The position numbers and the translations under genes were made by a program. The notes under the pieces were generated by a model, which was not told the DNA's origin, did not search any database, and saw only the letters and a program-made list of their open reading frames with translations. This document shows, piece after piece, positions 1 through 46,780 of a stretch of DNA of 46,780 nt (positions within the stretch are counted from its first letter, which is position 1; each line of letters opens with the position of its first letter). The stretch is from Aquificota bacterium (GTDB lineage: Bacteria > Aquificota > Aquificia > Desulfurobacteriales > DQVG01). The DNA lies in assembly GCA_027002265.1 (NCBI GenBank), contig JAMOTM010000017.1:1-46780 (forward strand). The letters are read 5' to 3'.

Positions 1-253
1 AAAACAATTTTCTAATTTCTTCCAATACTTAGAGCATGTTTTTCAGGGTAAAATTTTCACTTTTTACTATTTAATGTTTTTTTATTACTTCAGTATTATT
101 CGTATTCTGCTTTTAATAGACCTTATTTTTTATTATAACAGAAATTTATCGTTAAATTTAAGTCTATAGAGGCTTATTTAAATCTTAATGAAATTTTTAA
201 TTAGCTTAAAAACTTGATAAAATATGCCCCAAAAAATTCTTGGAGGAAAGAAA
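1..253. other. AT-rich intergenic region at the left edge
   Basis: I see no reading frame or RNA gene here. A TATAAT hexamer preceded by TGT on the minus strand (positions 137 down to 132) is a possible extended -10 of a leftward gene beyond the window. On the plus strand a TAAAAT at 218-223 could be the -10 of metE, with no good -35. That would put the metE start of transcription near 230, about 25 bases before the start codon. No cobalamin or SAM riboswitch-like structure is recognisable. Confidence 0.3.
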
Positions 254-2491
254 ATGAATGTTTATGCCTATGGCTATCCAAGACTTGGAAAAAATAGAGA
301 GTTTAAAAAAGCTATAGAAGGTTATTGGAGTGGAGCTAAAACTGAAAAGGAAATGATAGATACTATTTTAGATTTAGAAAAAGAAAGGCTTTCTTTATAT
401 GAAAAAAATGTAGACAAAATTCCTATTGGAGAAATGACCTTATATGATAATATCTTAGATACTGCTCTTTTACTTGGAGTATATAAAGTAGAAGATTTAA
501 AAGATTATTTTGAACTTTGTAGGGGAAAAGATGCTCTTCCTATGAGAAAGTATTTCAACACAAATTATCACTATTTAATTCCAGATCTAAGAAATATAAA
601 AGAATTTTCTTATGCTTGGGATAAAACAAAAAGATTTTACGCTAAATTTATAAATGGAAAGAATGTAGATATCTGGGACTTTAAAGCAGAAAATCCTGAG
701 GTAAAATCTAAGGAAAATTATCTTCCAGTATACTTTTCTCCATTTACATTTATAAAACTTTCTTTTCATAATGAAGAAGATTTTGAAAAGTTATTAAATA
801 GTGCAATTAATGTATATAAAGAGATCTTAAAAGATTATGACGAAGTTATTCTAGAAGATCCAGCTTTAGTTTTGGAACTTTCTGAAAAAGAAGTAAAGTT
901 AGTTAAAAAACTTTATGAAGAGCTTTCTAAAGTAACAAAAATTTATGTTTTAACCTACTACGATGCTTTAGAAGAGGATACTTTTAAAGCTCTTTTAGAA
1001 ACTGATATAAAAGGTATTTTTCTAGATATTGTAAATGGAAAAGCAAATTTAGATCTTTTAAGAAAATATAAGGATAGTCTTAAAGATAAAGAAGTTATTT
1101 TAGGTGTTACAAATGGAAGAAATGTTTGGAGAGCAGATGTATTTAAAATAAAAGAAGCTTTAGAAGAATTTAAAGATTTAAATATCTCTATTTCAAACGG
1201 AGCCCCACTATTTCATTTACCTATAACTATAGAAGGTGAATCTCTAGATGAAAAACTTTTAAATAAGCTTGCATTTGCAAATGAAAAATTGGAAGAACTT
1301 AATATTTTAAGAGAGCTTTTAAATGAAAATAAAGAGGAAAGAGCAAAAGAGTGGACTAAGGGTATTTATACATCCTTTGGAGAAATTAAAGAAATTAGAG
1401 AAAAAATTAAAAATTTAAAAGAAGAAGACTTTGTAAGAAAACCTTCTTTTGAAGAAAGAAATAAAATTCAAAGAAATCTTTTAAAACTTCCACTTTTCCC
1501 AACTACAACTATTGGTTCTTTCCCACAAACTCAAGAAGTAAGAAAAATAAGAGCTTTATATCGCCAAGGAAAATTATCTAAAGAGGATTATGAAACCTTT
1601 ATTCGCGGAGAAATTGCAAAATGTATTCAAATTCAAGAAGAGCTTGGTCTTGATGTTTTAGTTCATGGAGAATTTGAAAGAACAGACATGGTAGAGTTTT
1701 TTGCCGAAAAATTAGAGGGAATAGCCACTACAAAAAATGGTTGGATTATCTCTTATGGAACAAGAGGATATAGACCTCCTATTATTTATGGAGATATAAA
1801 AAGACCTGAACCTATGACTATTAAAGAAATAGCCTTTGCTCAAAAGCTCACAAATAAACCCGTAAAAGGAATGCTTACAGGACCAGTTACTATAATAGCT
1901 TGGTCTTTTGTGAGAGAAGATATTCCAAATGAAGAAGTAGCTTATCAGCTTGCTTTAGCCCTACAAGAAGAAATTGCAGATTATGAAAAAGCCGGAATAA
2001 AGATTGTTCAAATAGATGAGCCAGCAATTAGAGAAAAAGCTCCTATCAAAAAAAGAGATTGGGATAAATATTTTGATTGGGCTGTAAAATCCTTTAGACT
2101 TTGTCACTCTAAAGTAAAGCCTGAAACTCAAATTCATACTCATATGTGTTATTCTGACTTTGGAGAAATTATTAACTACATCTTAGATATGGATTTTGAT
2201 GTTATTTCCATTGAAGCTACCCGCTCCAAGGGAGAAATAATTAAAGATTTTGAAAAAGTAAACTTTGATAGAGAAATTGGACTTGGAGTTTGGGATATTC
2301 ACTCTCCTGTAGTTCCCAGTGTAGAAGATATGAAGAAAATCGTAGAAAGAGCTTTAAGAGTTATTCCAAAAGAGAAGTTCTGGATAAATCCAGACTGTGG
2401 ACTTAAAACTCGTCAATGGCAAGAAGTTATTCCTGCTCTTAGAAATTTAGTAAAACTAGCTTTAATTCTAAGAGAAGAATATAAAGATTAA
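254..2491 (+). CDS. metE: Cobalamin-independent methionine synthase (MetE)
   Basis: This enzyme transfers the methyl group of 5-methyltetrahydropteroyl-polyglutamate to homocysteine, the last step of methionine synthesis in the cytoplasm. The protein of about 745 residues has the two-barrel MetE layout: an N-terminal half beginning VYAYGYPRLGKNREFK, and a catalytic half starting near LPLFPTTTIGSFPQT. The zinc ligands are visible as the His and Cys of HTHMCYSDF, the Glu of HGEFERTDMV and the Cys of NPDCGLKTR. The first ATG in the frame is at 224, but it lies beside a possible -10. The ATG at 254 has a GGAGG at 242-246 with correct spacing and matches the usual N-terminus, so I start there. It is transcribed alone and ends in a strong hairpin terminator. 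Having MetE means methionine can be made without B12. Confidence 0.95.
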   Translation: MNVYAYGYPRLGKNREFKKAIEGYWSGAKTEKEMIDTILDLEKERLSLYEKNVDKIPIGEMTLYDNILDTALLLGVYKVEDLKDYFELCRGKDALPMRKYFNTNYHYLIPDLRNIKEFSYAWDKTKRFYAKFINGKNVDIWDFKAENPEVKSKENYLPVYFSPFTFIKLSFHNEEDFEKLLNSAINVYKEILKDYDEVILEDPALVLELSEKEVKLVKKLYEELSKVTKIYVLTYYDALEEDTFKALLETDIKGIFLDIVNGKANLDLLRKYKDSLKDKEVILGVTNGRNVWRADVFKIKEALEEFKDLNISISNGAPLFHLPITIEGESLDEKLLNKLAFANEKLEELNILRELLNENKEERAKEWTKGIYTSFGEIKEIREKIKNLKEEDFVRKPSFEERNKIQRNLLKLPLFPTTTIGSFPQTQEVRKIRALYRQGKLSKEDYETFIRGEIAKCIQIQEELGLDVLVHGEFERTDMVEFFAEKLEGIATTKNGWIISYGTRGYRPPIIYGDIKRPEPMTIKEIAFAQKLTNKPVKGMLTGPVTIIAWSFVREDIPNEEVAYQLALALQEEIADYEKAGIKIVQIDEPAIREKAPIKKRDWDKYFDWAVKSFRLCHSKVKPETQIHTHMCYSDFGEIINYILDMDFDVISIEATRSKGEIIKDFEKVNFDREIGLGVWDIHSPVVPSVEDMKKIVERALRVIPKEKFWINPDCGLKTRQWQEVIPALRNLVKLALILREEYKD

Positions 2492-2504
2492 TAAAGATTA
2501 AGTT

Positions 2505-2529
2505 GGGGGGAAATGTTCCCCCCCTTTTT
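2505..2529 (+). terminator. Intrinsic terminator after metE
   Basis: An 8-bp stem GGGGGGAA / TTCCCCCC (2505-2512 with 2516-2523) closes a 3-base loop and is followed by CT5. It lies between the metE stop codon and the stop codon of convergent lysA, so the hairpin may also slow transcripts from the other side. The leftward T-tract is poor. Confidence 0.85.
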
Positions 2530-3793
2530 AAAAAATTTCTTTTCTTATTAAATCTTCTAAATTTTCTCTTTCTCTTATTACCTTTATTTTATCTTTATCT
2601 ATTAAAACTTCCTTTGCTCTTAAACGGGAATTATAATTACTTGCCATAGACATAGTATAAGCTCCAGCTGAAAAACAAACTAAAAGCTCTTCTTCCCTAC
2701 ATTTTTTTATTTTTCTATCTAAAGCTAAAAAATCTCCACTTTCACAAATTGGACCTACTATATCTACAATTTCTTCTTCATTTTTGTTTTGATATAAAGG
2801 TTCTATATGGTGATAAGCTTTATACAAAGAGGGACGAGGAAAATCATTCATTCCGGCATCACATATATAAAAAGTTTTCTCCTCATTTTTCTTTATATAT
2901 AAAATTTTTGTAAGCATAATGCAAGTATTTGCAATTAAATATCTTCCAGGCTCAACGAAAAGTTTTAAAAAGTAATCAAACTTTTTAAGTTTTTCTATTA
3001 CTTTATTTGCTAAAACTTCAAGCGGAAAGACTTTATCTTTTGGAGAATATTTAACCCCCCAACCTCCTCCAATATCTATAAAGCTTAAAGTAATCCCTTT
3101 TTCTTTTAAAACTTTTACAAAGTTTAAAGTTTTTTCCAAAGCTTCTATAAAAGGTTCAACCTCAAATATTTGAGAGCCTATATGAAAATGAATTCCTAAA
3201 GGATTTAAAAATTTTTCTTGTCTTGCATACATATACATCTCTAAGGCTTCTTTAAAAGAAACCCCAAACTTACTTTTTTTCAAAGCTGTAGAAATATATG
3301 GATGAGTTTTAGGGTTAACCTCCGGATTCACTCTAATAGAAATATCTGCTACCTTTTTAAGCTTTTCTGCAATATTTTTTACAGTTTTTAGCTCGGAAAA
3401 ACTTTCCACGTTTATAGCAAGTATATTGTTTTTTAAAGCATACTCAATTTCATCTTTTCTTTTTCCTACTCCAGAGAAAATAGTATTTTTCAAGTTTTTT
3501 TCTACATTTAAAACTCTAAAAAGTTCTCCCTTAGAAACAGTATCAAATCCAAAATCTGCATCTCTAAAGATTTTTAATAAATTTATATTTGGGTTTGCTT
3601 TAACTGCATAAAAAACTTTTGTGTCATAATTTTTAAAAGCATTTTTAACTTTGTTTATATAAAAGTTTATAGCCTCTTTTGAATATACAAAAATAGGAGT
3701 CTCATCTTTAAAAGTTTCTAAATCCACGCTTTCTACAAATATCTTATTATCCTTTATCCTTAAACTTGGTAAAAAATCTTTTAAATTAAGCAT
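2528..3793 (-). CDS. lysA: Diaminopimelate decarboxylase (LysA)
   Basis: This PLP enzyme removes CO2 from meso-diaminopimelate to give L-lysine. The 421-residue length is normal for the family. The PLP lysine sits in FYAVKANPN. The alanine-racemase-type barrel shows HIGSQI and the glycine-rich phosphate loop GGGWGVKY, followed by EPGRYLIA. The catalytic CESGDFLA and the C-terminal substrate motif AGAYTMSMASNYNSR are intact. The start ATG overlaps the last 8 bases of gltX, so the two are probably co-transcribed and translationally coupled. Lysine synthesis and Glu-tRNA charging are not an obvious functional pair; the linkage looks like simple operon packing. Confidence 0.96.
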   Translation of the reverse strand: MLNLKDFLPSLRIKDNKIFVESVDLETFKDETPIFVYSKEAINFYINKVKNAFKNYDTKVFYAVKANPNINLLKIFRDADFGFDTVSKGELFRVLNVEKNLKNTIFSGVGKRKDEIEYALKNNILAINVESFSELKTVKNIAEKLKKVADISIRVNPEVNPKTHPYISTALKKSKFGVSFKEALEMYMYARQEKFLNPLGIHFHIGSQIFEVEPFIEALEKTLNFVKVLKEKGITLSFIDIGGGWGVKYSPKDKVFPLEVLANKVIEKLKKFDYFLKLFVEPGRYLIANTCIMLTKILYIKKNEEKTFYICDAGMNDFPRPSLYKAYHHIEPLYQNKNEEEIVDIVGPICESGDFLALDRKIKKCREEELLVCFSAGAYTMSMASNYNSRLRAKEVLIDKDKIKVIRERENLEDLIRKEIF

Positions 3794-5303
3794 TTTCTAC
3801 CTTCCTTAAAAAGTTTTCTAAACGTTTTAAAACTCTATCTTTTCCTAAAAACTCTACTAAAGCATCTAGCTCCAAACCTTGCATTTTTCCAGTTAGAGCA
3901 ATTCTAAGAGGCATGTAAAGTCTTTTACCTTTTACCTTAAGTTCCTTTTGAATTTCTTTTACAAGTTTCTTAAATATTTCTTTACTTAAAACCTCTTCCA
4001 AGTTCTTTATTTTTTCATAAAAAGCATTTATAACCTTTAGGCTATCTTCATTTTCCCTTAAAAACTTAAGTGCATTTTCATCAATTTCATATTCATCTTT
4101 TAAAAGCTCCTTTAAATAAACAAAAACATCTTCCAAAGTAGTATAGTAATTTCTTGTAAGCTCAATAGCCTTAAAGAAAGTATCTTTATCTGTTTCATAG
4201 ATTTCATTTTTATATTTAATTAAAAGTCTATTATTTTCTTCTTTAATATCTATATCTTTTCTAACTTTAACAAATTCTAAAAGATGTTTGTATAAAGTAT
4301 CTAAATCAAGTTTTCTAATAAAATATTCATTTATAAAATCTAGTTTTGTAGTATCAAAAACTGCAGGAGCTGGATTTACATCTTTTAAGTCAAAAAGCTC
4401 TATAAGTTCTTCTTTTGTAAAAATTTCTACATGTTCCTTTTTGGAAGCAAGCTTTTTATAAAGTTCTTCATTTGGATACCAGCCTAAAAGAGCCAAAAAG
4501 TTTATTAAACTTTCAGGTAGATAACCTTTTTTCCTAAATTCTTCTACAGAAGTAGAACCATGTCTTTTAGAAAGTTTACTTCTATCTTTTCCTAAAATAA
4601 TTGGAAGATGCGCAAACTTTGGAATTTCCCATCCAAAAGCTTTATATAAAAGAATTTGTTTTGGAGTATTACTTATATGATCCTCTCCTCTTATAACATG
4701 GGTTATATTCATTAAGTGGTCATCTACAACCACAACAAAGTTGTATACCGGAATTCCATTTGAGCGAACAATTACAAAGTCTCCCCCAATATTTGAAGAA
4801 TTAAATTCTAAGTGTCCCTTTACTAAATCATCCCAAGCTATAATTTCGTTTTCTGGAACTTTAAAGCGAATAACAGGTTTTCTACCTTCCTTTCTTAACC
4901 TTTCTTTTTCTTCCGGAGTTAAATTTCTACATTTTCCAGTGTATCTAGGAGGTTCTCCTCTTTTAAGTTGCTCTTCTCTCATTTTCTCAAGTTCTTCTTT
5001 AGTACAGTAGCACTCATACGCAAGCCCTTTTTCCAAAAGATAATCTACATATTTTTTATAAATATCAAATCTTTTACTTTGTCTATAAACCTCATCATAA
5101 TCAAGAGTAAGCCAGTTTAAGGTTTCAAAAATAGCTTTTACCGCATCCTCATTATGACGCTCTAAATCTGTATCTTCTATTCTTAAAATAAAATCTCCTT
5201 TATTATGTCGTGCAAATAAATAATTAAATAAAGCTGTTCTTGCATTTCCAACATGCATAAAACCTGTTGGTGAGGGTGCAAATCTAACTCTTACTTTTTT
5301 CAT
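3786..5303 (-). CDS. gltX: Glutamyl-tRNA synthetase (GltX)
   Basis: This class I aminoacyl-tRNA synthetase charges tRNA-Glu. The 505-residue protein begins RVRFAPSPTGFMHVGNARTA, with the HIGH-type signature as HVGN. It has the Cys-rich segment YECYCTKEELEKMR typical of bacterial GluRS, the RGEDHISNTPKQ motif, and the KMSKS loop as DRSKLSKRHG. The C-terminal anticodon-binding helical domain runs from about residue 330 to the end. It is the first gene of a leftward gltX-lysA unit, divergent from pheT. I cannot tell from sequence alone whether it is discriminating or also charges tRNA-Gln; no GlnRS or gatCAB gene is in the window. Confidence 0.97.
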   Translation of the reverse strand: MKKVRVRFAPSPTGFMHVGNARTALFNYLFARHNKGDFILRIEDTDLERHNEDAVKAIFETLNWLTLDYDEVYRQSKRFDIYKKYVDYLLEKGLAYECYCTKEELEKMREEQLKRGEPPRYTGKCRNLTPEEKERLRKEGRKPVIRFKVPENEIIAWDDLVKGHLEFNSSNIGGDFVIVRSNGIPVYNFVVVVDDHLMNITHVIRGEDHISNTPKQILLYKAFGWEIPKFAHLPIILGKDRSKLSKRHGSTSVEEFRKKGYLPESLINFLALLGWYPNEELYKKLASKKEHVEIFTKEELIELFDLKDVNPAPAVFDTTKLDFINEYFIRKLDLDTLYKHLLEFVKVRKDIDIKEENNRLLIKYKNEIYETDKDTFFKAIELTRNYYTTLEDVFVYLKELLKDEYEIDENALKFLRENEDSLKVINAFYEKIKNLEEVLSKEIFKKLVKEIQKELKVKGKRLYMPLRIALTGKMQGLELDALVEFLGKDRVLKRLENFLRKVENA

Positions 5304-5349
5304 TTTTATCCTCTCTTTTTAAAGTTTTATTTTAAATTTTTAATTTTAA

Positions 5350-5379
5350 ATTATACTCACTTATTTTAAATGCTGAAAA
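5350..5379 (-). promoter_or_regulatory. Candidate gltX-lysA promoter
   Basis: On the minus strand TATAAT lies at 5355 down to 5350, with TTTTCA 18 bases upstream (5379 down to 5374). The start of transcription would fall about 40 bases before the gltX ATG. The -10 is perfect and the -35 weak. In the same divergent gap, TATAAT at 5410-5415 on the plus strand is a candidate -10 for pheT with no convincing -35. Confidence 0.35.
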
Positions 5380-5454
5380 ATACTAGGTTTCTTAAGTTTA
5401 AAGTATTGATATAATTTTCTTTAAAATTTTAGAAATTTTTATTAGGAGGAAAAG

Positions 5455-7947
5455 GTGAGAGTTTTATATAAACATTTAAATGAATTTATTGATATTTCAG
5501 ATTTAAGTCCTCAAAAAGTAGCTGAGCTTCTTACAAAAAGTGGTACAGAAGTAGATAGAGTTTATTCTTTAGCCCAGCTTTTAGACAAAATAGTTATCGG
5601 AAAAATTTTAAAAATAGAAAAACATCCAAATGCAGATAAACTTTCTATATGTAAAGTTTTAGTTAGTGAAAATAAAAATAGCTATGCCTATAAAGCTATA
5701 AAAGAAAATCTTTCCAAATATGATTTAAAAGAAAATCAGATAGAAGATGATGGAAAGATTATTTTACAAATTGTTACTGGAGCTAAAAATGTATATGAGG
5801 GTATGTATGTTCCGGTAGTGTTAATAGGTGGTAAAGTTATATTTGATGAAGAAAGCTTTAAAATTTCCAAAAGAAAGTTTAGAGGAATAAATAGCTACGG
5901 AATGCTATGCTCAGAAAGCGAACTTGGTCTTACAGAAAGTGCCGAAGGTATTATGGATTTAAAAGAAGAAGCTCCTATAGGAGAAGATTTTATAAAGTAT
6001 GCTTCTTTAGATGATTATATTATTGAGTACGAAATTACCCCAAATCGTCCGGATACCCTAGGTGTTCTCGGAGTTGCAAGAGAGCTTAGTGCTCTTTTAA
6101 ATAGAAATTTAAAAAATATAGAAACATCTTATAACGCTGAAACTCTAGAAAACTTAGATGTTAAGGTTGATGTTTTAGACAAAAAAGCTTGTCCTCGTTA
6201 TACCTTGCAACTTGCAGAAGTAAAAAATATAAAAGAAAGTCCCCTTTGGCTAAAAGTAAGATTATATCTTTATGGTCAAAGACCAATAAATTTAATAGTA
6301 GATTTAACTAACTACGTAATGCTTGAACTTTCTCAACCTATGCATGCTTTCGATTTAGAAAAGGTGAAAAATAAACATTTTATTGTTAGAAAAGCAAAAG
6401 ATGGAGAGGAGCTTACACTTTTAGATGGAAAAACTGTAAAGCTTTCTAAGGAAGATTTAGTCATTGCAGATGAAGAAAAAGCTTTAGCCTTAGCTGGTAT
6501 TATGGGAGGAAAAGAAAGTGCAATAAATGAAAATACAAAATATATTGCATTAGAATCTGCCCATTTTGAACCTTTAACTATAAGAAGAACTTCTAAAAGA
6601 CTTGGAATTTCCACAGAAAGTTCGTATCGTTTTGAAAGAGGATGTGATATAGAAATTACAAGCTTTGCTCAAGACAGATTTTTCCATCTTTTAACTAAAT
6701 TAGATAAAGAAGCAAAAGTATATATGCCAAAGGTAGATAAATATGAAAATAAATATGTTCCAAAAGAAATAAAGCTTCCTTTAAGCAAGTTTAAAACATT
6801 TTTAGGTCAAGAAATAGAAAAGGAAGTTATTCTAAATATTTTAGAAAAACTAGGGTTTAACCCTCAAATTGAAAATGATATTCTTAAAGTAAAAGTTCCT
6901 TCTTGGAGAGCTTATGATATATATTCTTGGGCAGATATCATTGAAGAAGTATCAAGAATATATGGTTATGAAAATTTACAAATCTCTTATCCAAGTATGC
7001 ATCCAAATGTAAAAAAGGATTATACTTACTTTAGAATTTCAGATATAAAGAAGTTTTTTGCAAATAATGGATTTTTTGAAGCTATAAATTATTCTTTCTT
7101 AGGAAAAGAAAACTACAAGATTTTAGGTTTAAATTATGAAAATTTAATAAAACTTTTAAATCCACTTAGTGAAAATCAAAGTTTATTTAGAGATTTAATA
7201 ACTCCATCTTTAGTATTTAATGCTCTTTCTAACTATAAAAAAGATATAAGAAATTTAAAACTTTTTGAGCTTTCAAAAGTATTTAAGAAAAAGCCTTATG
7301 AAGAGGAAGGTGAAAATATTTTTGTAAAAGATAAAGAACTTGGGAGCATAAAGGAAGATATGCATCTTGGAGTATGTATGCTTCCAGGCGAATATAAAGA
7401 TATAAAAGGTACTTTTGATAGATTTTTTGATCTTTTAGGTTTAAAAGTAATTTATGAAAGAAGCAAAGAAAAATTTTTACATCCAGGTCAAAGTGCAGAT
7501 ATTTTTGTAAATAATGAAAAAATAGGGTTTTTAGGAAAACTTCACATAGATGTTTTAGAAAAGCTTGAAATAAATGAACCTATTTTAGTTGGAGAAATTA
7601 ATTTATCTAAAGCTTTAAAATACGCACCCAAAACTATCAAATTTGAAAGAAAAAAAGTATCAAACTTCCCAGCAACTTATAGAGATGTCTCTTTACTTTT
7701 AAGTAAAGATCAAACCTTAAAAGAAGTTTTTGATTTAGCTCAAGATATTTTTAAAGAGCTTTTAGAAGATATTTACGTTATAGATATTTTTGAAGATGAA
7801 AAGAAGCTTGGAGAAAACCTAAGAAGTATTACTATAAGAATGATAATAAGAGGAGTAGATAGAACCTTAACAGATGAAGAAGTAAATGCGCTTTATGAAA
7901 AACTTTTAAACAAAATAGAAGAAAAAGGTATAAAAGTAAGAAGATAG
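5455..7947 (+). CDS. pheT: Phenylalanyl-tRNA synthetase beta subunit (PheT)
   Basis: This is the non-catalytic partner of PheS in the (alpha-beta)2 PheRS. It contains the tRNA-binding domain, the editing B3/B4 module and the C-terminal anticodon-binding fold. Visible landmarks are KIEKHPNADKLSICKV (tRNA-bind domain), the B3/B4 region around PTHRP-like NRPDTLGVLGVARE, the QPMHAFDLEK motif, ALAGIMGG, and a C-terminal FDX-ACB domain from FPATYRDVSLL to the end. At 830 residues it is a little long because of an insertion at about residues 72-98, inside the tRNA-bind domain. The start is GTG at 5455, just after AGGAGGA at 5444-5450. pheS is not adjacent, although pheST is usually an operon. folP follows after 10 bases. 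Confidence 0.96.
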   Translation: MRVLYKHLNEFIDISDLSPQKVAELLTKSGTEVDRVYSLAQLLDKIVIGKILKIEKHPNADKLSICKVLVSENKNSYAYKAIKENLSKYDLKENQIEDDGKIILQIVTGAKNVYEGMYVPVVLIGGKVIFDEESFKISKRKFRGINSYGMLCSESELGLTESAEGIMDLKEEAPIGEDFIKYASLDDYIIEYEITPNRPDTLGVLGVARELSALLNRNLKNIETSYNAETLENLDVKVDVLDKKACPRYTLQLAEVKNIKESPLWLKVRLYLYGQRPINLIVDLTNYVMLELSQPMHAFDLEKVKNKHFIVRKAKDGEELTLLDGKTVKLSKEDLVIADEEKALALAGIMGGKESAINENTKYIALESAHFEPLTIRRTSKRLGISTESSYRFERGCDIEITSFAQDRFFHLLTKLDKEAKVYMPKVDKYENKYVPKEIKLPLSKFKTFLGQEIEKEVILNILEKLGFNPQIENDILKVKVPSWRAYDIYSWADIIEEVSRIYGYENLQISYPSMHPNVKKDYTYFRISDIKKFFANNGFFEAINYSFLGKENYKILGLNYENLIKLLNPLSENQSLFRDLITPSLVFNALSNYKKDIRNLKLFELSKVFKKKPYEEEGENIFVKDKELGSIKEDMHLGVCMLPGEYKDIKGTFDRFFDLLGLKVIYERSKEKFLHPGQSADIFVNNEKIGFLGKLHIDVLEKLEINEPILVGEINLSKALKYAPKTIKFERKKVSNFPATYRDVSLLLSKDQTLKEVFDLAQDIFKELLEDIYVIDIFEDEKKLGENLRSITIRMIIRGVDRTLTDEEVNALYEKLLNKIEEKGIKVRR

Positions 7948-7957
7948 GGAGAGAAAC

Positions 7958-9157
7958 TTGAAAATAAAACTTAGAAAATTTTTAAAAAAAGAAAATTTTA
8001 AGAAAGCTTTAAAAGATATAGGTGTTACGGAAAAAGGAACCGAAATTTTATCTTCAAAATATAAAACTTTAATTTTTGAAATAAAAGATATTAGTACAGT
8101 TACAGCTAATCTTTTAAAACAAGAAGCTTTATGTGTAGGGGCAGATGTAGCCTTGCCCCTAGAAGCTTCTTTTTTTGAAAAGAAAAAGGTAAAAGTTTTT
8201 TTAATTATAGATGAAAGAAAACTTTATAAACTTATAAAGCGTTTAAATGAACAAACTCCTGCTTTAAGAAAAATTTCTTTTGAACTTGAAAAATACTTAA
8301 ATTTAGAAAAAAGACCAGATTCTATTTTTTATAATGACAAATTTTTAAGCTTTGATAAATATATTTTAATGGGAATTTTAAATGTAACTCCAGATTCTTT
8401 TTATGATGGAGGAAAATATACTTATGTAGATAAGGCTGTGAAGCATGCAATAGAAATGGTGAAAGAGGGAGCTCAGATTATAGATGTTGGAGGAGAAAGT
8501 ACAAGACCTGGAGCTCAAAAAGTAAGTGAGGAAGAGGAGCTAAAAAGAGTTATCCCTGTTATAAAAGCTTTAAAAGAGGCTTTACCAAAAAACATTTTTA
8601 TATCCGTAGATACTTATAAAGCTAAGGTAGCGCAAGAAGCTCTTAAAATAGGTGCAGATATCATAAATGATATTTCTGGACTTACTTTTGATGAAAATAT
8701 GATAAATGTTTTAAAAGAAACTCAAGCTCCAGTTGTTATAAATCATATTAAAGGAACCCCTCAAGATATGCAAAAAAATCCTTTCTATAAAGATGTTATT
8801 TTAGAAGTAGAGGAATTTTTTGAAAATCAAATAGAAAAGCTTTTAAAGGTAAATTATCCATATTCTCATATAATTTTGGATGTTGGAATTGGTTTTGGAA
8901 AACGTCTTGAAGATAATTTAAAACTTATAAAAAATATATCTCACTTTAAAAAATTTAAACTTCCACTTTTAATAGGAACTTCTCGAAAATCTTTTATAGG
9001 AAAAGTGTTAAATTTAGACTCTCCAAAAGATAGATTAGAAGGAACTTTAAGTATAGACATTTATCTATATTTAGAAGGTGTTAATATCTTTAGAGTTCAT
9101 GACGTTAAAGCTCATAAATATGCTTTGGAGATGATAGATGCCCTTTTTAAGTATTAA
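7958..9157 (+). CDS. folP: Dihydropteroate synthase with an extra N-terminal domain
   Basis: The enzyme condenses p-aminobenzoate with dihydropterin pyrophosphate in folate synthesis. The DHPS barrel occupies about residues 136-399. It shows MGILNVTPDSFYDGG, the pterin loop DVGGESTRPGA, the SVDTYKAKVA strand, NDISGL, LDVGIGFGK, and the sulfonamide/pABA loop GTSRKSFIGK. The first 135 residues are not part of the barrel. Comparable N-terminal extensions occur in DHPS of some other thermophilic and deltaproteobacterial lineages, but I do not know this one's role. Translation starts at a TTG preceded by GGGAGAG that overlaps the pheT stop. The end overlaps cdaA by 20 bases. Confidence 0.93.
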   Translation: MKIKLRKFLKKENFKKALKDIGVTEKGTEILSSKYKTLIFEIKDISTVTANLLKQEALCVGADVALPLEASFFEKKKVKVFLIIDERKLYKLIKRLNEQTPALRKISFELEKYLNLEKRPDSIFYNDKFLSFDKYILMGILNVTPDSFYDGGKYTYVDKAVKHAIEMVKEGAQIIDVGGESTRPGAQKVSEEEELKRVIPVIKALKEALPKNIFISVDTYKAKVAQEALKIGADIINDISGLTFDENMINVLKETQAPVVINHIKGTPQDMQKNPFYKDVILEVEEFFENQIEKLLKVNYPYSHIILDVGIGFGKRLEDNLKLIKNISHFKKFKLPLLIGTSRKSFIGKVLNLDSPKDRLEGTLSIDIYLYLEGVNIFRVHDVKAHKYALEMIDALFKY

Positions 9158-9965
9158 ATTTACCGATATTTTGGATATTTTCTTAGTATCCTTAATTATT
9201 TACTATGTTTTGCAATTTTTGTTAGAAACCCGTGCTTTTCAAATTTTACTTGGAGTAATATTAATACTACTTGTAACATTTTTTGCAAAGCTTTTACATT
9301 TAAATACTTTATATTGGATTTTAAGCCAAGCTACTACTCTTGGAATTTTTGCTTTGGTTGTTCTTTTTCAACCTGAACTTAGAAAATTTTTAGCTCGTCT
9401 TGGAGAAACAAATATATCTTTTCAAACTCAGGAAAGTAAAACATTAATTGCTATTGACGAAATTATAGAAGCTGTAAAAAATATGGCAAAAGAAAGAATA
9501 GGAGCTTTAATAGTTATAGAAAGAAATATAAAAATAGATAACTACCTTTTAAAACCGGGAACACTAGTAGATGCTTTAATTACAAAAGAACTTTTAGAAA
9601 CTATTTTTTATCCTAAAACTCCTCTTCATGATGGAGCTGTTATTATAAAAGGAGACAGAATATATATGGCTGGTGCTTTTTTACCTTTATCATCCAACCC
9701 TGAACTTCCATCTTCTTTCGGAACTCGGCACAGAGCTGGAATAGGTATAACTGAAATAACAGATGCAATTTCTTTAATTGTATCTGAGGAAAGGGGAGAT
9801 ATATCTTTAGCTTACTCTGGGAAATGTTTAAAAAATGTTTCTCCTAGTATTCTTAGAAAACTTTTAACTCGTCTCTTAATAGAGGGTCTTTATGAAGATA
9901 AAGTAAATATAGATAAGGAACTTAAAAATGTTAAAACTAACAAAATTAATTCAAGAGCATCTTAA
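9138..9965 (+). CDS. cdaA: Membrane diadenylate cyclase (CdaA/DacA)
   Basis: CdaA makes cyclic di-AMP from two ATP. The 275-residue protein has three N-terminal membrane segments (about residues 9-30, 33-52, 58-78) and a cytoplasmic DisA_N domain. The catalytic motifs are intact: DGA at residues 165-167 in PLHDGAVIIKG, and GTRHRAG from residue 195. The folP-cdaA-cdaR order is common in bacteria. Here the folP stop is overlapped by 20 bases, and the start uses GGAG inside folP. What should be the regulator CdaR/YbbR follows but is reduced to its membrane anchor (next entry). The cyclase itself looks fully functional. Confidence 0.94.
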   Translation: MPFLSIKFTDILDIFLVSLIIYYVLQFLLETRAFQILLGVILILLVTFFAKLLHLNTLYWILSQATTLGIFALVVLFQPELRKFLARLGETNISFQTQESKTLIAIDEIIEAVKNMAKERIGALIVIERNIKIDNYLLKPGTLVDALITKELLETIFYPKTPLHDGAVIIKGDRIYMAGAFLPLSSNPELPSSFGTRHRAGIGITEITDAISLIVSEERGDISLAYSGKCLKNVSPSILRKLLTRLLIEGLYEDKVNIDKELKNVKTNKINSRAS

Positions 9966-10056
9966 AAATTTTTTTACAACTAATTTATCTTTAAAAATTT
10001 TATCTTTAATTTTGGCTATTTTACTATGGCTATATCTTAAAATATCTGGAAAGTAA
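9928..10056 (+). pseudogene. Truncated CdaR/YbbR: N-terminal membrane anchor only, 42 codons
   Basis: A small frame starts inside the end of cdaA, at an ATG at 9928 with AAGGAA seven bases upstream. It encodes 42 residues. Its core NLSLKILSLILAILLWLYL is the characteristic N-terminal helix of YbbR-domain proteins (CdaR), which normally anchors several extracytoplasmic YbbR repeats. Here the protein ends after KISGK, with no YbbR repeat. The position directly after cdaA is exactly where cdaR belongs. I infer a gene broken by deletion; the good ribosome site means the peptide could still be made. A second possibility is a frameshift joining it to the following frame, which starts 3 bases after its stop. 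Confidence 0.6.
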
Positions 10057-10058
10057 AA

Positions 10059-10811
10059 ATGCCGTTAATTCTTTCTTGTACACAAGGAGATATTAATTTT
10101 CAAAATCAAACTGTGTATATAAGAAATGGTGAATTTACAAGTTGTAATTTCACATCTCCAACTTGGAAATTTAAGTTTAAAGAGCTGAAAGTAGAAAATA
10201 ACACCCTAACAGCAAAACATGTTATTTTCTATATAAAAAATATTCCTGTTTTTTACTTTCCAGTCTTTAAAAAGAAACTTCCTAAAAAGGAAGATATGAA
10301 AAAAAAGAAATCTAACCAATTTCCTATAAAAGTGGAGTATTATGATAAAGATATTAAAATTTCTTATATTTATAAAAAAAATTATAAAAGATTTAGCTCT
10401 ACATCTATTTTATCTGTTGCACCGAGACACAGAGATTTAATTTTCCATCAAAATTTTAATTATTATTTTTATTTAAATTTTGGAACTAACTTAGGATATA
10501 ATTTTATTAAGGGAAATTTTTATAAAAATTTATATGTTCAAAAGAGTTTTAAAGAGCTAGGTTTAAGTATAGTATATGATTTTAATAGGTTTTACTATTA
10601 TGCTTCTTTAAATACCAAAATTTATGAGAAAGAAGATAAAAATAAAAATATAAAGCATAAAGTATACTCTATAACGACCTTAGATTTAAAAGAAAAAAAA
10701 CTTACTTCCTTTACGCTTTATTATGTTTACCAAAATATTTGCTCAAGGACCACTTATTATATAAATCCTTTTACTTTAGATTTTGGAATAGGATTTGAAA
10801 TAAGATTTTAA
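10059..10811 (+). pseudogene. LptD/OstA-like outer-membrane barrel fragment without signal peptide
   Basis: The 250-residue product matches the middle of LptD, the outer-membrane LPS translocon. NGEFTSCNFTSPTWKF (about residues 23-38) is the LptD Thr-Thr/Ser-Cys...Trp motif, and NIPVFYFPVF (61-70) is the VPxFYxPY motif just before the barrel. The rest is alternating aromatic and polar strands, ending GFEIRF with the terminal Phe usual for outer-membrane barrels. LptD proteins are normally about 700-800 residues. This one lacks the signal peptide and most of the N-terminal jellyroll, and its barrel is short. Without an export signal it should not reach the outer membrane, so I read it as a remnant. 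It overlaps the convergent helicase gene by 4 bases. Confidence 0.65.
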
Positions 10812-12805
10812 TCTTTTATATAAAGAGAAGACTCTGTAAGTTTTTTATAGATAGGATGAGAAGATAGAGTTTTTTTATTACCTACCATTATTAGTTTTCT
10901 TTTAGGCCGCGTGATAGCTACATTTAATCTTCTTAAATCTTCTAAAAATCCAAGTTCACCTTTGTCGTTAGAGCGAACAAAAGAAATTACTATAACTTCT
11001 TTTTCTCTACCTTGAAAACCATCTACCGTATTTACTTCCACGAAAATTTTGTCCTTTTCTAGGGCTTTTTTTAGATGCTTAACTTGAGCCAAGTAAGGAG
11101 TTATAATTCCAATATCTTGGGGTTTTACACCTATTTCTAAAAGATTTTTAATAATATCTTTAACTCTATTTATTTCTTTTAAGTTATAAATAGATTTGCT
11201 GATTTTCTCCTTCTTTTCGGTTCCCTTTACATCTAGAAAAACCACACTATCTTTCAAATCATAGGAAAGGATTTTTTTCATTTTTTTAGGTAACTTTTCA
11301 TATTTTTCTTTATCCATTAAATCTTTTAAAGTAATATTTTCTACATCTTTGGCTGCAATAAGTTCTCCGTTATAAAATGTTTTATTTGGAAAATCCATAA
11401 TTTTCTTATTCATTCTGTATTGGATTTTTAAAATTTGGGATTTTTCTGGGTATAAAGAAATTAATTTTTCAAAAAGAGTTTTTGTAAGCTCTTTTGCAGC
11501 TAAAGACTTAACTGTAGGAGGTAATTGTTTATGATCTCCTGCAATAATAAATTTTTTAGATTTTAAAATAGGAAGCAGAGTTGAAGGTAAAGTTGCTTGA
11601 GATCCTTCATCAATAACCGCAACATCAAAGTTTTCTTTTATTTCCTTCATTAAATCACTGTAAACCATAGAATTTGTAGAAAAAATTATTTTTGCATTAC
11701 TTAAAATTTTTTTTAGTATTTTATCTTCAATTTTTCTTCTTTTTTCTATTAAAGAAATAATTTTTTCTTGAAGCTCTATCCATTTAGCCATTTTTTGAAG
11801 TTTTTTAGGAGATACACCTCTAACTTTCTTTCCTTCTTTTGCATATTTTTTTATTTCTTCGTTAGATAAACCTCTTCTCCATTTACTTAAAGGCTTTAAA
11901 TACTTTTCCTGTTCTTTTTTTAACTTAGATATCTCCAAATCTATTTTCCTAATTTCCTTGTAATCCTTGTCTTGTTCTAAAAGATAGAATATATAATGCT
12001 TTTCTACATTTTTGGAGGTCTTAGCCGGATGACCTACTCTAACTAAATCAGAATTTTTTTGTATATATTTGGAAACTCTTTCTAAAATGTTATCTACAGC
12101 TGTATTGGAATCTGCGGTAACTAAAACCTTCTTTCCCTGCTTATATAGTTGCAAAATAATTTCCACTAAAGTGGTTGTTTTTCCCGTACCTGGAGGTCCA
12201 TGAATTAAAAAGAAGTCTGGGCTGGAAATAGCTTTTTCTACAGCTTTTTTTTGATATATGTTTAAATTTTTGTTATAAAAAGAAATATCTTTTAGAATAT
12301 CTCTAAATTTTTTTACTTTTTCTTTCTTTTCGGAAAATAAAAAGCTTAAATCCTTTCTTTCTTTAGCATCTTCTAAACCTTCAAGCCATCTTTTGAAAGT
12401 TACATCATCTGGATAAAGATCTAAAGTTAAATTTTTACTTTTAAAAATAAAATCTTTAGGTTCTTCCTCAAAAGCAACTAGAATGCAATTTTTATCTACT
12501 TTATAAATAGTTCCCTTTTGAACGTTTTTAGAAAGAGGATTTCCAGATGATACTACAATAACATCTCCCGGAGAAAAAATATTTTTTATTTCTTTTTTAT
12601 CTTTTTTTTCAAATTTTACTATAAAGTAATCATACCTTTTGGGAAGCTTTTTAGCTTTTAAATTAGTTATTGCTCTAAATAGATTTTCCCTTTCCTTTGG
12701 AGAATATTTTTTTACAAATTCTTCAAATTCTTTTATTTCTTCTTCTTTTTCTATATTTACAAGAGCTTTATACTTTTCTATTTTTTCTAAAAAACTACTT
12801 TTCAT
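10808..12805 (-). CDS. SF1 DNA/RNA helicase, Upf1/IGHMBP2-like
   Basis: An ATP-dependent superfamily 1B helicase of the AAA_11/AAA_12 (SMUBP-2-like) type. The N-terminal 180 residues include the beta-barrel segment with SPGDVIVVSSGNP seen in this group. The Walker A motif GPPGTGKTTT starts at residue 203. The Walker B region reads AVIDEGSQA, followed by GDHKQLPPTV (motif III), QYRMNKKIMDFPN (motif IV), TVDGFQGREKEVIVIS (motif V) and RRLNVAITRPKRKLI (motif VI). All are intact. It is the last gene of the leftward train, starting 3 bases after the rsmE stop. The physiological substrate of bacterial members of this family is not known, and nothing here narrows it. Confidence 0.9.
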   Translation of the reverse strand: MKSSFLEKIEKYKALVNIEKEEEIKEFEEFVKKYSPKERENLFRAITNLKAKKLPKRYDYFIVKFEKKDKKEIKNIFSPGDVIVVSSGNPLSKNVQKGTIYKVDKNCILVAFEEEPKDFIFKSKNLTLDLYPDDVTFKRWLEGLEDAKERKDLSFLFSEKKEKVKKFRDILKDISFYNKNLNIYQKKAVEKAISSPDFFLIHGPPGTGKTTTLVEIILQLYKQGKKVLVTADSNTAVDNILERVSKYIQKNSDLVRVGHPAKTSKNVEKHYIFYLLEQDKDYKEIRKIDLEISKLKKEQEKYLKPLSKWRRGLSNEEIKKYAKEGKKVRGVSPKKLQKMAKWIELQEKIISLIEKRRKIEDKILKKILSNAKIIFSTNSMVYSDLMKEIKENFDVAVIDEGSQATLPSTLLPILKSKKFIIAGDHKQLPPTVKSLAAKELTKTLFEKLISLYPEKSQILKIQYRMNKKIMDFPNKTFYNGELIAAKDVENITLKDLMDKEKYEKLPKKMKKILSYDLKDSVVFLDVKGTEKKEKISKSIYNLKEINRVKDIIKNLLEIGVKPQDIGIITPYLAQVKHLKKALEKDKIFVEVNTVDGFQGREKEVIVISFVRSNDKGELGFLEDLRRLNVAITRPKRKLIMVGNKKTLSSHPIYKKLTESSLYIKD

Positions 12806-12808
12806 AAT

Positions 12809-13570
12809 TTATTTTTCTGCTCCTTCATTTAAACTTTTTGCGACATTATCCTCGCCTATATCTCCCCACATAAATTGAACCAAAGCTAAAGATACAATAG
12901 CTGCAGTTTCTACTTTTAAAATTCTTTTTCCCAAAGTTGTTACTTTAAAACCCTTTTCTATTAAACTATCTACCTCTTCTTTTTCAAGTCCACCTTCGGG
13001 ACCTATTAAAATGCTTACAGACTTAGGATAATATTCTTGATATTTCTTTAAGCTTTGTCCCCCAACTTCCCACATGACAAAATTAAGTTCCATTTCTGGA
13101 TTAACATCTTTTAAAAAAATAGGTTCATAAATTTCCGGAATAACATTTCTACCACACTGTTTAGCAGCATTAGTTAAAATATATCTCCAACGCTGAAGCT
13201 TTCCTTCCCAATTTTTAATTTTATCCCCAAAAGAACTTCTTTTACAAATAACAGGAACAATTTCATTTACTCCAAGCTCAGTAGCTTTTTGAAGAGCAAG
13301 TTCAAAAGAGGAAAGTTTATTAGTTAAACCTAAATAGAGTCTTGTTTTTAATGGACTTTCTCTATCAATTTCAAGTTTTTCCAAAATCTTAAGGCGGAGT
13401 CCTGAAGTAGACAAAGCTTCTATCTTTGCAAGATATTCATTTCCACTTCCATCAAAGACGATAACTTCATCTCCAACAGAAAGTCTTAGAACTTTAATAG
13501 CATGGCGCGCTTCTTTTCCTCTTAAAAATCCAATTCCATTTTTTATATTTTCTATTTTAAAGCGTCTCAT
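12809..13570 (-). CDS. rsmE: 16S rRNA m3U1498 methyltransferase (RsmE)
   Basis: RsmE methylates U1498 of 16S rRNA with SAM. It is a SPOUT-fold enzyme with an N-terminal PUA-like domain. At 253 residues it is the normal size. The N-terminal part shows EARHAIKVLRLSVGDEVIVFDG, the middle shows ELALQKATELGVNEIVPV, and the knotted C-terminus shows the family signature LIGPEGGLEKEEV and LGKRILKVETAAIVSLALVQ. It sits between clpC (15 bases upstream) and the helicase (3 bases downstream), probably in one transcript. Confidence 0.95.
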   Translation of the reverse strand: MRRFKIENIKNGIGFLRGKEARHAIKVLRLSVGDEVIVFDGSGNEYLAKIEALSTSGLRLKILEKLEIDRESPLKTRLYLGLTNKLSSFELALQKATELGVNEIVPVICKRSSFGDKIKNWEGKLQRWRYILTNAAKQCGRNVIPEIYEPIFLKDVNPEMELNFVMWEVGGQSLKKYQEYYPKSVSILIGPEGGLEKEEVDSLIEKGFKVTTLGKRILKVETAAIVSLALVQFMWGDIGEDNVAKSLNEGAEK

Positions 13571-13585
13571 AATAATCTCCCTTTT

Positions 13586-16060
13586 TTATTTTTCACTTGC
13601 CTCTAATTTTTCAGAAGATAAAAATTCTTTTTCATCAATTGATTTTTTTATTATAACAGTTTGTTTTTCTTCATCTAAATCTAAAAGGATCTCCCCTTCG
13701 CCTTCTTCAATTTCTCCTAAAAGAAAAGCGTCTGCCAAAACATCTTCTACATACTTTTGGATACCTCTTTTTATAGTTCGTGCACCATATTCTTTTTTAA
13801 ATTCCTTTTGAATAATAAAATCTATAAGCTTATCACTCAAAGCTACTCTTATTTTCTTTTCTTGAAGCTCTTTATTTAATTTTTCAATCTCATTTAAAAT
13901 AATTTTTTTAATATCTTCTTTTTCAAGCATTTTAAAAACTACTAAAGCATCTATTCTGTTAAGAAGTTCTGGACGGAAGAATTTTTTTACTTCATTTAAA
14001 ACAAGCTTTTTAATTTCTTTAAAGCTTTCTTCTTTGGACTTTGTATCAAATCCCAAAGAATGCTTTTCTTTTATAATATATTTTGCTCCTAAATTAGAAG
14101 TCATTATAATAATAGTATTTTTAAAAGATACTTGACGACCGCTTCCATCTGTAAGTCTACCATCTTCAGCTATTTGTAAAAGAATATTTAAAACATCTGG
14201 ATGAGCTTTCTCAACTTCGTCAAATAAAATTACAGAGTATGGTCTTCTTTTAACAAGTTCTACTAAACTATTTCCTTCTTTATATCCTACATATCCCGGA
14301 GGTGCACCTATAAGTTTGGACACAGAATGCTTTTCCATAAATTCACTCATATCAAATCTAATTAAAGCTTTTTCATCTCCAAAAAGATACTCTGCAATTG
14401 CTTTTGCAAGCTCAGTTTTACCTACACCAGTTGGCCCCAAGAATAAAAATACGCCAATAGGCTTATTAGGATTACTTCTAACCCCAACTCGGGAGCGTCT
14501 TATGGCTTTTGCTAAAAGAGAAATAGCTTCTTTTTGTCCAATAACTCTTTTAGAAAGCTCTTCTTCAAGTTTGGAAAGTTTTTTCTTTTCATCTTGAGCA
14601 ATTCTTTCAATAGGAATACCTGTCCAAGTAGAGATTACTTTTTCTATATCCTTTATTTCTACTAAAGGTAATTTCTCTGTTAATGTTTTTTCCCAAGCAG
14701 CTTTTTCCTTTTCAAATTTTTCTTTAAGTTCTTTTTCTTTATCTTTTATTTGATAAAGTTTTCTATAATCTCCCTTTTCTAAGGCTTCATTTTTTTGTTT
14801 TTCAAGTTCCTTTAATTTTTCCTCAAGTTTTAATATTTTTTCTGGAGGTTTTTGAGCATTTATATGAACTTTGGCACAAGCTTCATCTAAAACATCAATA
14901 GCTTTATCTGGAAGTTTTCTATCATTTATATATCTTTCGGAAAGTTTAACTGCAGCTTCGATAGCCTTATTACTAATTTTTACTTGATGAAAGTCTTCAA
15001 AACGCTTTTTTAAACCCTTTAAAATATTTATTGCATCTTCGATTTTTGGTTCCTCTACTAAAATAGGTGCAAATCTTCTTTCTAAAGCTCCATCATTTTC
15101 TATATATTTTCTATATTCATCTATAGTTGTAGCTCCAATTATTTGAATTTCTCCTCTTGCAAGGGCAGGTTTTAAAATGTTTGAGGCATCTAAAGTTCCT
15201 TCAGCAGAACCTGCACCTACAATGGTGTGTAGCTCATCAATAAATAAAATAACATTTTTTGCTTTTTTTACTTCATTTATAATATCTCGCATTCTTTCTT
15301 CAAATTGACCCCTATATTTTGTTCCAGCTACGATAGAGGTTAAATCTAAAGCAACAATTCTTTTATTTTGAAGCTTATAAGGAACTTCTTCATTTACTAT
15401 TTTTTGAGCAAGTCCTTCTACAATTGCAGTTTTACCTACTCCAGGTTCTCCAATAAGAACTGGATTATTTTTTATTCTTCTACAAAGAATTTGAATTACT
15501 CTTTCTATTTCTTTTTCCCTACCAATAACTGGATCTAACTTTCCTTTCCTTGCTAGCTCAGTTAGATCTCTTCCAAATTTATCTAAATTTGGAGTCTGAA
15601 CTTTTGGAAGAGCTTTAAATGAGTAACCTTGTCTTTTTAAGATTTCTATTTCTCTTCTAACAAAATTTTCGTCTATTCCATATGAAGCTAAAATTTTAGC
15701 TGCACTTCCAAATTTTTCTCTTAAAAGACCAATAAAAATATGTTCTGGCTCTACAAAGGGAGATTTAAAAACCCTAGCTTCTTCAAGGGCATATTCTAAA
15801 ACTCTTTTAGCAAGAGGAGAAAATCCAATAGAAGTTGGATGAACATGCTCTTTATTTTTTTCTATTTCATTTAAAATTCTTTCTTTTACTATATTTATTT
15901 TTATACCTTTTTTCCTTAAAATTTCATTTACAAAAGAGCACGTATTTATCAAAGCAAGCAAAATATGTTCGGTATCAACTTTTTTAGATTCTAATTTTGC
16001 CGCTTCTTCTTTTGCTCTTTGAATAACATTTTTAGCTTCCTGGGAAAAAAATTCAAACAT
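13586..16060 (-). CDS. clpC: AAA+ unfoldase ClpC
   Basis: This Hsp100 unfoldase delivers substrates to the ClpP protease. The 824-residue protein has two Clp_N repeats (about residues 1-145), a first AAA+ module with [13 protein letters not shown], and a second with [12 protein letters not shown] and the C-terminal D2-small domain. The middle domain is short and contains a UVR-like [19 protein letters not shown]. This fits ClpC rather than ClpB, which has a long coiled-coil propeller. Arg-finger and sensor regions look normal. Its start overlaps the end of the LolD-type ATPase by 8 bases. clpP and McsA/B adaptor genes are not in the window. Confidence 0.92.
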
Positions 16061-16721
16061 GACTTATAACCCCATCTTTAATATAAAAGATTTTATTAGA
16101 AAAGATTTTAAACGTTTCATCATGAGTTGCTATTAAAAAAGTTATATTATATTTTTGGTTAAACATTTTCAGAAGATTAAAAATATTCCAGGCATTTTTA
16201 CTGTCAAGCTGACCTGTAGGCTCATCTGCAAATATAATTTTAGGTCTATTTATTAAGGCTCGCGCTACGGCAACTCTTTGCTTTTCCCCTCCAGAAAGTT
16301 CATTTGGATAGGCATAAAACTTTCCAAAGAGATTTACTTCTTCTAAGATATCTTGAGCTTCCTTATAAGCTTTTTCTTCATTTACTCCTTTTATAATAGC
16401 TGGAAGCATAACATTTTCTATAACGGAAAGCTCTTCTATTAAATAATGAAATTGAAAGATAAAACCAATATATTCCCTTCTAAAGATAGCTTTTTGATCT
16501 TCATCTAACTTTGTTATATCTTCATCTGCAATAATAACTTTACCTTTATCTGGTTTTTCTAAACCTCCTAAAATATGAAGCAAAGTTGTTTTCCCACTTC
16601 CGGAAACTCCATAAATAAGGGCAAAATCCCCCGAAAAAAGTTTTAAATTAATTCCTTTTAAAACTAAATTTTTCCCAAAGGATTTATATATATCTTTAGC
16701 TTCAAGAATTAATCTTTTCAT
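16053..16721 (-). CDS. ABC transporter ATPase, LolD-type
   Basis: A 222-residue ABC ATPase of the LolD/MacB group, whose members power lipoprotein release (LolCDE) or substrate extrusion. It has Walker [10 protein letters not shown], the Q-loop [21 protein letters not shown], the signature [16 protein letters not shown], Walker [13 protein letters not shown] and the switch His in LIATHDE. The frame can also start at a TTG at 16742, but the ATG at 16721 gives the usual family N-terminus ([12 protein letters not shown]). It overlaps the upstream CBS-protein gene by 20 bases. No LolC/E or MacB permease is next to it, so the transported substrate is uncertain; the adjacent membrane protein is not an ABC permease. 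Confidence 0.85.
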
Positions 16722-17958
16722 TTTTATCTTGTTTCTCCACAATGAGAACTTTTTCTATTTTTCTTGGAGATAATTTTAAAATTTTTATAGTATGATTAGG
16801 AAGAAAAATAAGTTCACCCTCTTTTGGAAAACGTCCCAAAGTTTTTAAAATAAGGCCAGAGACACTTGAATAATCTGTTCCTAAAGGAAGCTCATTATTT
16901 AAGTATTTATTTACCTCGCTGATTTCAATACTTGGATCACATAAAATTCCATTTAAAGTCTTTTGTAAAAATGGAGTTTTATCAAAAACATCATCTATTC
17001 TACCTACAATTTCTTCTAAAATATCTTCTAAAGTTACAATTCCCAAAGTGGATCCATATTCATCTACAATAATTGCCATAGATTCTTTTTTATCTTTAAA
17101 AATTTTTAAAGCATCAAAGATGTTCATATACTCTGGTAAATATAAAGGCTTTTTAATAAATTCCTTTAAGCTTTTTATATTTTTACTTTTTATAATATCA
17201 TTTATATTTATTATTCCAATTAAATTATCTACTCTGTTTTCAAAAACTGGATATCTTGTATACCTATATTTTTCTATAAGTTTTCTTAAATCTTTTAAAG
17301 AAGCTTTTTCTGAAATGGCAACAAGTTTATTTAAAGGAACATAAATATCTCCTAAAGTTTTATCCTTTGCATAAAAAACATTTTTTATAATTTGCTTTTC
17401 CTTTTCATCAAACATGCTTGTCATATCACTCTTTAAAAGAAGTTCAAGTTCTTCTTTTGTAACAAAAGGATTTTTAACATTTTCTATTCCTAAAAGTTTA
17501 CAAATAAATTTTGTAAAAAGACTCAAAAAGAAAATAAAAGGTCTAAAAATGTAGTAAAAAATAGACAAAGGATATATAACCTTAAAAGCTAAGATATCTG
17601 CATACTTTTGAAAAATACTTTTTGGAATAAGCTCTCCAAAAGTTAAAGATATAGGTGTATAAATAAAGGGTGTTAAAAATTCAGCTTTTTCTGGAAAATA
17701 GTTATACATAATGAATGTAAAAAGAGAAGCTCCACTTACAGTAGATAAATTTGTTCCTATTAAGGTTGTAGATAAAATTTTTTCAGGTTCTTTTAAAAAC
17801 TTAAGTAAAAGTTTTGCTCCTTTATCTCCTTTCTCTGCCTTTTCTTTAACTTTATATTTTGGAACTGAAACTATAGCAATTTCACTTCCCGAAAAAAAGG
17901 CCTCAAGTAGAATAAAGATGGGGATGAAAATAAGTAGATGAAGAGGTGACGTATCCAT
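16702..17958 (-). CDS. CorC/HlyC-family membrane protein (DUF21, CBS pair, CorC domain)
   Basis: A 418-residue member of the CNNM/CorC family, often labelled hemolysin-related, proposed to move or sense Mg2+. Residues 1-150 form the DUF21 membrane domain with four hydrophobic segments and the motifs FFSGSEIAIVSV and LTFGELIPKSIFQKYAD. A tandem CBS pair follows at about 205-325 (YTRYPVFENRVDNLIGIININD; DEYGSTLGIVTLEDILEEIVG). A C-terminal transporter-associated CorC_HlyC domain closes the protein (SSVSGLILKTLGRFPKEGE). It starts 11 bases after the short RlmN-like gene and overlaps the ATPase gene, so it lies inside an operon. Confidence 0.88.
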   Translation of the reverse strand: MDTSPLHLLIFIPIFILLEAFFSGSEIAIVSVPKYKVKEKAEKGDKGAKLLLKFLKEPEKILSTTLIGTNLSTVSGASLFTFIMYNYFPEKAEFLTPFIYTPISLTFGELIPKSIFQKYADILAFKVIYPLSIFYYIFRPFIFFLSLFTKFICKLLGIENVKNPFVTKEELELLLKSDMTSMFDEKEKQIIKNVFYAKDKTLGDIYVPLNKLVAISEKASLKDLRKLIEKYRYTRYPVFENRVDNLIGIININDIIKSKNIKSLKEFIKKPLYLPEYMNIFDALKIFKDKKESMAIIVDEYGSTLGIVTLEDILEEIVGRIDDVFDKTPFLQKTLNGILCDPSIEISEVNKYLNNELPLGTDYSSVSGLILKTLGRFPKEGELIFLPNHTIKILKLSPRKIEKVLIVEKQDKNEKINS

Positions 17959-17969
17959 AATTTACTCTC

Positions 17970-18800
17970 CTATACTTTGGACAAGCCTTTTTTCCAACGG
18001 TTTACACATAAAGTTCCGCATCCCCCAAGTTTGTTAATTCTATATCTATTAGAAAGGGTTACCACAAGACCGTAAGATTTTAAAAATTTAAAAATTTCAA
18101 GATATTTTTTTTCGGAAACTGGATTATAAGGTTTTCCTTCCACCTTATTTAACATCATAAGTTGAACTTGAAGCTTTAAGGATGAAGCAAATTCGGCAAA
18201 AGCCCTTAAGTTTTCATAATCATCATTAATTCCTTCTATAAGTAAATATCCAAGTTGATATTTTTTTCTTTGACGAGAAGAAACATTTTTTAAGTTTTCC
18301 ACTAAAACCTTCTTTATATCTTCTAAAGATTCCGAGACAGGAATAATTTTTTTTCTTGTTTCTTCTAAACCTGCATGAAAAGATATGGTTACTCCATTAT
18401 GATTTAAAGAAAAAAGTTTTTTAAAGTTTTTTAAAGGATAAGCTGTAGTAGAAATAGTTACTTTCAAACCTTCTGCTTTAAACATACTTAAAGCTTTTAC
18501 AACATTTTCAAAATTTAAAAGAGGTTCCCCTATTCCAGCAATAGCAATATTTGAAATTTTCCCTCTTAAATATTTTTGAGCAAGCTTATATTGCATTAAA
18601 AGTTCTTCATAAGTTAAATTTCTAAAAAATCCTTTTGAACCTGAGGCACAAAAAATGCATCTAATATTGCAACCTACTTGAGAGGATATACATAATGTAT
18701 TTCCCCTATAAAACACACCTTCTATAGTGTAACCATCCTGAGTCTCAAAGAGAAAAAGTTTATTTAATTTATCTTCTATAACATCTAAAAGCTTAAGCAT
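17970..18800 (-). CDS. Short RlmN/Cfr-like radical SAM enzyme
   Basis: RlmN and Cfr methylate A2503 of 23S rRNA (and RlmN also tRNA A37) by a radical SAM mechanism that uses a methylated Cys. The core is clear. C44, C48 and C51 form the CxxxCxxC cluster motif in SSQVGCNIRCIFCASG. C37 in NTLCISSQVGC matches the proton-accepting Cys of RlmN, and C261 in GGCGTLC matches the methyl-carrying Cys. GIGEPLLNFENV and VTISFHA are also conserved. However, the protein has only 276 residues and lacks most of the roughly 80-100-residue N-terminal accessory domain of full-length RlmN. It could be a functional minimal enzyme or a divergent paralogue. It is probably co-transcribed with the CorC-like gene. Confidence 0.8.
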   Translation of the reverse strand: MLKLLDVIEDKLNKLFLFETQDGYTIEGVFYRGNTLCISSQVGCNIRCIFCASGSKGFFRNLTYEELLMQYKLAQKYLRGKISNIAIAGIGEPLLNFENVVKALSMFKAEGLKVTISTTAYPLKNFKKLFSLNHNGVTISFHAGLEETRKKIIPVSESLEDIKKVLVENLKNVSSRQRKKYQLGYLLIEGINDDYENLRAFAEFASSLKLQVQLMMLNKVEGKPYNPVSEKKYLEIFKFLKSYGLVVTLSNRYRINKLGGCGTLCVNRWKKGLSKV

Positions 18801-18869
18801 TTTTATTTAAGCCTCAAGATATCATCTGTATGAAAAATTATCATCTATATCTTAACAAAAAATAATACT

Positions 18870-19793
18870 TTAAACCTTTCCATATTTTAAAAGTTTGTAA
18901 GCAGCTTGAGCAGCAATAGCTCCATCATTACAAGCAGTTACAATTTGTCTTAAATTTTTATCTCTTATATCTCCGACCGCAAAGAGTAAAGGAGTTTTAG
19001 TTTGCATATTTTCATCAGTTATTACAAAACCAGCTTTTGTGGTTTCAACTAAATCTTTTATAGGCTCAACGTTTGGCTTTAAACCTGCAAAAATAAAAAC
19101 TCCATCTACGCTAAGTTCCTTAATTTCATTTTCATATTCAAAAACAATTTTTTCCACAAATAATTTTCCATCTATCTTTAAAGGTTTTACACCTAAAAAT
19201 ACTTCTAAATTTTTAGCTTCTTTAAATTCTTTTTCTAGATGAGGAGGTAAAGAAAGTTTCTTATTTAGTAAAAGAAGATAAACTTTTGATGCAAATCTTG
19301 TTAAATAAAGAGCTTCTTCTACAGCTATTTCCCCTCTTCCTAAAACTGCGACCTTTTTTCCTTTATAAAAAGGTGCATCACATACCGCACAATAAGAAAC
19401 ACCCCTACCTCTAAACTTTTCTTCTCCTTCCACTCCAAGTTTTACGAAACTCCAGCCTGCTCCATATATAAGACTTTTGGATTTAAATATTCCCTGATTT
19501 GTTTCAGCTATAAAAATATCATTTTCTTTTTTTACTTTTTGAACTTCAACCCCATTTTTTATAGGAACATTTAAAGCTTTAAGATGCTCTTCAAATTTCT
19601 GAGAAAGCTCAAAACCTTTTATTTTTGGAAATCCCGGGTAGTTTTCTATTTCAGAAGTAAAGTTAAGCAAACCTCCAACTATAAACTCTTTTTCTAAAAT
19701 TAAAATATCTAAATTTGCTCTTTTTGCATATATTCCTGCCGTAACCCCTGCAGGTCCTGCTCCTACAATTAAAACATCATATACCTTTTCCAT
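18870..19793 (-). CDS. Thioredoxin reductase-like flavoprotein
   Basis: A 307-residue class II disulfide oxidoreductase flavoprotein with the TrxB layout. It has FAD-binding GAGPAGVTAGIYAKRA at the N-terminus, the redox pair CAVC in SYCAVCDAPFYKGK, a second dinucleotide fold VAVLGRGEIAVEEALYL, and the C-terminal FAD motif FAVGDIRDKNLRQIVTACNDGAIAA. The HRRxxxR element that binds the 2-prime phosphate of NADPH in classical TrxB is absent; the corresponding stretch reads LLLLNKKLSLPPH. The electron donor may therefore not be NADPH. No thioredoxin gene is adjacent. The ATG is preceded by AGGAG. Confidence 0.85.
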   Translation of the reverse strand: MEKVYDVLIVGAGPAGVTAGIYAKRANLDILILEKEFIVGGLLNFTSEIENYPGFPKIKGFELSQKFEEHLKALNVPIKNGVEVQKVKKENDIFIAETNQGIFKSKSLIYGAGWSFVKLGVEGEEKFRGRGVSYCAVCDAPFYKGKKVAVLGRGEIAVEEALYLTRFASKVYLLLLNKKLSLPPHLEKEFKEAKNLEVFLGVKPLKIDGKLFVEKIVFEYENEIKELSVDGVFIFAGLKPNVEPIKDLVETTKAGFVITDENMQTKTPLLFAVGDIRDKNLRQIVTACNDGAIAAQAAYKLLKYGKV

Positions 19794-19861
19794 GATTATC
19801 TCCTTTTTAGTTTTAGACGTTACAAAGATATTGTTTATTTAGTTATTTTTTTGATTACATT

Positions 19862-19892
19862 ATTATAATAATTAAATAAAATGTGAAGTCAA
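19862..19892 (-). promoter_or_regulatory. Candidate promoter of the thioredoxin reductase gene
   Basis: On the minus strand TTGACT (19892 down to 19887) and TATAAT (19867 down to 19862) are separated by 19 bases, slightly long. The predicted transcript start is about 60 bases before the ATG at 19793. A perfect 9-bp inverted repeat lies directly upstream of the -35. Confidence 0.45.
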
Positions 19893-19916
19893 GGCTTCCC
19901 ATGTAAGTGGGAAGCC
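19893..19916. repeat. Perfect 9-bp inverted repeat (hairpin) upstream of trxB
   Basis: GGCTTCCCA (19893-19901) and TGGGAAGCC (19908-19916) are perfectly complementary around a 6-base spacer. They are GC-rich in an AT-rich gap. Neither side has a good T-tract, so it is a poor intrinsic terminator for sdhAB. It abuts the -35 of the trxB promoter, so an operator or insulator is equally possible. Confidence 0.6.
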
Positions 19917-20072
19917 AAAAATTATTTTAACTCAAGTTGCCAGTTAAAAATAAAAGTAGCTTAAGATTTGATTTTCTTTGAATTATATATTGTTAAAATT
20001 TTTTAAATTTTTAAAAATCAAGCATAACTCATTGTATTTTCGTACAAGCAAATCTATAACTAGCAACTTAGG

Positions 20073-21011
20073 TTATTTTAATAGATCCTTTAACTCATCT
20101 TGATTTTTTATCTTCTTTTGAAAGAAAGGCATAGTTTTCCCCTTAGTAATCATCTTAAAAGCCAAGGGAAGACTTTCTAAAGCACCTTTTATACCTTTTG
20201 TTCTAACAATTAAAGTGTTTTCATTTAAATATCCCTGTTTTTTTATATCTTCAAAAATAGCTTTTGCATGTTTTACACCTACATAATCTTCAAATTCATT
20301 TATGGTTTTTGATCTTAAAACTGCAATTCCATGGGTTATTGGAACATGTTTAGGACAAACATCCGTACATCTTTCGCATCTTAAACAATTCCAAACATTT
20401 AAAGAAAAAGCAAGTTTTGCTCTTTCATCTTTTATAGCGTCCCTTTTATCTTCACTGAATCGTGCAAGGCGAGCAAATTGGAAAGGTCCTGCATAATTTT
20501 CATCTAAATTTTTTACAGGGCATACTGCAAAACAGGAACCACATAAAATACAATCTGTGTAAGGATCATATTTTTTATGTTCCTCAGGATAAATGATAGT
20601 CTCTTCATCTTTTCCAAGAGGTACAACATTTGGATCTGGAATTAAGTAAGGTTTAATTTTCATAAATCTATCTAAGGCTTTTGAATAGTCCACAACTAAA
20701 TCTCTCACTACTTTATAAGATGGTAAAGGATCAAGTTTTAAGGTGTCAGTTTCAAAAAGTTCAAGCATATCTTTCACTTGCGTTTTACAAGCAAGTTTAG
20801 GATGTCCATTTACCAAAATGGCACAAGAACCACAAATGGCAGCTCTACAATAAGCTCTAAAAGATAATGTAGAGTCTATATTTTCTTTTATGTAAAAAAG
20901 AGCATCTAAAATAGTCATTCCTTTAAACAGGGGAAGGATATATTCTTGATAAGTTCCTTTTTCATCTTTTTCAGGATTATATCTATAAATCTTTAATTTA
21001 AATTCTTTCAT
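20073..21011 (-). CDS. sdhB: Succinate dehydrogenase/fumarate reductase iron-sulfur subunit
   Basis: This subunit carries electrons between the SdhA flavin and the quinone or other partner. The N-terminal [2Fe-2S] domain has C55, C60, C63 and C75 (YCRAAICGSC). The ferredoxin-like domain has C154, C157, C160 and C164 (CILCGSCFAVCP), then C209, C212, C215 and C219 (CLRCERCTDVCPK). In canonical SdhB the last motif is C-x5-C-x3-CP and holds a [3Fe-4S] cluster. The extra C212 here predicts a second [4Fe-4S], as known for type E enzymes. At 312 residues it is longer than the typical 240, with a C-terminal tail of about 85 residues. It follows sdhA by 10 bases. No SdhC/D anchor gene is adjacent. Confidence 0.9.
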   Translation of the reverse strand: MKEFKLKIYRYNPEKDEKGTYQEYILPLFKGMTILDALFYIKENIDSTLSFRAYCRAAICGSCAILVNGHPKLACKTQVKDMLELFETDTLKLDPLPSYKVVRDLVVDYSKALDRFMKIKPYLIPDPNVVPLGKDEETIIYPEEHKKYDPYTDCILCGSCFAVCPVKNLDENYAGPFQFARLARFSEDKRDAIKDERAKLAFSLNVWNCLRCERCTDVCPKHVPITHGIAVLRSKTINEFEDYVGVKHAKAIFEDIKKQGYLNENTLIVRTKGIKGALESLPLAFKMITKGKTMPFFQKKIKNQDELKDLLK

Positions 21012-21021
21012 TATTTACCCC

Positions 21022-22725
21022 CTAATATTTTCTTTCTTCAGGCTGATATCTTGTAATTTCTACATCTTTCCATGAAAGCTTATATTCTCCATTTTCTAAA
21101 GTAATAAGAGAATGTTTTAAAAAGTTTTCATCATCTCTTTTTGGATAGTCAAGTCTATAATGGGAACCTCTGGATTCTTTTCTTTCTATAGCCGGAATAA
21201 TAATGCTTGGAGCAACATCTAAAGCGTTTAAAAGTTTTAAAGAAAAGAGAAGCTCAGTATTATAACTATCACTTTTATCTTTTATAGTTAAATATCTTGC
21301 TTTATCTTTAAGTTCCATTACTTTTTCTAAAGCCTCTTTCATACTTTTTTCTTCTCTAAATACCCCTACTCCATTCCATAGTGCATTTCCAAGTTCCTTG
21401 AAAATTTTAAAAGCATTTTCTTCTTTATCCTTACTTTCAAAAAGACTTGCTAATTTTTCCTCAGCCTTAGCTAAAGCTTTAGAAGAGAAATTACCCTCTT
21501 TTAATTTTGTATTTTCTGTTATATCAAGAGCTGCAAGTTTTCCAAATACTAAAATGTCTAAAAGAGAATTTCCTCCTAATCTGTTTGCACCATGAACAGA
21601 AACACAAGCACATTCCCCAATAGCATAAAGACCTTCTAGAGGAGTTTTTCCATTTATATCTGTATGAATTCCTCCCATAGTATAATGAGCTGTAGGTCTA
21701 ACTGGAATAGGTTCGTTTATAGGATCTACACCTTCAAAATCTATACTAAGCTCCCTAATTTGAGAAAGTCTTTCTAAAATTTTCTTTCTTCCAAGATGTC
21801 TTAAATCTAAGTAAACATATTCATATCCCTCTTCGTCTTTAAATCCACGTCCTTCTCTTATCTCCGTTTCAATAGCTCTAGATACAATATCTCTTGGGGC
21901 AAGTTCCATTTTGCTTGGGGCATATTTTTCCATAAAACGCTCACCTTTATTATTAATTAAATATCCTCCTTCCCCTCTTGCTCCTTCTGTAACCAAAATT
22001 CCACTTCTTCTAAGTCCAGTTGGATGAAATTGAACAAATTCTGTATCTTTTACTGGCAAACCTTGGCGAAGAACCATAGCAACGCCATCTCCAGTATTTC
22101 CAAGACAGTTAGAAGAGCGATTCCAATAAATTTTTGCAAAGCCACCTGTAGCTAACACGACAGCTTTTGCTTTTACTCCCCAAAGTTTTCCAGTTACTAA
22201 ATCTAAACCTACAAAACCTGCAATTTTATTTTCATCTTTTACTAAATCTAAAACTAAAAAGTCATATATAATTTTTACTCCATGCCTAATACATTGTTCG
22301 TATAAAGTCTGCAGAATAACATGTCCCGTTTTATCTGCAGAATAGCATGTTCTTGGAAAACCTGCTCCTCCAAAAGGTCTTTGAGCTATTTTTCCATTTT
22401 CTAATCTTGAAAATGGAGTTCCCATATGTTCAAGTTCATAAATAATTTTTGGAGCAAGCTCACACATTCTAAAAACGGCTTCTTGATCCGCTAAAAAGTC
22501 ACTTCCTTTTATAGTATCATATGCGTGTCTTTCAGGAGAATCATCTTTAGCTACATTTGCCAAAGCGGCATTAATCCCACCTTGAGCCGCTCCTGTATGA
22601 GAACGGGTAGGAAAAACCTCAGAAAACACTACTATATTTAAATCTTTTCTTCTTTTTGCTATTTCCAAAGCGCAAAATAAACCTGCTCCGCCGGCTCCAA
22701 CAATTGCAACATCGCATTCAATCAT
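21022..22725 (-). CDS. sdhA: Succinate dehydrogenase/fumarate reductase flavoprotein subunit
   Basis: SdhA interconverts succinate and fumarate on a covalently bound FAD. The 567-residue protein shows the Rossmann motif IVGAGGAGLFCA and the FAD-attachment His43 in RSHTGAAQGGINA. It also has FVQFHPTG, VTEGARGEGGYLIN, the active-site RPTAHYTMGGIHTD, and GANRLGGNSLLDILVFG. The C-terminal helical domain ends TRYQPEERKY. sdhA and sdhB form a two-gene unit read away from a divergent split-Soret cytochrome gene. Direction in the cell (oxidation of succinate or fumarate respiration) cannot be read from the sequence. The ribosome site GGGGG partly overlaps a small hairpin. Confidence 0.95.
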   Translation of the reverse strand: MIECDVAIVGAGGAGLFCALEIAKRRKDLNIVVFSEVFPTRSHTGAAQGGINAALANVAKDDSPERHAYDTIKGSDFLADQEAVFRMCELAPKIIYELEHMGTPFSRLENGKIAQRPFGGAGFPRTCYSADKTGHVILQTLYEQCIRHGVKIIYDFLVLDLVKDENKIAGFVGLDLVTGKLWGVKAKAVVLATGGFAKIYWNRSSNCLGNTGDGVAMVLRQGLPVKDTEFVQFHPTGLRRSGILVTEGARGEGGYLINNKGERFMEKYAPSKMELAPRDIVSRAIETEIREGRGFKDEEGYEYVYLDLRHLGRKKILERLSQIRELSIDFEGVDPINEPIPVRPTAHYTMGGIHTDINGKTPLEGLYAIGECACVSVHGANRLGGNSLLDILVFGKLAALDITENTKLKEGNFSSKALAKAEEKLASLFESKDKEENAFKIFKELGNALWNGVGVFREEKSMKEALEKVMELKDKARYLTIKDKSDSYNTELLFSLKLLNALDVAPSIIIPAIERKESRGSHYRLDYPKRDDENFLKHSLITLENGEYKLSWKDVEITRYQPEERKY

Positions 22726-22910
22726 GAAAAACCCCCTAAAGATTTTAGGATTTATGTATTTTGGAAGTAAAAAATGATTAGCTTAAAGGTAGGTATATTC
22801 TATCAAATTTTATTTTTAATTTTTAAAAAGGCTTTTTATTTTATTTAAAAAATTTAGTATTAAAATAAAATATTTTTAAATTTGTTTTTTCTTTATAAAT
22901 ATTTTTCAAC

Positions 22911-22938
22911 TTGTAAAAGTTTTAATAGGAGCTAAAAT
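22911..22938 (+). promoter_or_regulatory. Candidate promoter of the split-Soret cytochrome gene
   Basis: TTGTAA (22911-22916) and TAAAAT (22933-22938) are separated by 16 bases. The predicted start of transcription lies about 30 bases before the ATG at 22975, which has a strong TAGGAGG. Confidence 0.35.
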
Positions 22939-22974
22939 AATAGATAGATATTCTTATTTTTAGGAGGTATCATA

Positions 22975-23847
22975 ATGAATAGAAGAAGTTTTTTAAAAAA
23001 AATTTTAGTTGCTGCTGGAGCAGGTCTAGTTTTAAAACCTAATCTAAATGATTTGAAAATAAATACAGCTTTTGGAGCCATAAAAGTTCCAAAAATTCCT
23101 TGGGGATATGTGGAATTGGATCCAGATGAAGCTTTTAAAAGAGGATATTTAGGTTATTTAGTAGGGGAATGTTGTGGTGGAGCTTTCTGGGCTATAATGT
23201 CACTTTTAAAAGAGAAAGTTGGTTATCCTTATACTCTTTTACCTTTACCCACTTATGAAGAAATGTTAGAAGCACGAAAAAAAGGAATTCATTTGGAAAT
23301 GCCTATGAAATATGGTAATGGGGGAATTGTAGGTTATGGAACTATATGTGGAGCCTTAAATGGAGCTGCATCTGCTATTTATTGGGCTGTAGGTTCTTCT
23401 CATAAATATCATGATCCTGCTAAACAAATTATAAGAAGACTTTTTAGATGGTATGAAGAGACTGCTTTCCCAACTCCATTATCAAATGAATATGCTCAAA
23501 AAGGACTCTTTCCGGTAAAAGGAAAAACAGATAAAGTTTTGCCAAGCGTAAAAACAAATTCGGTTCTATGTCATGTTACAGTATCTAAATGGTGTTATGA
23601 AACAGGCTATGCAAGTGGTTCAAAAGAAAGAGCTGAAAGATGTGCTCGAATTACAGCAGATACAGCCCGTCAAGCGGTAATTTTGCTTAATGCTTATTTT
23701 AAAGGAGAATTAGAAAAATATCCATTTAAATTATCTAAGTTAACCGCACAATGTAGAAGTTGCCACTACAAAGGTAAAAACTATTCTCGCGGAGAATTTG
23801 CAAGAGGTTTTATACAATGCGAAACCTGTCACGTAAATTTAAAGTAA
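22975..23847 (+). CDS. Tat-exported split-Soret-type cytochrome c
   Basis: A 290-residue protein of the C_GCAxxG_C_C family, like the split-Soret diheme cytochrome c known from Desulfovibrio. The N-terminus NRRSFLKKILVAAGAGLVL is a twin-arginine signal, so the folded protein goes to the periplasm. The family Cys motifs appear as GECCGGAFWAI and GYGTICGALNGAA. Two C-terminal heme c sites, CRSCH and CETCH, bind two hemes. It is a single gene divergent from sdhA, with its own terminator, suggesting a periplasmic electron-transfer role. The physiological partner of split-Soret cytochromes is not settled. Heme attachment needs a cytochrome c biogenesis system; a ResB-like gene lies at the right edge. 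Confidence 0.88.
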   Translation: MNRRSFLKKILVAAGAGLVLKPNLNDLKINTAFGAIKVPKIPWGYVELDPDEAFKRGYLGYLVGECCGGAFWAIMSLLKEKVGYPYTLLPLPTYEEMLEARKKGIHLEMPMKYGNGGIVGYGTICGALNGAASAIYWAVGSSHKYHDPAKQIIRRLFRWYEETAFPTPLSNEYAQKGLFPVKGKTDKVLPSVKTNSVLCHVTVSKWCYETGYASGSKERAERCARITADTARQAVILLNAYFKGELEKYPFKLSKLTAQCRSCHYKGKNYSRGEFARGFIQCETCHVNLK

Positions 23848-23849
23848 TA

Positions 23850-23873
23850 AAAGGGGGAGCTTTTTCCCCCTTT
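23850..23873. terminator. Bidirectional terminator between the cytochrome gene and smpB
   Basis: A 9-bp stem AAAGGGGGA / TCCCCCTTT with loop GCTTTT lies after the cytochrome stop at 23845-23847. The smpB stop codon lies within the right arm. Both strands give a T-rich right flank (CCCCCTTTTATT on the minus strand), so it can serve both convergent genes. Confidence 0.8.
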
Positions 23874-24318
23874 ATCTATAATTTTTCATATATCTTTCTA
23901 TTTCTCTTTTTACCTCTCTTTCTTTAATAACATGACGTTTTTCGTATTTCTTTCTACCTCTTGCAAGACCTAAAAGAACTTTGGCTTTTCTATTTTTAAA
24001 ATAAATTTTTAAAGGAATTAAAGTTAAGCCTTTTTCTTCAAGCTTTCCAATAAGTCTTTTTATTTCATATTTATGTAAAAGAAGTTTTCTTTCTCTTAAA
24101 GGTTCGTGATTTTTATGAGTTCCTTTGTCATAGGGAGCAATATATACATTTACAAGATAAACTTCCCCATCTTTTATTTTTGCATAGCCATCTTTTAATT
24201 GGCATTTTCCTTGGGCTAAAGATTTTACTTCTGTTCCTTCTAAAACTATACCAGCTTCTATGGTTTCTAAAATTTCATAGTCGTGATAAGCTTTTCTATT
24301 TTCTGCAACAACTTTCAT
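23872..24318 (-). CDS. smpB: SsrA-binding protein (SmpB)
   Basis: SmpB binds tmRNA and brings it to stalled ribosomes for trans-translation. The 148-residue barrel protein has NRKAYHDYEILETIEAGIVL, GTEVKSLAQGKCQLKDGYA, the RKLLLHKYEI segment, LIPLKIYFKNRKAKVLLGLARGRKKYEKR, and the basic C-terminal tail that enters the decoding channel. A TTG start 12 bases upstream is possible. I chose the ATG at 24318 because GGAGG at 24324-24328 is correctly spaced for it and the family N-terminus fits. No ssrA gene is in the window. Confidence 0.96.
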   Translation of the reverse strand: MKVVAENRKAYHDYEILETIEAGIVLEGTEVKSLAQGKCQLKDGYAKIKDGEVYLVNVYIAPYDKGTHKNHEPLRERKLLLHKYEIKRLIGKLEEKGLTLIPLKIYFKNRKAKVLLGLARGRKKYEKRHVIKEREVKREIERYMKNYR

Positions 24319-24410
24319 TTTATCCTCCAAAACTTTTTGTTTTTACATAATATAATTTAAAAATACAAAATAAAAAATAGAGAGCGATTTTTTAAATTAG
24401 GGATGATATC

Positions 24411-24770
24411 TTGAAAAAATACACTTTAACAAAAAAAGAGCGTTTAAAAAAAAATAAAGAATTTAAAAAAGTTTTTGACAATCAATATGTAGGTTATGGA
24501 AAGTATATGGTTCTTTTGTATAAAGAAAATGATTTAAAATATCCTCGACTTGGAGTTATTGCTTCAAAAAAAGTTTCAAAAAAAGCAGTAGAAAGAAATA
24601 GAGCTAAGCGTCTTTTAAGGGAAGTTTTTCGTCTTAATAAATTTTTAATGAAAAAGGGGGATTATATTTTAATAGCAAAAAAAAATATTTTAAGTGCTAA
24701 TTATAAAGAGATAGAAGAAGATTTTATAAATATATTAAAAGGTAAAAAACTCTTTGAAGGAAAATCATGA
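24411..24770 (+). CDS. rnpA: Ribonuclease P protein component (RnpA)
   Basis: RnpA assists the catalytic RNA of RNase P in 5-prime maturation of tRNA. The 119-residue basic protein starts with KKYTLTKKERLKKNKEFKKVF and contains the family signature KKAVERNRAKRLLREVFR. The start is TTG. It is usually linked to rpmH upstream and yidC downstream. Here there is no room for rpmH in the 92-base gap after smpB, and trmD follows with a 4-base ATGA overlap instead. It heads a seven-gene rightward operon to tyrS. Confidence 0.93.
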   Translation: MKKYTLTKKERLKKNKEFKKVFDNQYVGYGKYMVLLYKENDLKYPRLGVIASKKVSKKAVERNRAKRLLREVFRLNKFLMKKGDYILIAKKNILSANYKEIEEDFINILKGKKLFEGKS

Positions 24771-25519
24771 AAGTATTTATTGTCACAGCTCTACCTCAGT
24801 TTTATAAATCTTTTTTTGAATGTGGGGTTATTGGAAAAGCTTTAAAAAAAGGAATTTTTGAAGTAGAAATTTTAGACTTAAGAAAATTTACCTTAGATAA
24901 GCATAAACAAATTGATGACCGGCCCTATGGTGGGGGTCCGGGTATGGTTTTAAAAATAGAGCCTCTTTTTCGAGCTTTTAATTATGCTGCTTTAAAAGTT
25001 TTAGGGAAAATAAAAGAAGATATTAATACTTTAGATGAAGAAAAAAGAAAAGAGTTTATAAAAAATATTTTAGAAAAATACGACCCTAAAGACTTAAAAG
25101 AAAAAACAAAAGAACTTTTGTATGTTATCCGTTTGGAACCTTGGGGAAAAGTTTTTAATCAGGAAAAAGCATATGAGTTTTCAAAAAAGAAAAATTTACT
25201 TATATTTTGTGGAAGATACGAAGGTTTAGATGAAAGAATTTCAGAAGTAGTGGATGAAGAAATTTCTATTGGAAACTTTATTTTAACTGGAGGAGATACT
25301 GCAGCCCTTGTGATTTTGGAAGCTACTTTAAGACTTTTAGATGGAGTTTTGCACAATAAAAAAAGTCTGGAGGTAGATAGTTTTTCAAGTAAAGAGCTAA
25401 AAGCATATCCCGTTTATACAAGACCTTTTGAATATAAAGGAAGAAAAGTTCCAGAAATTCTTCTTTCGGGAAATCATGAAAAAATAGAAAAATGGAGAAA
25501 AAAAAATAAAAAAGTATAA
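24767..25519 (+). CDS. trmD: tRNA (guanine37-N1)-methyltransferase TrmD, inserted and C-terminally shortened
   Basis: TrmD makes m1G37, which prevents +1 frameshifting. The knotted SPOUT core is clear: DDRPYGGGPGMV (about 50-61), FCGRYEGLDERI (148-159), EISIGNFILTGGDTAALV, and the catalytic Asp in LEVDSFSSKE (D204). Two things are odd. Between PLFRAFNYAA and VIRLEPWGK there is an extra charged segment of about 35 residues (roughly 80-115). Also, the chain stops at EKWRKKNKKV, right after the LLSGNH motif, where E. coli TrmD continues for about 45 residues of C-terminal domain. No continuation exists in another frame before the next gene. The normally conserved SPQG reads EPWG. I expect it is active but cannot prove it. 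Confidence 0.9.
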   Translation: MKVFIVTALPQFYKSFFECGVIGKALKKGIFEVEILDLRKFTLDKHKQIDDRPYGGGPGMVLKIEPLFRAFNYAALKVLGKIKEDINTLDEEKRKEFIKNILEKYDPKDLKEKTKELLYVIRLEPWGKVFNQEKAYEFSKKKNLLIFCGRYEGLDERISEVVDEEISIGNFILTGGDTAALVILEATLRLLDGVLHNKKSLEVDSFSSKELKAYPVYTRPFEYKGRKVPEILLSGNHEKIEKWRKKNKKV

Positions 25520-25530
25520 AAGAGGTTTTT

Positions 25531-26325
25531 ATGATTGTTAAATATTTTATGGATAAAGGTTCAAGAAATTATCAAGAGGATACTTTATTTATTAATGGAA
25601 AAATATATCAAGAAGAGTATTTTGGGAAAATTAGAGTAGAAAAAATAGAGGAGGACAAAGCTCTTTTTGCAGTTTTAGATGGTATGGGCGGAGGAGAAGC
25701 CGGAGATTTTGTTAGTTATTTTGTTGCAAAAGAGCTAAAAAAAATTTGGGAAGATAGTTTAAAAAATCAACCTTTAGATATAAAGCTTTATATTAGAGCT
25801 ATAAGATATTTACAAAAACTTACAGAAAGGATATTTTTAGAAGGTTCTTTTTTAAGTTATGCTGGAACCACTTTATCTGGTCTTGTTATAGATAAAAAAG
25901 AAAATAAAGCTTTAGCTTTTAATGTGGGAGATTCTCGAGTATATCTTCTTAGAAATAATAAATTAAAACTTTTAACCAAAGATCATTCTTTAGTTCAAAA
26001 ACTTATAGATATGGGACTTTTAAGAGAAGAAGAAAGAATATATCACCCCCAAAAACATATAATAACCTTTGGTCTTGGTTCAGCCTTTAAAGATGTTTGG
26101 CTTGAAGAGAAAGAAAAAATTTACTTTAATTTAATAGATCTTCAAAAAGAGGATGTCTTTTTCCTGTCTACAGATGGAGTACACGATTATCTTCAGGATA
26201 AAGAACTTGAATACTTTTTAATAGAAGAAAAAGAAAATTTAAGAGGTTTAGCTCTTTTAATAGAAGAGATTTTTAGAAGAGGCGCTCCAGATAATTTTAG
26301 TTTTATCTATGTGGAAAATAAATAA
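25531..26325 (+). CDS. PP2C-family serine/threonine protein phosphatase
   Basis: A stand-alone bacterial PPM/PP2C phosphatase (Stp/PrpC-like) of 264 residues with the full metal-binding set. It has NYQEDTLF, FAVLDGMGGGEAGD, GTTLSGLVID, FNVGDSRVYLL, TKDHSLVQ, FFLSTDGVHDYL and the C-terminal APDNFSFI. It removes phosphate from Ser/Thr with two Mn2+/Mg2+. No Ser/Thr kinase gene is next to it, though PrpC-PrkC pairs are common elsewhere. Its stop overlaps the ATG of the next gene (TAATG), pointing to coupled translation with the UPF0280 protein. Confidence 0.9.
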   Translation: MIVKYFMDKGSRNYQEDTLFINGKIYQEEYFGKIRVEKIEEDKALFAVLDGMGGGEAGDFVSYFVAKELKKIWEDSLKNQPLDIKLYIRAIRYLQKLTERIFLEGSFLSYAGTTLSGLVIDKKENKALAFNVGDSRVYLLRNNKLKLLTKDHSLVQKLIDMGLLREEERIYHPQKHIITFGLGSAFKDVWLEEKEKIYFNLIDLQKEDVFFLSTDGVHDYLQDKELEYFLIEEKENLRGLALLIEEIFRRGAPDNFSFIYVENK

Positions 26326-27056
26326 TGTACTACGAAAGTCGGTATTATAGACATTTTATAGATAAATCTTTAACCTCTTTTGAAGTAACTCAAGGAGAAA
26401 GTAATTTATTTGTAAGCTATAAAGGAAGTGTAGATAAAAATTTTTTAAAGAAAAAGGTAGACATTTATCTTTTTGAAATAAGACACATATTAAGGGAAAC
26501 TATAAAAAAATATCCAGAATTTTTTACCTCTTTAGAGCCTATAGAAATAAATGAAATTTTATTACCAGATATAATCAAAAAAATGCTTGAAAGTGCAAAG
26601 TTATCGGATGTAGGACCTTGGGCTGGAGTTGCAGGAGCTGTTTCTTTTTATATTGGGGAAAAGCTTTTAAAAAGTTTTTCCTTTCAAGCTCTTTACATAG
26701 AAAATGGAGGAGACTGCTTTTTATTTTCCGAAAAAGAAATAAAACTTGGAATATTTATTCCTACAATAAACAAAGTTATTCCTATAAAACTACCACCTGG
26801 AAAGTGGGGAGTATCTTCTTCGTCCTCTAAAAAGGGACATTCTCTATCCTTTGGAAATACAGATCTTGCAACTGTTATAGTAAAGGATAACCCTATTTTA
26901 AGCGATACTTTAGCTACTTACTTTGGAAATTCAAAGACTATAAATGAAGCCCAGAAAAAAGCAGAGAAAAAAAAGAATTTATATCAAGGTCTTTTAGTAA
27001 ATATAAAAGATAAGTTTTTAATAGATGGAGATATTTTTAAAAAATTAATAAAATAA
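26325..27056 (+). CDS. UPF0280 family protein (ApbE-related fold)
   Basis: A 243-residue protein of the uncharacterised UPF0280 family. Diagnostic segments are VGPWAGVAGAVSFYIGEKLLK, YIENGGDCFLF, IPIKLPPGKWGVSSSSSKKGHSLSFGNTDLATVIV and a final region with LSDTLATYFGN. The family is structurally related to ApbE flavin transferases, but a catalytic role is not established and I assign none. It starts in a TAATG overlap with the phosphatase gene and lies in the rnpA-tyrS operon. The start Met is fixed by that overlap. Confidence 0.82.
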   Translation: MYYESRYYRHFIDKSLTSFEVTQGESNLFVSYKGSVDKNFLKKKVDIYLFEIRHILRETIKKYPEFFTSLEPIEINEILLPDIIKKMLESAKLSDVGPWAGVAGAVSFYIGEKLLKSFSFQALYIENGGDCFLFSEKEIKLGIFIPTINKVIPIKLPPGKWGVSSSSSKKGHSLSFGNTDLATVIVKDNPILSDTLATYFGNSKTINEAQKKAEKKKNLYQGLLVNIKDKFLIDGDIFKKLIK

Positions 27057-27093
27057 CCTTTCATAAACCTTTATTTAGAAAGGAGGTTTTTTT
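27055..27093 (+). promoter_or_regulatory. Leader hairpin that can hide the fmt ribosome-binding site
   Basis: The Shine-Dalgarno sequence AAAGGAGG (27079-27086) is preceded by two complementary stretches, AACCTTTC (27055-27062) and AAACCTTT (27065-27072). Either can pair with GAAAGG or AAAGG, and AAACC can pair with GGTTT (27085-27089). A run of seven T follows (27087-27093), so the structure also resembles an intrinsic terminator. It could attenuate transcription or lower fmt translation. Confidence 0.45.
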
Positions 27094-27094
27094 C

Positions 27095-28108
27095 TTGAAA
27101 TTAAAAGCAGTATATTTTGGAAGTGATGAGTTTTCTTTAAAGCTCTTAGAAAAAATTTATAAAAATTTAGACTTTATAGAGATTATAAAAATTATAACTA
27201 CTCCAGATAAACCAAGGGGAAGAAGATATAAGTTAAAGCCAAGTCCAGTAAAGGAATTTGCTTTAAAAAACGATATTCCAGTTCTATCTCCTAAATCTTT
27301 AATAGAAGAAAAAGAAAAAGTTCTTGAATTTATAAAAGATGCTGATTTAGGCTTACTTTTATCTTACGGAAAAATAATACCTTCTTACCTTTTGGAAGCC
27401 TTTCCATTAGGAATATTAAATATTCATCCTTCTTTGCTCCCAAGGTATAGAGGTCCCTCTCCTATAGAAACAGCTCTTTTAAATGGAGATAGTTTTACGG
27501 GTGTAAGCATTATTTTGCTTACTGAAGGTCTGGATGAAGGTCCTATTTTTGATCAAAAAAGAATTTTAATAGAAGAAAAAGATGATATTTTCTCTTTAAA
27601 AGAAAAACTTATAAACCTTTCTTTTAAAATGTTAAAAGAAAATAAAGAAAGATTTTTTCAACTTTATAAATTTATAAAAAGTGTTAACTTAAAAGCCTTT
27701 GAAATTTACAAACTTCTAGAAAATTTTAGAAACTTTTTTATTCCTCAAAGAGAATTTCCTTTTGAAATTTCATATACAAAAAAGCTTTCAAATAATTTTA
27801 GAAAAATAGATTTTGAAAAAGAAACTGCTTTTGAAATCTTAAGAAAAATTAAAGTTCTGAAAGGAAGAAAACCTGCGTTTTTTCTTTTAAACAGGAAACA
27901 AATTCAGATTTTAGATGCAGAAGTAATTAATAAAAATTCAGAGTTTAAACCAGGTCAAGTTGCTTATGTAAATAAAAATTACTTTTTAATTCAAACAAAA
28001 TATGGACTTTTAAAACCTTTAAGGTTAAAAAAGGAAGGAAAAAAAGAAATGGACGTAAAATCGTTTCTAGCTGGAAATTTATTAAAGTTGGGGGATAAAC
28101 TTGAGTAG
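27095..28108 (+). CDS. fmt: Methionyl-tRNA formyltransferase (Fmt)
   Basis: Fmt formylates initiator Met-tRNA using 10-formyl-THF. The 337-residue protein has the formyltransferase core with LKAVYFGSDEFSLKLLEKI, TTPDKPRGRRYKLKPSPVKEFA, LSYGKIIPSYLL, and the catalytic LNIHPSLLPRYRGPSPIETALLNGD, followed by TGVSIILLTEGLDEGPI. The C-terminal OB-like domain (about 215-330) ends SFLAGNLLKLGDKLE. The start is TTG, 8 bases after GGAGG. A deformylase gene (def), a frequent neighbour, is absent. The end overlaps the exchanger gene by 8 bases. Confidence 0.95.
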   Translation: MKLKAVYFGSDEFSLKLLEKIYKNLDFIEIIKIITTPDKPRGRRYKLKPSPVKEFALKNDIPVLSPKSLIEEKEKVLEFIKDADLGLLLSYGKIIPSYLLEAFPLGILNIHPSLLPRYRGPSPIETALLNGDSFTGVSIILLTEGLDEGPIFDQKRILIEEKDDIFSLKEKLINLSFKMLKENKERFFQLYKFIKSVNLKAFEIYKLLENFRNFFIPQREFPFEISYTKKLSNNFRKIDFEKETAFEILRKIKVLKGRKPAFFLLNRKQIQILDAEVINKNSEFKPGQVAYVNKNYFLIQTKYGLLKPLRLKKEGKKEMDVKSFLAGNLLKLGDKLE

Positions 28109-29036
28109 CATTTTATTAGATATTTGTGGAATACTACTATCTATAATTGTACTTTGGAAAGGAGCAGATTACTTAATAGAAGCAGCTTCTAAAGTTGCAA
28201 AAAAACACAATATTTCAGAAAGTGTTATTGGACTTACAATTTTAGCTTTTGGAACATCTCTGCCCGAGTTTTTGGTTTCTATATCTGCAGCTTTAATGGG
28301 AAGTGCAAATATTTCAGTAGGTAACGTTATTGGCTCAAATATTTTTAATTTGGGATTTATACTGGGAATATCAGCTTTAATAAGTCCAATTTTTATAAAA
28401 AAAGATATTTTGTTTAGAGATATTCCTTATTTTATATTTACAAGTTTTTTATTTTTTCTTTTAGGATTGGATAGTTTTCTATCTCGATTAGATGGTCTTA
28501 TTCTTCTTTTTAGTTTTATAATTTTTATATATCTTTTAATAAAAACCCATGCATCCTTTGAGGAAGAAGAAATAGAGAATATAATCATAAGCAATGTTAA
28601 TATTTTTACTTATTTTATTATTGTACTTTCTCTATTAGCTTTAATAATATCTTCTAAATTTTTAGTTTATTTTTCAAAAGATTTAGCTTTAAAGCTTGGT
28701 ATTTCAGATTGGATAATTGGAAGTACTATAGTCGCAGCTGGTACCTCTTTTCCAGAATTTATAACTAGTTTAGTTGCAGCATTAAAAAGAAAACATTCTA
28801 TGTCCATTGGAAATATTTTAGGCTCAAATATATTTAATACTACCTTAGTTTTGGGCTCTGCAAGTTTAATTAAACCTATGTTTGTAAAAAAAGAAGCAAT
28901 TTTAGGAAGTTTACTTTTAGCTTTAATGGGTTTTTATCTTTTTATAGTTGGTTATAAAGCTAAAGTTCTTAATAGGCTCTATGCATCTATTCTTTTACTT
29001 TTGGGTATGGTAAGTTATTATTATGTTATAACTTAA
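28101..29036 (+). CDS. Calcium/sodium antiporter family membrane protein
   Basis: A 311-residue member of the CaCA superfamily (YrbG-like), with about ten membrane helices in two inverted halves. Each half carries the ion-binding alpha repeat: GTSLPEFLVSISAALMG plus SVGNVIGSNIFNLGFILG, and GTSFPEFITSLVAALKR plus SIGNILGSNIFNTTLVLG. The acidic residues of both PEF motifs, which bind the cation in this family, are present. The start is TTG, overlapping fmt. The transported ions are inferred from the family only. Confidence 0.88.
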   Translation: MSSILLDICGILLSIIVLWKGADYLIEAASKVAKKHNISESVIGLTILAFGTSLPEFLVSISAALMGSANISVGNVIGSNIFNLGFILGISALISPIFIKKDILFRDIPYFIFTSFLFFLLGLDSFLSRLDGLILLFSFIIFIYLLIKTHASFEEEEIENIIISNVNIFTYFIIVLSLLALIISSKFLVYFSKDLALKLGISDWIIGSTIVAAGTSFPEFITSLVAALKRKHSMSIGNILGSNIFNTTLVLGSASLIKPMFVKKEAILGSLLLALMGFYLFIVGYKAKVLNRLYASILLLLGMVSYYYVIT

Positions 29037-29094
29037 GCTACACTATGTTTAATCAAGGTAAATATAATTTTAGAAAAATTTAAAGGGAGGTAAA

Positions 29095-30312
29095 ATGGAT
29101 ATTCAAAAAGCATTTGAAATTATAAAAAGAGGAACTTCGGAAGTAATAGAGGAAAATGAACTTTTGGAAAAGTTAAAAAAGAAAAAACCGTTGATTGTAA
29201 AAGCTGGTTTTGATCCAACTGCTCCGGATTTACACTTAGGACACACTGTTCTTCTTTGGAAACTTAGGGATTTTCAAGATCTGGGACATACAGTTTATTT
29301 TATTGTAGGAGACTTTACAGCAAGAATTGGAGATCCAAGTGGAAGAAATAAAGTAAGACCTCCTTTAAGTGAAGAAGAAGTAAAAGAAAATGCAAAAACT
29401 TATACTCAGCAAGCTTTTAAAATTTTAGATCCAAATAAAACAAAAGTACTTTTTAATAGTACTTGGCTTTCCAAACTTGGAAGTGAAGGGTTAATAAAAC
29501 TTTGTGGAAAATATACTGTAGCTCGTATGCTTGAAAGAGACGATTTTAAAAAACGTTTTGAAGCGGGAATTCCTATTTATATTCATGAGTTTATTTATCC
29601 ACTTTTGCAGGGATATGACTCTGTAGCTATAAATGCTGATGTAGAACTTGGGGGTACTGATCAAAAATTTAATTTGCTTGTAGGTAGACATCTTCAACGA
29701 GAATTTGGTCAAGAACCCCAAGTATGTATAACTATGCCAATACTAGAAGGATTAGATGGCGTAAAAAAAATGAGTAAATCTTATAAAAATTATATTGGAA
29801 TTTTAGAACCTCCAGAAATTCAATTTGGAAAAGTAATGTCCATTCCCGATGAGCTTATGTGGAAATATTTTGAGCTTGTAACTCGTATTCCAGAGGAAAA
29901 GATAAAAGAATTAAAGGAAGGTGTTGAAAGTGGAAAATATCATCCTATGGAAGTAAAAAAATTTTTAGCAAGAACCATTGTTTCGCTTTTCCATGGAGAA
30001 GATGCTGCAAAGGAAGCCCAAAAATATTTTGAAAAAGTATTTTCGAAAAAAGAACTTCCAGAAAATATTCCAGAAATAAGTGTAGATCTTAATATGACCG
30101 GGGGTAGAAAAGAAGTATCCTTAGCTTATTTAATAAAACTTATTGGATTTGCACCTTCTACTTCAGAAGCAAAAAGAATTATTAAAGGTGGTGGAGTAAA
30201 AATAAATGGAGAAAAGATATTAGATGATAAATACATAGTGGATTTAAGTAAAGGAGAGTTTATTTTACAAGTTGGAAAGAAAAAATTTGGAAAGATTATT
30301 CCTAAGATCTAA
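29095..30312 (+). CDS. tyrS: Tyrosyl-tRNA synthetase
   Basis: A class I synthetase charging tRNA-Tyr. The 405-residue protein contains [19 protein letters not shown] with the HIGH motif as [18 protein letters not shown], the tyrosine-binding [13 protein letters not shown], and KMSKS as [12 protein letters not shown]. The C-terminal S4 domain (about 335-402) shows [22 protein letters not shown]. The exact KMSKS and the length fit the TyrZ-like bacterial subgroup. It begins with ATG after GGGAGG and is last in the rightward operon. Confidence 0.96.
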
Positions 30313-30351
30313 AAAAAAGCAAGGGAAAGTGCCCTAAAATGGGCCTTTCCC
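30311..30351 (-). terminator. Terminator of the rpsP operon (convergent with tyrS)
   Basis: GGGAAAG-T-GCCC (30323-30334) pairs with GGGC-C-TTTCCC (30341-30351) across the loop TAAAAT, with a single unpaired T. Read leftward it is followed by GC and eight T (complement of 30311-30318), a strong terminator for the minus-strand genes. For tyrS the downstream side is only moderately T-rich. Confidence 0.85.
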
Positions 30352-30359
30352 AAATTTAT

Positions 30360-31121
30360 TTATACAAGATCACTATCATCTGGGAAAGATAAATCATCTT
30401 CATCAAAAGATGAGGTATCTAAATCCTGACTAAATTCATCATAGCTTACATCTTGAGAATCTATACCAAAACCGGCAGCATCAACATCTAAGTCGCTAGT
30501 GTCTTCATTAGATTCATTTTCTAAATGAGGTTCTTCATTTGAATGCTCAGAAGTTTCGGTTTGAGAAGGAACACTTTCTATATGTGGAGCAGCGTGAGCT
30601 CCAGAAAATAAATCATCTAATAAGGAACCGGCAAGCATTCCAGTTCCAAAACCAAGCAGAGGTCCAAGCCAAGAAAAAGTAGGAGTTGGAACTTGAGGCA
30701 TTCCATTTAAAGATGGAGAAACTTTGGAGCCAGATTGAGAGGATACTGGCATAAATAATTTTTTCAAATCCTCTTTTCTAACGGTTGTATCAATTACTTC
30801 AAATTTAGAAGCTATTTTTATTCTATAAACATCCTCTGAAAGTTTTTCATAATTAAAAGAAACAATCTCAGATTTTTTTATAAAAATGTTCTTTTTATCT
30901 GAGATATAAGCCACACCTTCTTCAGAAAATATAAGTTTTCCTCCATCTAAGGTTTCAATAATAATTTGATTTGGAGAATTTGGAGAATTTTGTGAGGATA
31001 CGGATGTAGATCTAAAGTTTCTACTTTGGGATAAAGAAGGCTTTGAAGAAAATTTATTAAACGCCATAGAAATTAAAAATCCCAAAATAGCTATTCCTAC
31101 AATAATTAAAATTAACTCCAT
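30360..31121 (-). CDS. Unknown protein: one membrane helix, small folded domain, acidic tail
   Basis: I do not recognise this 253-residue protein. A single N-terminal membrane helix (LILIIVGIAILGFLISMAF) is followed by a Ser/Asn-rich linker. A compact, probably beta-rich segment comes next (about 50-120, from IIIETLDGGKLIFSEEGVAYI to EDLKKLFMPV), then a Pro/Gly-rich part with WLGPLLGFGTGMLAGSLLDDLFSG. The last 70 residues are dominated by Asp, Glu and Ser and are likely disordered. The frame could start at TTG 31133, but ATG 31121 follows GGAGGAATTT directly. It begins 12 bases after the rpsP stop and shares its terminator, so it is co-expressed with a ribosomal protein. Confidence 0.7.
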   Translation of the reverse strand: MELILIIVGIAILGFLISMAFNKFSSKPSLSQSRNFRSTSVSSQNSPNSPNQIIIETLDGGKLIFSEEGVAYISDKKNIFIKKSEIVSFNYEKLSEDVYRIKIASKFEVIDTTVRKEDLKKLFMPVSSQSGSKVSPSLNGMPQVPTPTFSWLGPLLGFGTGMLAGSLLDDLFSGAHAAPHIESVPSQTETSEHSNEEPHLENESNEDTSDLDVDAAGFGIDSQDVSYDEFSQDLDTSSFDEDDLSFPDDSDLV

Positions 31122-31133
31122 AAATTCCTCCAA

Positions 31134-31403
31134 TTATTTGTTTGCTTCAGAAGGAGCTTTGATTTCGCCACCATATTTTTTCGCAAGTTTAATAATAGCT
31201 TTCGCTCTATCTGTTACTTGAGCTCCTCTTTGAATCCACTTTTCTACTGCCTCTAAATTTACTTTCCCTACTTTTCTTTTAGGATCATAGTAACCTAAAA
31301 ATTCAAGTGCATCTCCTTGTCTTGGGGATAAATTGTGTTTTGCGACAAGTCTATAAATAGGATATTTTTTCTTTCCCATTCTCATAAGTCTAATTCTTAC
31401 CAT
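31134..31403 (-). CDS. rpsP: 30S ribosomal protein S16
   Basis: The 89-residue protein begins MVRIRLMRMGKKKYPIYRLVA, the standard S16 N-terminus. It continues with LEFLGYYDPKRK, VEKWIQRGAQVTDRAKAIIKLAKKYGG and a short tail. The usual rpsP-rimM-trmD-rplS cluster is broken up: trmD is 6 kb away on the other strand, rimM and rplS are not in the window, and an unknown membrane protein follows rpsP. Confidence 0.97.
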   Translation of the reverse strand: MVRIRLMRMGKKKYPIYRLVAKHNLSPRQGDALEFLGYYDPKRKVGKVNLEAVEKWIQRGAQVTDRAKAIIKLAKKYGGEIKAPSEANK

Positions 31404-31550
31404 GCAGTTTACCCTCCTAATTTTATAAGTATTTAAATTTTGGAAAATAATTTTATCATATATTTTGTTATTCCTTTTGGTGGGAATTAAGTATGAAGGA
31501 TAGAAGATATATAAAACTTTTTAGGAAAAGCTAATGTTTAAGGATGGAAA

Positions 31551-31581
31551 ATAAAAGAAAAAGGGGGGCACTTCCCCCTTT
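31551..31581 (-). terminator. Terminator of the small Trp-rich protein operon
   Basis: AAAGGGGG (31560-31567) pairs with CCCCCTTT (31574-31581) across the loop GCACTT. Read leftward it follows the stop codon of the 87-residue gene by two bases, and a T-rich tract (TTTCTTTTAT, complement of 31551-31560) comes next. Confidence 0.8.
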
Positions 31582-31583
31582 AA

Positions 31584-31847
31584 TTATTTATTTTGATAAT
31601 GCTCTTGCCAATATTTTTGCCAGTAATACCAACCTGGTGGTACCCAAGTAGGTGAGGTTGTGTTATAATTTAAAGTAGGTGGTTGAGAAGGAGGATTATA
31701 ATATCTCCAGCACCAACCTGGGCCACCATATTGCCAACACCAACCTGGACGAGCTCCATATAACCATCCTGGCCCAGGTCCCCATGGAGACGCAAAAGCA
31801 AAGCCAAGTAATAATCCACCTCCAATTAAAAGTTTTTTTAGAGACAT
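31584..31847 (-). CDS. Small secreted Trp/Gly/Pro/Tyr-rich protein
   Basis: An 87-residue protein of unknown function. The first 19-20 residues (KKLLIGGGLLLGFAFA) form a classical signal peptide with an AFA-S cleavage site, so the mature form of about 68 residues should be extracytoplasmic. The mature part has ten tryptophans, many Gly, Pro and Tyr, and a duplicated PGWCW(Q/R)Y motif whose Cys residues are the only ones in the mature protein. It starts PWGPGPGW, matching the N-terminus of the next upstream product. It follows that gene by 4 bases and ends at a terminator. A structural or ligand-binding envelope role is conceivable; nothing in the sequence decides it. Confidence 0.75.
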   Translation of the reverse strand: MSLKKLLIGGGLLLGFAFASPWGPGPGWLYGARPGWCWQYGGPGWCWRYYNPPSQPPTLNYNTTSPTWVPPGWYYWQKYWQEHYQNK

Positions 31848-31851
31848 TTTT

Positions 31852-32076
31852 CTACCCTCCCTTAGAATTTTTTATTAAATTTTTAAGTTCCCCAATTTCC
31901 TTTTTTAATTCATTTATTTCTTTATCTCTGCCTGAAAATGAAGATTTAGAAAAAATTCTAAAAACGATGTAAATAATAATTCCTAAAATTAGTAAATTAA
32001 ATACAACATGGAAGATAGCAAATAATCCCCAGCCCCAACTTGGAAATATCCAACAGGGTCCCATTCCCCATGGCAT
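31852..32076 (-). CDS. Small Trp-rich single-pass membrane protein
   Basis: A 74-residue protein of unknown function. It starts MPWGMGPCWIFPSWGWG (four Trp, one Cys), continues with one long membrane helix (about residues 18-42, ending YIVFRIFS), and finishes with a charged heptad-like helix, KEINELKKEIGELKNLIKN. Many small Gly/Trp-start membrane proteins of anaerobes have this outline, often with a SHOCT tail; that tail is not present here. The ATG is preceded by GAGGT. It is first in a two-gene operon with a strong promoter and overlapping dyads, so expression is probably switched. Confidence 0.75.
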   Translation of the reverse strand: MPWGMGPCWIFPSWGWGLFAIFHVVFNLLILGIIIYIVFRIFSKSSFSGRDKEINELKKEIGELKNLIKNSKGG

Positions 32077-32086
32077 ATTTTACCTC

Positions 32087-32117
32087 ACATATGAATATTA
32101 TTCTTTACATATGTAAA
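32087..32117. promoter_or_regulatory. Overlapping operator-like dyads upstream of the Trp-rich operon
   Basis: TTTACATATGTAAA at 32104-32117 is a perfect 14-bp palindrome that runs from inside the -10 across the predicted transcript start. Together with a second CATATG at 32087-32092 it also forms a wider imperfect inverted repeat (CATATGAATA, 6-base centre, TTTACATATG, 8 of 10 matching). Size and position fit a dimeric repressor such as an ArsR/SmtB-type winged-helix protein, but the regulator is not in the window. Confidence 0.6.
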
Positions 32118-32144
32118 TATATATTTAATTTTTTAATTTGTCAA
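32116..32144 (-). promoter_or_regulatory. Sigma70-type promoter of the Trp-rich small-protein operon
   Basis: On the minus strand TTGACA (32144 down to 32139) and TATATT (32121 down to 32116) are separated by exactly 17 bases. This is the best-matching promoter I found in the window. Transcription should start near 32109, giving a leader of about 33 bases to the ATG at 32076. Confidence 0.7.
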
Positions 32145-32263
32145 GATTAAAAAGAGTGAAATGAAAATTAAAAAGTTTAATAACTTCTTGGAAAGAATAA
32201 AAAGAAAGTAGCTTTTGAAAAAAGTAATAAAATTAAAACAGTAGTTTTGGAATGCCAAATGAT

Positions 32264-34117
32264 TTATTCTACAGTTACACTTTTAGCTAGATTTCTTGGT
32301 TGATCCACATCATAACCTAAAAAGTCTGCAGTGTAATATGCAAGAAGTTGTAATGGTAAAATATTTAGAAGGCAGGTTAAATCTTCTAGATAATCTACTT
32401 TGATAAAAAAGTCTCCATAGGATTTTAAGTTTTCTTCATCACTTAATATAACAACTTTTCCCTTTCTTGCCTTGATTTCCTCTATATTTCCCTTTAATTT
32501 TTCAAGGTAACTATCTTTTGTAGCTAGAGCTATTACAGGGAAATTTTCATCAATCAAAGCAATTGGACCATGCTTCATTTCCCCAGCTGCGTACCCTTCA
32601 GCGTGAATATAGGATATTTCCTTTAATTTTAATGCTCCTTCCAAAGCTAAAGGATAGTTATAATATCTTCCTATATAAAGAGTATTTTTAAAAGATGCTA
32701 ACCATTTAGATATTTCTTGAATATTTTTTAGATTTTCGCTGTTCTCCAAAAAGTTTCTTAATTTTTCTATTAAAGTAAATACCTTAGAAAAGTGGGATTT
32801 ATAGTTTAAATTAAGACCATTTTTCTTTCCAAGATAATAAGCTAGAGAATATAAACTTAAAACTTGAGTAGAAAAAGCTTTTGTTGAAGCTACGGAAATT
32901 TCAGGTCCCGCATAAGTATAAAGAACATAATCTGCTTCCCTTGATATAGTAGAACCAAGAACATTTGTTATAGCTAAAGTTTTAAAACCTCTTTTTTTTG
33001 CCTCCCGTAAAGCAGCTAAAGTATCTGCCGTTTCTCCAGATTGAGAAATAAATATAAATAAAGCATCTTTTGGATAGGGGAATTTTGAGTATCTTAGCTC
33101 ACTTGCATATTCACAAATACATGGTAGATTGGAAAATTTTTCTAAATAAATTTTGCCTATTAAAGATGCGTGATAAGAAGTTCCACAGGCACTAAATACA
33201 ATTAAAGAAGGAAGTTTAAGTCTTTCAACAAGGTTTTCTAAAACCTCTTTTTGACCTAGGAAAGTATCCTCTAAAGCTTTAGGTTGTTCAAAAATCTCCT
33301 TTAACATAAAGTGCTTAAATCCACCTTTTTGAGCTTGAGAAACATCCCAAGGAATATTTTCTATTTTCTTATTTAAAGTATTTTTTATAATTTTTCCGCT
33401 TTCTAAAAGAAATTCTTTTCCTGTTTTTACATGATATATGTATATTTTTTGAGGGGTTAAATAACCAATTTCAAAATCATCTAAAAATATAACTTTTTTT
33501 GTATAAGGTAAAAATGCTGTTACATCAGAGGCTAAAAAATTTTCATCTTCTCCTATTCCTATACATAAAGGAGAATCTTTTCTTGCAAAAAATATAGTTT
33601 TATCCAAATCTTTAAAGATAATATTTAAAGCATAGCTTCCTTTTACACTCTCTACAAGCAATTTAAGAGCTTTTAATATATTTTTTGTTTCTAATTTTTC
33701 TTTATTTAAATTTTCTTCTAAAAAATGAGCTAGAACTTCAGTATCTGTTTTTGAAATAAATTTATGATTATCTTTTAAATTTTCTTTAATTTCTCTATAG
33801 TTTTCTATAATCCCATTATGAACCAAAGCTAAAATTTTTTTACAATCTATGTGCGGATGTGCATTAATATCGCTTGGTTCACCATGTGTGGCCCAACGAG
33901 TATGAAAAATTGCGGTATTTGAGTATGGATTTATTTTATCTATTTTCTCTTCAAGTTTTCTTATCTTTCCTTGAGATTTAATAACCTGTATATTTTTTTC
34001 TTTATCCAAATAAGCTACGCCACTACTATCATATCCCCTATATTCAAGACGCTTTAAAGCTTCTAAACCTACTCTGATAGCATTTAAATTTCCGGTATAT
34101 CCAACAATTCCACACAT
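32264..34117 (-). CDS. glmS: Glutamine-fructose-6-phosphate aminotransferase (GlmS)
   Basis: GlmS makes glucosamine-6-phosphate, the entry to peptidoglycan and LPS amino sugars. The 617-residue protein begins MCGIVGYTGN, leaving Cys2 as the glutaminase nucleophile after Met removal. RWATHGEPSDINAHPH follows. The two SIS domains show FSACGTSYHASLIGK and SQSGETADTLAALREAKKR, then YIHAEGYAAGEMKHGPIALI. The conserved C-terminal tail is DVDQPRNLAKSVTVE. It starts 11 bases after the broken secretin gene, so it depends on an upstream promoter, probably before the DHH gene. No glmS ribozyme fits in the gap. Confidence 0.97.
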   Translation of the reverse strand: MCGIVGYTGNLNAIRVGLEALKRLEYRGYDSSGVAYLDKEKNIQVIKSQGKIRKLEEKIDKINPYSNTAIFHTRWATHGEPSDINAHPHIDCKKILALVHNGIIENYREIKENLKDNHKFISKTDTEVLAHFLEENLNKEKLETKNILKALKLLVESVKGSYALNIIFKDLDKTIFFARKDSPLCIGIGEDENFLASDVTAFLPYTKKVIFLDDFEIGYLTPQKIYIYHVKTGKEFLLESGKIIKNTLNKKIENIPWDVSQAQKGGFKHFMLKEIFEQPKALEDTFLGQKEVLENLVERLKLPSLIVFSACGTSYHASLIGKIYLEKFSNLPCICEYASELRYSKFPYPKDALFIFISQSGETADTLAALREAKKRGFKTLAITNVLGSTISREADYVLYTYAGPEISVASTKAFSTQVLSLYSLAYYLGKKNGLNLNYKSHFSKVFTLIEKLRNFLENSENLKNIQEISKWLASFKNTLYIGRYYNYPLALEGALKLKEISYIHAEGYAAGEMKHGPIALIDENFPVIALATKDSYLEKLKGNIEEIKARKGKVVILSDEENLKSYGDFFIKVDYLEDLTCLLNILPLQLLAYYTADFLGYDVDQPRNLAKSVTVE

Positions 34118-34128
34118 ACTTTCCCTCG

Positions 34129-35872
34129 TTATTTTACGTTTTTTAATATGCTTTTTACTTTTCTTATAGAAATACTTTTACTTTCATAATTTGTATAAAT
34201 GTCTACATCCTCGTCATTATATAATATTTTTGGGCTAATAAATATCATTAAATTAGTATCTTCATATGTTTTTATTTCCTTTTTAAAAAGATTTCCTAGC
34301 AGAGGGATATCTGAAAGAATAGGAACTTTATTTTCTTGTTTCAAAACTTTTCTACTTTTTATTCCACCTATTACAATTGTTTGGCCGCTTTTTACTAAAA
34401 TTTCTGTATCTATACTTTTTTTTGCAGTTATAGGCAAAGTTTGAGAAGAAGCATAACCCGTTACATCCGATACGTCTTGTTTAATTTTTAATAAAACATA
34501 ATTTTTATTTTTTACATAAGGAATAATTTCAAGTTTTAAACCAACATCTTTATATTCGTAAGTTATTATAGGATTTCCATTTGAATCATATTTTTGACCT
34601 GTCTGAAAGGGAATTACTTTTGAGACTTCAATAGTAGCCTTATCCCCACTTAAAGTTAAAATATTAGGACTAGACAAAATTGTAGCTAGCCCTTGGCTTT
34701 TGTATGCATTTAAAAGGGCTTTTAAAACATTACTATTTATATCTAAAATACCTATGTTTATTCCAGGAGCCGGGGTTATAGCTAAACTGTCCGAACTTGG
34801 AAAAATTAAACCAAATGCAAGCTTATTATCTTTATTTAACGAAGTATCAAAAGAAGCCTGTAAAGAAAAAATTTTTTTCCTTATTTAAAGAAAGCTCAAC
34901 TATTTGAGTTTCGATTGCCACAAGAGGTTTTCGATTATCAATAGAATTTACTATATTTTTTATCTCATTATATTTCTCAGAAGGTGCATATATAATTAGA
35001 TAGTTTTCAGAAGGTAAAGAAGTAATAATAATATCTCTATCTTTTAGAAAAAGTTTTTTTAATACCTTTTCAATATTTTCCACCTTGGCATATTTTAGTT
35101 TTATTATATGGAAATCTGAAATATCATTTTTATTTGTTTGATTAAATACTTTTATATTTAAATTTTTTAAAATTTCAAAAAATCTTTCACCATATTTTTT
35201 TGGAGCAAATAAAATTACTAAACGGTTTTTTTTATCATAACCTAAAAAATAATTCCTTTCTCCAAATATGGAGAAATATTTGTTAGCTAAATTTCTTAAA
35301 ATGATTTCGTTAATATCTTTAATTTTCAAAATGTAAAGTTTATATTTTTCTAACAAATTTTTCTTTTGATAAAACTTTTTGTACATTTGTAAAAAAAACT
35401 TTTTTTTATTGTCTTCTACATATAAAATTACCGTATTAAAAATAAGTTTTACATTTTCCCCAGGTACCAGAAAATTTCTTGCAACTTGATAGAAGCTATT
35501 TGCCAAATTTCTATTTTCAAAATTTAAAATCAAAATTGAGTATTTAGGATAAATCCTCACATTTCTTTTATATGTAATTAAATAAGTTTTTTTCCCAATT
35601 TTTTTTAAAGCTAGATTCCTTTCTTTTAATATGTTAACAAAAATTAAAAAAAGTTCATCTTTACTTAAGGGGGAGTTACTTACAAATGTAATTTTTCCTC
35701 TTAAATTTTCCGGAATATTTACATTTATCTTTAAGGTTTTAGATACAGTATATATAAAATCCTTTAAAGGAACATCTTTTAAATTTAAATATATAGGTTG
35801 AGTTTTTGCTAAAGATATTTGAAAAAATAAAAAAAGAATAAAGAAAAAGCTTAAAAATTTTTGATTTTTCAT
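34129..35872 (-). pseudogene. Secretin (GspD/PilQ superfamily) interrupted by one frameshift
   Basis: The 5-prime part (35872 to 34847) encodes a signal peptide (FFFILFLFFQISLA) and N-domains: the STN/N0-like YLNLKDVPLKDFIYTVSKTL and two ring-building repeats, including FHIIKLKYAKVENIEKVLKKLF. It reads into the secretin domain at VAIETQIVELSLNKEK and then hits a stop. Skipping one base in the A7T6 run at 34866-34878 restores a continuous frame through SLQASFD and ITPAPGINIGILDIN to SSPNILTLSGDKATIEV. It then runs through VPILSDIPLLGNLFKK and TNLMIFISPKIL to the stop at 34129. Repaired, the protein has about 580 residues. It may be a pseudogene, a sequencing error in a homopolymer, or corrected by slippage. 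No other type II secretion or type IV pilus gene is nearby. Confidence 0.85.
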
Positions 35873-35891
35873 AAAAGCCTCCCACTTGGAA

Positions 35892-36890
35892 TTATTTAAA
35901 AAGGAGTTCCCTTAATTTTTTAACAATATCAATTTTTTCTTCATTATCTATATAACCAAAATCAACATCTTTTATAGGCACTCTGAAACCGGCAGCGTTT
36001 GGATGACCTCCACCTCCATATTTTTCTGCAATCTCTTTTGCTTTTCCATTTTTAGAACGAAGAGAAACTAAAAGAAAATTCCCATTTTCAGTAGGATATA
36101 CACTATAAATAGCTATAACATTATTTAAAACTTCTGAAAGGACGTCTCCTATTTCACTTCTAAAAACTGGAGAATTTACAGCATAAAGTTTATCTCCTTT
36201 TGGAAGCATAAGATAATGAACTGAAGAGCATATCTTAAATATAATGGCTTTTTTAAAATCTAACATTATTTTGCCGTGCTCTTTGTATTTTTCTTCATGA
36301 AACTCATCTGCAAGTTCATTTAGTTCTTTAAATATTTCATCTGGAAGTTTTATATTAAAAATTTCTGTATCTAAAGCTGTTAGAACTTTATCTGAATCCT
36401 TTATACTCCATTTCCAAATATCTCTATCTTCTATATATTTCATTACTTTAGGAACATAACCAAAAACCTTTTCCCAGGTTAAAGTAGCTCCGCTTTTATT
36501 TTCATCGTAATGAAACTCTATTTTATTTTTTAAATTTTCTGGAATACCTTTTTCCCATCTTTCCTTGGCAGTTTTATGATGGTCGTAAATATAGATTTTT
36601 TCTATTTGAGGATTTGAAGCTATATCTAAAATTTTATCCGTGTAAAAATCCACAAGGTAAATTTCAAATTTATCATTTTTATTGTTTTCGAGTATGCTTC
36701 TCAAACGCTTAAGTTCGGTATCATGATTTGAAGGAATGAAAAAAACATTTTTATCTTCATCAAAAAGAATATCTTCCTTTTCATCGTACTTTATATCTTT
36801 TAATTTAAATTTTCTGTAAAGGGCAACCGCAGCCCCGTAACCATCTGGGCAATTTTTATGATAAAGAACAATTTTTTTTCTTTTTCCCAT
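35892..36890 (-). CDS. DHH/DHHA1 family phosphoesterase
   Basis: A 332-residue protein of the DHH superfamily, which includes NrnA/NrnB-type oligonucleotide phosphodiesterases. The first metal motif is YHKNCPDGYGAA near residue 10. LVDF and the DHH triad as YIYDHHKTAKE come near residues 117-127. The DHHA1 substrate domain ends in GGGGHPNAAGF. All metal ligands look present. The substrate (nanoRNA, pAp or cyclic dinucleotide products) cannot be told; since CdaA makes c-di-AMP in this genome, a pApA-degrading role is possible but speculative. It is first in a DHH-secretin-glmS unit, divergent from panC. Confidence 0.85.
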   Translation of the reverse strand: MGKRKKIVLYHKNCPDGYGAAVALYRKFKLKDIKYDEKEDILFDEDKNVFFIPSNHDTELKRLRSILENNKNDKFEIYLVDFYTDKILDIASNPQIEKIYIYDHHKTAKERWEKGIPENLKNKIEFHYDENKSGATLTWEKVFGYVPKVMKYIEDRDIWKWSIKDSDKVLTALDTEIFNIKLPDEIFKELNELADEFHEEKYKEHGKIMLDFKKAIIFKICSSVHYLMLPKGDKLYAVNSPVFRSEIGDVLSEVLNNVIAIYSVYPTENGNFLLVSLRSKNGKAKEIAEKYGGGGHPNAAGFRVPIKDVDFGYIDNEEKIDIVKKLRELLFK

Positions 36891-36975
36891 AATAAAACCT
36901 CTTTTTGAAATTTTTGATATATAATTTTATAACTTATTTTCACTATTTACATATTTCTGCTTTAAAGGTTAAAAA

Positions 36976-37965
36976 ATGGAAGTAATATCTTCTCCAAAAA
37001 AGCTACAAGAAAAAATAAAAAAGCTAAAAAGAAAATATCTTTCTATAGGATTTGTTCCTACTATGGGTTTTTTACATGAGGGTCATTTAGCTTTAATTGA
37101 TAAAGCTAGAAAAGAAAATGATATTGTAGTTGTAAGCATATTTGTAAACCCAACTCAATTTTCCGAAGGAGAAGATTATAAAATTTATCCAAGGAACCTA
37201 GAAAGGGATTTATATTTACTTTTAGAGAAAAAAGTAGATTTTGTTTTTGCCCCAAGTGTAGAAGATATGTATGAAAAGGGTTTTAATACATTTGTAGAAG
37301 TTATAGGATATCCTGCCAAAGGTTTATGTGCCGATTTTCGTCCGGGTCACTTTAGAGGAGTTACAACGGTTGTTACAAAACTTTTTAATATAACTATGCC
37401 AGATAAAGCTTATTTTGGAGAAAAAGATTTTCAACAACTCCAAGTGATAAAAAAAATGGTTAGAGACTTAAATTTTGACATTGAAATCATAGGAGTTCCA
37501 ACTGTTAGGGAGAAAGATGGACTTGCAAAAAGTTCAAGAAACGTTTATTTAAGTAAAGAAGAAAGAAAGCAAGCTACCGCCCTTGTAAAAACTTTAATTT
37601 TAGCTAAAAGAACTCTTTATAAACTGGAAGAAAATTGGGAAAAAGAAATATTTGAAAAAATAGAAAAAAACGAGCTTACAAAATTTTTTAAAGTTGCGGA
37701 AGTTATTTTAGGAACGAAAATTCAAAATTTTGAAACTCTTAAAGATAAAGTGAAAAGTAATTTAAGGGATTTTGAAAAAATTTTAATAGCTTTCCTTCAT
37801 ACTTATAGTCTTATAAAAAAAATAGATTACGTTTCTTTTGTAGAAGAAGATACATTAAAACCTATAGATAAACTTACAGACAAAAATATTCGTTTACTTC
37901 TAGCTGTTAAATTTCCATCTGCCCGTTTAATAGATAATTTAAGAGTTTATAGTAATGTAAAATAA
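36976..37965 (+). CDS. panC: Pantothenate synthetase (PanC) with an internal insertion
   Basis: PanC joins pantoate and beta-alanine with ATP to make pantothenate, the CoA precursor. The N-terminal nucleotidyl-transferase fold is typical: GFVPTMGFLHEGHLALI, SIFVNPTQFSEGEDYKIYPR, LCADFRPGHFRGVTTVVTKLFN, and AYFGEKDFQQLQVIKKMV, with the KMSKS-like LAKSSRNVYLS. At 329 residues it is about 45 longer than E. coli PanC. The excess lies around residues 220-280, before IDYVSFVEEDTLKPI, as a charged helical stretch. The end ARLIDNLRVY is normal. TATAAT at 36920-36925 is a candidate -10. It appears to be a single-gene unit. Confidence 0.95.
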   Translation: MEVISSPKKLQEKIKKLKRKYLSIGFVPTMGFLHEGHLALIDKARKENDIVVVSIFVNPTQFSEGEDYKIYPRNLERDLYLLLEKKVDFVFAPSVEDMYEKGFNTFVEVIGYPAKGLCADFRPGHFRGVTTVVTKLFNITMPDKAYFGEKDFQQLQVIKKMVRDLNFDIEIIGVPTVREKDGLAKSSRNVYLSKEERKQATALVKTLILAKRTLYKLEENWEKEIFEKIEKNELTKFFKVAEVILGTKIQNFETLKDKVKSNLRDFEKILIAFLHTYSLIKKIDYVSFVEEDTLKPIDKLTDKNIRLLLAVKFPSARLIDNLRVYSNVK

Positions 37966-38120
37966 GCTTTATATGCCATTTACATAAATAGTTTCCAGTA
38001 ATAACTCCCTTTCAATTTTAATAAGTATTACATTCCAATTAAAGTTATATTTAAAATGCTTCTTATATGTAATTATAAAAACTTTGATTGTTTAATATAA
38101 TCACATAAGGATGTAATTTT

Positions 38121-38150
38121 TTGTAATATTTTAAAAAGTTTTTGTATAAT
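38121..38150 (+). promoter_or_regulatory. Candidate promoter of the DUF364-like gene
   Basis: TTGTAA (38121-38126) and TATAAT (38145-38150) are separated by 18 bases. The leader to the ATG at 38325 would be close to 170 bases. Confidence 0.45.
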
Positions 38151-38166
38151 TCTATTAATACAAAAA
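38139..38166. promoter_or_regulatory. Perfect 9-bp inverted repeat over the -10
   Basis: TTTTTGTAT (38139-38147) and ATACAAAAA (38158-38166) are perfectly complementary, separated by 10 bases. The left arm covers part of the -10 hexamer and the right arm lies just after the predicted transcript start. It could be an operator or a weak hairpin at the RNA 5-prime end. Confidence 0.4.
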
Positions 38167-38324
38167 TCCCTAATGTTAAAACTAATTTAAAACTACAAGC
38201 TAATGTTTATAACTAAAAGTAATATTTTTGTCTTAAGGAAAATTTTATAGCTTTTGATTTCTAATATTTTTTATTACTTACATTTATATAAATCTAACTT
38301 AATTTTCAACAAGGGAGGTAAAAT

Positions 38325-39032
38325 ATGGTGGAAATTAAAAATTTTTTAAAAGATATAGTAAAAAAACATCATCTAGAAAATGAGAAATTAAGAATATATA
38401 TAGCTGATACCCGATTGGACACTACTCGAATAAAAGATTATCCTTTGATGAAAGGAAAAGAGTTCCTTTTAAGAGCAGATTTCAAAGGTTTTTTAGGAGA
38501 TGCTTTTACAAATAAATTAGTAGAATTTGAAGGAAAATTAAAAGATATTCTTAATATGGAAAATCCAGCTGTGATAATATCCACTTTAAATGCTGTTATG
38601 AGATATTTAAATTTAATAGATAAAACTGTTCATTGTCAAAAGGATGAACCTGAAAAATGTGCTAAAAGATTAGTAGATTTTTTAAAAAACTTAAAATTCA
38701 ACAAATTAGGTGTTATTGGATTTCAACCCGCCTTTGTAAAAACTTTGGTAGAAAATTTTTCTTCAGATAGGGTATATGTAACTGATATGAATCCAGAAAA
38801 TATAGGAAAAACAAAGTATGGAGCTAAAATTTTATCCGAAAAAGATAATGAATATCTATTTCAAAAGTGTGATTTAATTTTAGCTACAGGATCAAGTGTT
38901 GTAAATGGAACATTCTGGGATATATATGATTTATCTAAAAAATATAAAAAAAGAGTTATATTCTATGGCACAAGTATAGCTGGTATAGCTAAATTATTAA
39001 ATTTAGAAAGATTTTGTACTTTTGCAAAGTAG
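38325..39032 (+). CDS. DUF364-like Rossmann-type protein (putative metal-chelation family)
   Basis: A 235-residue protein resembling the DUF364 / putative heavy-metal chelation family. The C-terminal half has the family pattern: KLGVIGFQPAFVKTL, VYVTDMNPENIGKTKYG, CDLILATGSSVVNGTFWDIY and RVIFYGTSIAGIAKLL. The N-terminal 100 residues are less conserved but contain NAVMRYLNLIDKTVHC, plausibly the DUF4213-like part. Family members are often found beside metal-transport or cofactor genes; here the neighbours are panC and a convergent ferredoxin, which say little. It starts with ATG after GGGAGG and is monocistronic. The substrate is unknown. Confidence 0.65.
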   Translation: MVEIKNFLKDIVKKHHLENEKLRIYIADTRLDTTRIKDYPLMKGKEFLLRADFKGFLGDAFTNKLVEFEGKLKDILNMENPAVIISTLNAVMRYLNLIDKTVHCQKDEPEKCAKRLVDFLKNLKFNKLGVIGFQPAFVKTLVENFSSDRVYVTDMNPENIGKTKYGAKILSEKDNEYLFQKCDLILATGSSVVNGTFWDIYDLSKKYKKRVIFYGTSIAGIAKLLNLERFCTFAK

Positions 39033-39089
39033 CAATTCTTAATTAAATTAGAGTTATAAAGCTATCTTATTTTTAAATAAAAAATAAAT

Positions 39090-39281
39090 TCACTCAAGAT
39101 CTACAAGCTTTATAGCATTTGTTGGACAATTTTCTTCACATAAAGTGCAGTTTATACAGCCCACTTTTTGCTTTTTAGTTGTAACTCCCAAAGGAGTTAA
39201 AGTAAATATTTTTTTTGGACAAACTCTAACACAAATTCCACATTTTATACATAAATTTTCTTCCACGTAGGGAACTTTCAA
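39090..39281 (-). CDS. 2[4Fe-4S] ferredoxin
   Basis: A 63-residue bacterial-type ferredoxin, a soluble low-potential electron carrier. Two cluster motifs are complete: CIKCGICVRVCPKKIF and CINCTLCEENCPTNAIK. The start is TTG with AGGAG eight bases upstream. It lies between the convergent DUF364-like gene and folD. No ferredoxin-dependent oxidoreductase is adjacent, so its partner is unknown. Confidence 0.93.
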   Translation of the reverse strand: MKVPYVEENLCIKCGICVRVCPKKIFTLTPLGVTTKKQKVGCINCTLCEENCPTNAIKLVDLE

Positions 39282-39328
39282 AATATTATCTCCTATTTTT
39301 ATAATTAAGAGCTTTAAAGTTGATTATG

Positions 39329-40288
39329 TTAATTTAGGTTTAAAGCTTTCTTAAAAGCTAAAATTGTATTTTCCATAAGCATAGCTATTGTCATGGGGCC
39401 AACTCCTCCAGGGACTGGAGTTATAAAGGAAGCTTTTCTTTTTACATTTTCAAAATCGACATCTCCTACAATTTTCCCGTTTAAACGGGAAATTCCTATA
39501 TCTACAACTACAGCTCCTTCCTTTACCATATCTTCCTTTATCAAATGAGGAACACCAGTAGCACTACACAGAATGTCAGCTTTCAAAGTGTGCTCCTTTA
39601 AATTTTTAGTATATATATGACAGGTTGTTATAGTGGCATTTTCATTTAAAAACATTGCTGAAAGAGGCTTTCCTACTATAAGGCCTGCCCCAACCATACA
39701 AACGTTTTGACCTTGAATTTTTATATTATATTCTTTTAAAAGCCGAATAACTCCTTTTGGAGTGCAAGGAAAAAGAGCATCTTTTAAACCTATTAAAGTC
39801 TTTCCCATATTAATTGGATGAAAACCATCTACATCTTTATCTGGATTTATAGCATTAATTACTTTTTGCGTATCAAAACCTTCTGGTAAAGGAAGTTGAA
39901 CTAAAATTCCGCTTATATTTTCATGTTTATTTAGAAATTCTATTAAGTTAAGTAAATCCTTTTCCTTTAAGTTCTCTTTAATAAAAACTATATCCTCTTT
40001 TAAAAAATTATTTTCAAAGATATCTTTCAAGGAAAATTTTTTTGCTTGTTTTAAAATTCCTTTTGGATCAATTGTAGCATTTGCAACAAATAAATAAGGC
40101 TTTATTCCAATTTCTTTTGCTTTTTTTAATTTATTAAAAACATATACATGAGAAGGATAATCATTTCCTACTAAAATTACCGCTAAAGAAGGTTTTTTAT
40201 TTGTTTTTTCTAAAATATTTTCTACTTCGAGTTTTAAATTTTTTAAAATATTTTGAGAAACTTTTTTTCCATCCAAAATAATTGCCAT
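39329..40288 (-). CDS. folD: Methylene-THF dehydrogenase/cyclohydrolase FolD with an insertion
   Basis: FolD interconverts methylene-, methenyl- and formyl-THF with NAD(P). The catalytic Y49 and K53 lie in SHVYVFNKLKKAKEIGI. Later motifs are GILVQLPLPEGFD, INPDKDVDGFHPINMG, PCTPKGVIRLL, the nucleotide loop GAGLIVGKPLS, and FITPVPGGVGPMTIAMLMENT. At 319 residues it is about 35 longer than usual. The extra segment (about 70-105, around DPKGILKQAKKFSLKDI) separates GIKPYLF from LLNLIEFLN, where normal enzymes have about 15 residues. Formyl-THF from FolD feeds Fmt. proA lies 10 bases upstream. Confidence 0.95.
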   Translation of the reverse strand: MAIILDGKKVSQNILKNLKLEVENILEKTNKKPSLAVILVGNDYPSHVYVFNKLKKAKEIGIKPYLFVANATIDPKGILKQAKKFSLKDIFENNFLKEDIVFIKENLKEKDLLNLIEFLNKHENISGILVQLPLPEGFDTQKVINAINPDKDVDGFHPINMGKTLIGLKDALFPCTPKGVIRLLKEYNIKIQGQNVCMVGAGLIVGKPLSAMFLNENATITTCHIYTKNLKEHTLKADILCSATGVPHLIKEDMVKEGAVVVDIGISRLNGKIVGDVDFENVKRKASFITPVPGGVGPMTIAMLMENTILAFKKALNLN

Positions 40289-40298
40289 GTTTCACCTC

Positions 40299-41585
40299 TT
40301 ACTCTCTTATTTGACCTTCCCCTAAAATAATAAACTTTGGAATTGTTAAATCTTCAAGACCCATAGGTCCTCTTACATGGATTTTATCTGTAGAAATTCC
40401 CATCTCCGCTCCAAGTCCAAAAACATTTCCGTCTGTAAAACGAGTAGAAGCATTAACATAAACCGCAGCACTGTCAATAGATTCTAAAAATTTTTTTGCC
40501 TTTAAATAGTTATTTGTAACAATAGCATCCGAGTGATGGGAAGAGTATGTGTTTATAAAATCTATAGCTTCTTCAAAAGAATTTACCGTTTTAACTGCTA
40601 AAATTAAATCTAAAAATTCATATCCAAAATCTTCTTTCTTTGCCTTTTTAATTTTCCCTTCTTCAATTTCTTTTTTGAAATGTTTTTCTGCAAGCTTAAA
40701 GCTTTCTTCATCTAAACGAAGCTCTACATTTGCTTCTAAAAACTTTTTAATCATAGGAGGTAGAAATTTTTCCATAATATCTTTATGAACTACCATACAT
40801 TCCATGGCATTACAAACACCAGGTCTTTGAACTTTAGCATTAAAACAAACTTTTATAGCCATATCTATATCGGCTTCATTATCTACATAGGTATGGCAAA
40901 CGCCTTTATAATGTTTTATAACTGGCATTCTTGCATTTTCCGCTACAAATCTAATTAAACCTTCTCCTCCTCTTGGAATTACAACGTCTATATACTCATC
41001 TTTTGTAAGCATATATTTCATAAGTTCCCTATCTGGATTATCTACAAATAAAATAGAATTTTCTGGGTATCCATATTCTCTTGCAGCTTCCTTTAAGATA
41101 TCTACTAAAATTTTATTTGTATTTATAGTTTCTTTTCCCCCTCTTAAAATAATTGCATTTGCACTTTTTATGCATAAAGCGGCAGCTTCAATAGTTACAT
41201 TTGGACGGGATTCATAAATTATCATTACAGTTCCTAAAGGTACTCTCATTTTTCCTACTTTTAAACCATTTTCTAAAGTCCACATACTATCTATTTTTCC
41301 TACAGGATCTTTTAAAGCAACAACATCGTGTAAAACTTTTATCATACCTTTTATTCGCTTTTCATTTAAAAGAAGCCGATCTAGGAAAGCGGAGGATTTA
41401 CCTAACGATTTTGCAAATTCATAATCTTTTTGATTTTCTTTTAAAATCTCATTTTTTCTCTTTTCTATAAGTTCAGCTGCTTTTAAAAGAACCTTATTTT
41501 TTATATCTGTAGAAAATAAAGGTAATTTATAAGAAGTTTGTTTTAGCTCTTTTAAAGCGTTATCTATGTTATCTATATTAAGCAT
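40299..41585 (-). CDS. proA: Gamma-glutamyl phosphate reductase (ProA)
   Basis: ProA reduces glutamyl-5-phosphate to the semialdehyde in proline synthesis. The 428-residue aldehyde-dehydrogenase-fold protein shows GKMRVPLGTVMIIYESRPNVTIEAAALCIKSANAIILRGG, VIPRGGEGLI, and the catalytic Cys in KVQRPGVCNAMECMVV. The C-terminal end contains VNASTRFTDGNVFGLGAEMGIST and VRGPMGLEDLT. ProB is not in the window. It is preceded by GGAGG and sits between an inositol-phosphatase gene (15 bases) and folD. Confidence 0.96.
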   Translation of the reverse strand: MLNIDNIDNALKELKQTSYKLPLFSTDIKNKVLLKAAELIEKRKNEILKENQKDYEFAKSLGKSSAFLDRLLLNEKRIKGMIKVLHDVVALKDPVGKIDSMWTLENGLKVGKMRVPLGTVMIIYESRPNVTIEAAALCIKSANAIILRGGKETINTNKILVDILKEAAREYGYPENSILFVDNPDRELMKYMLTKDEYIDVVIPRGGEGLIRFVAENARMPVIKHYKGVCHTYVDNEADIDMAIKVCFNAKVQRPGVCNAMECMVVHKDIMEKFLPPMIKKFLEANVELRLDEESFKLAEKHFKKEIEEGKIKKAKKEDFGYEFLDLILAVKTVNSFEEAIDFINTYSSHHSDAIVTNNYLKAKKFLESIDSAAVYVNASTRFTDGNVFGLGAEMGISTDKIHVRGPMGLEDLTIPKFIILGEGQIRE

Positions 41586-41600
41586 AGCTTTACCTCCAAA

Positions 41601-42455
41601 TTACTTTTCCAAATTACCCAAAGTTTTTCTTATTATATTTAAAAATTCTTCATAACAAACTTTATTTGATCCTATTATATTTCCAGAAATGAAAATTCTA
41701 TTTCCTCCTAGAAAATCGCTTACCTTTCCGCCGGCTTCCTTTATAAGAAGAACTCCGGCTGCTATATCCCATGGATGCAAATTATGCTCCCAAAAAGCAT
41801 CAAAAAAACCAGCTGCGGTATAAGCTAGATCTATAGCGGCCGAGCCCATCCTTCTAATTCCGGAAGCACGTAAAAAAACCTCTTTAAAAGAAGCAAGATA
41901 ATTATCTACAACATGTTTTAAACGAAACGGAAATCCGGTTGCAACAAGAGCTTTAGAAAGAGGAGTTCTAGAAACTCTTATTTTTGAAAAGTTTCTATAA
42001 GCACCTTGATTTAAAGCTGCAAAGAAAAGTTCATTAAGTACAGGAAGATTTATTACTCCAGCAAGAAGCTTTATATATCCTTTTTTGAAAGGAAAATAAT
42101 CTTCTTGAGGATTTTCAGAAAATAAGGCTACTCCTATAGATGTTCCAAAAATAGGAATATGATGAATAAAGTTTTTTGTTCCATCTAAAGGATCTATTAT
42201 CCATAAAATATCTCCCTGCTTTAGGTCTTCTACTTTGTGATTACTTTCCTCAGCGTAAATCTTATGATTTGGAAAATTTTCTAAAATAGTAGATATAATT
42301 GCTTTTTCAGATTCTTTATCAGCTTGAGTTACAAAATCATTTTTAGATTTTTCATCAACTTTAAGTTTTTTATTTTTTTCAAAATAAGATAGTAAAATAT
42401 CACTTGCTTTTTTTGTTGCAAGTAAAGCAACTTCCAAGTATTTATCTATTTCCAT
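41601..42455 (-). CDS. Inositol monophosphatase family protein
   Basis: A 284-residue Mg2+-dependent phosphatase of the IMPase/SuhB family. Metal-site motifs are KNDFVTQADKESEKAI, IYAEES, the signature WIIDPLDGTKNFIHHIPIFG, and the second signature HPWDIAAGVLLIKEAGG. RRMGSAAIDLAYTAAGFFDAFWE precedes the latter. The substrate could be myo-inositol-1-phosphate, fructose-1,6-bisphosphate or another sugar phosphate; the sequence does not decide. It heads the leftward unit with proA and folD, divergent from dnaA. Confidence 0.92.
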   Translation of the reverse strand: MEIDKYLEVALLATKKASDILLSYFEKNKKLKVDEKSKNDFVTQADKESEKAIISTILENFPNHKIYAEESNHKVEDLKQGDILWIIDPLDGTKNFIHHIPIFGTSIGVALFSENPQEDYFPFKKGYIKLLAGVINLPVLNELFFAALNQGAYRNFSKIRVSRTPLSKALVATGFPFRLKHVVDNYLASFKEVFLRASGIRRMGSAAIDLAYTAAGFFDAFWEHNLHPWDIAAGVLLIKEAGGKVSDFLGGNRIFISGNIIGSNKVCYEEFLNIIRKTLGNLEK

Positions 42456-42535
42456 TTTATACCTCTACAAGTATAATATTTTAAATGAGTTTTAGAAAAA
42501 ATGATAAAGTATTATAACTTATTGGATAGGATGCT

Positions 42536-43849
42536 ATGAAGCAAACCGAACTTTTTTGGGATGATACCTTAAGAGTTTTAGAAAAATTTTTTAATAAAGA
42601 TACTTTCGAAAACTACATTTCAAAATTAGAACCTTTAAAGATAGAAGATGGAGTTTTATATTTAAAAACTTTGGATGATAATGTTAGAAATTATATTACA
42701 TCAAAATACTTCTATAAACTTCAAGATATTTTGAAATTTGTTTATAAAAAACATAATATAAGAAGAATAGAAATAGTTAAAAGTGAAAATGATATCTGCT
42801 TAAATCCAAAATATACCTTTGAAACTTTTGTAGTTGGAAAAAATAATGAATTTGCTTATGTGACCGCAAAGGAAGTTGCTAAAAATCCAGGAAAAGTTTA
42901 TAATCCGCTTTTTATTTATGGAGGAGTAGGTCTAGGAAAAACCCATCTTATGCATGCTATTGGAAATTATATTTTAGAGAGAAATCCAAAATTTAAAATT
43001 GTATATATTCCCGCTGAAGAATTTATTAACGAGCTAATATACGCTATACAAAATAATAAAGTATCAGCCTTTAAAGAGAAATATAAAAACATAGATTTAC
43101 TTTTGGTAGATGATATCCAATTTTTAGCTGGAAAAGAAAAATCCCAAGAAGAGTTTTTCCATATTTTTAATTATCTTTATGGTGCAGAGAAACAAATTGT
43201 TATAACTTCAGATTCCCCCCCAAATAAAATTCCTAATCTTATGGAAAGATTAAAAAGTCGTTTTGAATGGGGGGTAATTGTAGATATATCTCCTCCAGAT
43301 TTTGAAACTAGACTTGCTATCCTAAGAAAAAAATGTGAACTTGAAAATATAAAAGTTCCAGATGAAGTTTTAGAATATTTAGCTAAGGTATTTACCAAAA
43401 ATATTAGAGAATTAGAAGGTGCACTTTTAACTTTAAAAGCTCAAGCTAAACTCCTTAAGCAACCTATTACCCTAGAGCTTGCTAAAAAACTTTTTTCAAA
43501 GTTTGAGAAAAAGGAAGAAAGAAAAGAAATAAAGGAAAATATAGATACTTTTTTAGATAATTTTGTAGATGATATAGAAGAAAAAGTTCACATAATAAAG
43601 TATGCCGTAGCTAATTACTTTAATATAAATCCTAAAACCTTAGATAGTCCATTAAGAAAAAAAGATATATCTCAAGCTAGGCACATTGCTATGTTTTTAT
43701 GCAGAGAAAAGTTAAAATTATCTTATCCTCAAATAGCTAAATTTTTTAATAGAAAAGATCATACTACTGTTATTCACGCTGTTGAGAAGGTGAAAAGAGA
43801 TAAAAATTTATTAAAAATAGCTCATGAAATTTTACCTAAAATAGGTTAA
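42536..43849 (+). CDS. dnaA: Chromosomal replication initiator DnaA
   Basis: DnaA opens the origin and recruits the helicase. The 437-residue protein has domain I (about 1-80), a short linker, the AAA+ domain with Walker A IYGGVGLGKTHLMHAIGN and Walker B NIDLLLVDDIQFLAGK, and the sensor/arginine region LKSRFEWGVIVDISPPD. The DNA-binding domain IV ends LSYPQIAKFFNRKDHTTVIHAVEKV. Neighbours are not the classical dnaN, recF, rpmH or rnpA; an orphan molybdate permease gene follows after 2 bases. I found no cluster of TTATCCACA-like boxes in the short upstream gap, so the origin is probably elsewhere. Confidence 0.97.
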   Translation: MKQTELFWDDTLRVLEKFFNKDTFENYISKLEPLKIEDGVLYLKTLDDNVRNYITSKYFYKLQDILKFVYKKHNIRRIEIVKSENDICLNPKYTFETFVVGKNNEFAYVTAKEVAKNPGKVYNPLFIYGGVGLGKTHLMHAIGNYILERNPKFKIVYIPAEEFINELIYAIQNNKVSAFKEKYKNIDLLLVDDIQFLAGKEKSQEEFFHIFNYLYGAEKQIVITSDSPPNKIPNLMERLKSRFEWGVIVDISPPDFETRLAILRKKCELENIKVPDEVLEYLAKVFTKNIRELEGALLTLKAQAKLLKQPITLELAKKLFSKFEKKEERKEIKENIDTFLDNFVDDIEEKVHIIKYAVANYFNINPKTLDSPLRKKDISQARHIAMFLCREKLKLSYPQIAKFFNRKDHTTVIHAVEKVKRDKNLLKIAHEILPKIG

Positions 43850-43851
43850 AC

Positions 43852-44535
43852 ATGCTAGAAATATTTAAAAACCCAGAAATCTTATTTTCCATAAAATTAT
43901 CTTTGAAAGTAGCAATTATATCCACTTTACTTAATGTAATAATCACTTCATTTTTAGCTTATATATTTGCCTTTAAAAATTTTAAAGGAAAAATTTTTTT
44001 AGAAAGTTTAATAAATCTGCCCCTTGTTTTTCCACCTACCGTTACAGGGTTTTTTTTACTTTTAATTTTTGGGAAAACATCCGTTATAGGAAAAATTCTG
44101 GAAAAATTTGGAATTTCATTTATATTTGATGTAAAGGGTGCTATTTTAGCAAGTTTTATTGTCTCCTTTCCTATTTATTTTAAAACTTTAAAAACAGCCT
44201 TTGAACAAATAGATAAAAGGTATCTATTTTTATGTGATTTATTCAATAAAAATTTTTTAGAAAAGTTTTTTAAGGTTTTATTACCCTTATGTAAATACTC
44301 TTTTTTTGCAGCTCTATTACTTTGTTTTGTAAGAAGCTTAGGAGAGTTTGGAGCTACATTGATACTTGCTGGAAACATTCCTTTTAAAACAACAACAGTT
44401 TCTCTAGAAATTTATAATCTTTTATCCGAGGGAAACTTTAAATTAGCTTTAGAACTATCTTATTTTATCGGAATTTTTTGTTTAATATTTTCTTATATAT
44501 TAAACTATTTTATATACAAAGGAAAAAAACTCTAG
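43852..44535 (+). CDS. ABC permease, ModB-like (molybdate/tungstate)
   Basis: A 227-residue permease with about five or six membrane helices. The ModB hallmarks are LPLVFPPTVTGFFLLLIFG near residue 60, and the EAA-loop region RSLGEFGATLILAGNIPFKTTTVSLEIYNLL, which contacts the ATPase. ModB imports molybdate or tungstate with ModA and ModC. Neither the binding protein nor the ATPase is adjacent, so this is an orphan. It starts 2 bases after dnaA with a weak ribosome site and is probably coupled to it. It ends with a 4-base overlap with convergent truA. Confidence 0.85.
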   Translation: MLEIFKNPEILFSIKLSLKVAIISTLLNVIITSFLAYIFAFKNFKGKIFLESLINLPLVFPPTVTGFFLLLIFGKTSVIGKILEKFGISFIFDVKGAILASFIVSFPIYFKTLKTAFEQIDKRYLFLCDLFNKNFLEKFFKVLLPLCKYSFFAALLLCFVRSLGEFGATLILAGNIPFKTTTVSLEIYNLLSEGNFKLALELSYFIGIFCLIFSYILNYFIYKGKKL

Positions 44536-45287
44536 ACTTTTTCATAAATATCTTCATAAAAAACTTTCATCAGATATAGTCCTTCTCCAGGCACGGAATA
44601 TGGCATAGTTTCTCTTGTTTCAAAAGCTTTTAAAATATCTTCGGCTTTTATTTTTTTAAAATAACAAGCTAAAGCCGTTCCAACAATACGTCTTATTTGA
44701 TGTCTTAAAAAACTTTCCCCAAAAAAATGAATATCAATAACATTTTCTTCAGATTTATCCACAAAAATGTCAAATAGAAATCTTATAGTATTTTTTTTCT
44801 CTTTATCTTCTTTAGCACAAAAAGCTCCAAAATCTTTTTTTCCTACAAATATTTTTAATATTTTTTCAAAAGAAAAAATATTGATAGGCTCCTTTACAAA
44901 ATAAGCTCTTTGATAATAAAAAGGAGATAAGTAATCGGCATTATATATTTTATAAATATAATACTTAGCTTTGGCATCTTTTACTGGATGAAAACAAATA
45001 GGAACTATTTGAATATCTTTTACCTTTACATCCCAGGGTAAAAGACGGTTTAAAGCTTTTTTTAATTCATGGGGACCTATATTTAAAAAGGGGGGAATAA
45101 AAGCTGCCACTTGTCCATGAGCATGAACTTTTGCATCAGTTCTACTTGCACCTTGAACGGAAATTTCTTTCCCATAAATTTTTTTTAAAGTTTCTTCTAA
45201 AACTCCTTGAACCGTTCTTAATCCTTTTTGCTTTTGCCATCCAAAAAAGTTCGCTCCAAAATACTCAAGAGTTAATTTATATTTCAT
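44532..45287 (-). CDS. truA: tRNA pseudouridine synthase A (TruA)
   Basis: TruA makes pseudouridine at positions 38-40 of tRNA. The 251-residue protein starts MKYKLTLEYFGANFFGWQ, and the catalytic Asp sits in GASRTDAKVHAHGQVAAF. LNRLLPWDVKVKDI, HPVKDAKAKYYIYKI and FLRHQIRRIVGTAL follow. An ATG 21 bases upstream (45308) overlaps the rlmH stop as ATGA, but it has no ribosome site. The ATG at 45287 is preceded by AAGGAG, though with a long 12-base gap, and gives the family N-terminus. I prefer 45287 without being certain. Confidence 0.93.
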   Translation of the reverse strand: MKYKLTLEYFGANFFGWQKQKGLRTVQGVLEETLKKIYGKEISVQGASRTDAKVHAHGQVAAFIPPFLNIGPHELKKALNRLLPWDVKVKDIQIVPICFHPVKDAKAKYYIYKIYNADYLSPFYYQRAYFVKEPINIFSFEKILKIFVGKKDFGAFCAKEDKEKKNTIRFLFDIFVDKSEENVIDIHFFGESFLRHQIRRIVGTALACYFKKIKAEDILKAFETRETMPYSVPGEGLYLMKVFYEDIYEKV

Positions 45288-45304
45288 TTTATTTTTCTTC
45301 TCCT

Positions 45305-45736
45305 TCATTTATGATATGGAGTATTTTTTAAGATATTAAAAGCTCTAAAAATTTGCTCTAATAGAACAATTCTAGCTATATCATGTTGTAAAGTCATTTT
45401 TGATAAAGAAAGTAAAAAATTTGCTTGTTCTTTTACAAAGTTTTCTAAACCTTCAGGGCCTCCAATAATAAAGCTTATATTTTTATAAGGTTCTATTAAT
45501 TTTTTTGCAAATTCAACACTACTAAGCATTTTTCCACTTTCATCCAAAACTATAATAAATGAAGACTTTGGTAAATTCTTTAAAATTTTCCTACCTTCAG
45601 TTAATTTATTACTTTGAGGAACCTCTTTTATAGATATATCGCAAAAATATTTTAGTTTGTTAATATAATAATCTTGAGCTCCTTTAAAAATAGGAGAAAT
45701 TTTACTTACACATATTAAATTAATTTTTTTCTTCAC
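45305..45736 (-). CDS. rlmH: 23S rRNA pseudouridine1915-N3 methyltransferase (RlmH)
   Basis: RlmH is a small SPOUT methyltransferase that methylates pseudouridine 1915 in assembled ribosomes. The 143-residue protein has the knot motif FIIGGPEGL, then LSLSKMTLQHDIARIVLLEQIFRAFNILKNTPYHK, the invariant C-terminal end of the family. It is slightly shorter than the common 155 residues. The start is GTG and overlaps rsfS by 17 bases. The rsfS-rlmH order is conserved in many bacteria. Confidence 0.95.
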   Translation of the reverse strand: MKKKINLICVSKISPIFKGAQDYYINKLKYFCDISIKEVPQSNKLTEGRKILKNLPKSSFIIVLDESGKMLSSVEFAKKLIEPYKNISFIIGGPEGLENFVKEQANFLLSLSKMTLQHDIARIVLLEQIFRAFNILKNTPYHK

Positions 45737-46085
45737 TTAAAGCCTCAATTTCTATTCTTGGAGCATCAAGCCAAATAAATTCAAGTCCATATTTTTCTCG
45801 AGTTTCGGGTTTAAAAAGATGAATCATTACATCTCCGTAATCAAGTAAAATCCAATCCCCTACTTCATATCCTTCAACATTTATAGGTAGTTCATGATAA
45901 TCATGTTTAAGTTTAAAACGTATTTCGTCTGCTAAAGCTTGATTATGAGTTTCAGATGAAGTAGAAGCTATAATAAAGTAATCAGTTAAAGAAGATAAAT
46001 TTCTTAAATCTAAAATTTTTATATCTTCTCCTTTTTTATCTTCAATAATAGAATAAATTTTTTTTAATTTTTCTAAAGTCTTCAT
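45720..46085 (-). CDS. rsfS: Ribosomal silencing factor (RsfS)
   Basis: RsfS binds ribosomal protein L14 and blocks subunit joining when nutrients are short. The 121-residue protein shows DIKILDLRNLSSLTDYFIIAS, THNQALADEI, and the family signature EGYEVGDWILLDYGDVMIHLF, followed by REKYGLEFIWLDAPRI. It is first in rsfS-rlmH-truA, a compact set of ribosome and tRNA maturation genes. nadD, a frequent upstream neighbour, is absent. Confidence 0.95.
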   Translation of the reverse strand: MKTLEKLKKIYSIIEDKKGEDIKILDLRNLSSLTDYFIIASTSSETHNQALADEIRFKLKHDYHELPINVEGYEVGDWILLDYGDVMIHLFKPETREKYGLEFIWLDAPRIEIEALSEEKN

Positions 46086-46129
46086 ATGCCCTCCTTATAG
46101 TTTTTTTAAATCACTTTAAATTTAAAAAT

Positions 46130-46780
46130 CTATTTTTCTTTCGTCAAGAAGAGTAATTTAAAAAACTGAAAAAGAGTTAAAAGAAAAGCTACTATAGAGA
46201 AAAGGAAAGTAGCATAAACTAGAAAATTTATTTTTTGTATTTTTAGACTAATATAGTTTGGTTCTATACTGTAAAGGTAGATTACAAAATTATTTAATTT
46301 TATAGGTTTATTTATAGAAAGTTTCTTATTATTTATAACTAAAAAAGGCAAGTTATTCTCTATGTAAAAATCTGTAAGAGAAATTTTAGTATTTTCTATT
46401 TTAAAACTAAATGGTAAAGGAACTTTATATATATTTGAATATGGATTTAAAAGAATATAGTTTACTAAAGATAGTATCCAAAATATATGAATAAAAAATC
46501 TTAAATTTATTTGTTTTATGGTACATAAAATCGCATTAAAGGAGATAAATAATATTAAAAAATAAAATATATATAGGAAAACTTGAAAATATATAGGAAT
46601 TTTGGTAGAAAAATGTGAAAATCCTTTATATTGATATATCCAAAAGTTAAAAAATTTAATGTTTTCTGCTTTTAAAAGATAAGAAATAATATTTATATCC
46701 AAAAATAGTAAGACTAAAAGCAGAAAAAATATTTTTCTGCTTTCCGCAAAATAAATTAATTTTCGTATAACAATTTTAAA
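46130..46780 (-). CDS. ResB-like cytochrome c biogenesis protein, 5-prime end outside the window
   Basis: The frame stays open to the right edge, so the true start is beyond it; a TTG at 46702 is unlikely to be the start. At least 216 residues are visible. The pattern fits ResB/Ccs1: a first membrane helix (FFLLLVLLFLDINIISYLL), then a second with the family-like LILFISFNAILCTIKQI. A third (FFIHIFWILSLVNYILL), an extracytoplasmic part with INKPIKLNNFVIYLYSIEPNYISLKI, and a last helix at the C-terminus follow. ResB helps deliver heme for cytochrome c assembly, which the split-Soret cytochrome in this window needs. Similarity is by pattern only. Confidence 0.55.
   Translation of the reverse strand, partial: FKIVIRKLIYFAESRKIFFLLLVLLFLDINIISYLLKAENIKFFNFWIYQYKGFSHFSTKIPIYFQVFLYIFYFLILFISFNAILCTIKQINLRFFIHIFWILSLVNYILLNPYSNIYKVPLPFSFKIENTKISLTDFYIENNLPFLVINNKKLSINKPIKLNNFVIYLYSIEPNYISLKIQKINFLVYATFLFSIVAFLLTLFQFFKLLFLTKEK

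Follow-up and report, generated by a model that had tools for sequence, protein, structure and literature searches.

Among the described regulators closest to the system considered here are the ArsR/SmtB repressors with 12-2-12 operators, such as ZiaR and AzuR. These combine a winged helix of the HTH_5 type with a 26-bp inverted repeat placed next to or over the transcription start site, and for both zia and AzuR/nmtA a divergent repressor gene with an unlinked second target has been described (PMC8790569). The same winged helix, the same placement of the repeat, and a divergent repressor gene at the main site with an unlinked second target recur in the genome studied here. In contrast to ZiaR and AzuR, the regulator has no canonical metal site, the half-site is CATATGTAA, and the regulator is encoded together with a single-pass membrane protein. 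The putative target genes encode neither metallothionein nor efflux pumps but DUF2202 and Trp-rich proteins that are exported.

A second comparison is with SdpR of Bacillus subtilis, a small ArsR-type autorepressor that shares an operon with the membrane protein SdpI, by which it is sequestered at the membrane (PMC1626106). An operon of that kind is found on contig C43 of the genome studied here, and the same neighbourhood occurs in Bacillota and Streptomyces. However, SdpI is polytopic while the C43 partner has one predicted helix, the C43 regulator reaches 34.4 bits against the SdpR model NF033789 (cut-off 100), and no SdpC-like toxin was seen here. In the PspB/PspC envelope-stress system, the membrane sensor is a short protein that spans the membrane once, carries a coiled coil in the cytoplasm and communicates with a negative regulator there. 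That regulator is PspA, whereas here it is an ArsR protein; small partner proteins from Bacillota give weak matches, below the cut-off, and the 74-aa protein described below gives no match to the PspB model.

A further comparison is with DUF2202 proteins (solved: MJ0754) and DUF4405 cytochromes b. Members of the DUF4405 family are haem b-binding proteins with kinship to the cytochromes of ferrosomes (PMC11334425). DUF4405 cytochromes have also been associated with iron storage and with extracytosolic electron transfer. The literature searched contained no mention of DUF2202, COG4902 or MJ0754. The main target locus on C43 encodes both domains, whereas the 87-aa protein described below has only the leader and the Trp/Gly-rich arm.

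Against this background, we consider that an ArsR autorepressor without canonical metal sites, which may be relieved through a membrane partner, probably controls a DUF2202/cytochrome system and, in trans, a small operon in the 46,780-nucleotide stretch of DNA analysed here (the window). The system is a variant of known ArsR regulation, of which the membrane-partner mode would be the novel part.

A two-gene operon with a rare operator dyad

The operon lies on the minus strand of the window, in a heat-loving Aquificota bacterium. An earlier note, made from the sequence, had described two tiny ORFs separated by 4 bases, driven by a TTGACA-N17-TATATT promoter and closed by a hairpin, and each of these elements is borne out. 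The first gene (31852..32076) encodes a 74-aa protein and the second (31584..31847) an 87-aa protein, and ribosome-binding sites are present. The promoter (32144..32116), with its -35 hexamer TTGACA at 32139..32144 and its -10 hexamer TATATT at 32116..32121, matches the consensus at 11 of 12 positions and is the top match of the region. Downstream, at 31560..31581, a strong intrinsic-terminator-like hairpin (AAAGGGGGAAGTGCCCCCCTTT) with a T-rich tail was found on the same strand; hairpins of this type are enriched in the region, with 10 found and 1.6 expected from shuffles. An Rfam search of the window gave no match.

The earlier note had also taken a perfect 14-bp palindrome over the promoter as the operator. 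The palindrome TTTACATATGTAAA is present at 32104..32117, but taken alone it proves nothing, since the AT-rich window contains 13 perfect 14-bp palindromes, close to the number given by chance (about 12 expected under a first-order Markov model). It is the promoter-proximal half of a 26-bp dyad, CATATG-N14-CATATG (32088..32113), and this dyad is the significant unit. Its two CATATG boxes are placed 20 bp apart, it begins 2 nt past the -10 box, and it spans the expected transcription start. In a pattern count over the whole genome (1,391,994 bases in 81 contigs), the exact dyad has two copies, one in the window and one at G000:C43:90263-90288. Two others, each with a single mismatch, lie inside coding genes, and none of 20 simulated genomes contains an exact copy.

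At C43 the promoter is again TTGACA-N17-TATATT, with its -35 hexamer in the same CTTGACAA context, and the dyad starts 1 nt behind it. Both dyads are symmetric at 9 of 13 pairs. Promoter and operator are the same at the two sites, and no other exact copy of the dyad exists in the genome. Both sites accordingly carry what is typical of ArsR/SmtB targets, an inverted repeat of about 26 bp overlapping the promoter and start site, here 1-2 nt past the -10 box. On these sequence comparisons, the window operon is most likely regulated and part of a small ArsR regulon. The earlier description of a regulated operon of small envelope proteins is upheld by this paralogous promoter and operator and by a third in a sister species; the operon is, however, most likely not self-contained but a second target of an ArsR repressor whose gene lies elsewhere in the genome.

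The C43 locus and the origin of the window operon

The C43 dyad (locus L038) sits between two divergent units. To its right is the gene for a 246-aa exported DUF2202 protein (L038:8305-9045; Pfam 142 bits), and to its left a three-gene operon encoding a 79-aa small membrane protein, a 99-aa ArsR-family regulator and a DUF4405 membrane protein (cytochrome b). The ORFs for the small membrane protein (L038 7914-8153) and the regulator (7615-7914) overlap, with the ArsR start codon within the overlap. The regulator matches PF01022 (HTH_5 winged helix) at 40.8 bits, above the cut-off of 22. Its best NCBIfam model is the ArsR/SmtB metalloregulator subfamily, at 41.4 of 55 bits and thus below the cut-off. 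The canonical metal sites (ELCVCDLC in alpha-3 and D-H-H-E in alpha-5) are absent from its sequence; Cys occurs only at positions 7, 10 and 61, the first two forming an N-terminal CKIC pair, and the sole His is at 49.

DUF2202 has a solved relative (MJ0754), a weak match to MiaE and a conserved E-ExxH-E-H pattern, and from the latter two a ferritin-like fold is inferred. In the C43 DUF2202 protein the ExxH motif reads NEEIYMD, where relatives have SEQRHMD, so that a presumed metal ligand is Tyr; the DUF2202 protein of the sister species keeps the His.

The earlier note had called both window proteins unknown. Profile searches against Pfam, NCBIfam, PHROGs and PDB indeed gave nothing significant for either, but relatives of both were found at C43. 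The 74-aa protein is predicted to span the membrane once, between a short N-terminus rich in Trp (MPWGMGPCWIFPSWGWG) and a charged C-terminal helix. AlphaFold, run on the single sequence, gives a confident helix at residues 13-45 (pLDDT about 95 for residues 21-40) and a second helix at 48-71. It is 39% identical to the C43 small membrane protein (E 2.5e-9), the two share the start MPxGMGP, and none of 1000 codon shuffles matched the protein score. By sequence, then, the two are shown to be paralogues, the C43 copy being encoded immediately ahead of the ArsR gene. Weaker hits to the 74-aa protein among relatives (E above 0.004) were put down to chance similarity between helices, and one in the sister species (L014) was rejected, as it sits after ATP synthase genes without a dyad.

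The 87-aa protein is exported, with a predicted signal peptide ending AFA|S, and is rich in Trp, Gly and Pro; the ten Trp counted earlier are there, and it contains CWQYGGPGWCW. A phmmer search of a small ORF set (E 5e-4) matched it to the C43 DUF2202 protein, whose signal peptide and Trp/Gly-rich N-terminus it resembles; 28 of 32 bases are identical in the part encoding the mature protein, and none of 1000 codon shuffles matched the DNA or protein score for this region, though the likeness is a short, low-complexity stretch. No DUF2202 domain was detected in it with Pfam, and AlphaFold predicts it as disordered (pLDDT 53), too poor for a fold search. It is possible, and we put it forward with considerable reserve, that the 87-aa protein is a free-standing, exported counterpart of the DUF2202 arm and takes part in the same redox or metal handling at the envelope. 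In AT-rich DNA, short ORFs need not be genes; here, both are supported as such by their paralogy or likeness to the C43 proteins.

Given these correspondences, the window operon appears to have arisen from parts of the C43 locus that were copied, rearranged and retained under the same control. That it is instead a decayed or incidental partial duplicate, its promoter and operator, membrane protein and DUF2202 leader kept by chance with no separate role, we regard as improbable. All three elements do have a C43 counterpart, and the operon was found neither in the 60 nearest genomes nor in the sister species (64% complete), where glmS is followed by panC. However, both frames are intact and the proteins have diverged, as the identity of the 74-aa pair indicates, while promoter, dyad and spacing are nearly identical, and the window operon has its own terminator and ribosome-binding sites.

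Relatives of the dyad and of the regulator

The sister species (G001) is the only congeneric genome. It has one copy of a dyad with the same core (CATATGTATACTAATGTATACATATG, on G001:C3), symmetric at 11 of 13 pairs and lying behind TTGACA-N17-TACACT in the same -35 context and with the same 17-nt spacer. The ORF downstream of it is exported, Trp-rich and cut by the contig end. The DUF2202 gene of this species, truncated where a different contig ends, opens with the same Trp-rich stretch, and 55 bp are identical between the two contig ends. Most likely these are one gene split at a repeat, in which case the dyad would control DUF2202 there too. The core of the dyad is thus kept in a related genome, while the exact flanked form (28 bp) has no copy in the other 135 of the phylum's 136 genomes. 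No ArsR gene was found in the sister species, at the completeness given above.

DUF2202 and DUF4405 genes adjoin in 13 Desulfurobacteriaceae loci, several of which lie behind genes for response-regulator-like and membrane proteins, not ArsR. A phylum-wide ArsR search returned only generic matches of 23-25 bits. A scan for DUF4405 relatives recovered DUF2202-DUF4405 pairs but, among the matches listed, no ArsR-like protein nearby; for this reason the ArsR wiring looks special to this genus. A Thermococcus MAG (L161:4579-7888) presents an archaeal version of the neighbourhood, in which genes for DUF2202, DUF4405, another DUF2202 and a small membrane coiled-coil protein follow one another, although the match to its small membrane protein (E 5e-5) is a lead only, coiled coils matching easily. 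In Thermodesulfobacterium hydrogeniphilum (L122:4159-4773), a DUF4405 protein 48% identical to the one studied here has no DUF2202 neighbour, and horizontal transfer is possible.

Outside the phylum, a tblastn search of plasmids found regulators 34-38% identical to the C43 ArsR protein in Exiguobacterium, Paenisporosarcina, Peribacillus and Niallia. More distant relatives occur in Streptomyces, and one, akin to the Bacillota members, lies on an IMG/VR viral contig. The recognition-helix region, SRP(L/M)(L/V)Y(L/A)HLKKLEE, is kept between the C43 protein and the Bacillota members. Both Exiguobacterium plasmids carry an exact dyad (CATATGTAATAAAATAATTACATATG) whose second box contains the regulator's own start codon. 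The viral contig has a dyad with one mismatch and Niallia a similar one, while Paenisporosarcina and Peribacillus keep one half. As recognition helix and rare dyad are shared with these relatives, the assignment of the regulator to the operator is strong, and binding of the C43 ArsR protein to the operator dyads is, to judge from the sequences, very likely.

It appears highly improbable, given the above, that the window operon is a self-contained unit answering to another factor unconnected with the C43 regulator. The window itself contains no ArsR gene, and the genome encodes a second ArsR protein, one of only two above the Pfam cut-off, that might be called upon instead. That protein is of another type, however, with an ELCVKDLC motif and a thioredoxin gene adjoining, whereas the dyad is otherwise found only at the C43 ArsR locus and recurs, in relatives of the C43 regulator, at the start codon of the regulator gene.

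All of these relatives encode, directly downstream of the ArsR gene, a protein of 73-89 aa in which a single hydrophobic helix is combined with a charged coiled coil that ends in EKLLKEVE or a similar sequence; at C43 the partner is encoded directly upstream, overlapping the ArsR gene. In both Exiguobacterium plasmids this ORF, which is unannotated, overlaps the end of the ArsR gene (L214:2763-3002 and L221:2272-2511). A profile comparison with hhalign between the small membrane proteins of the genus studied here and those of Bacillota gave a probability of 13%, so that homology is not shown and the two groups are alike in architecture only.

A proposed membrane-linked switch

In the model we favour, a dimer of the C43 ArsR protein would, in the absence of a signal, occupy the 26-bp dyad behind the -10 box and block both the window operon and the C43 DUF2202 gene. 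It would probably also control its own operon, comprising the small membrane protein, ArsR and DUF4405, because the C43 dyad lies in the divergent intergenic region. A signal at the membrane, passed on by the small membrane partner, would titrate ArsR off the DNA, much as SdpI acts on SdpR. The 74-aa protein of the window would be a second copy of this partner, and the 87-aa protein a secreted Trp-rich arm in a DUF2202/DUF4405 system of the envelope, for which redox or iron handling is the natural reading of the encoded outputs. That this arm may bind the same partner is the weakest step.

A membrane signal is the likely switch because the regulator and its relatives lack canonical metal sites, and the relatives in Bacillota and Streptomyces are encoded beside a small single-pass membrane protein whose coiled coil is cytoplasmic. 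By analogy with SdpI, relief of repression through the membrane partner is a serious candidate, for which we judge the chances to fall just short of even. The earlier note had suggested a response to metal, redox or envelope stress; the sequence of the regulator, without canonical metal sites, does not support the first two, and envelope stress is a possible signal.

A classical metal- or thiol-responsive regulon is nonetheless the main competitor, if an unlikely one. Under this scenario, Cys7, Cys10 and Cys61 would bind metal or become oxidized, and the Trp-rich, Cys-containing exported proteins would bind metal or join an iron or redox system with DUF2202 and DUF4405. The CKIC pair together with Cys61 could form a lineage-specific metal or thiol site, the best NCBIfam model is a metalloregulator subfamily albeit below its cut-off, and the CWQYGGPGWCW stretch, the haem b binding and ferrosome relation of DUF4405 (PMC11334425) and the solved DUF2202 relative MJ0754 would all suit such a role. 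However, neither the alpha-3 nor the alpha-5 motif is present, none of the eight relatives with the shared recognition helix has the three Cys, and the protein that constantly accompanies those relatives is a membrane protein rather than a metal exporter.

Extending the membrane-partner model beyond this genome, we tentatively suggest that a branch of the ArsR fold spanning Bacillota, Streptomyces and Aquificota may sense the envelope through a single-pass coiled-coil partner instead of metal. In this genus it would have been wired to an exported DUF2202 protein and a cytochrome b, with the window operon adding a second partner and a Trp-rich arm. If so, there would be a compact route from a metal-sensor fold to an envelope sensor. 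A regulator, an operator and a regulon would also be named for genes that previously had none, and two uncharacterized families, DUF2202 and the small membrane protein, would be linked with DUF4405 cytochromes. As the site is an exact CATATG-N14-CATATG, the prediction is directly testable with one purified protein.

Other genes of the window deserve brief mention. A gene at 22975-23847 (+) encodes an exported redox-type protein of the C_GCAxxG_C_C family (PF09719) with C-terminal CxxCH motifs, and it adjoins succinate dehydrogenase/fumarate reductase-like genes. Directly after rpsP, at 30360-31133 (-), is the gene for a 257-aa membrane-anchored acidic protein that matched no Pfam family. A secretin of the GspD/PilQ type is split on the minus strand over ORFs at 34132-34677 (C-terminal part) and 34850-35872 (N-terminal part), and a break or frameshift in the gene seems to lie between 34677 and 34850.
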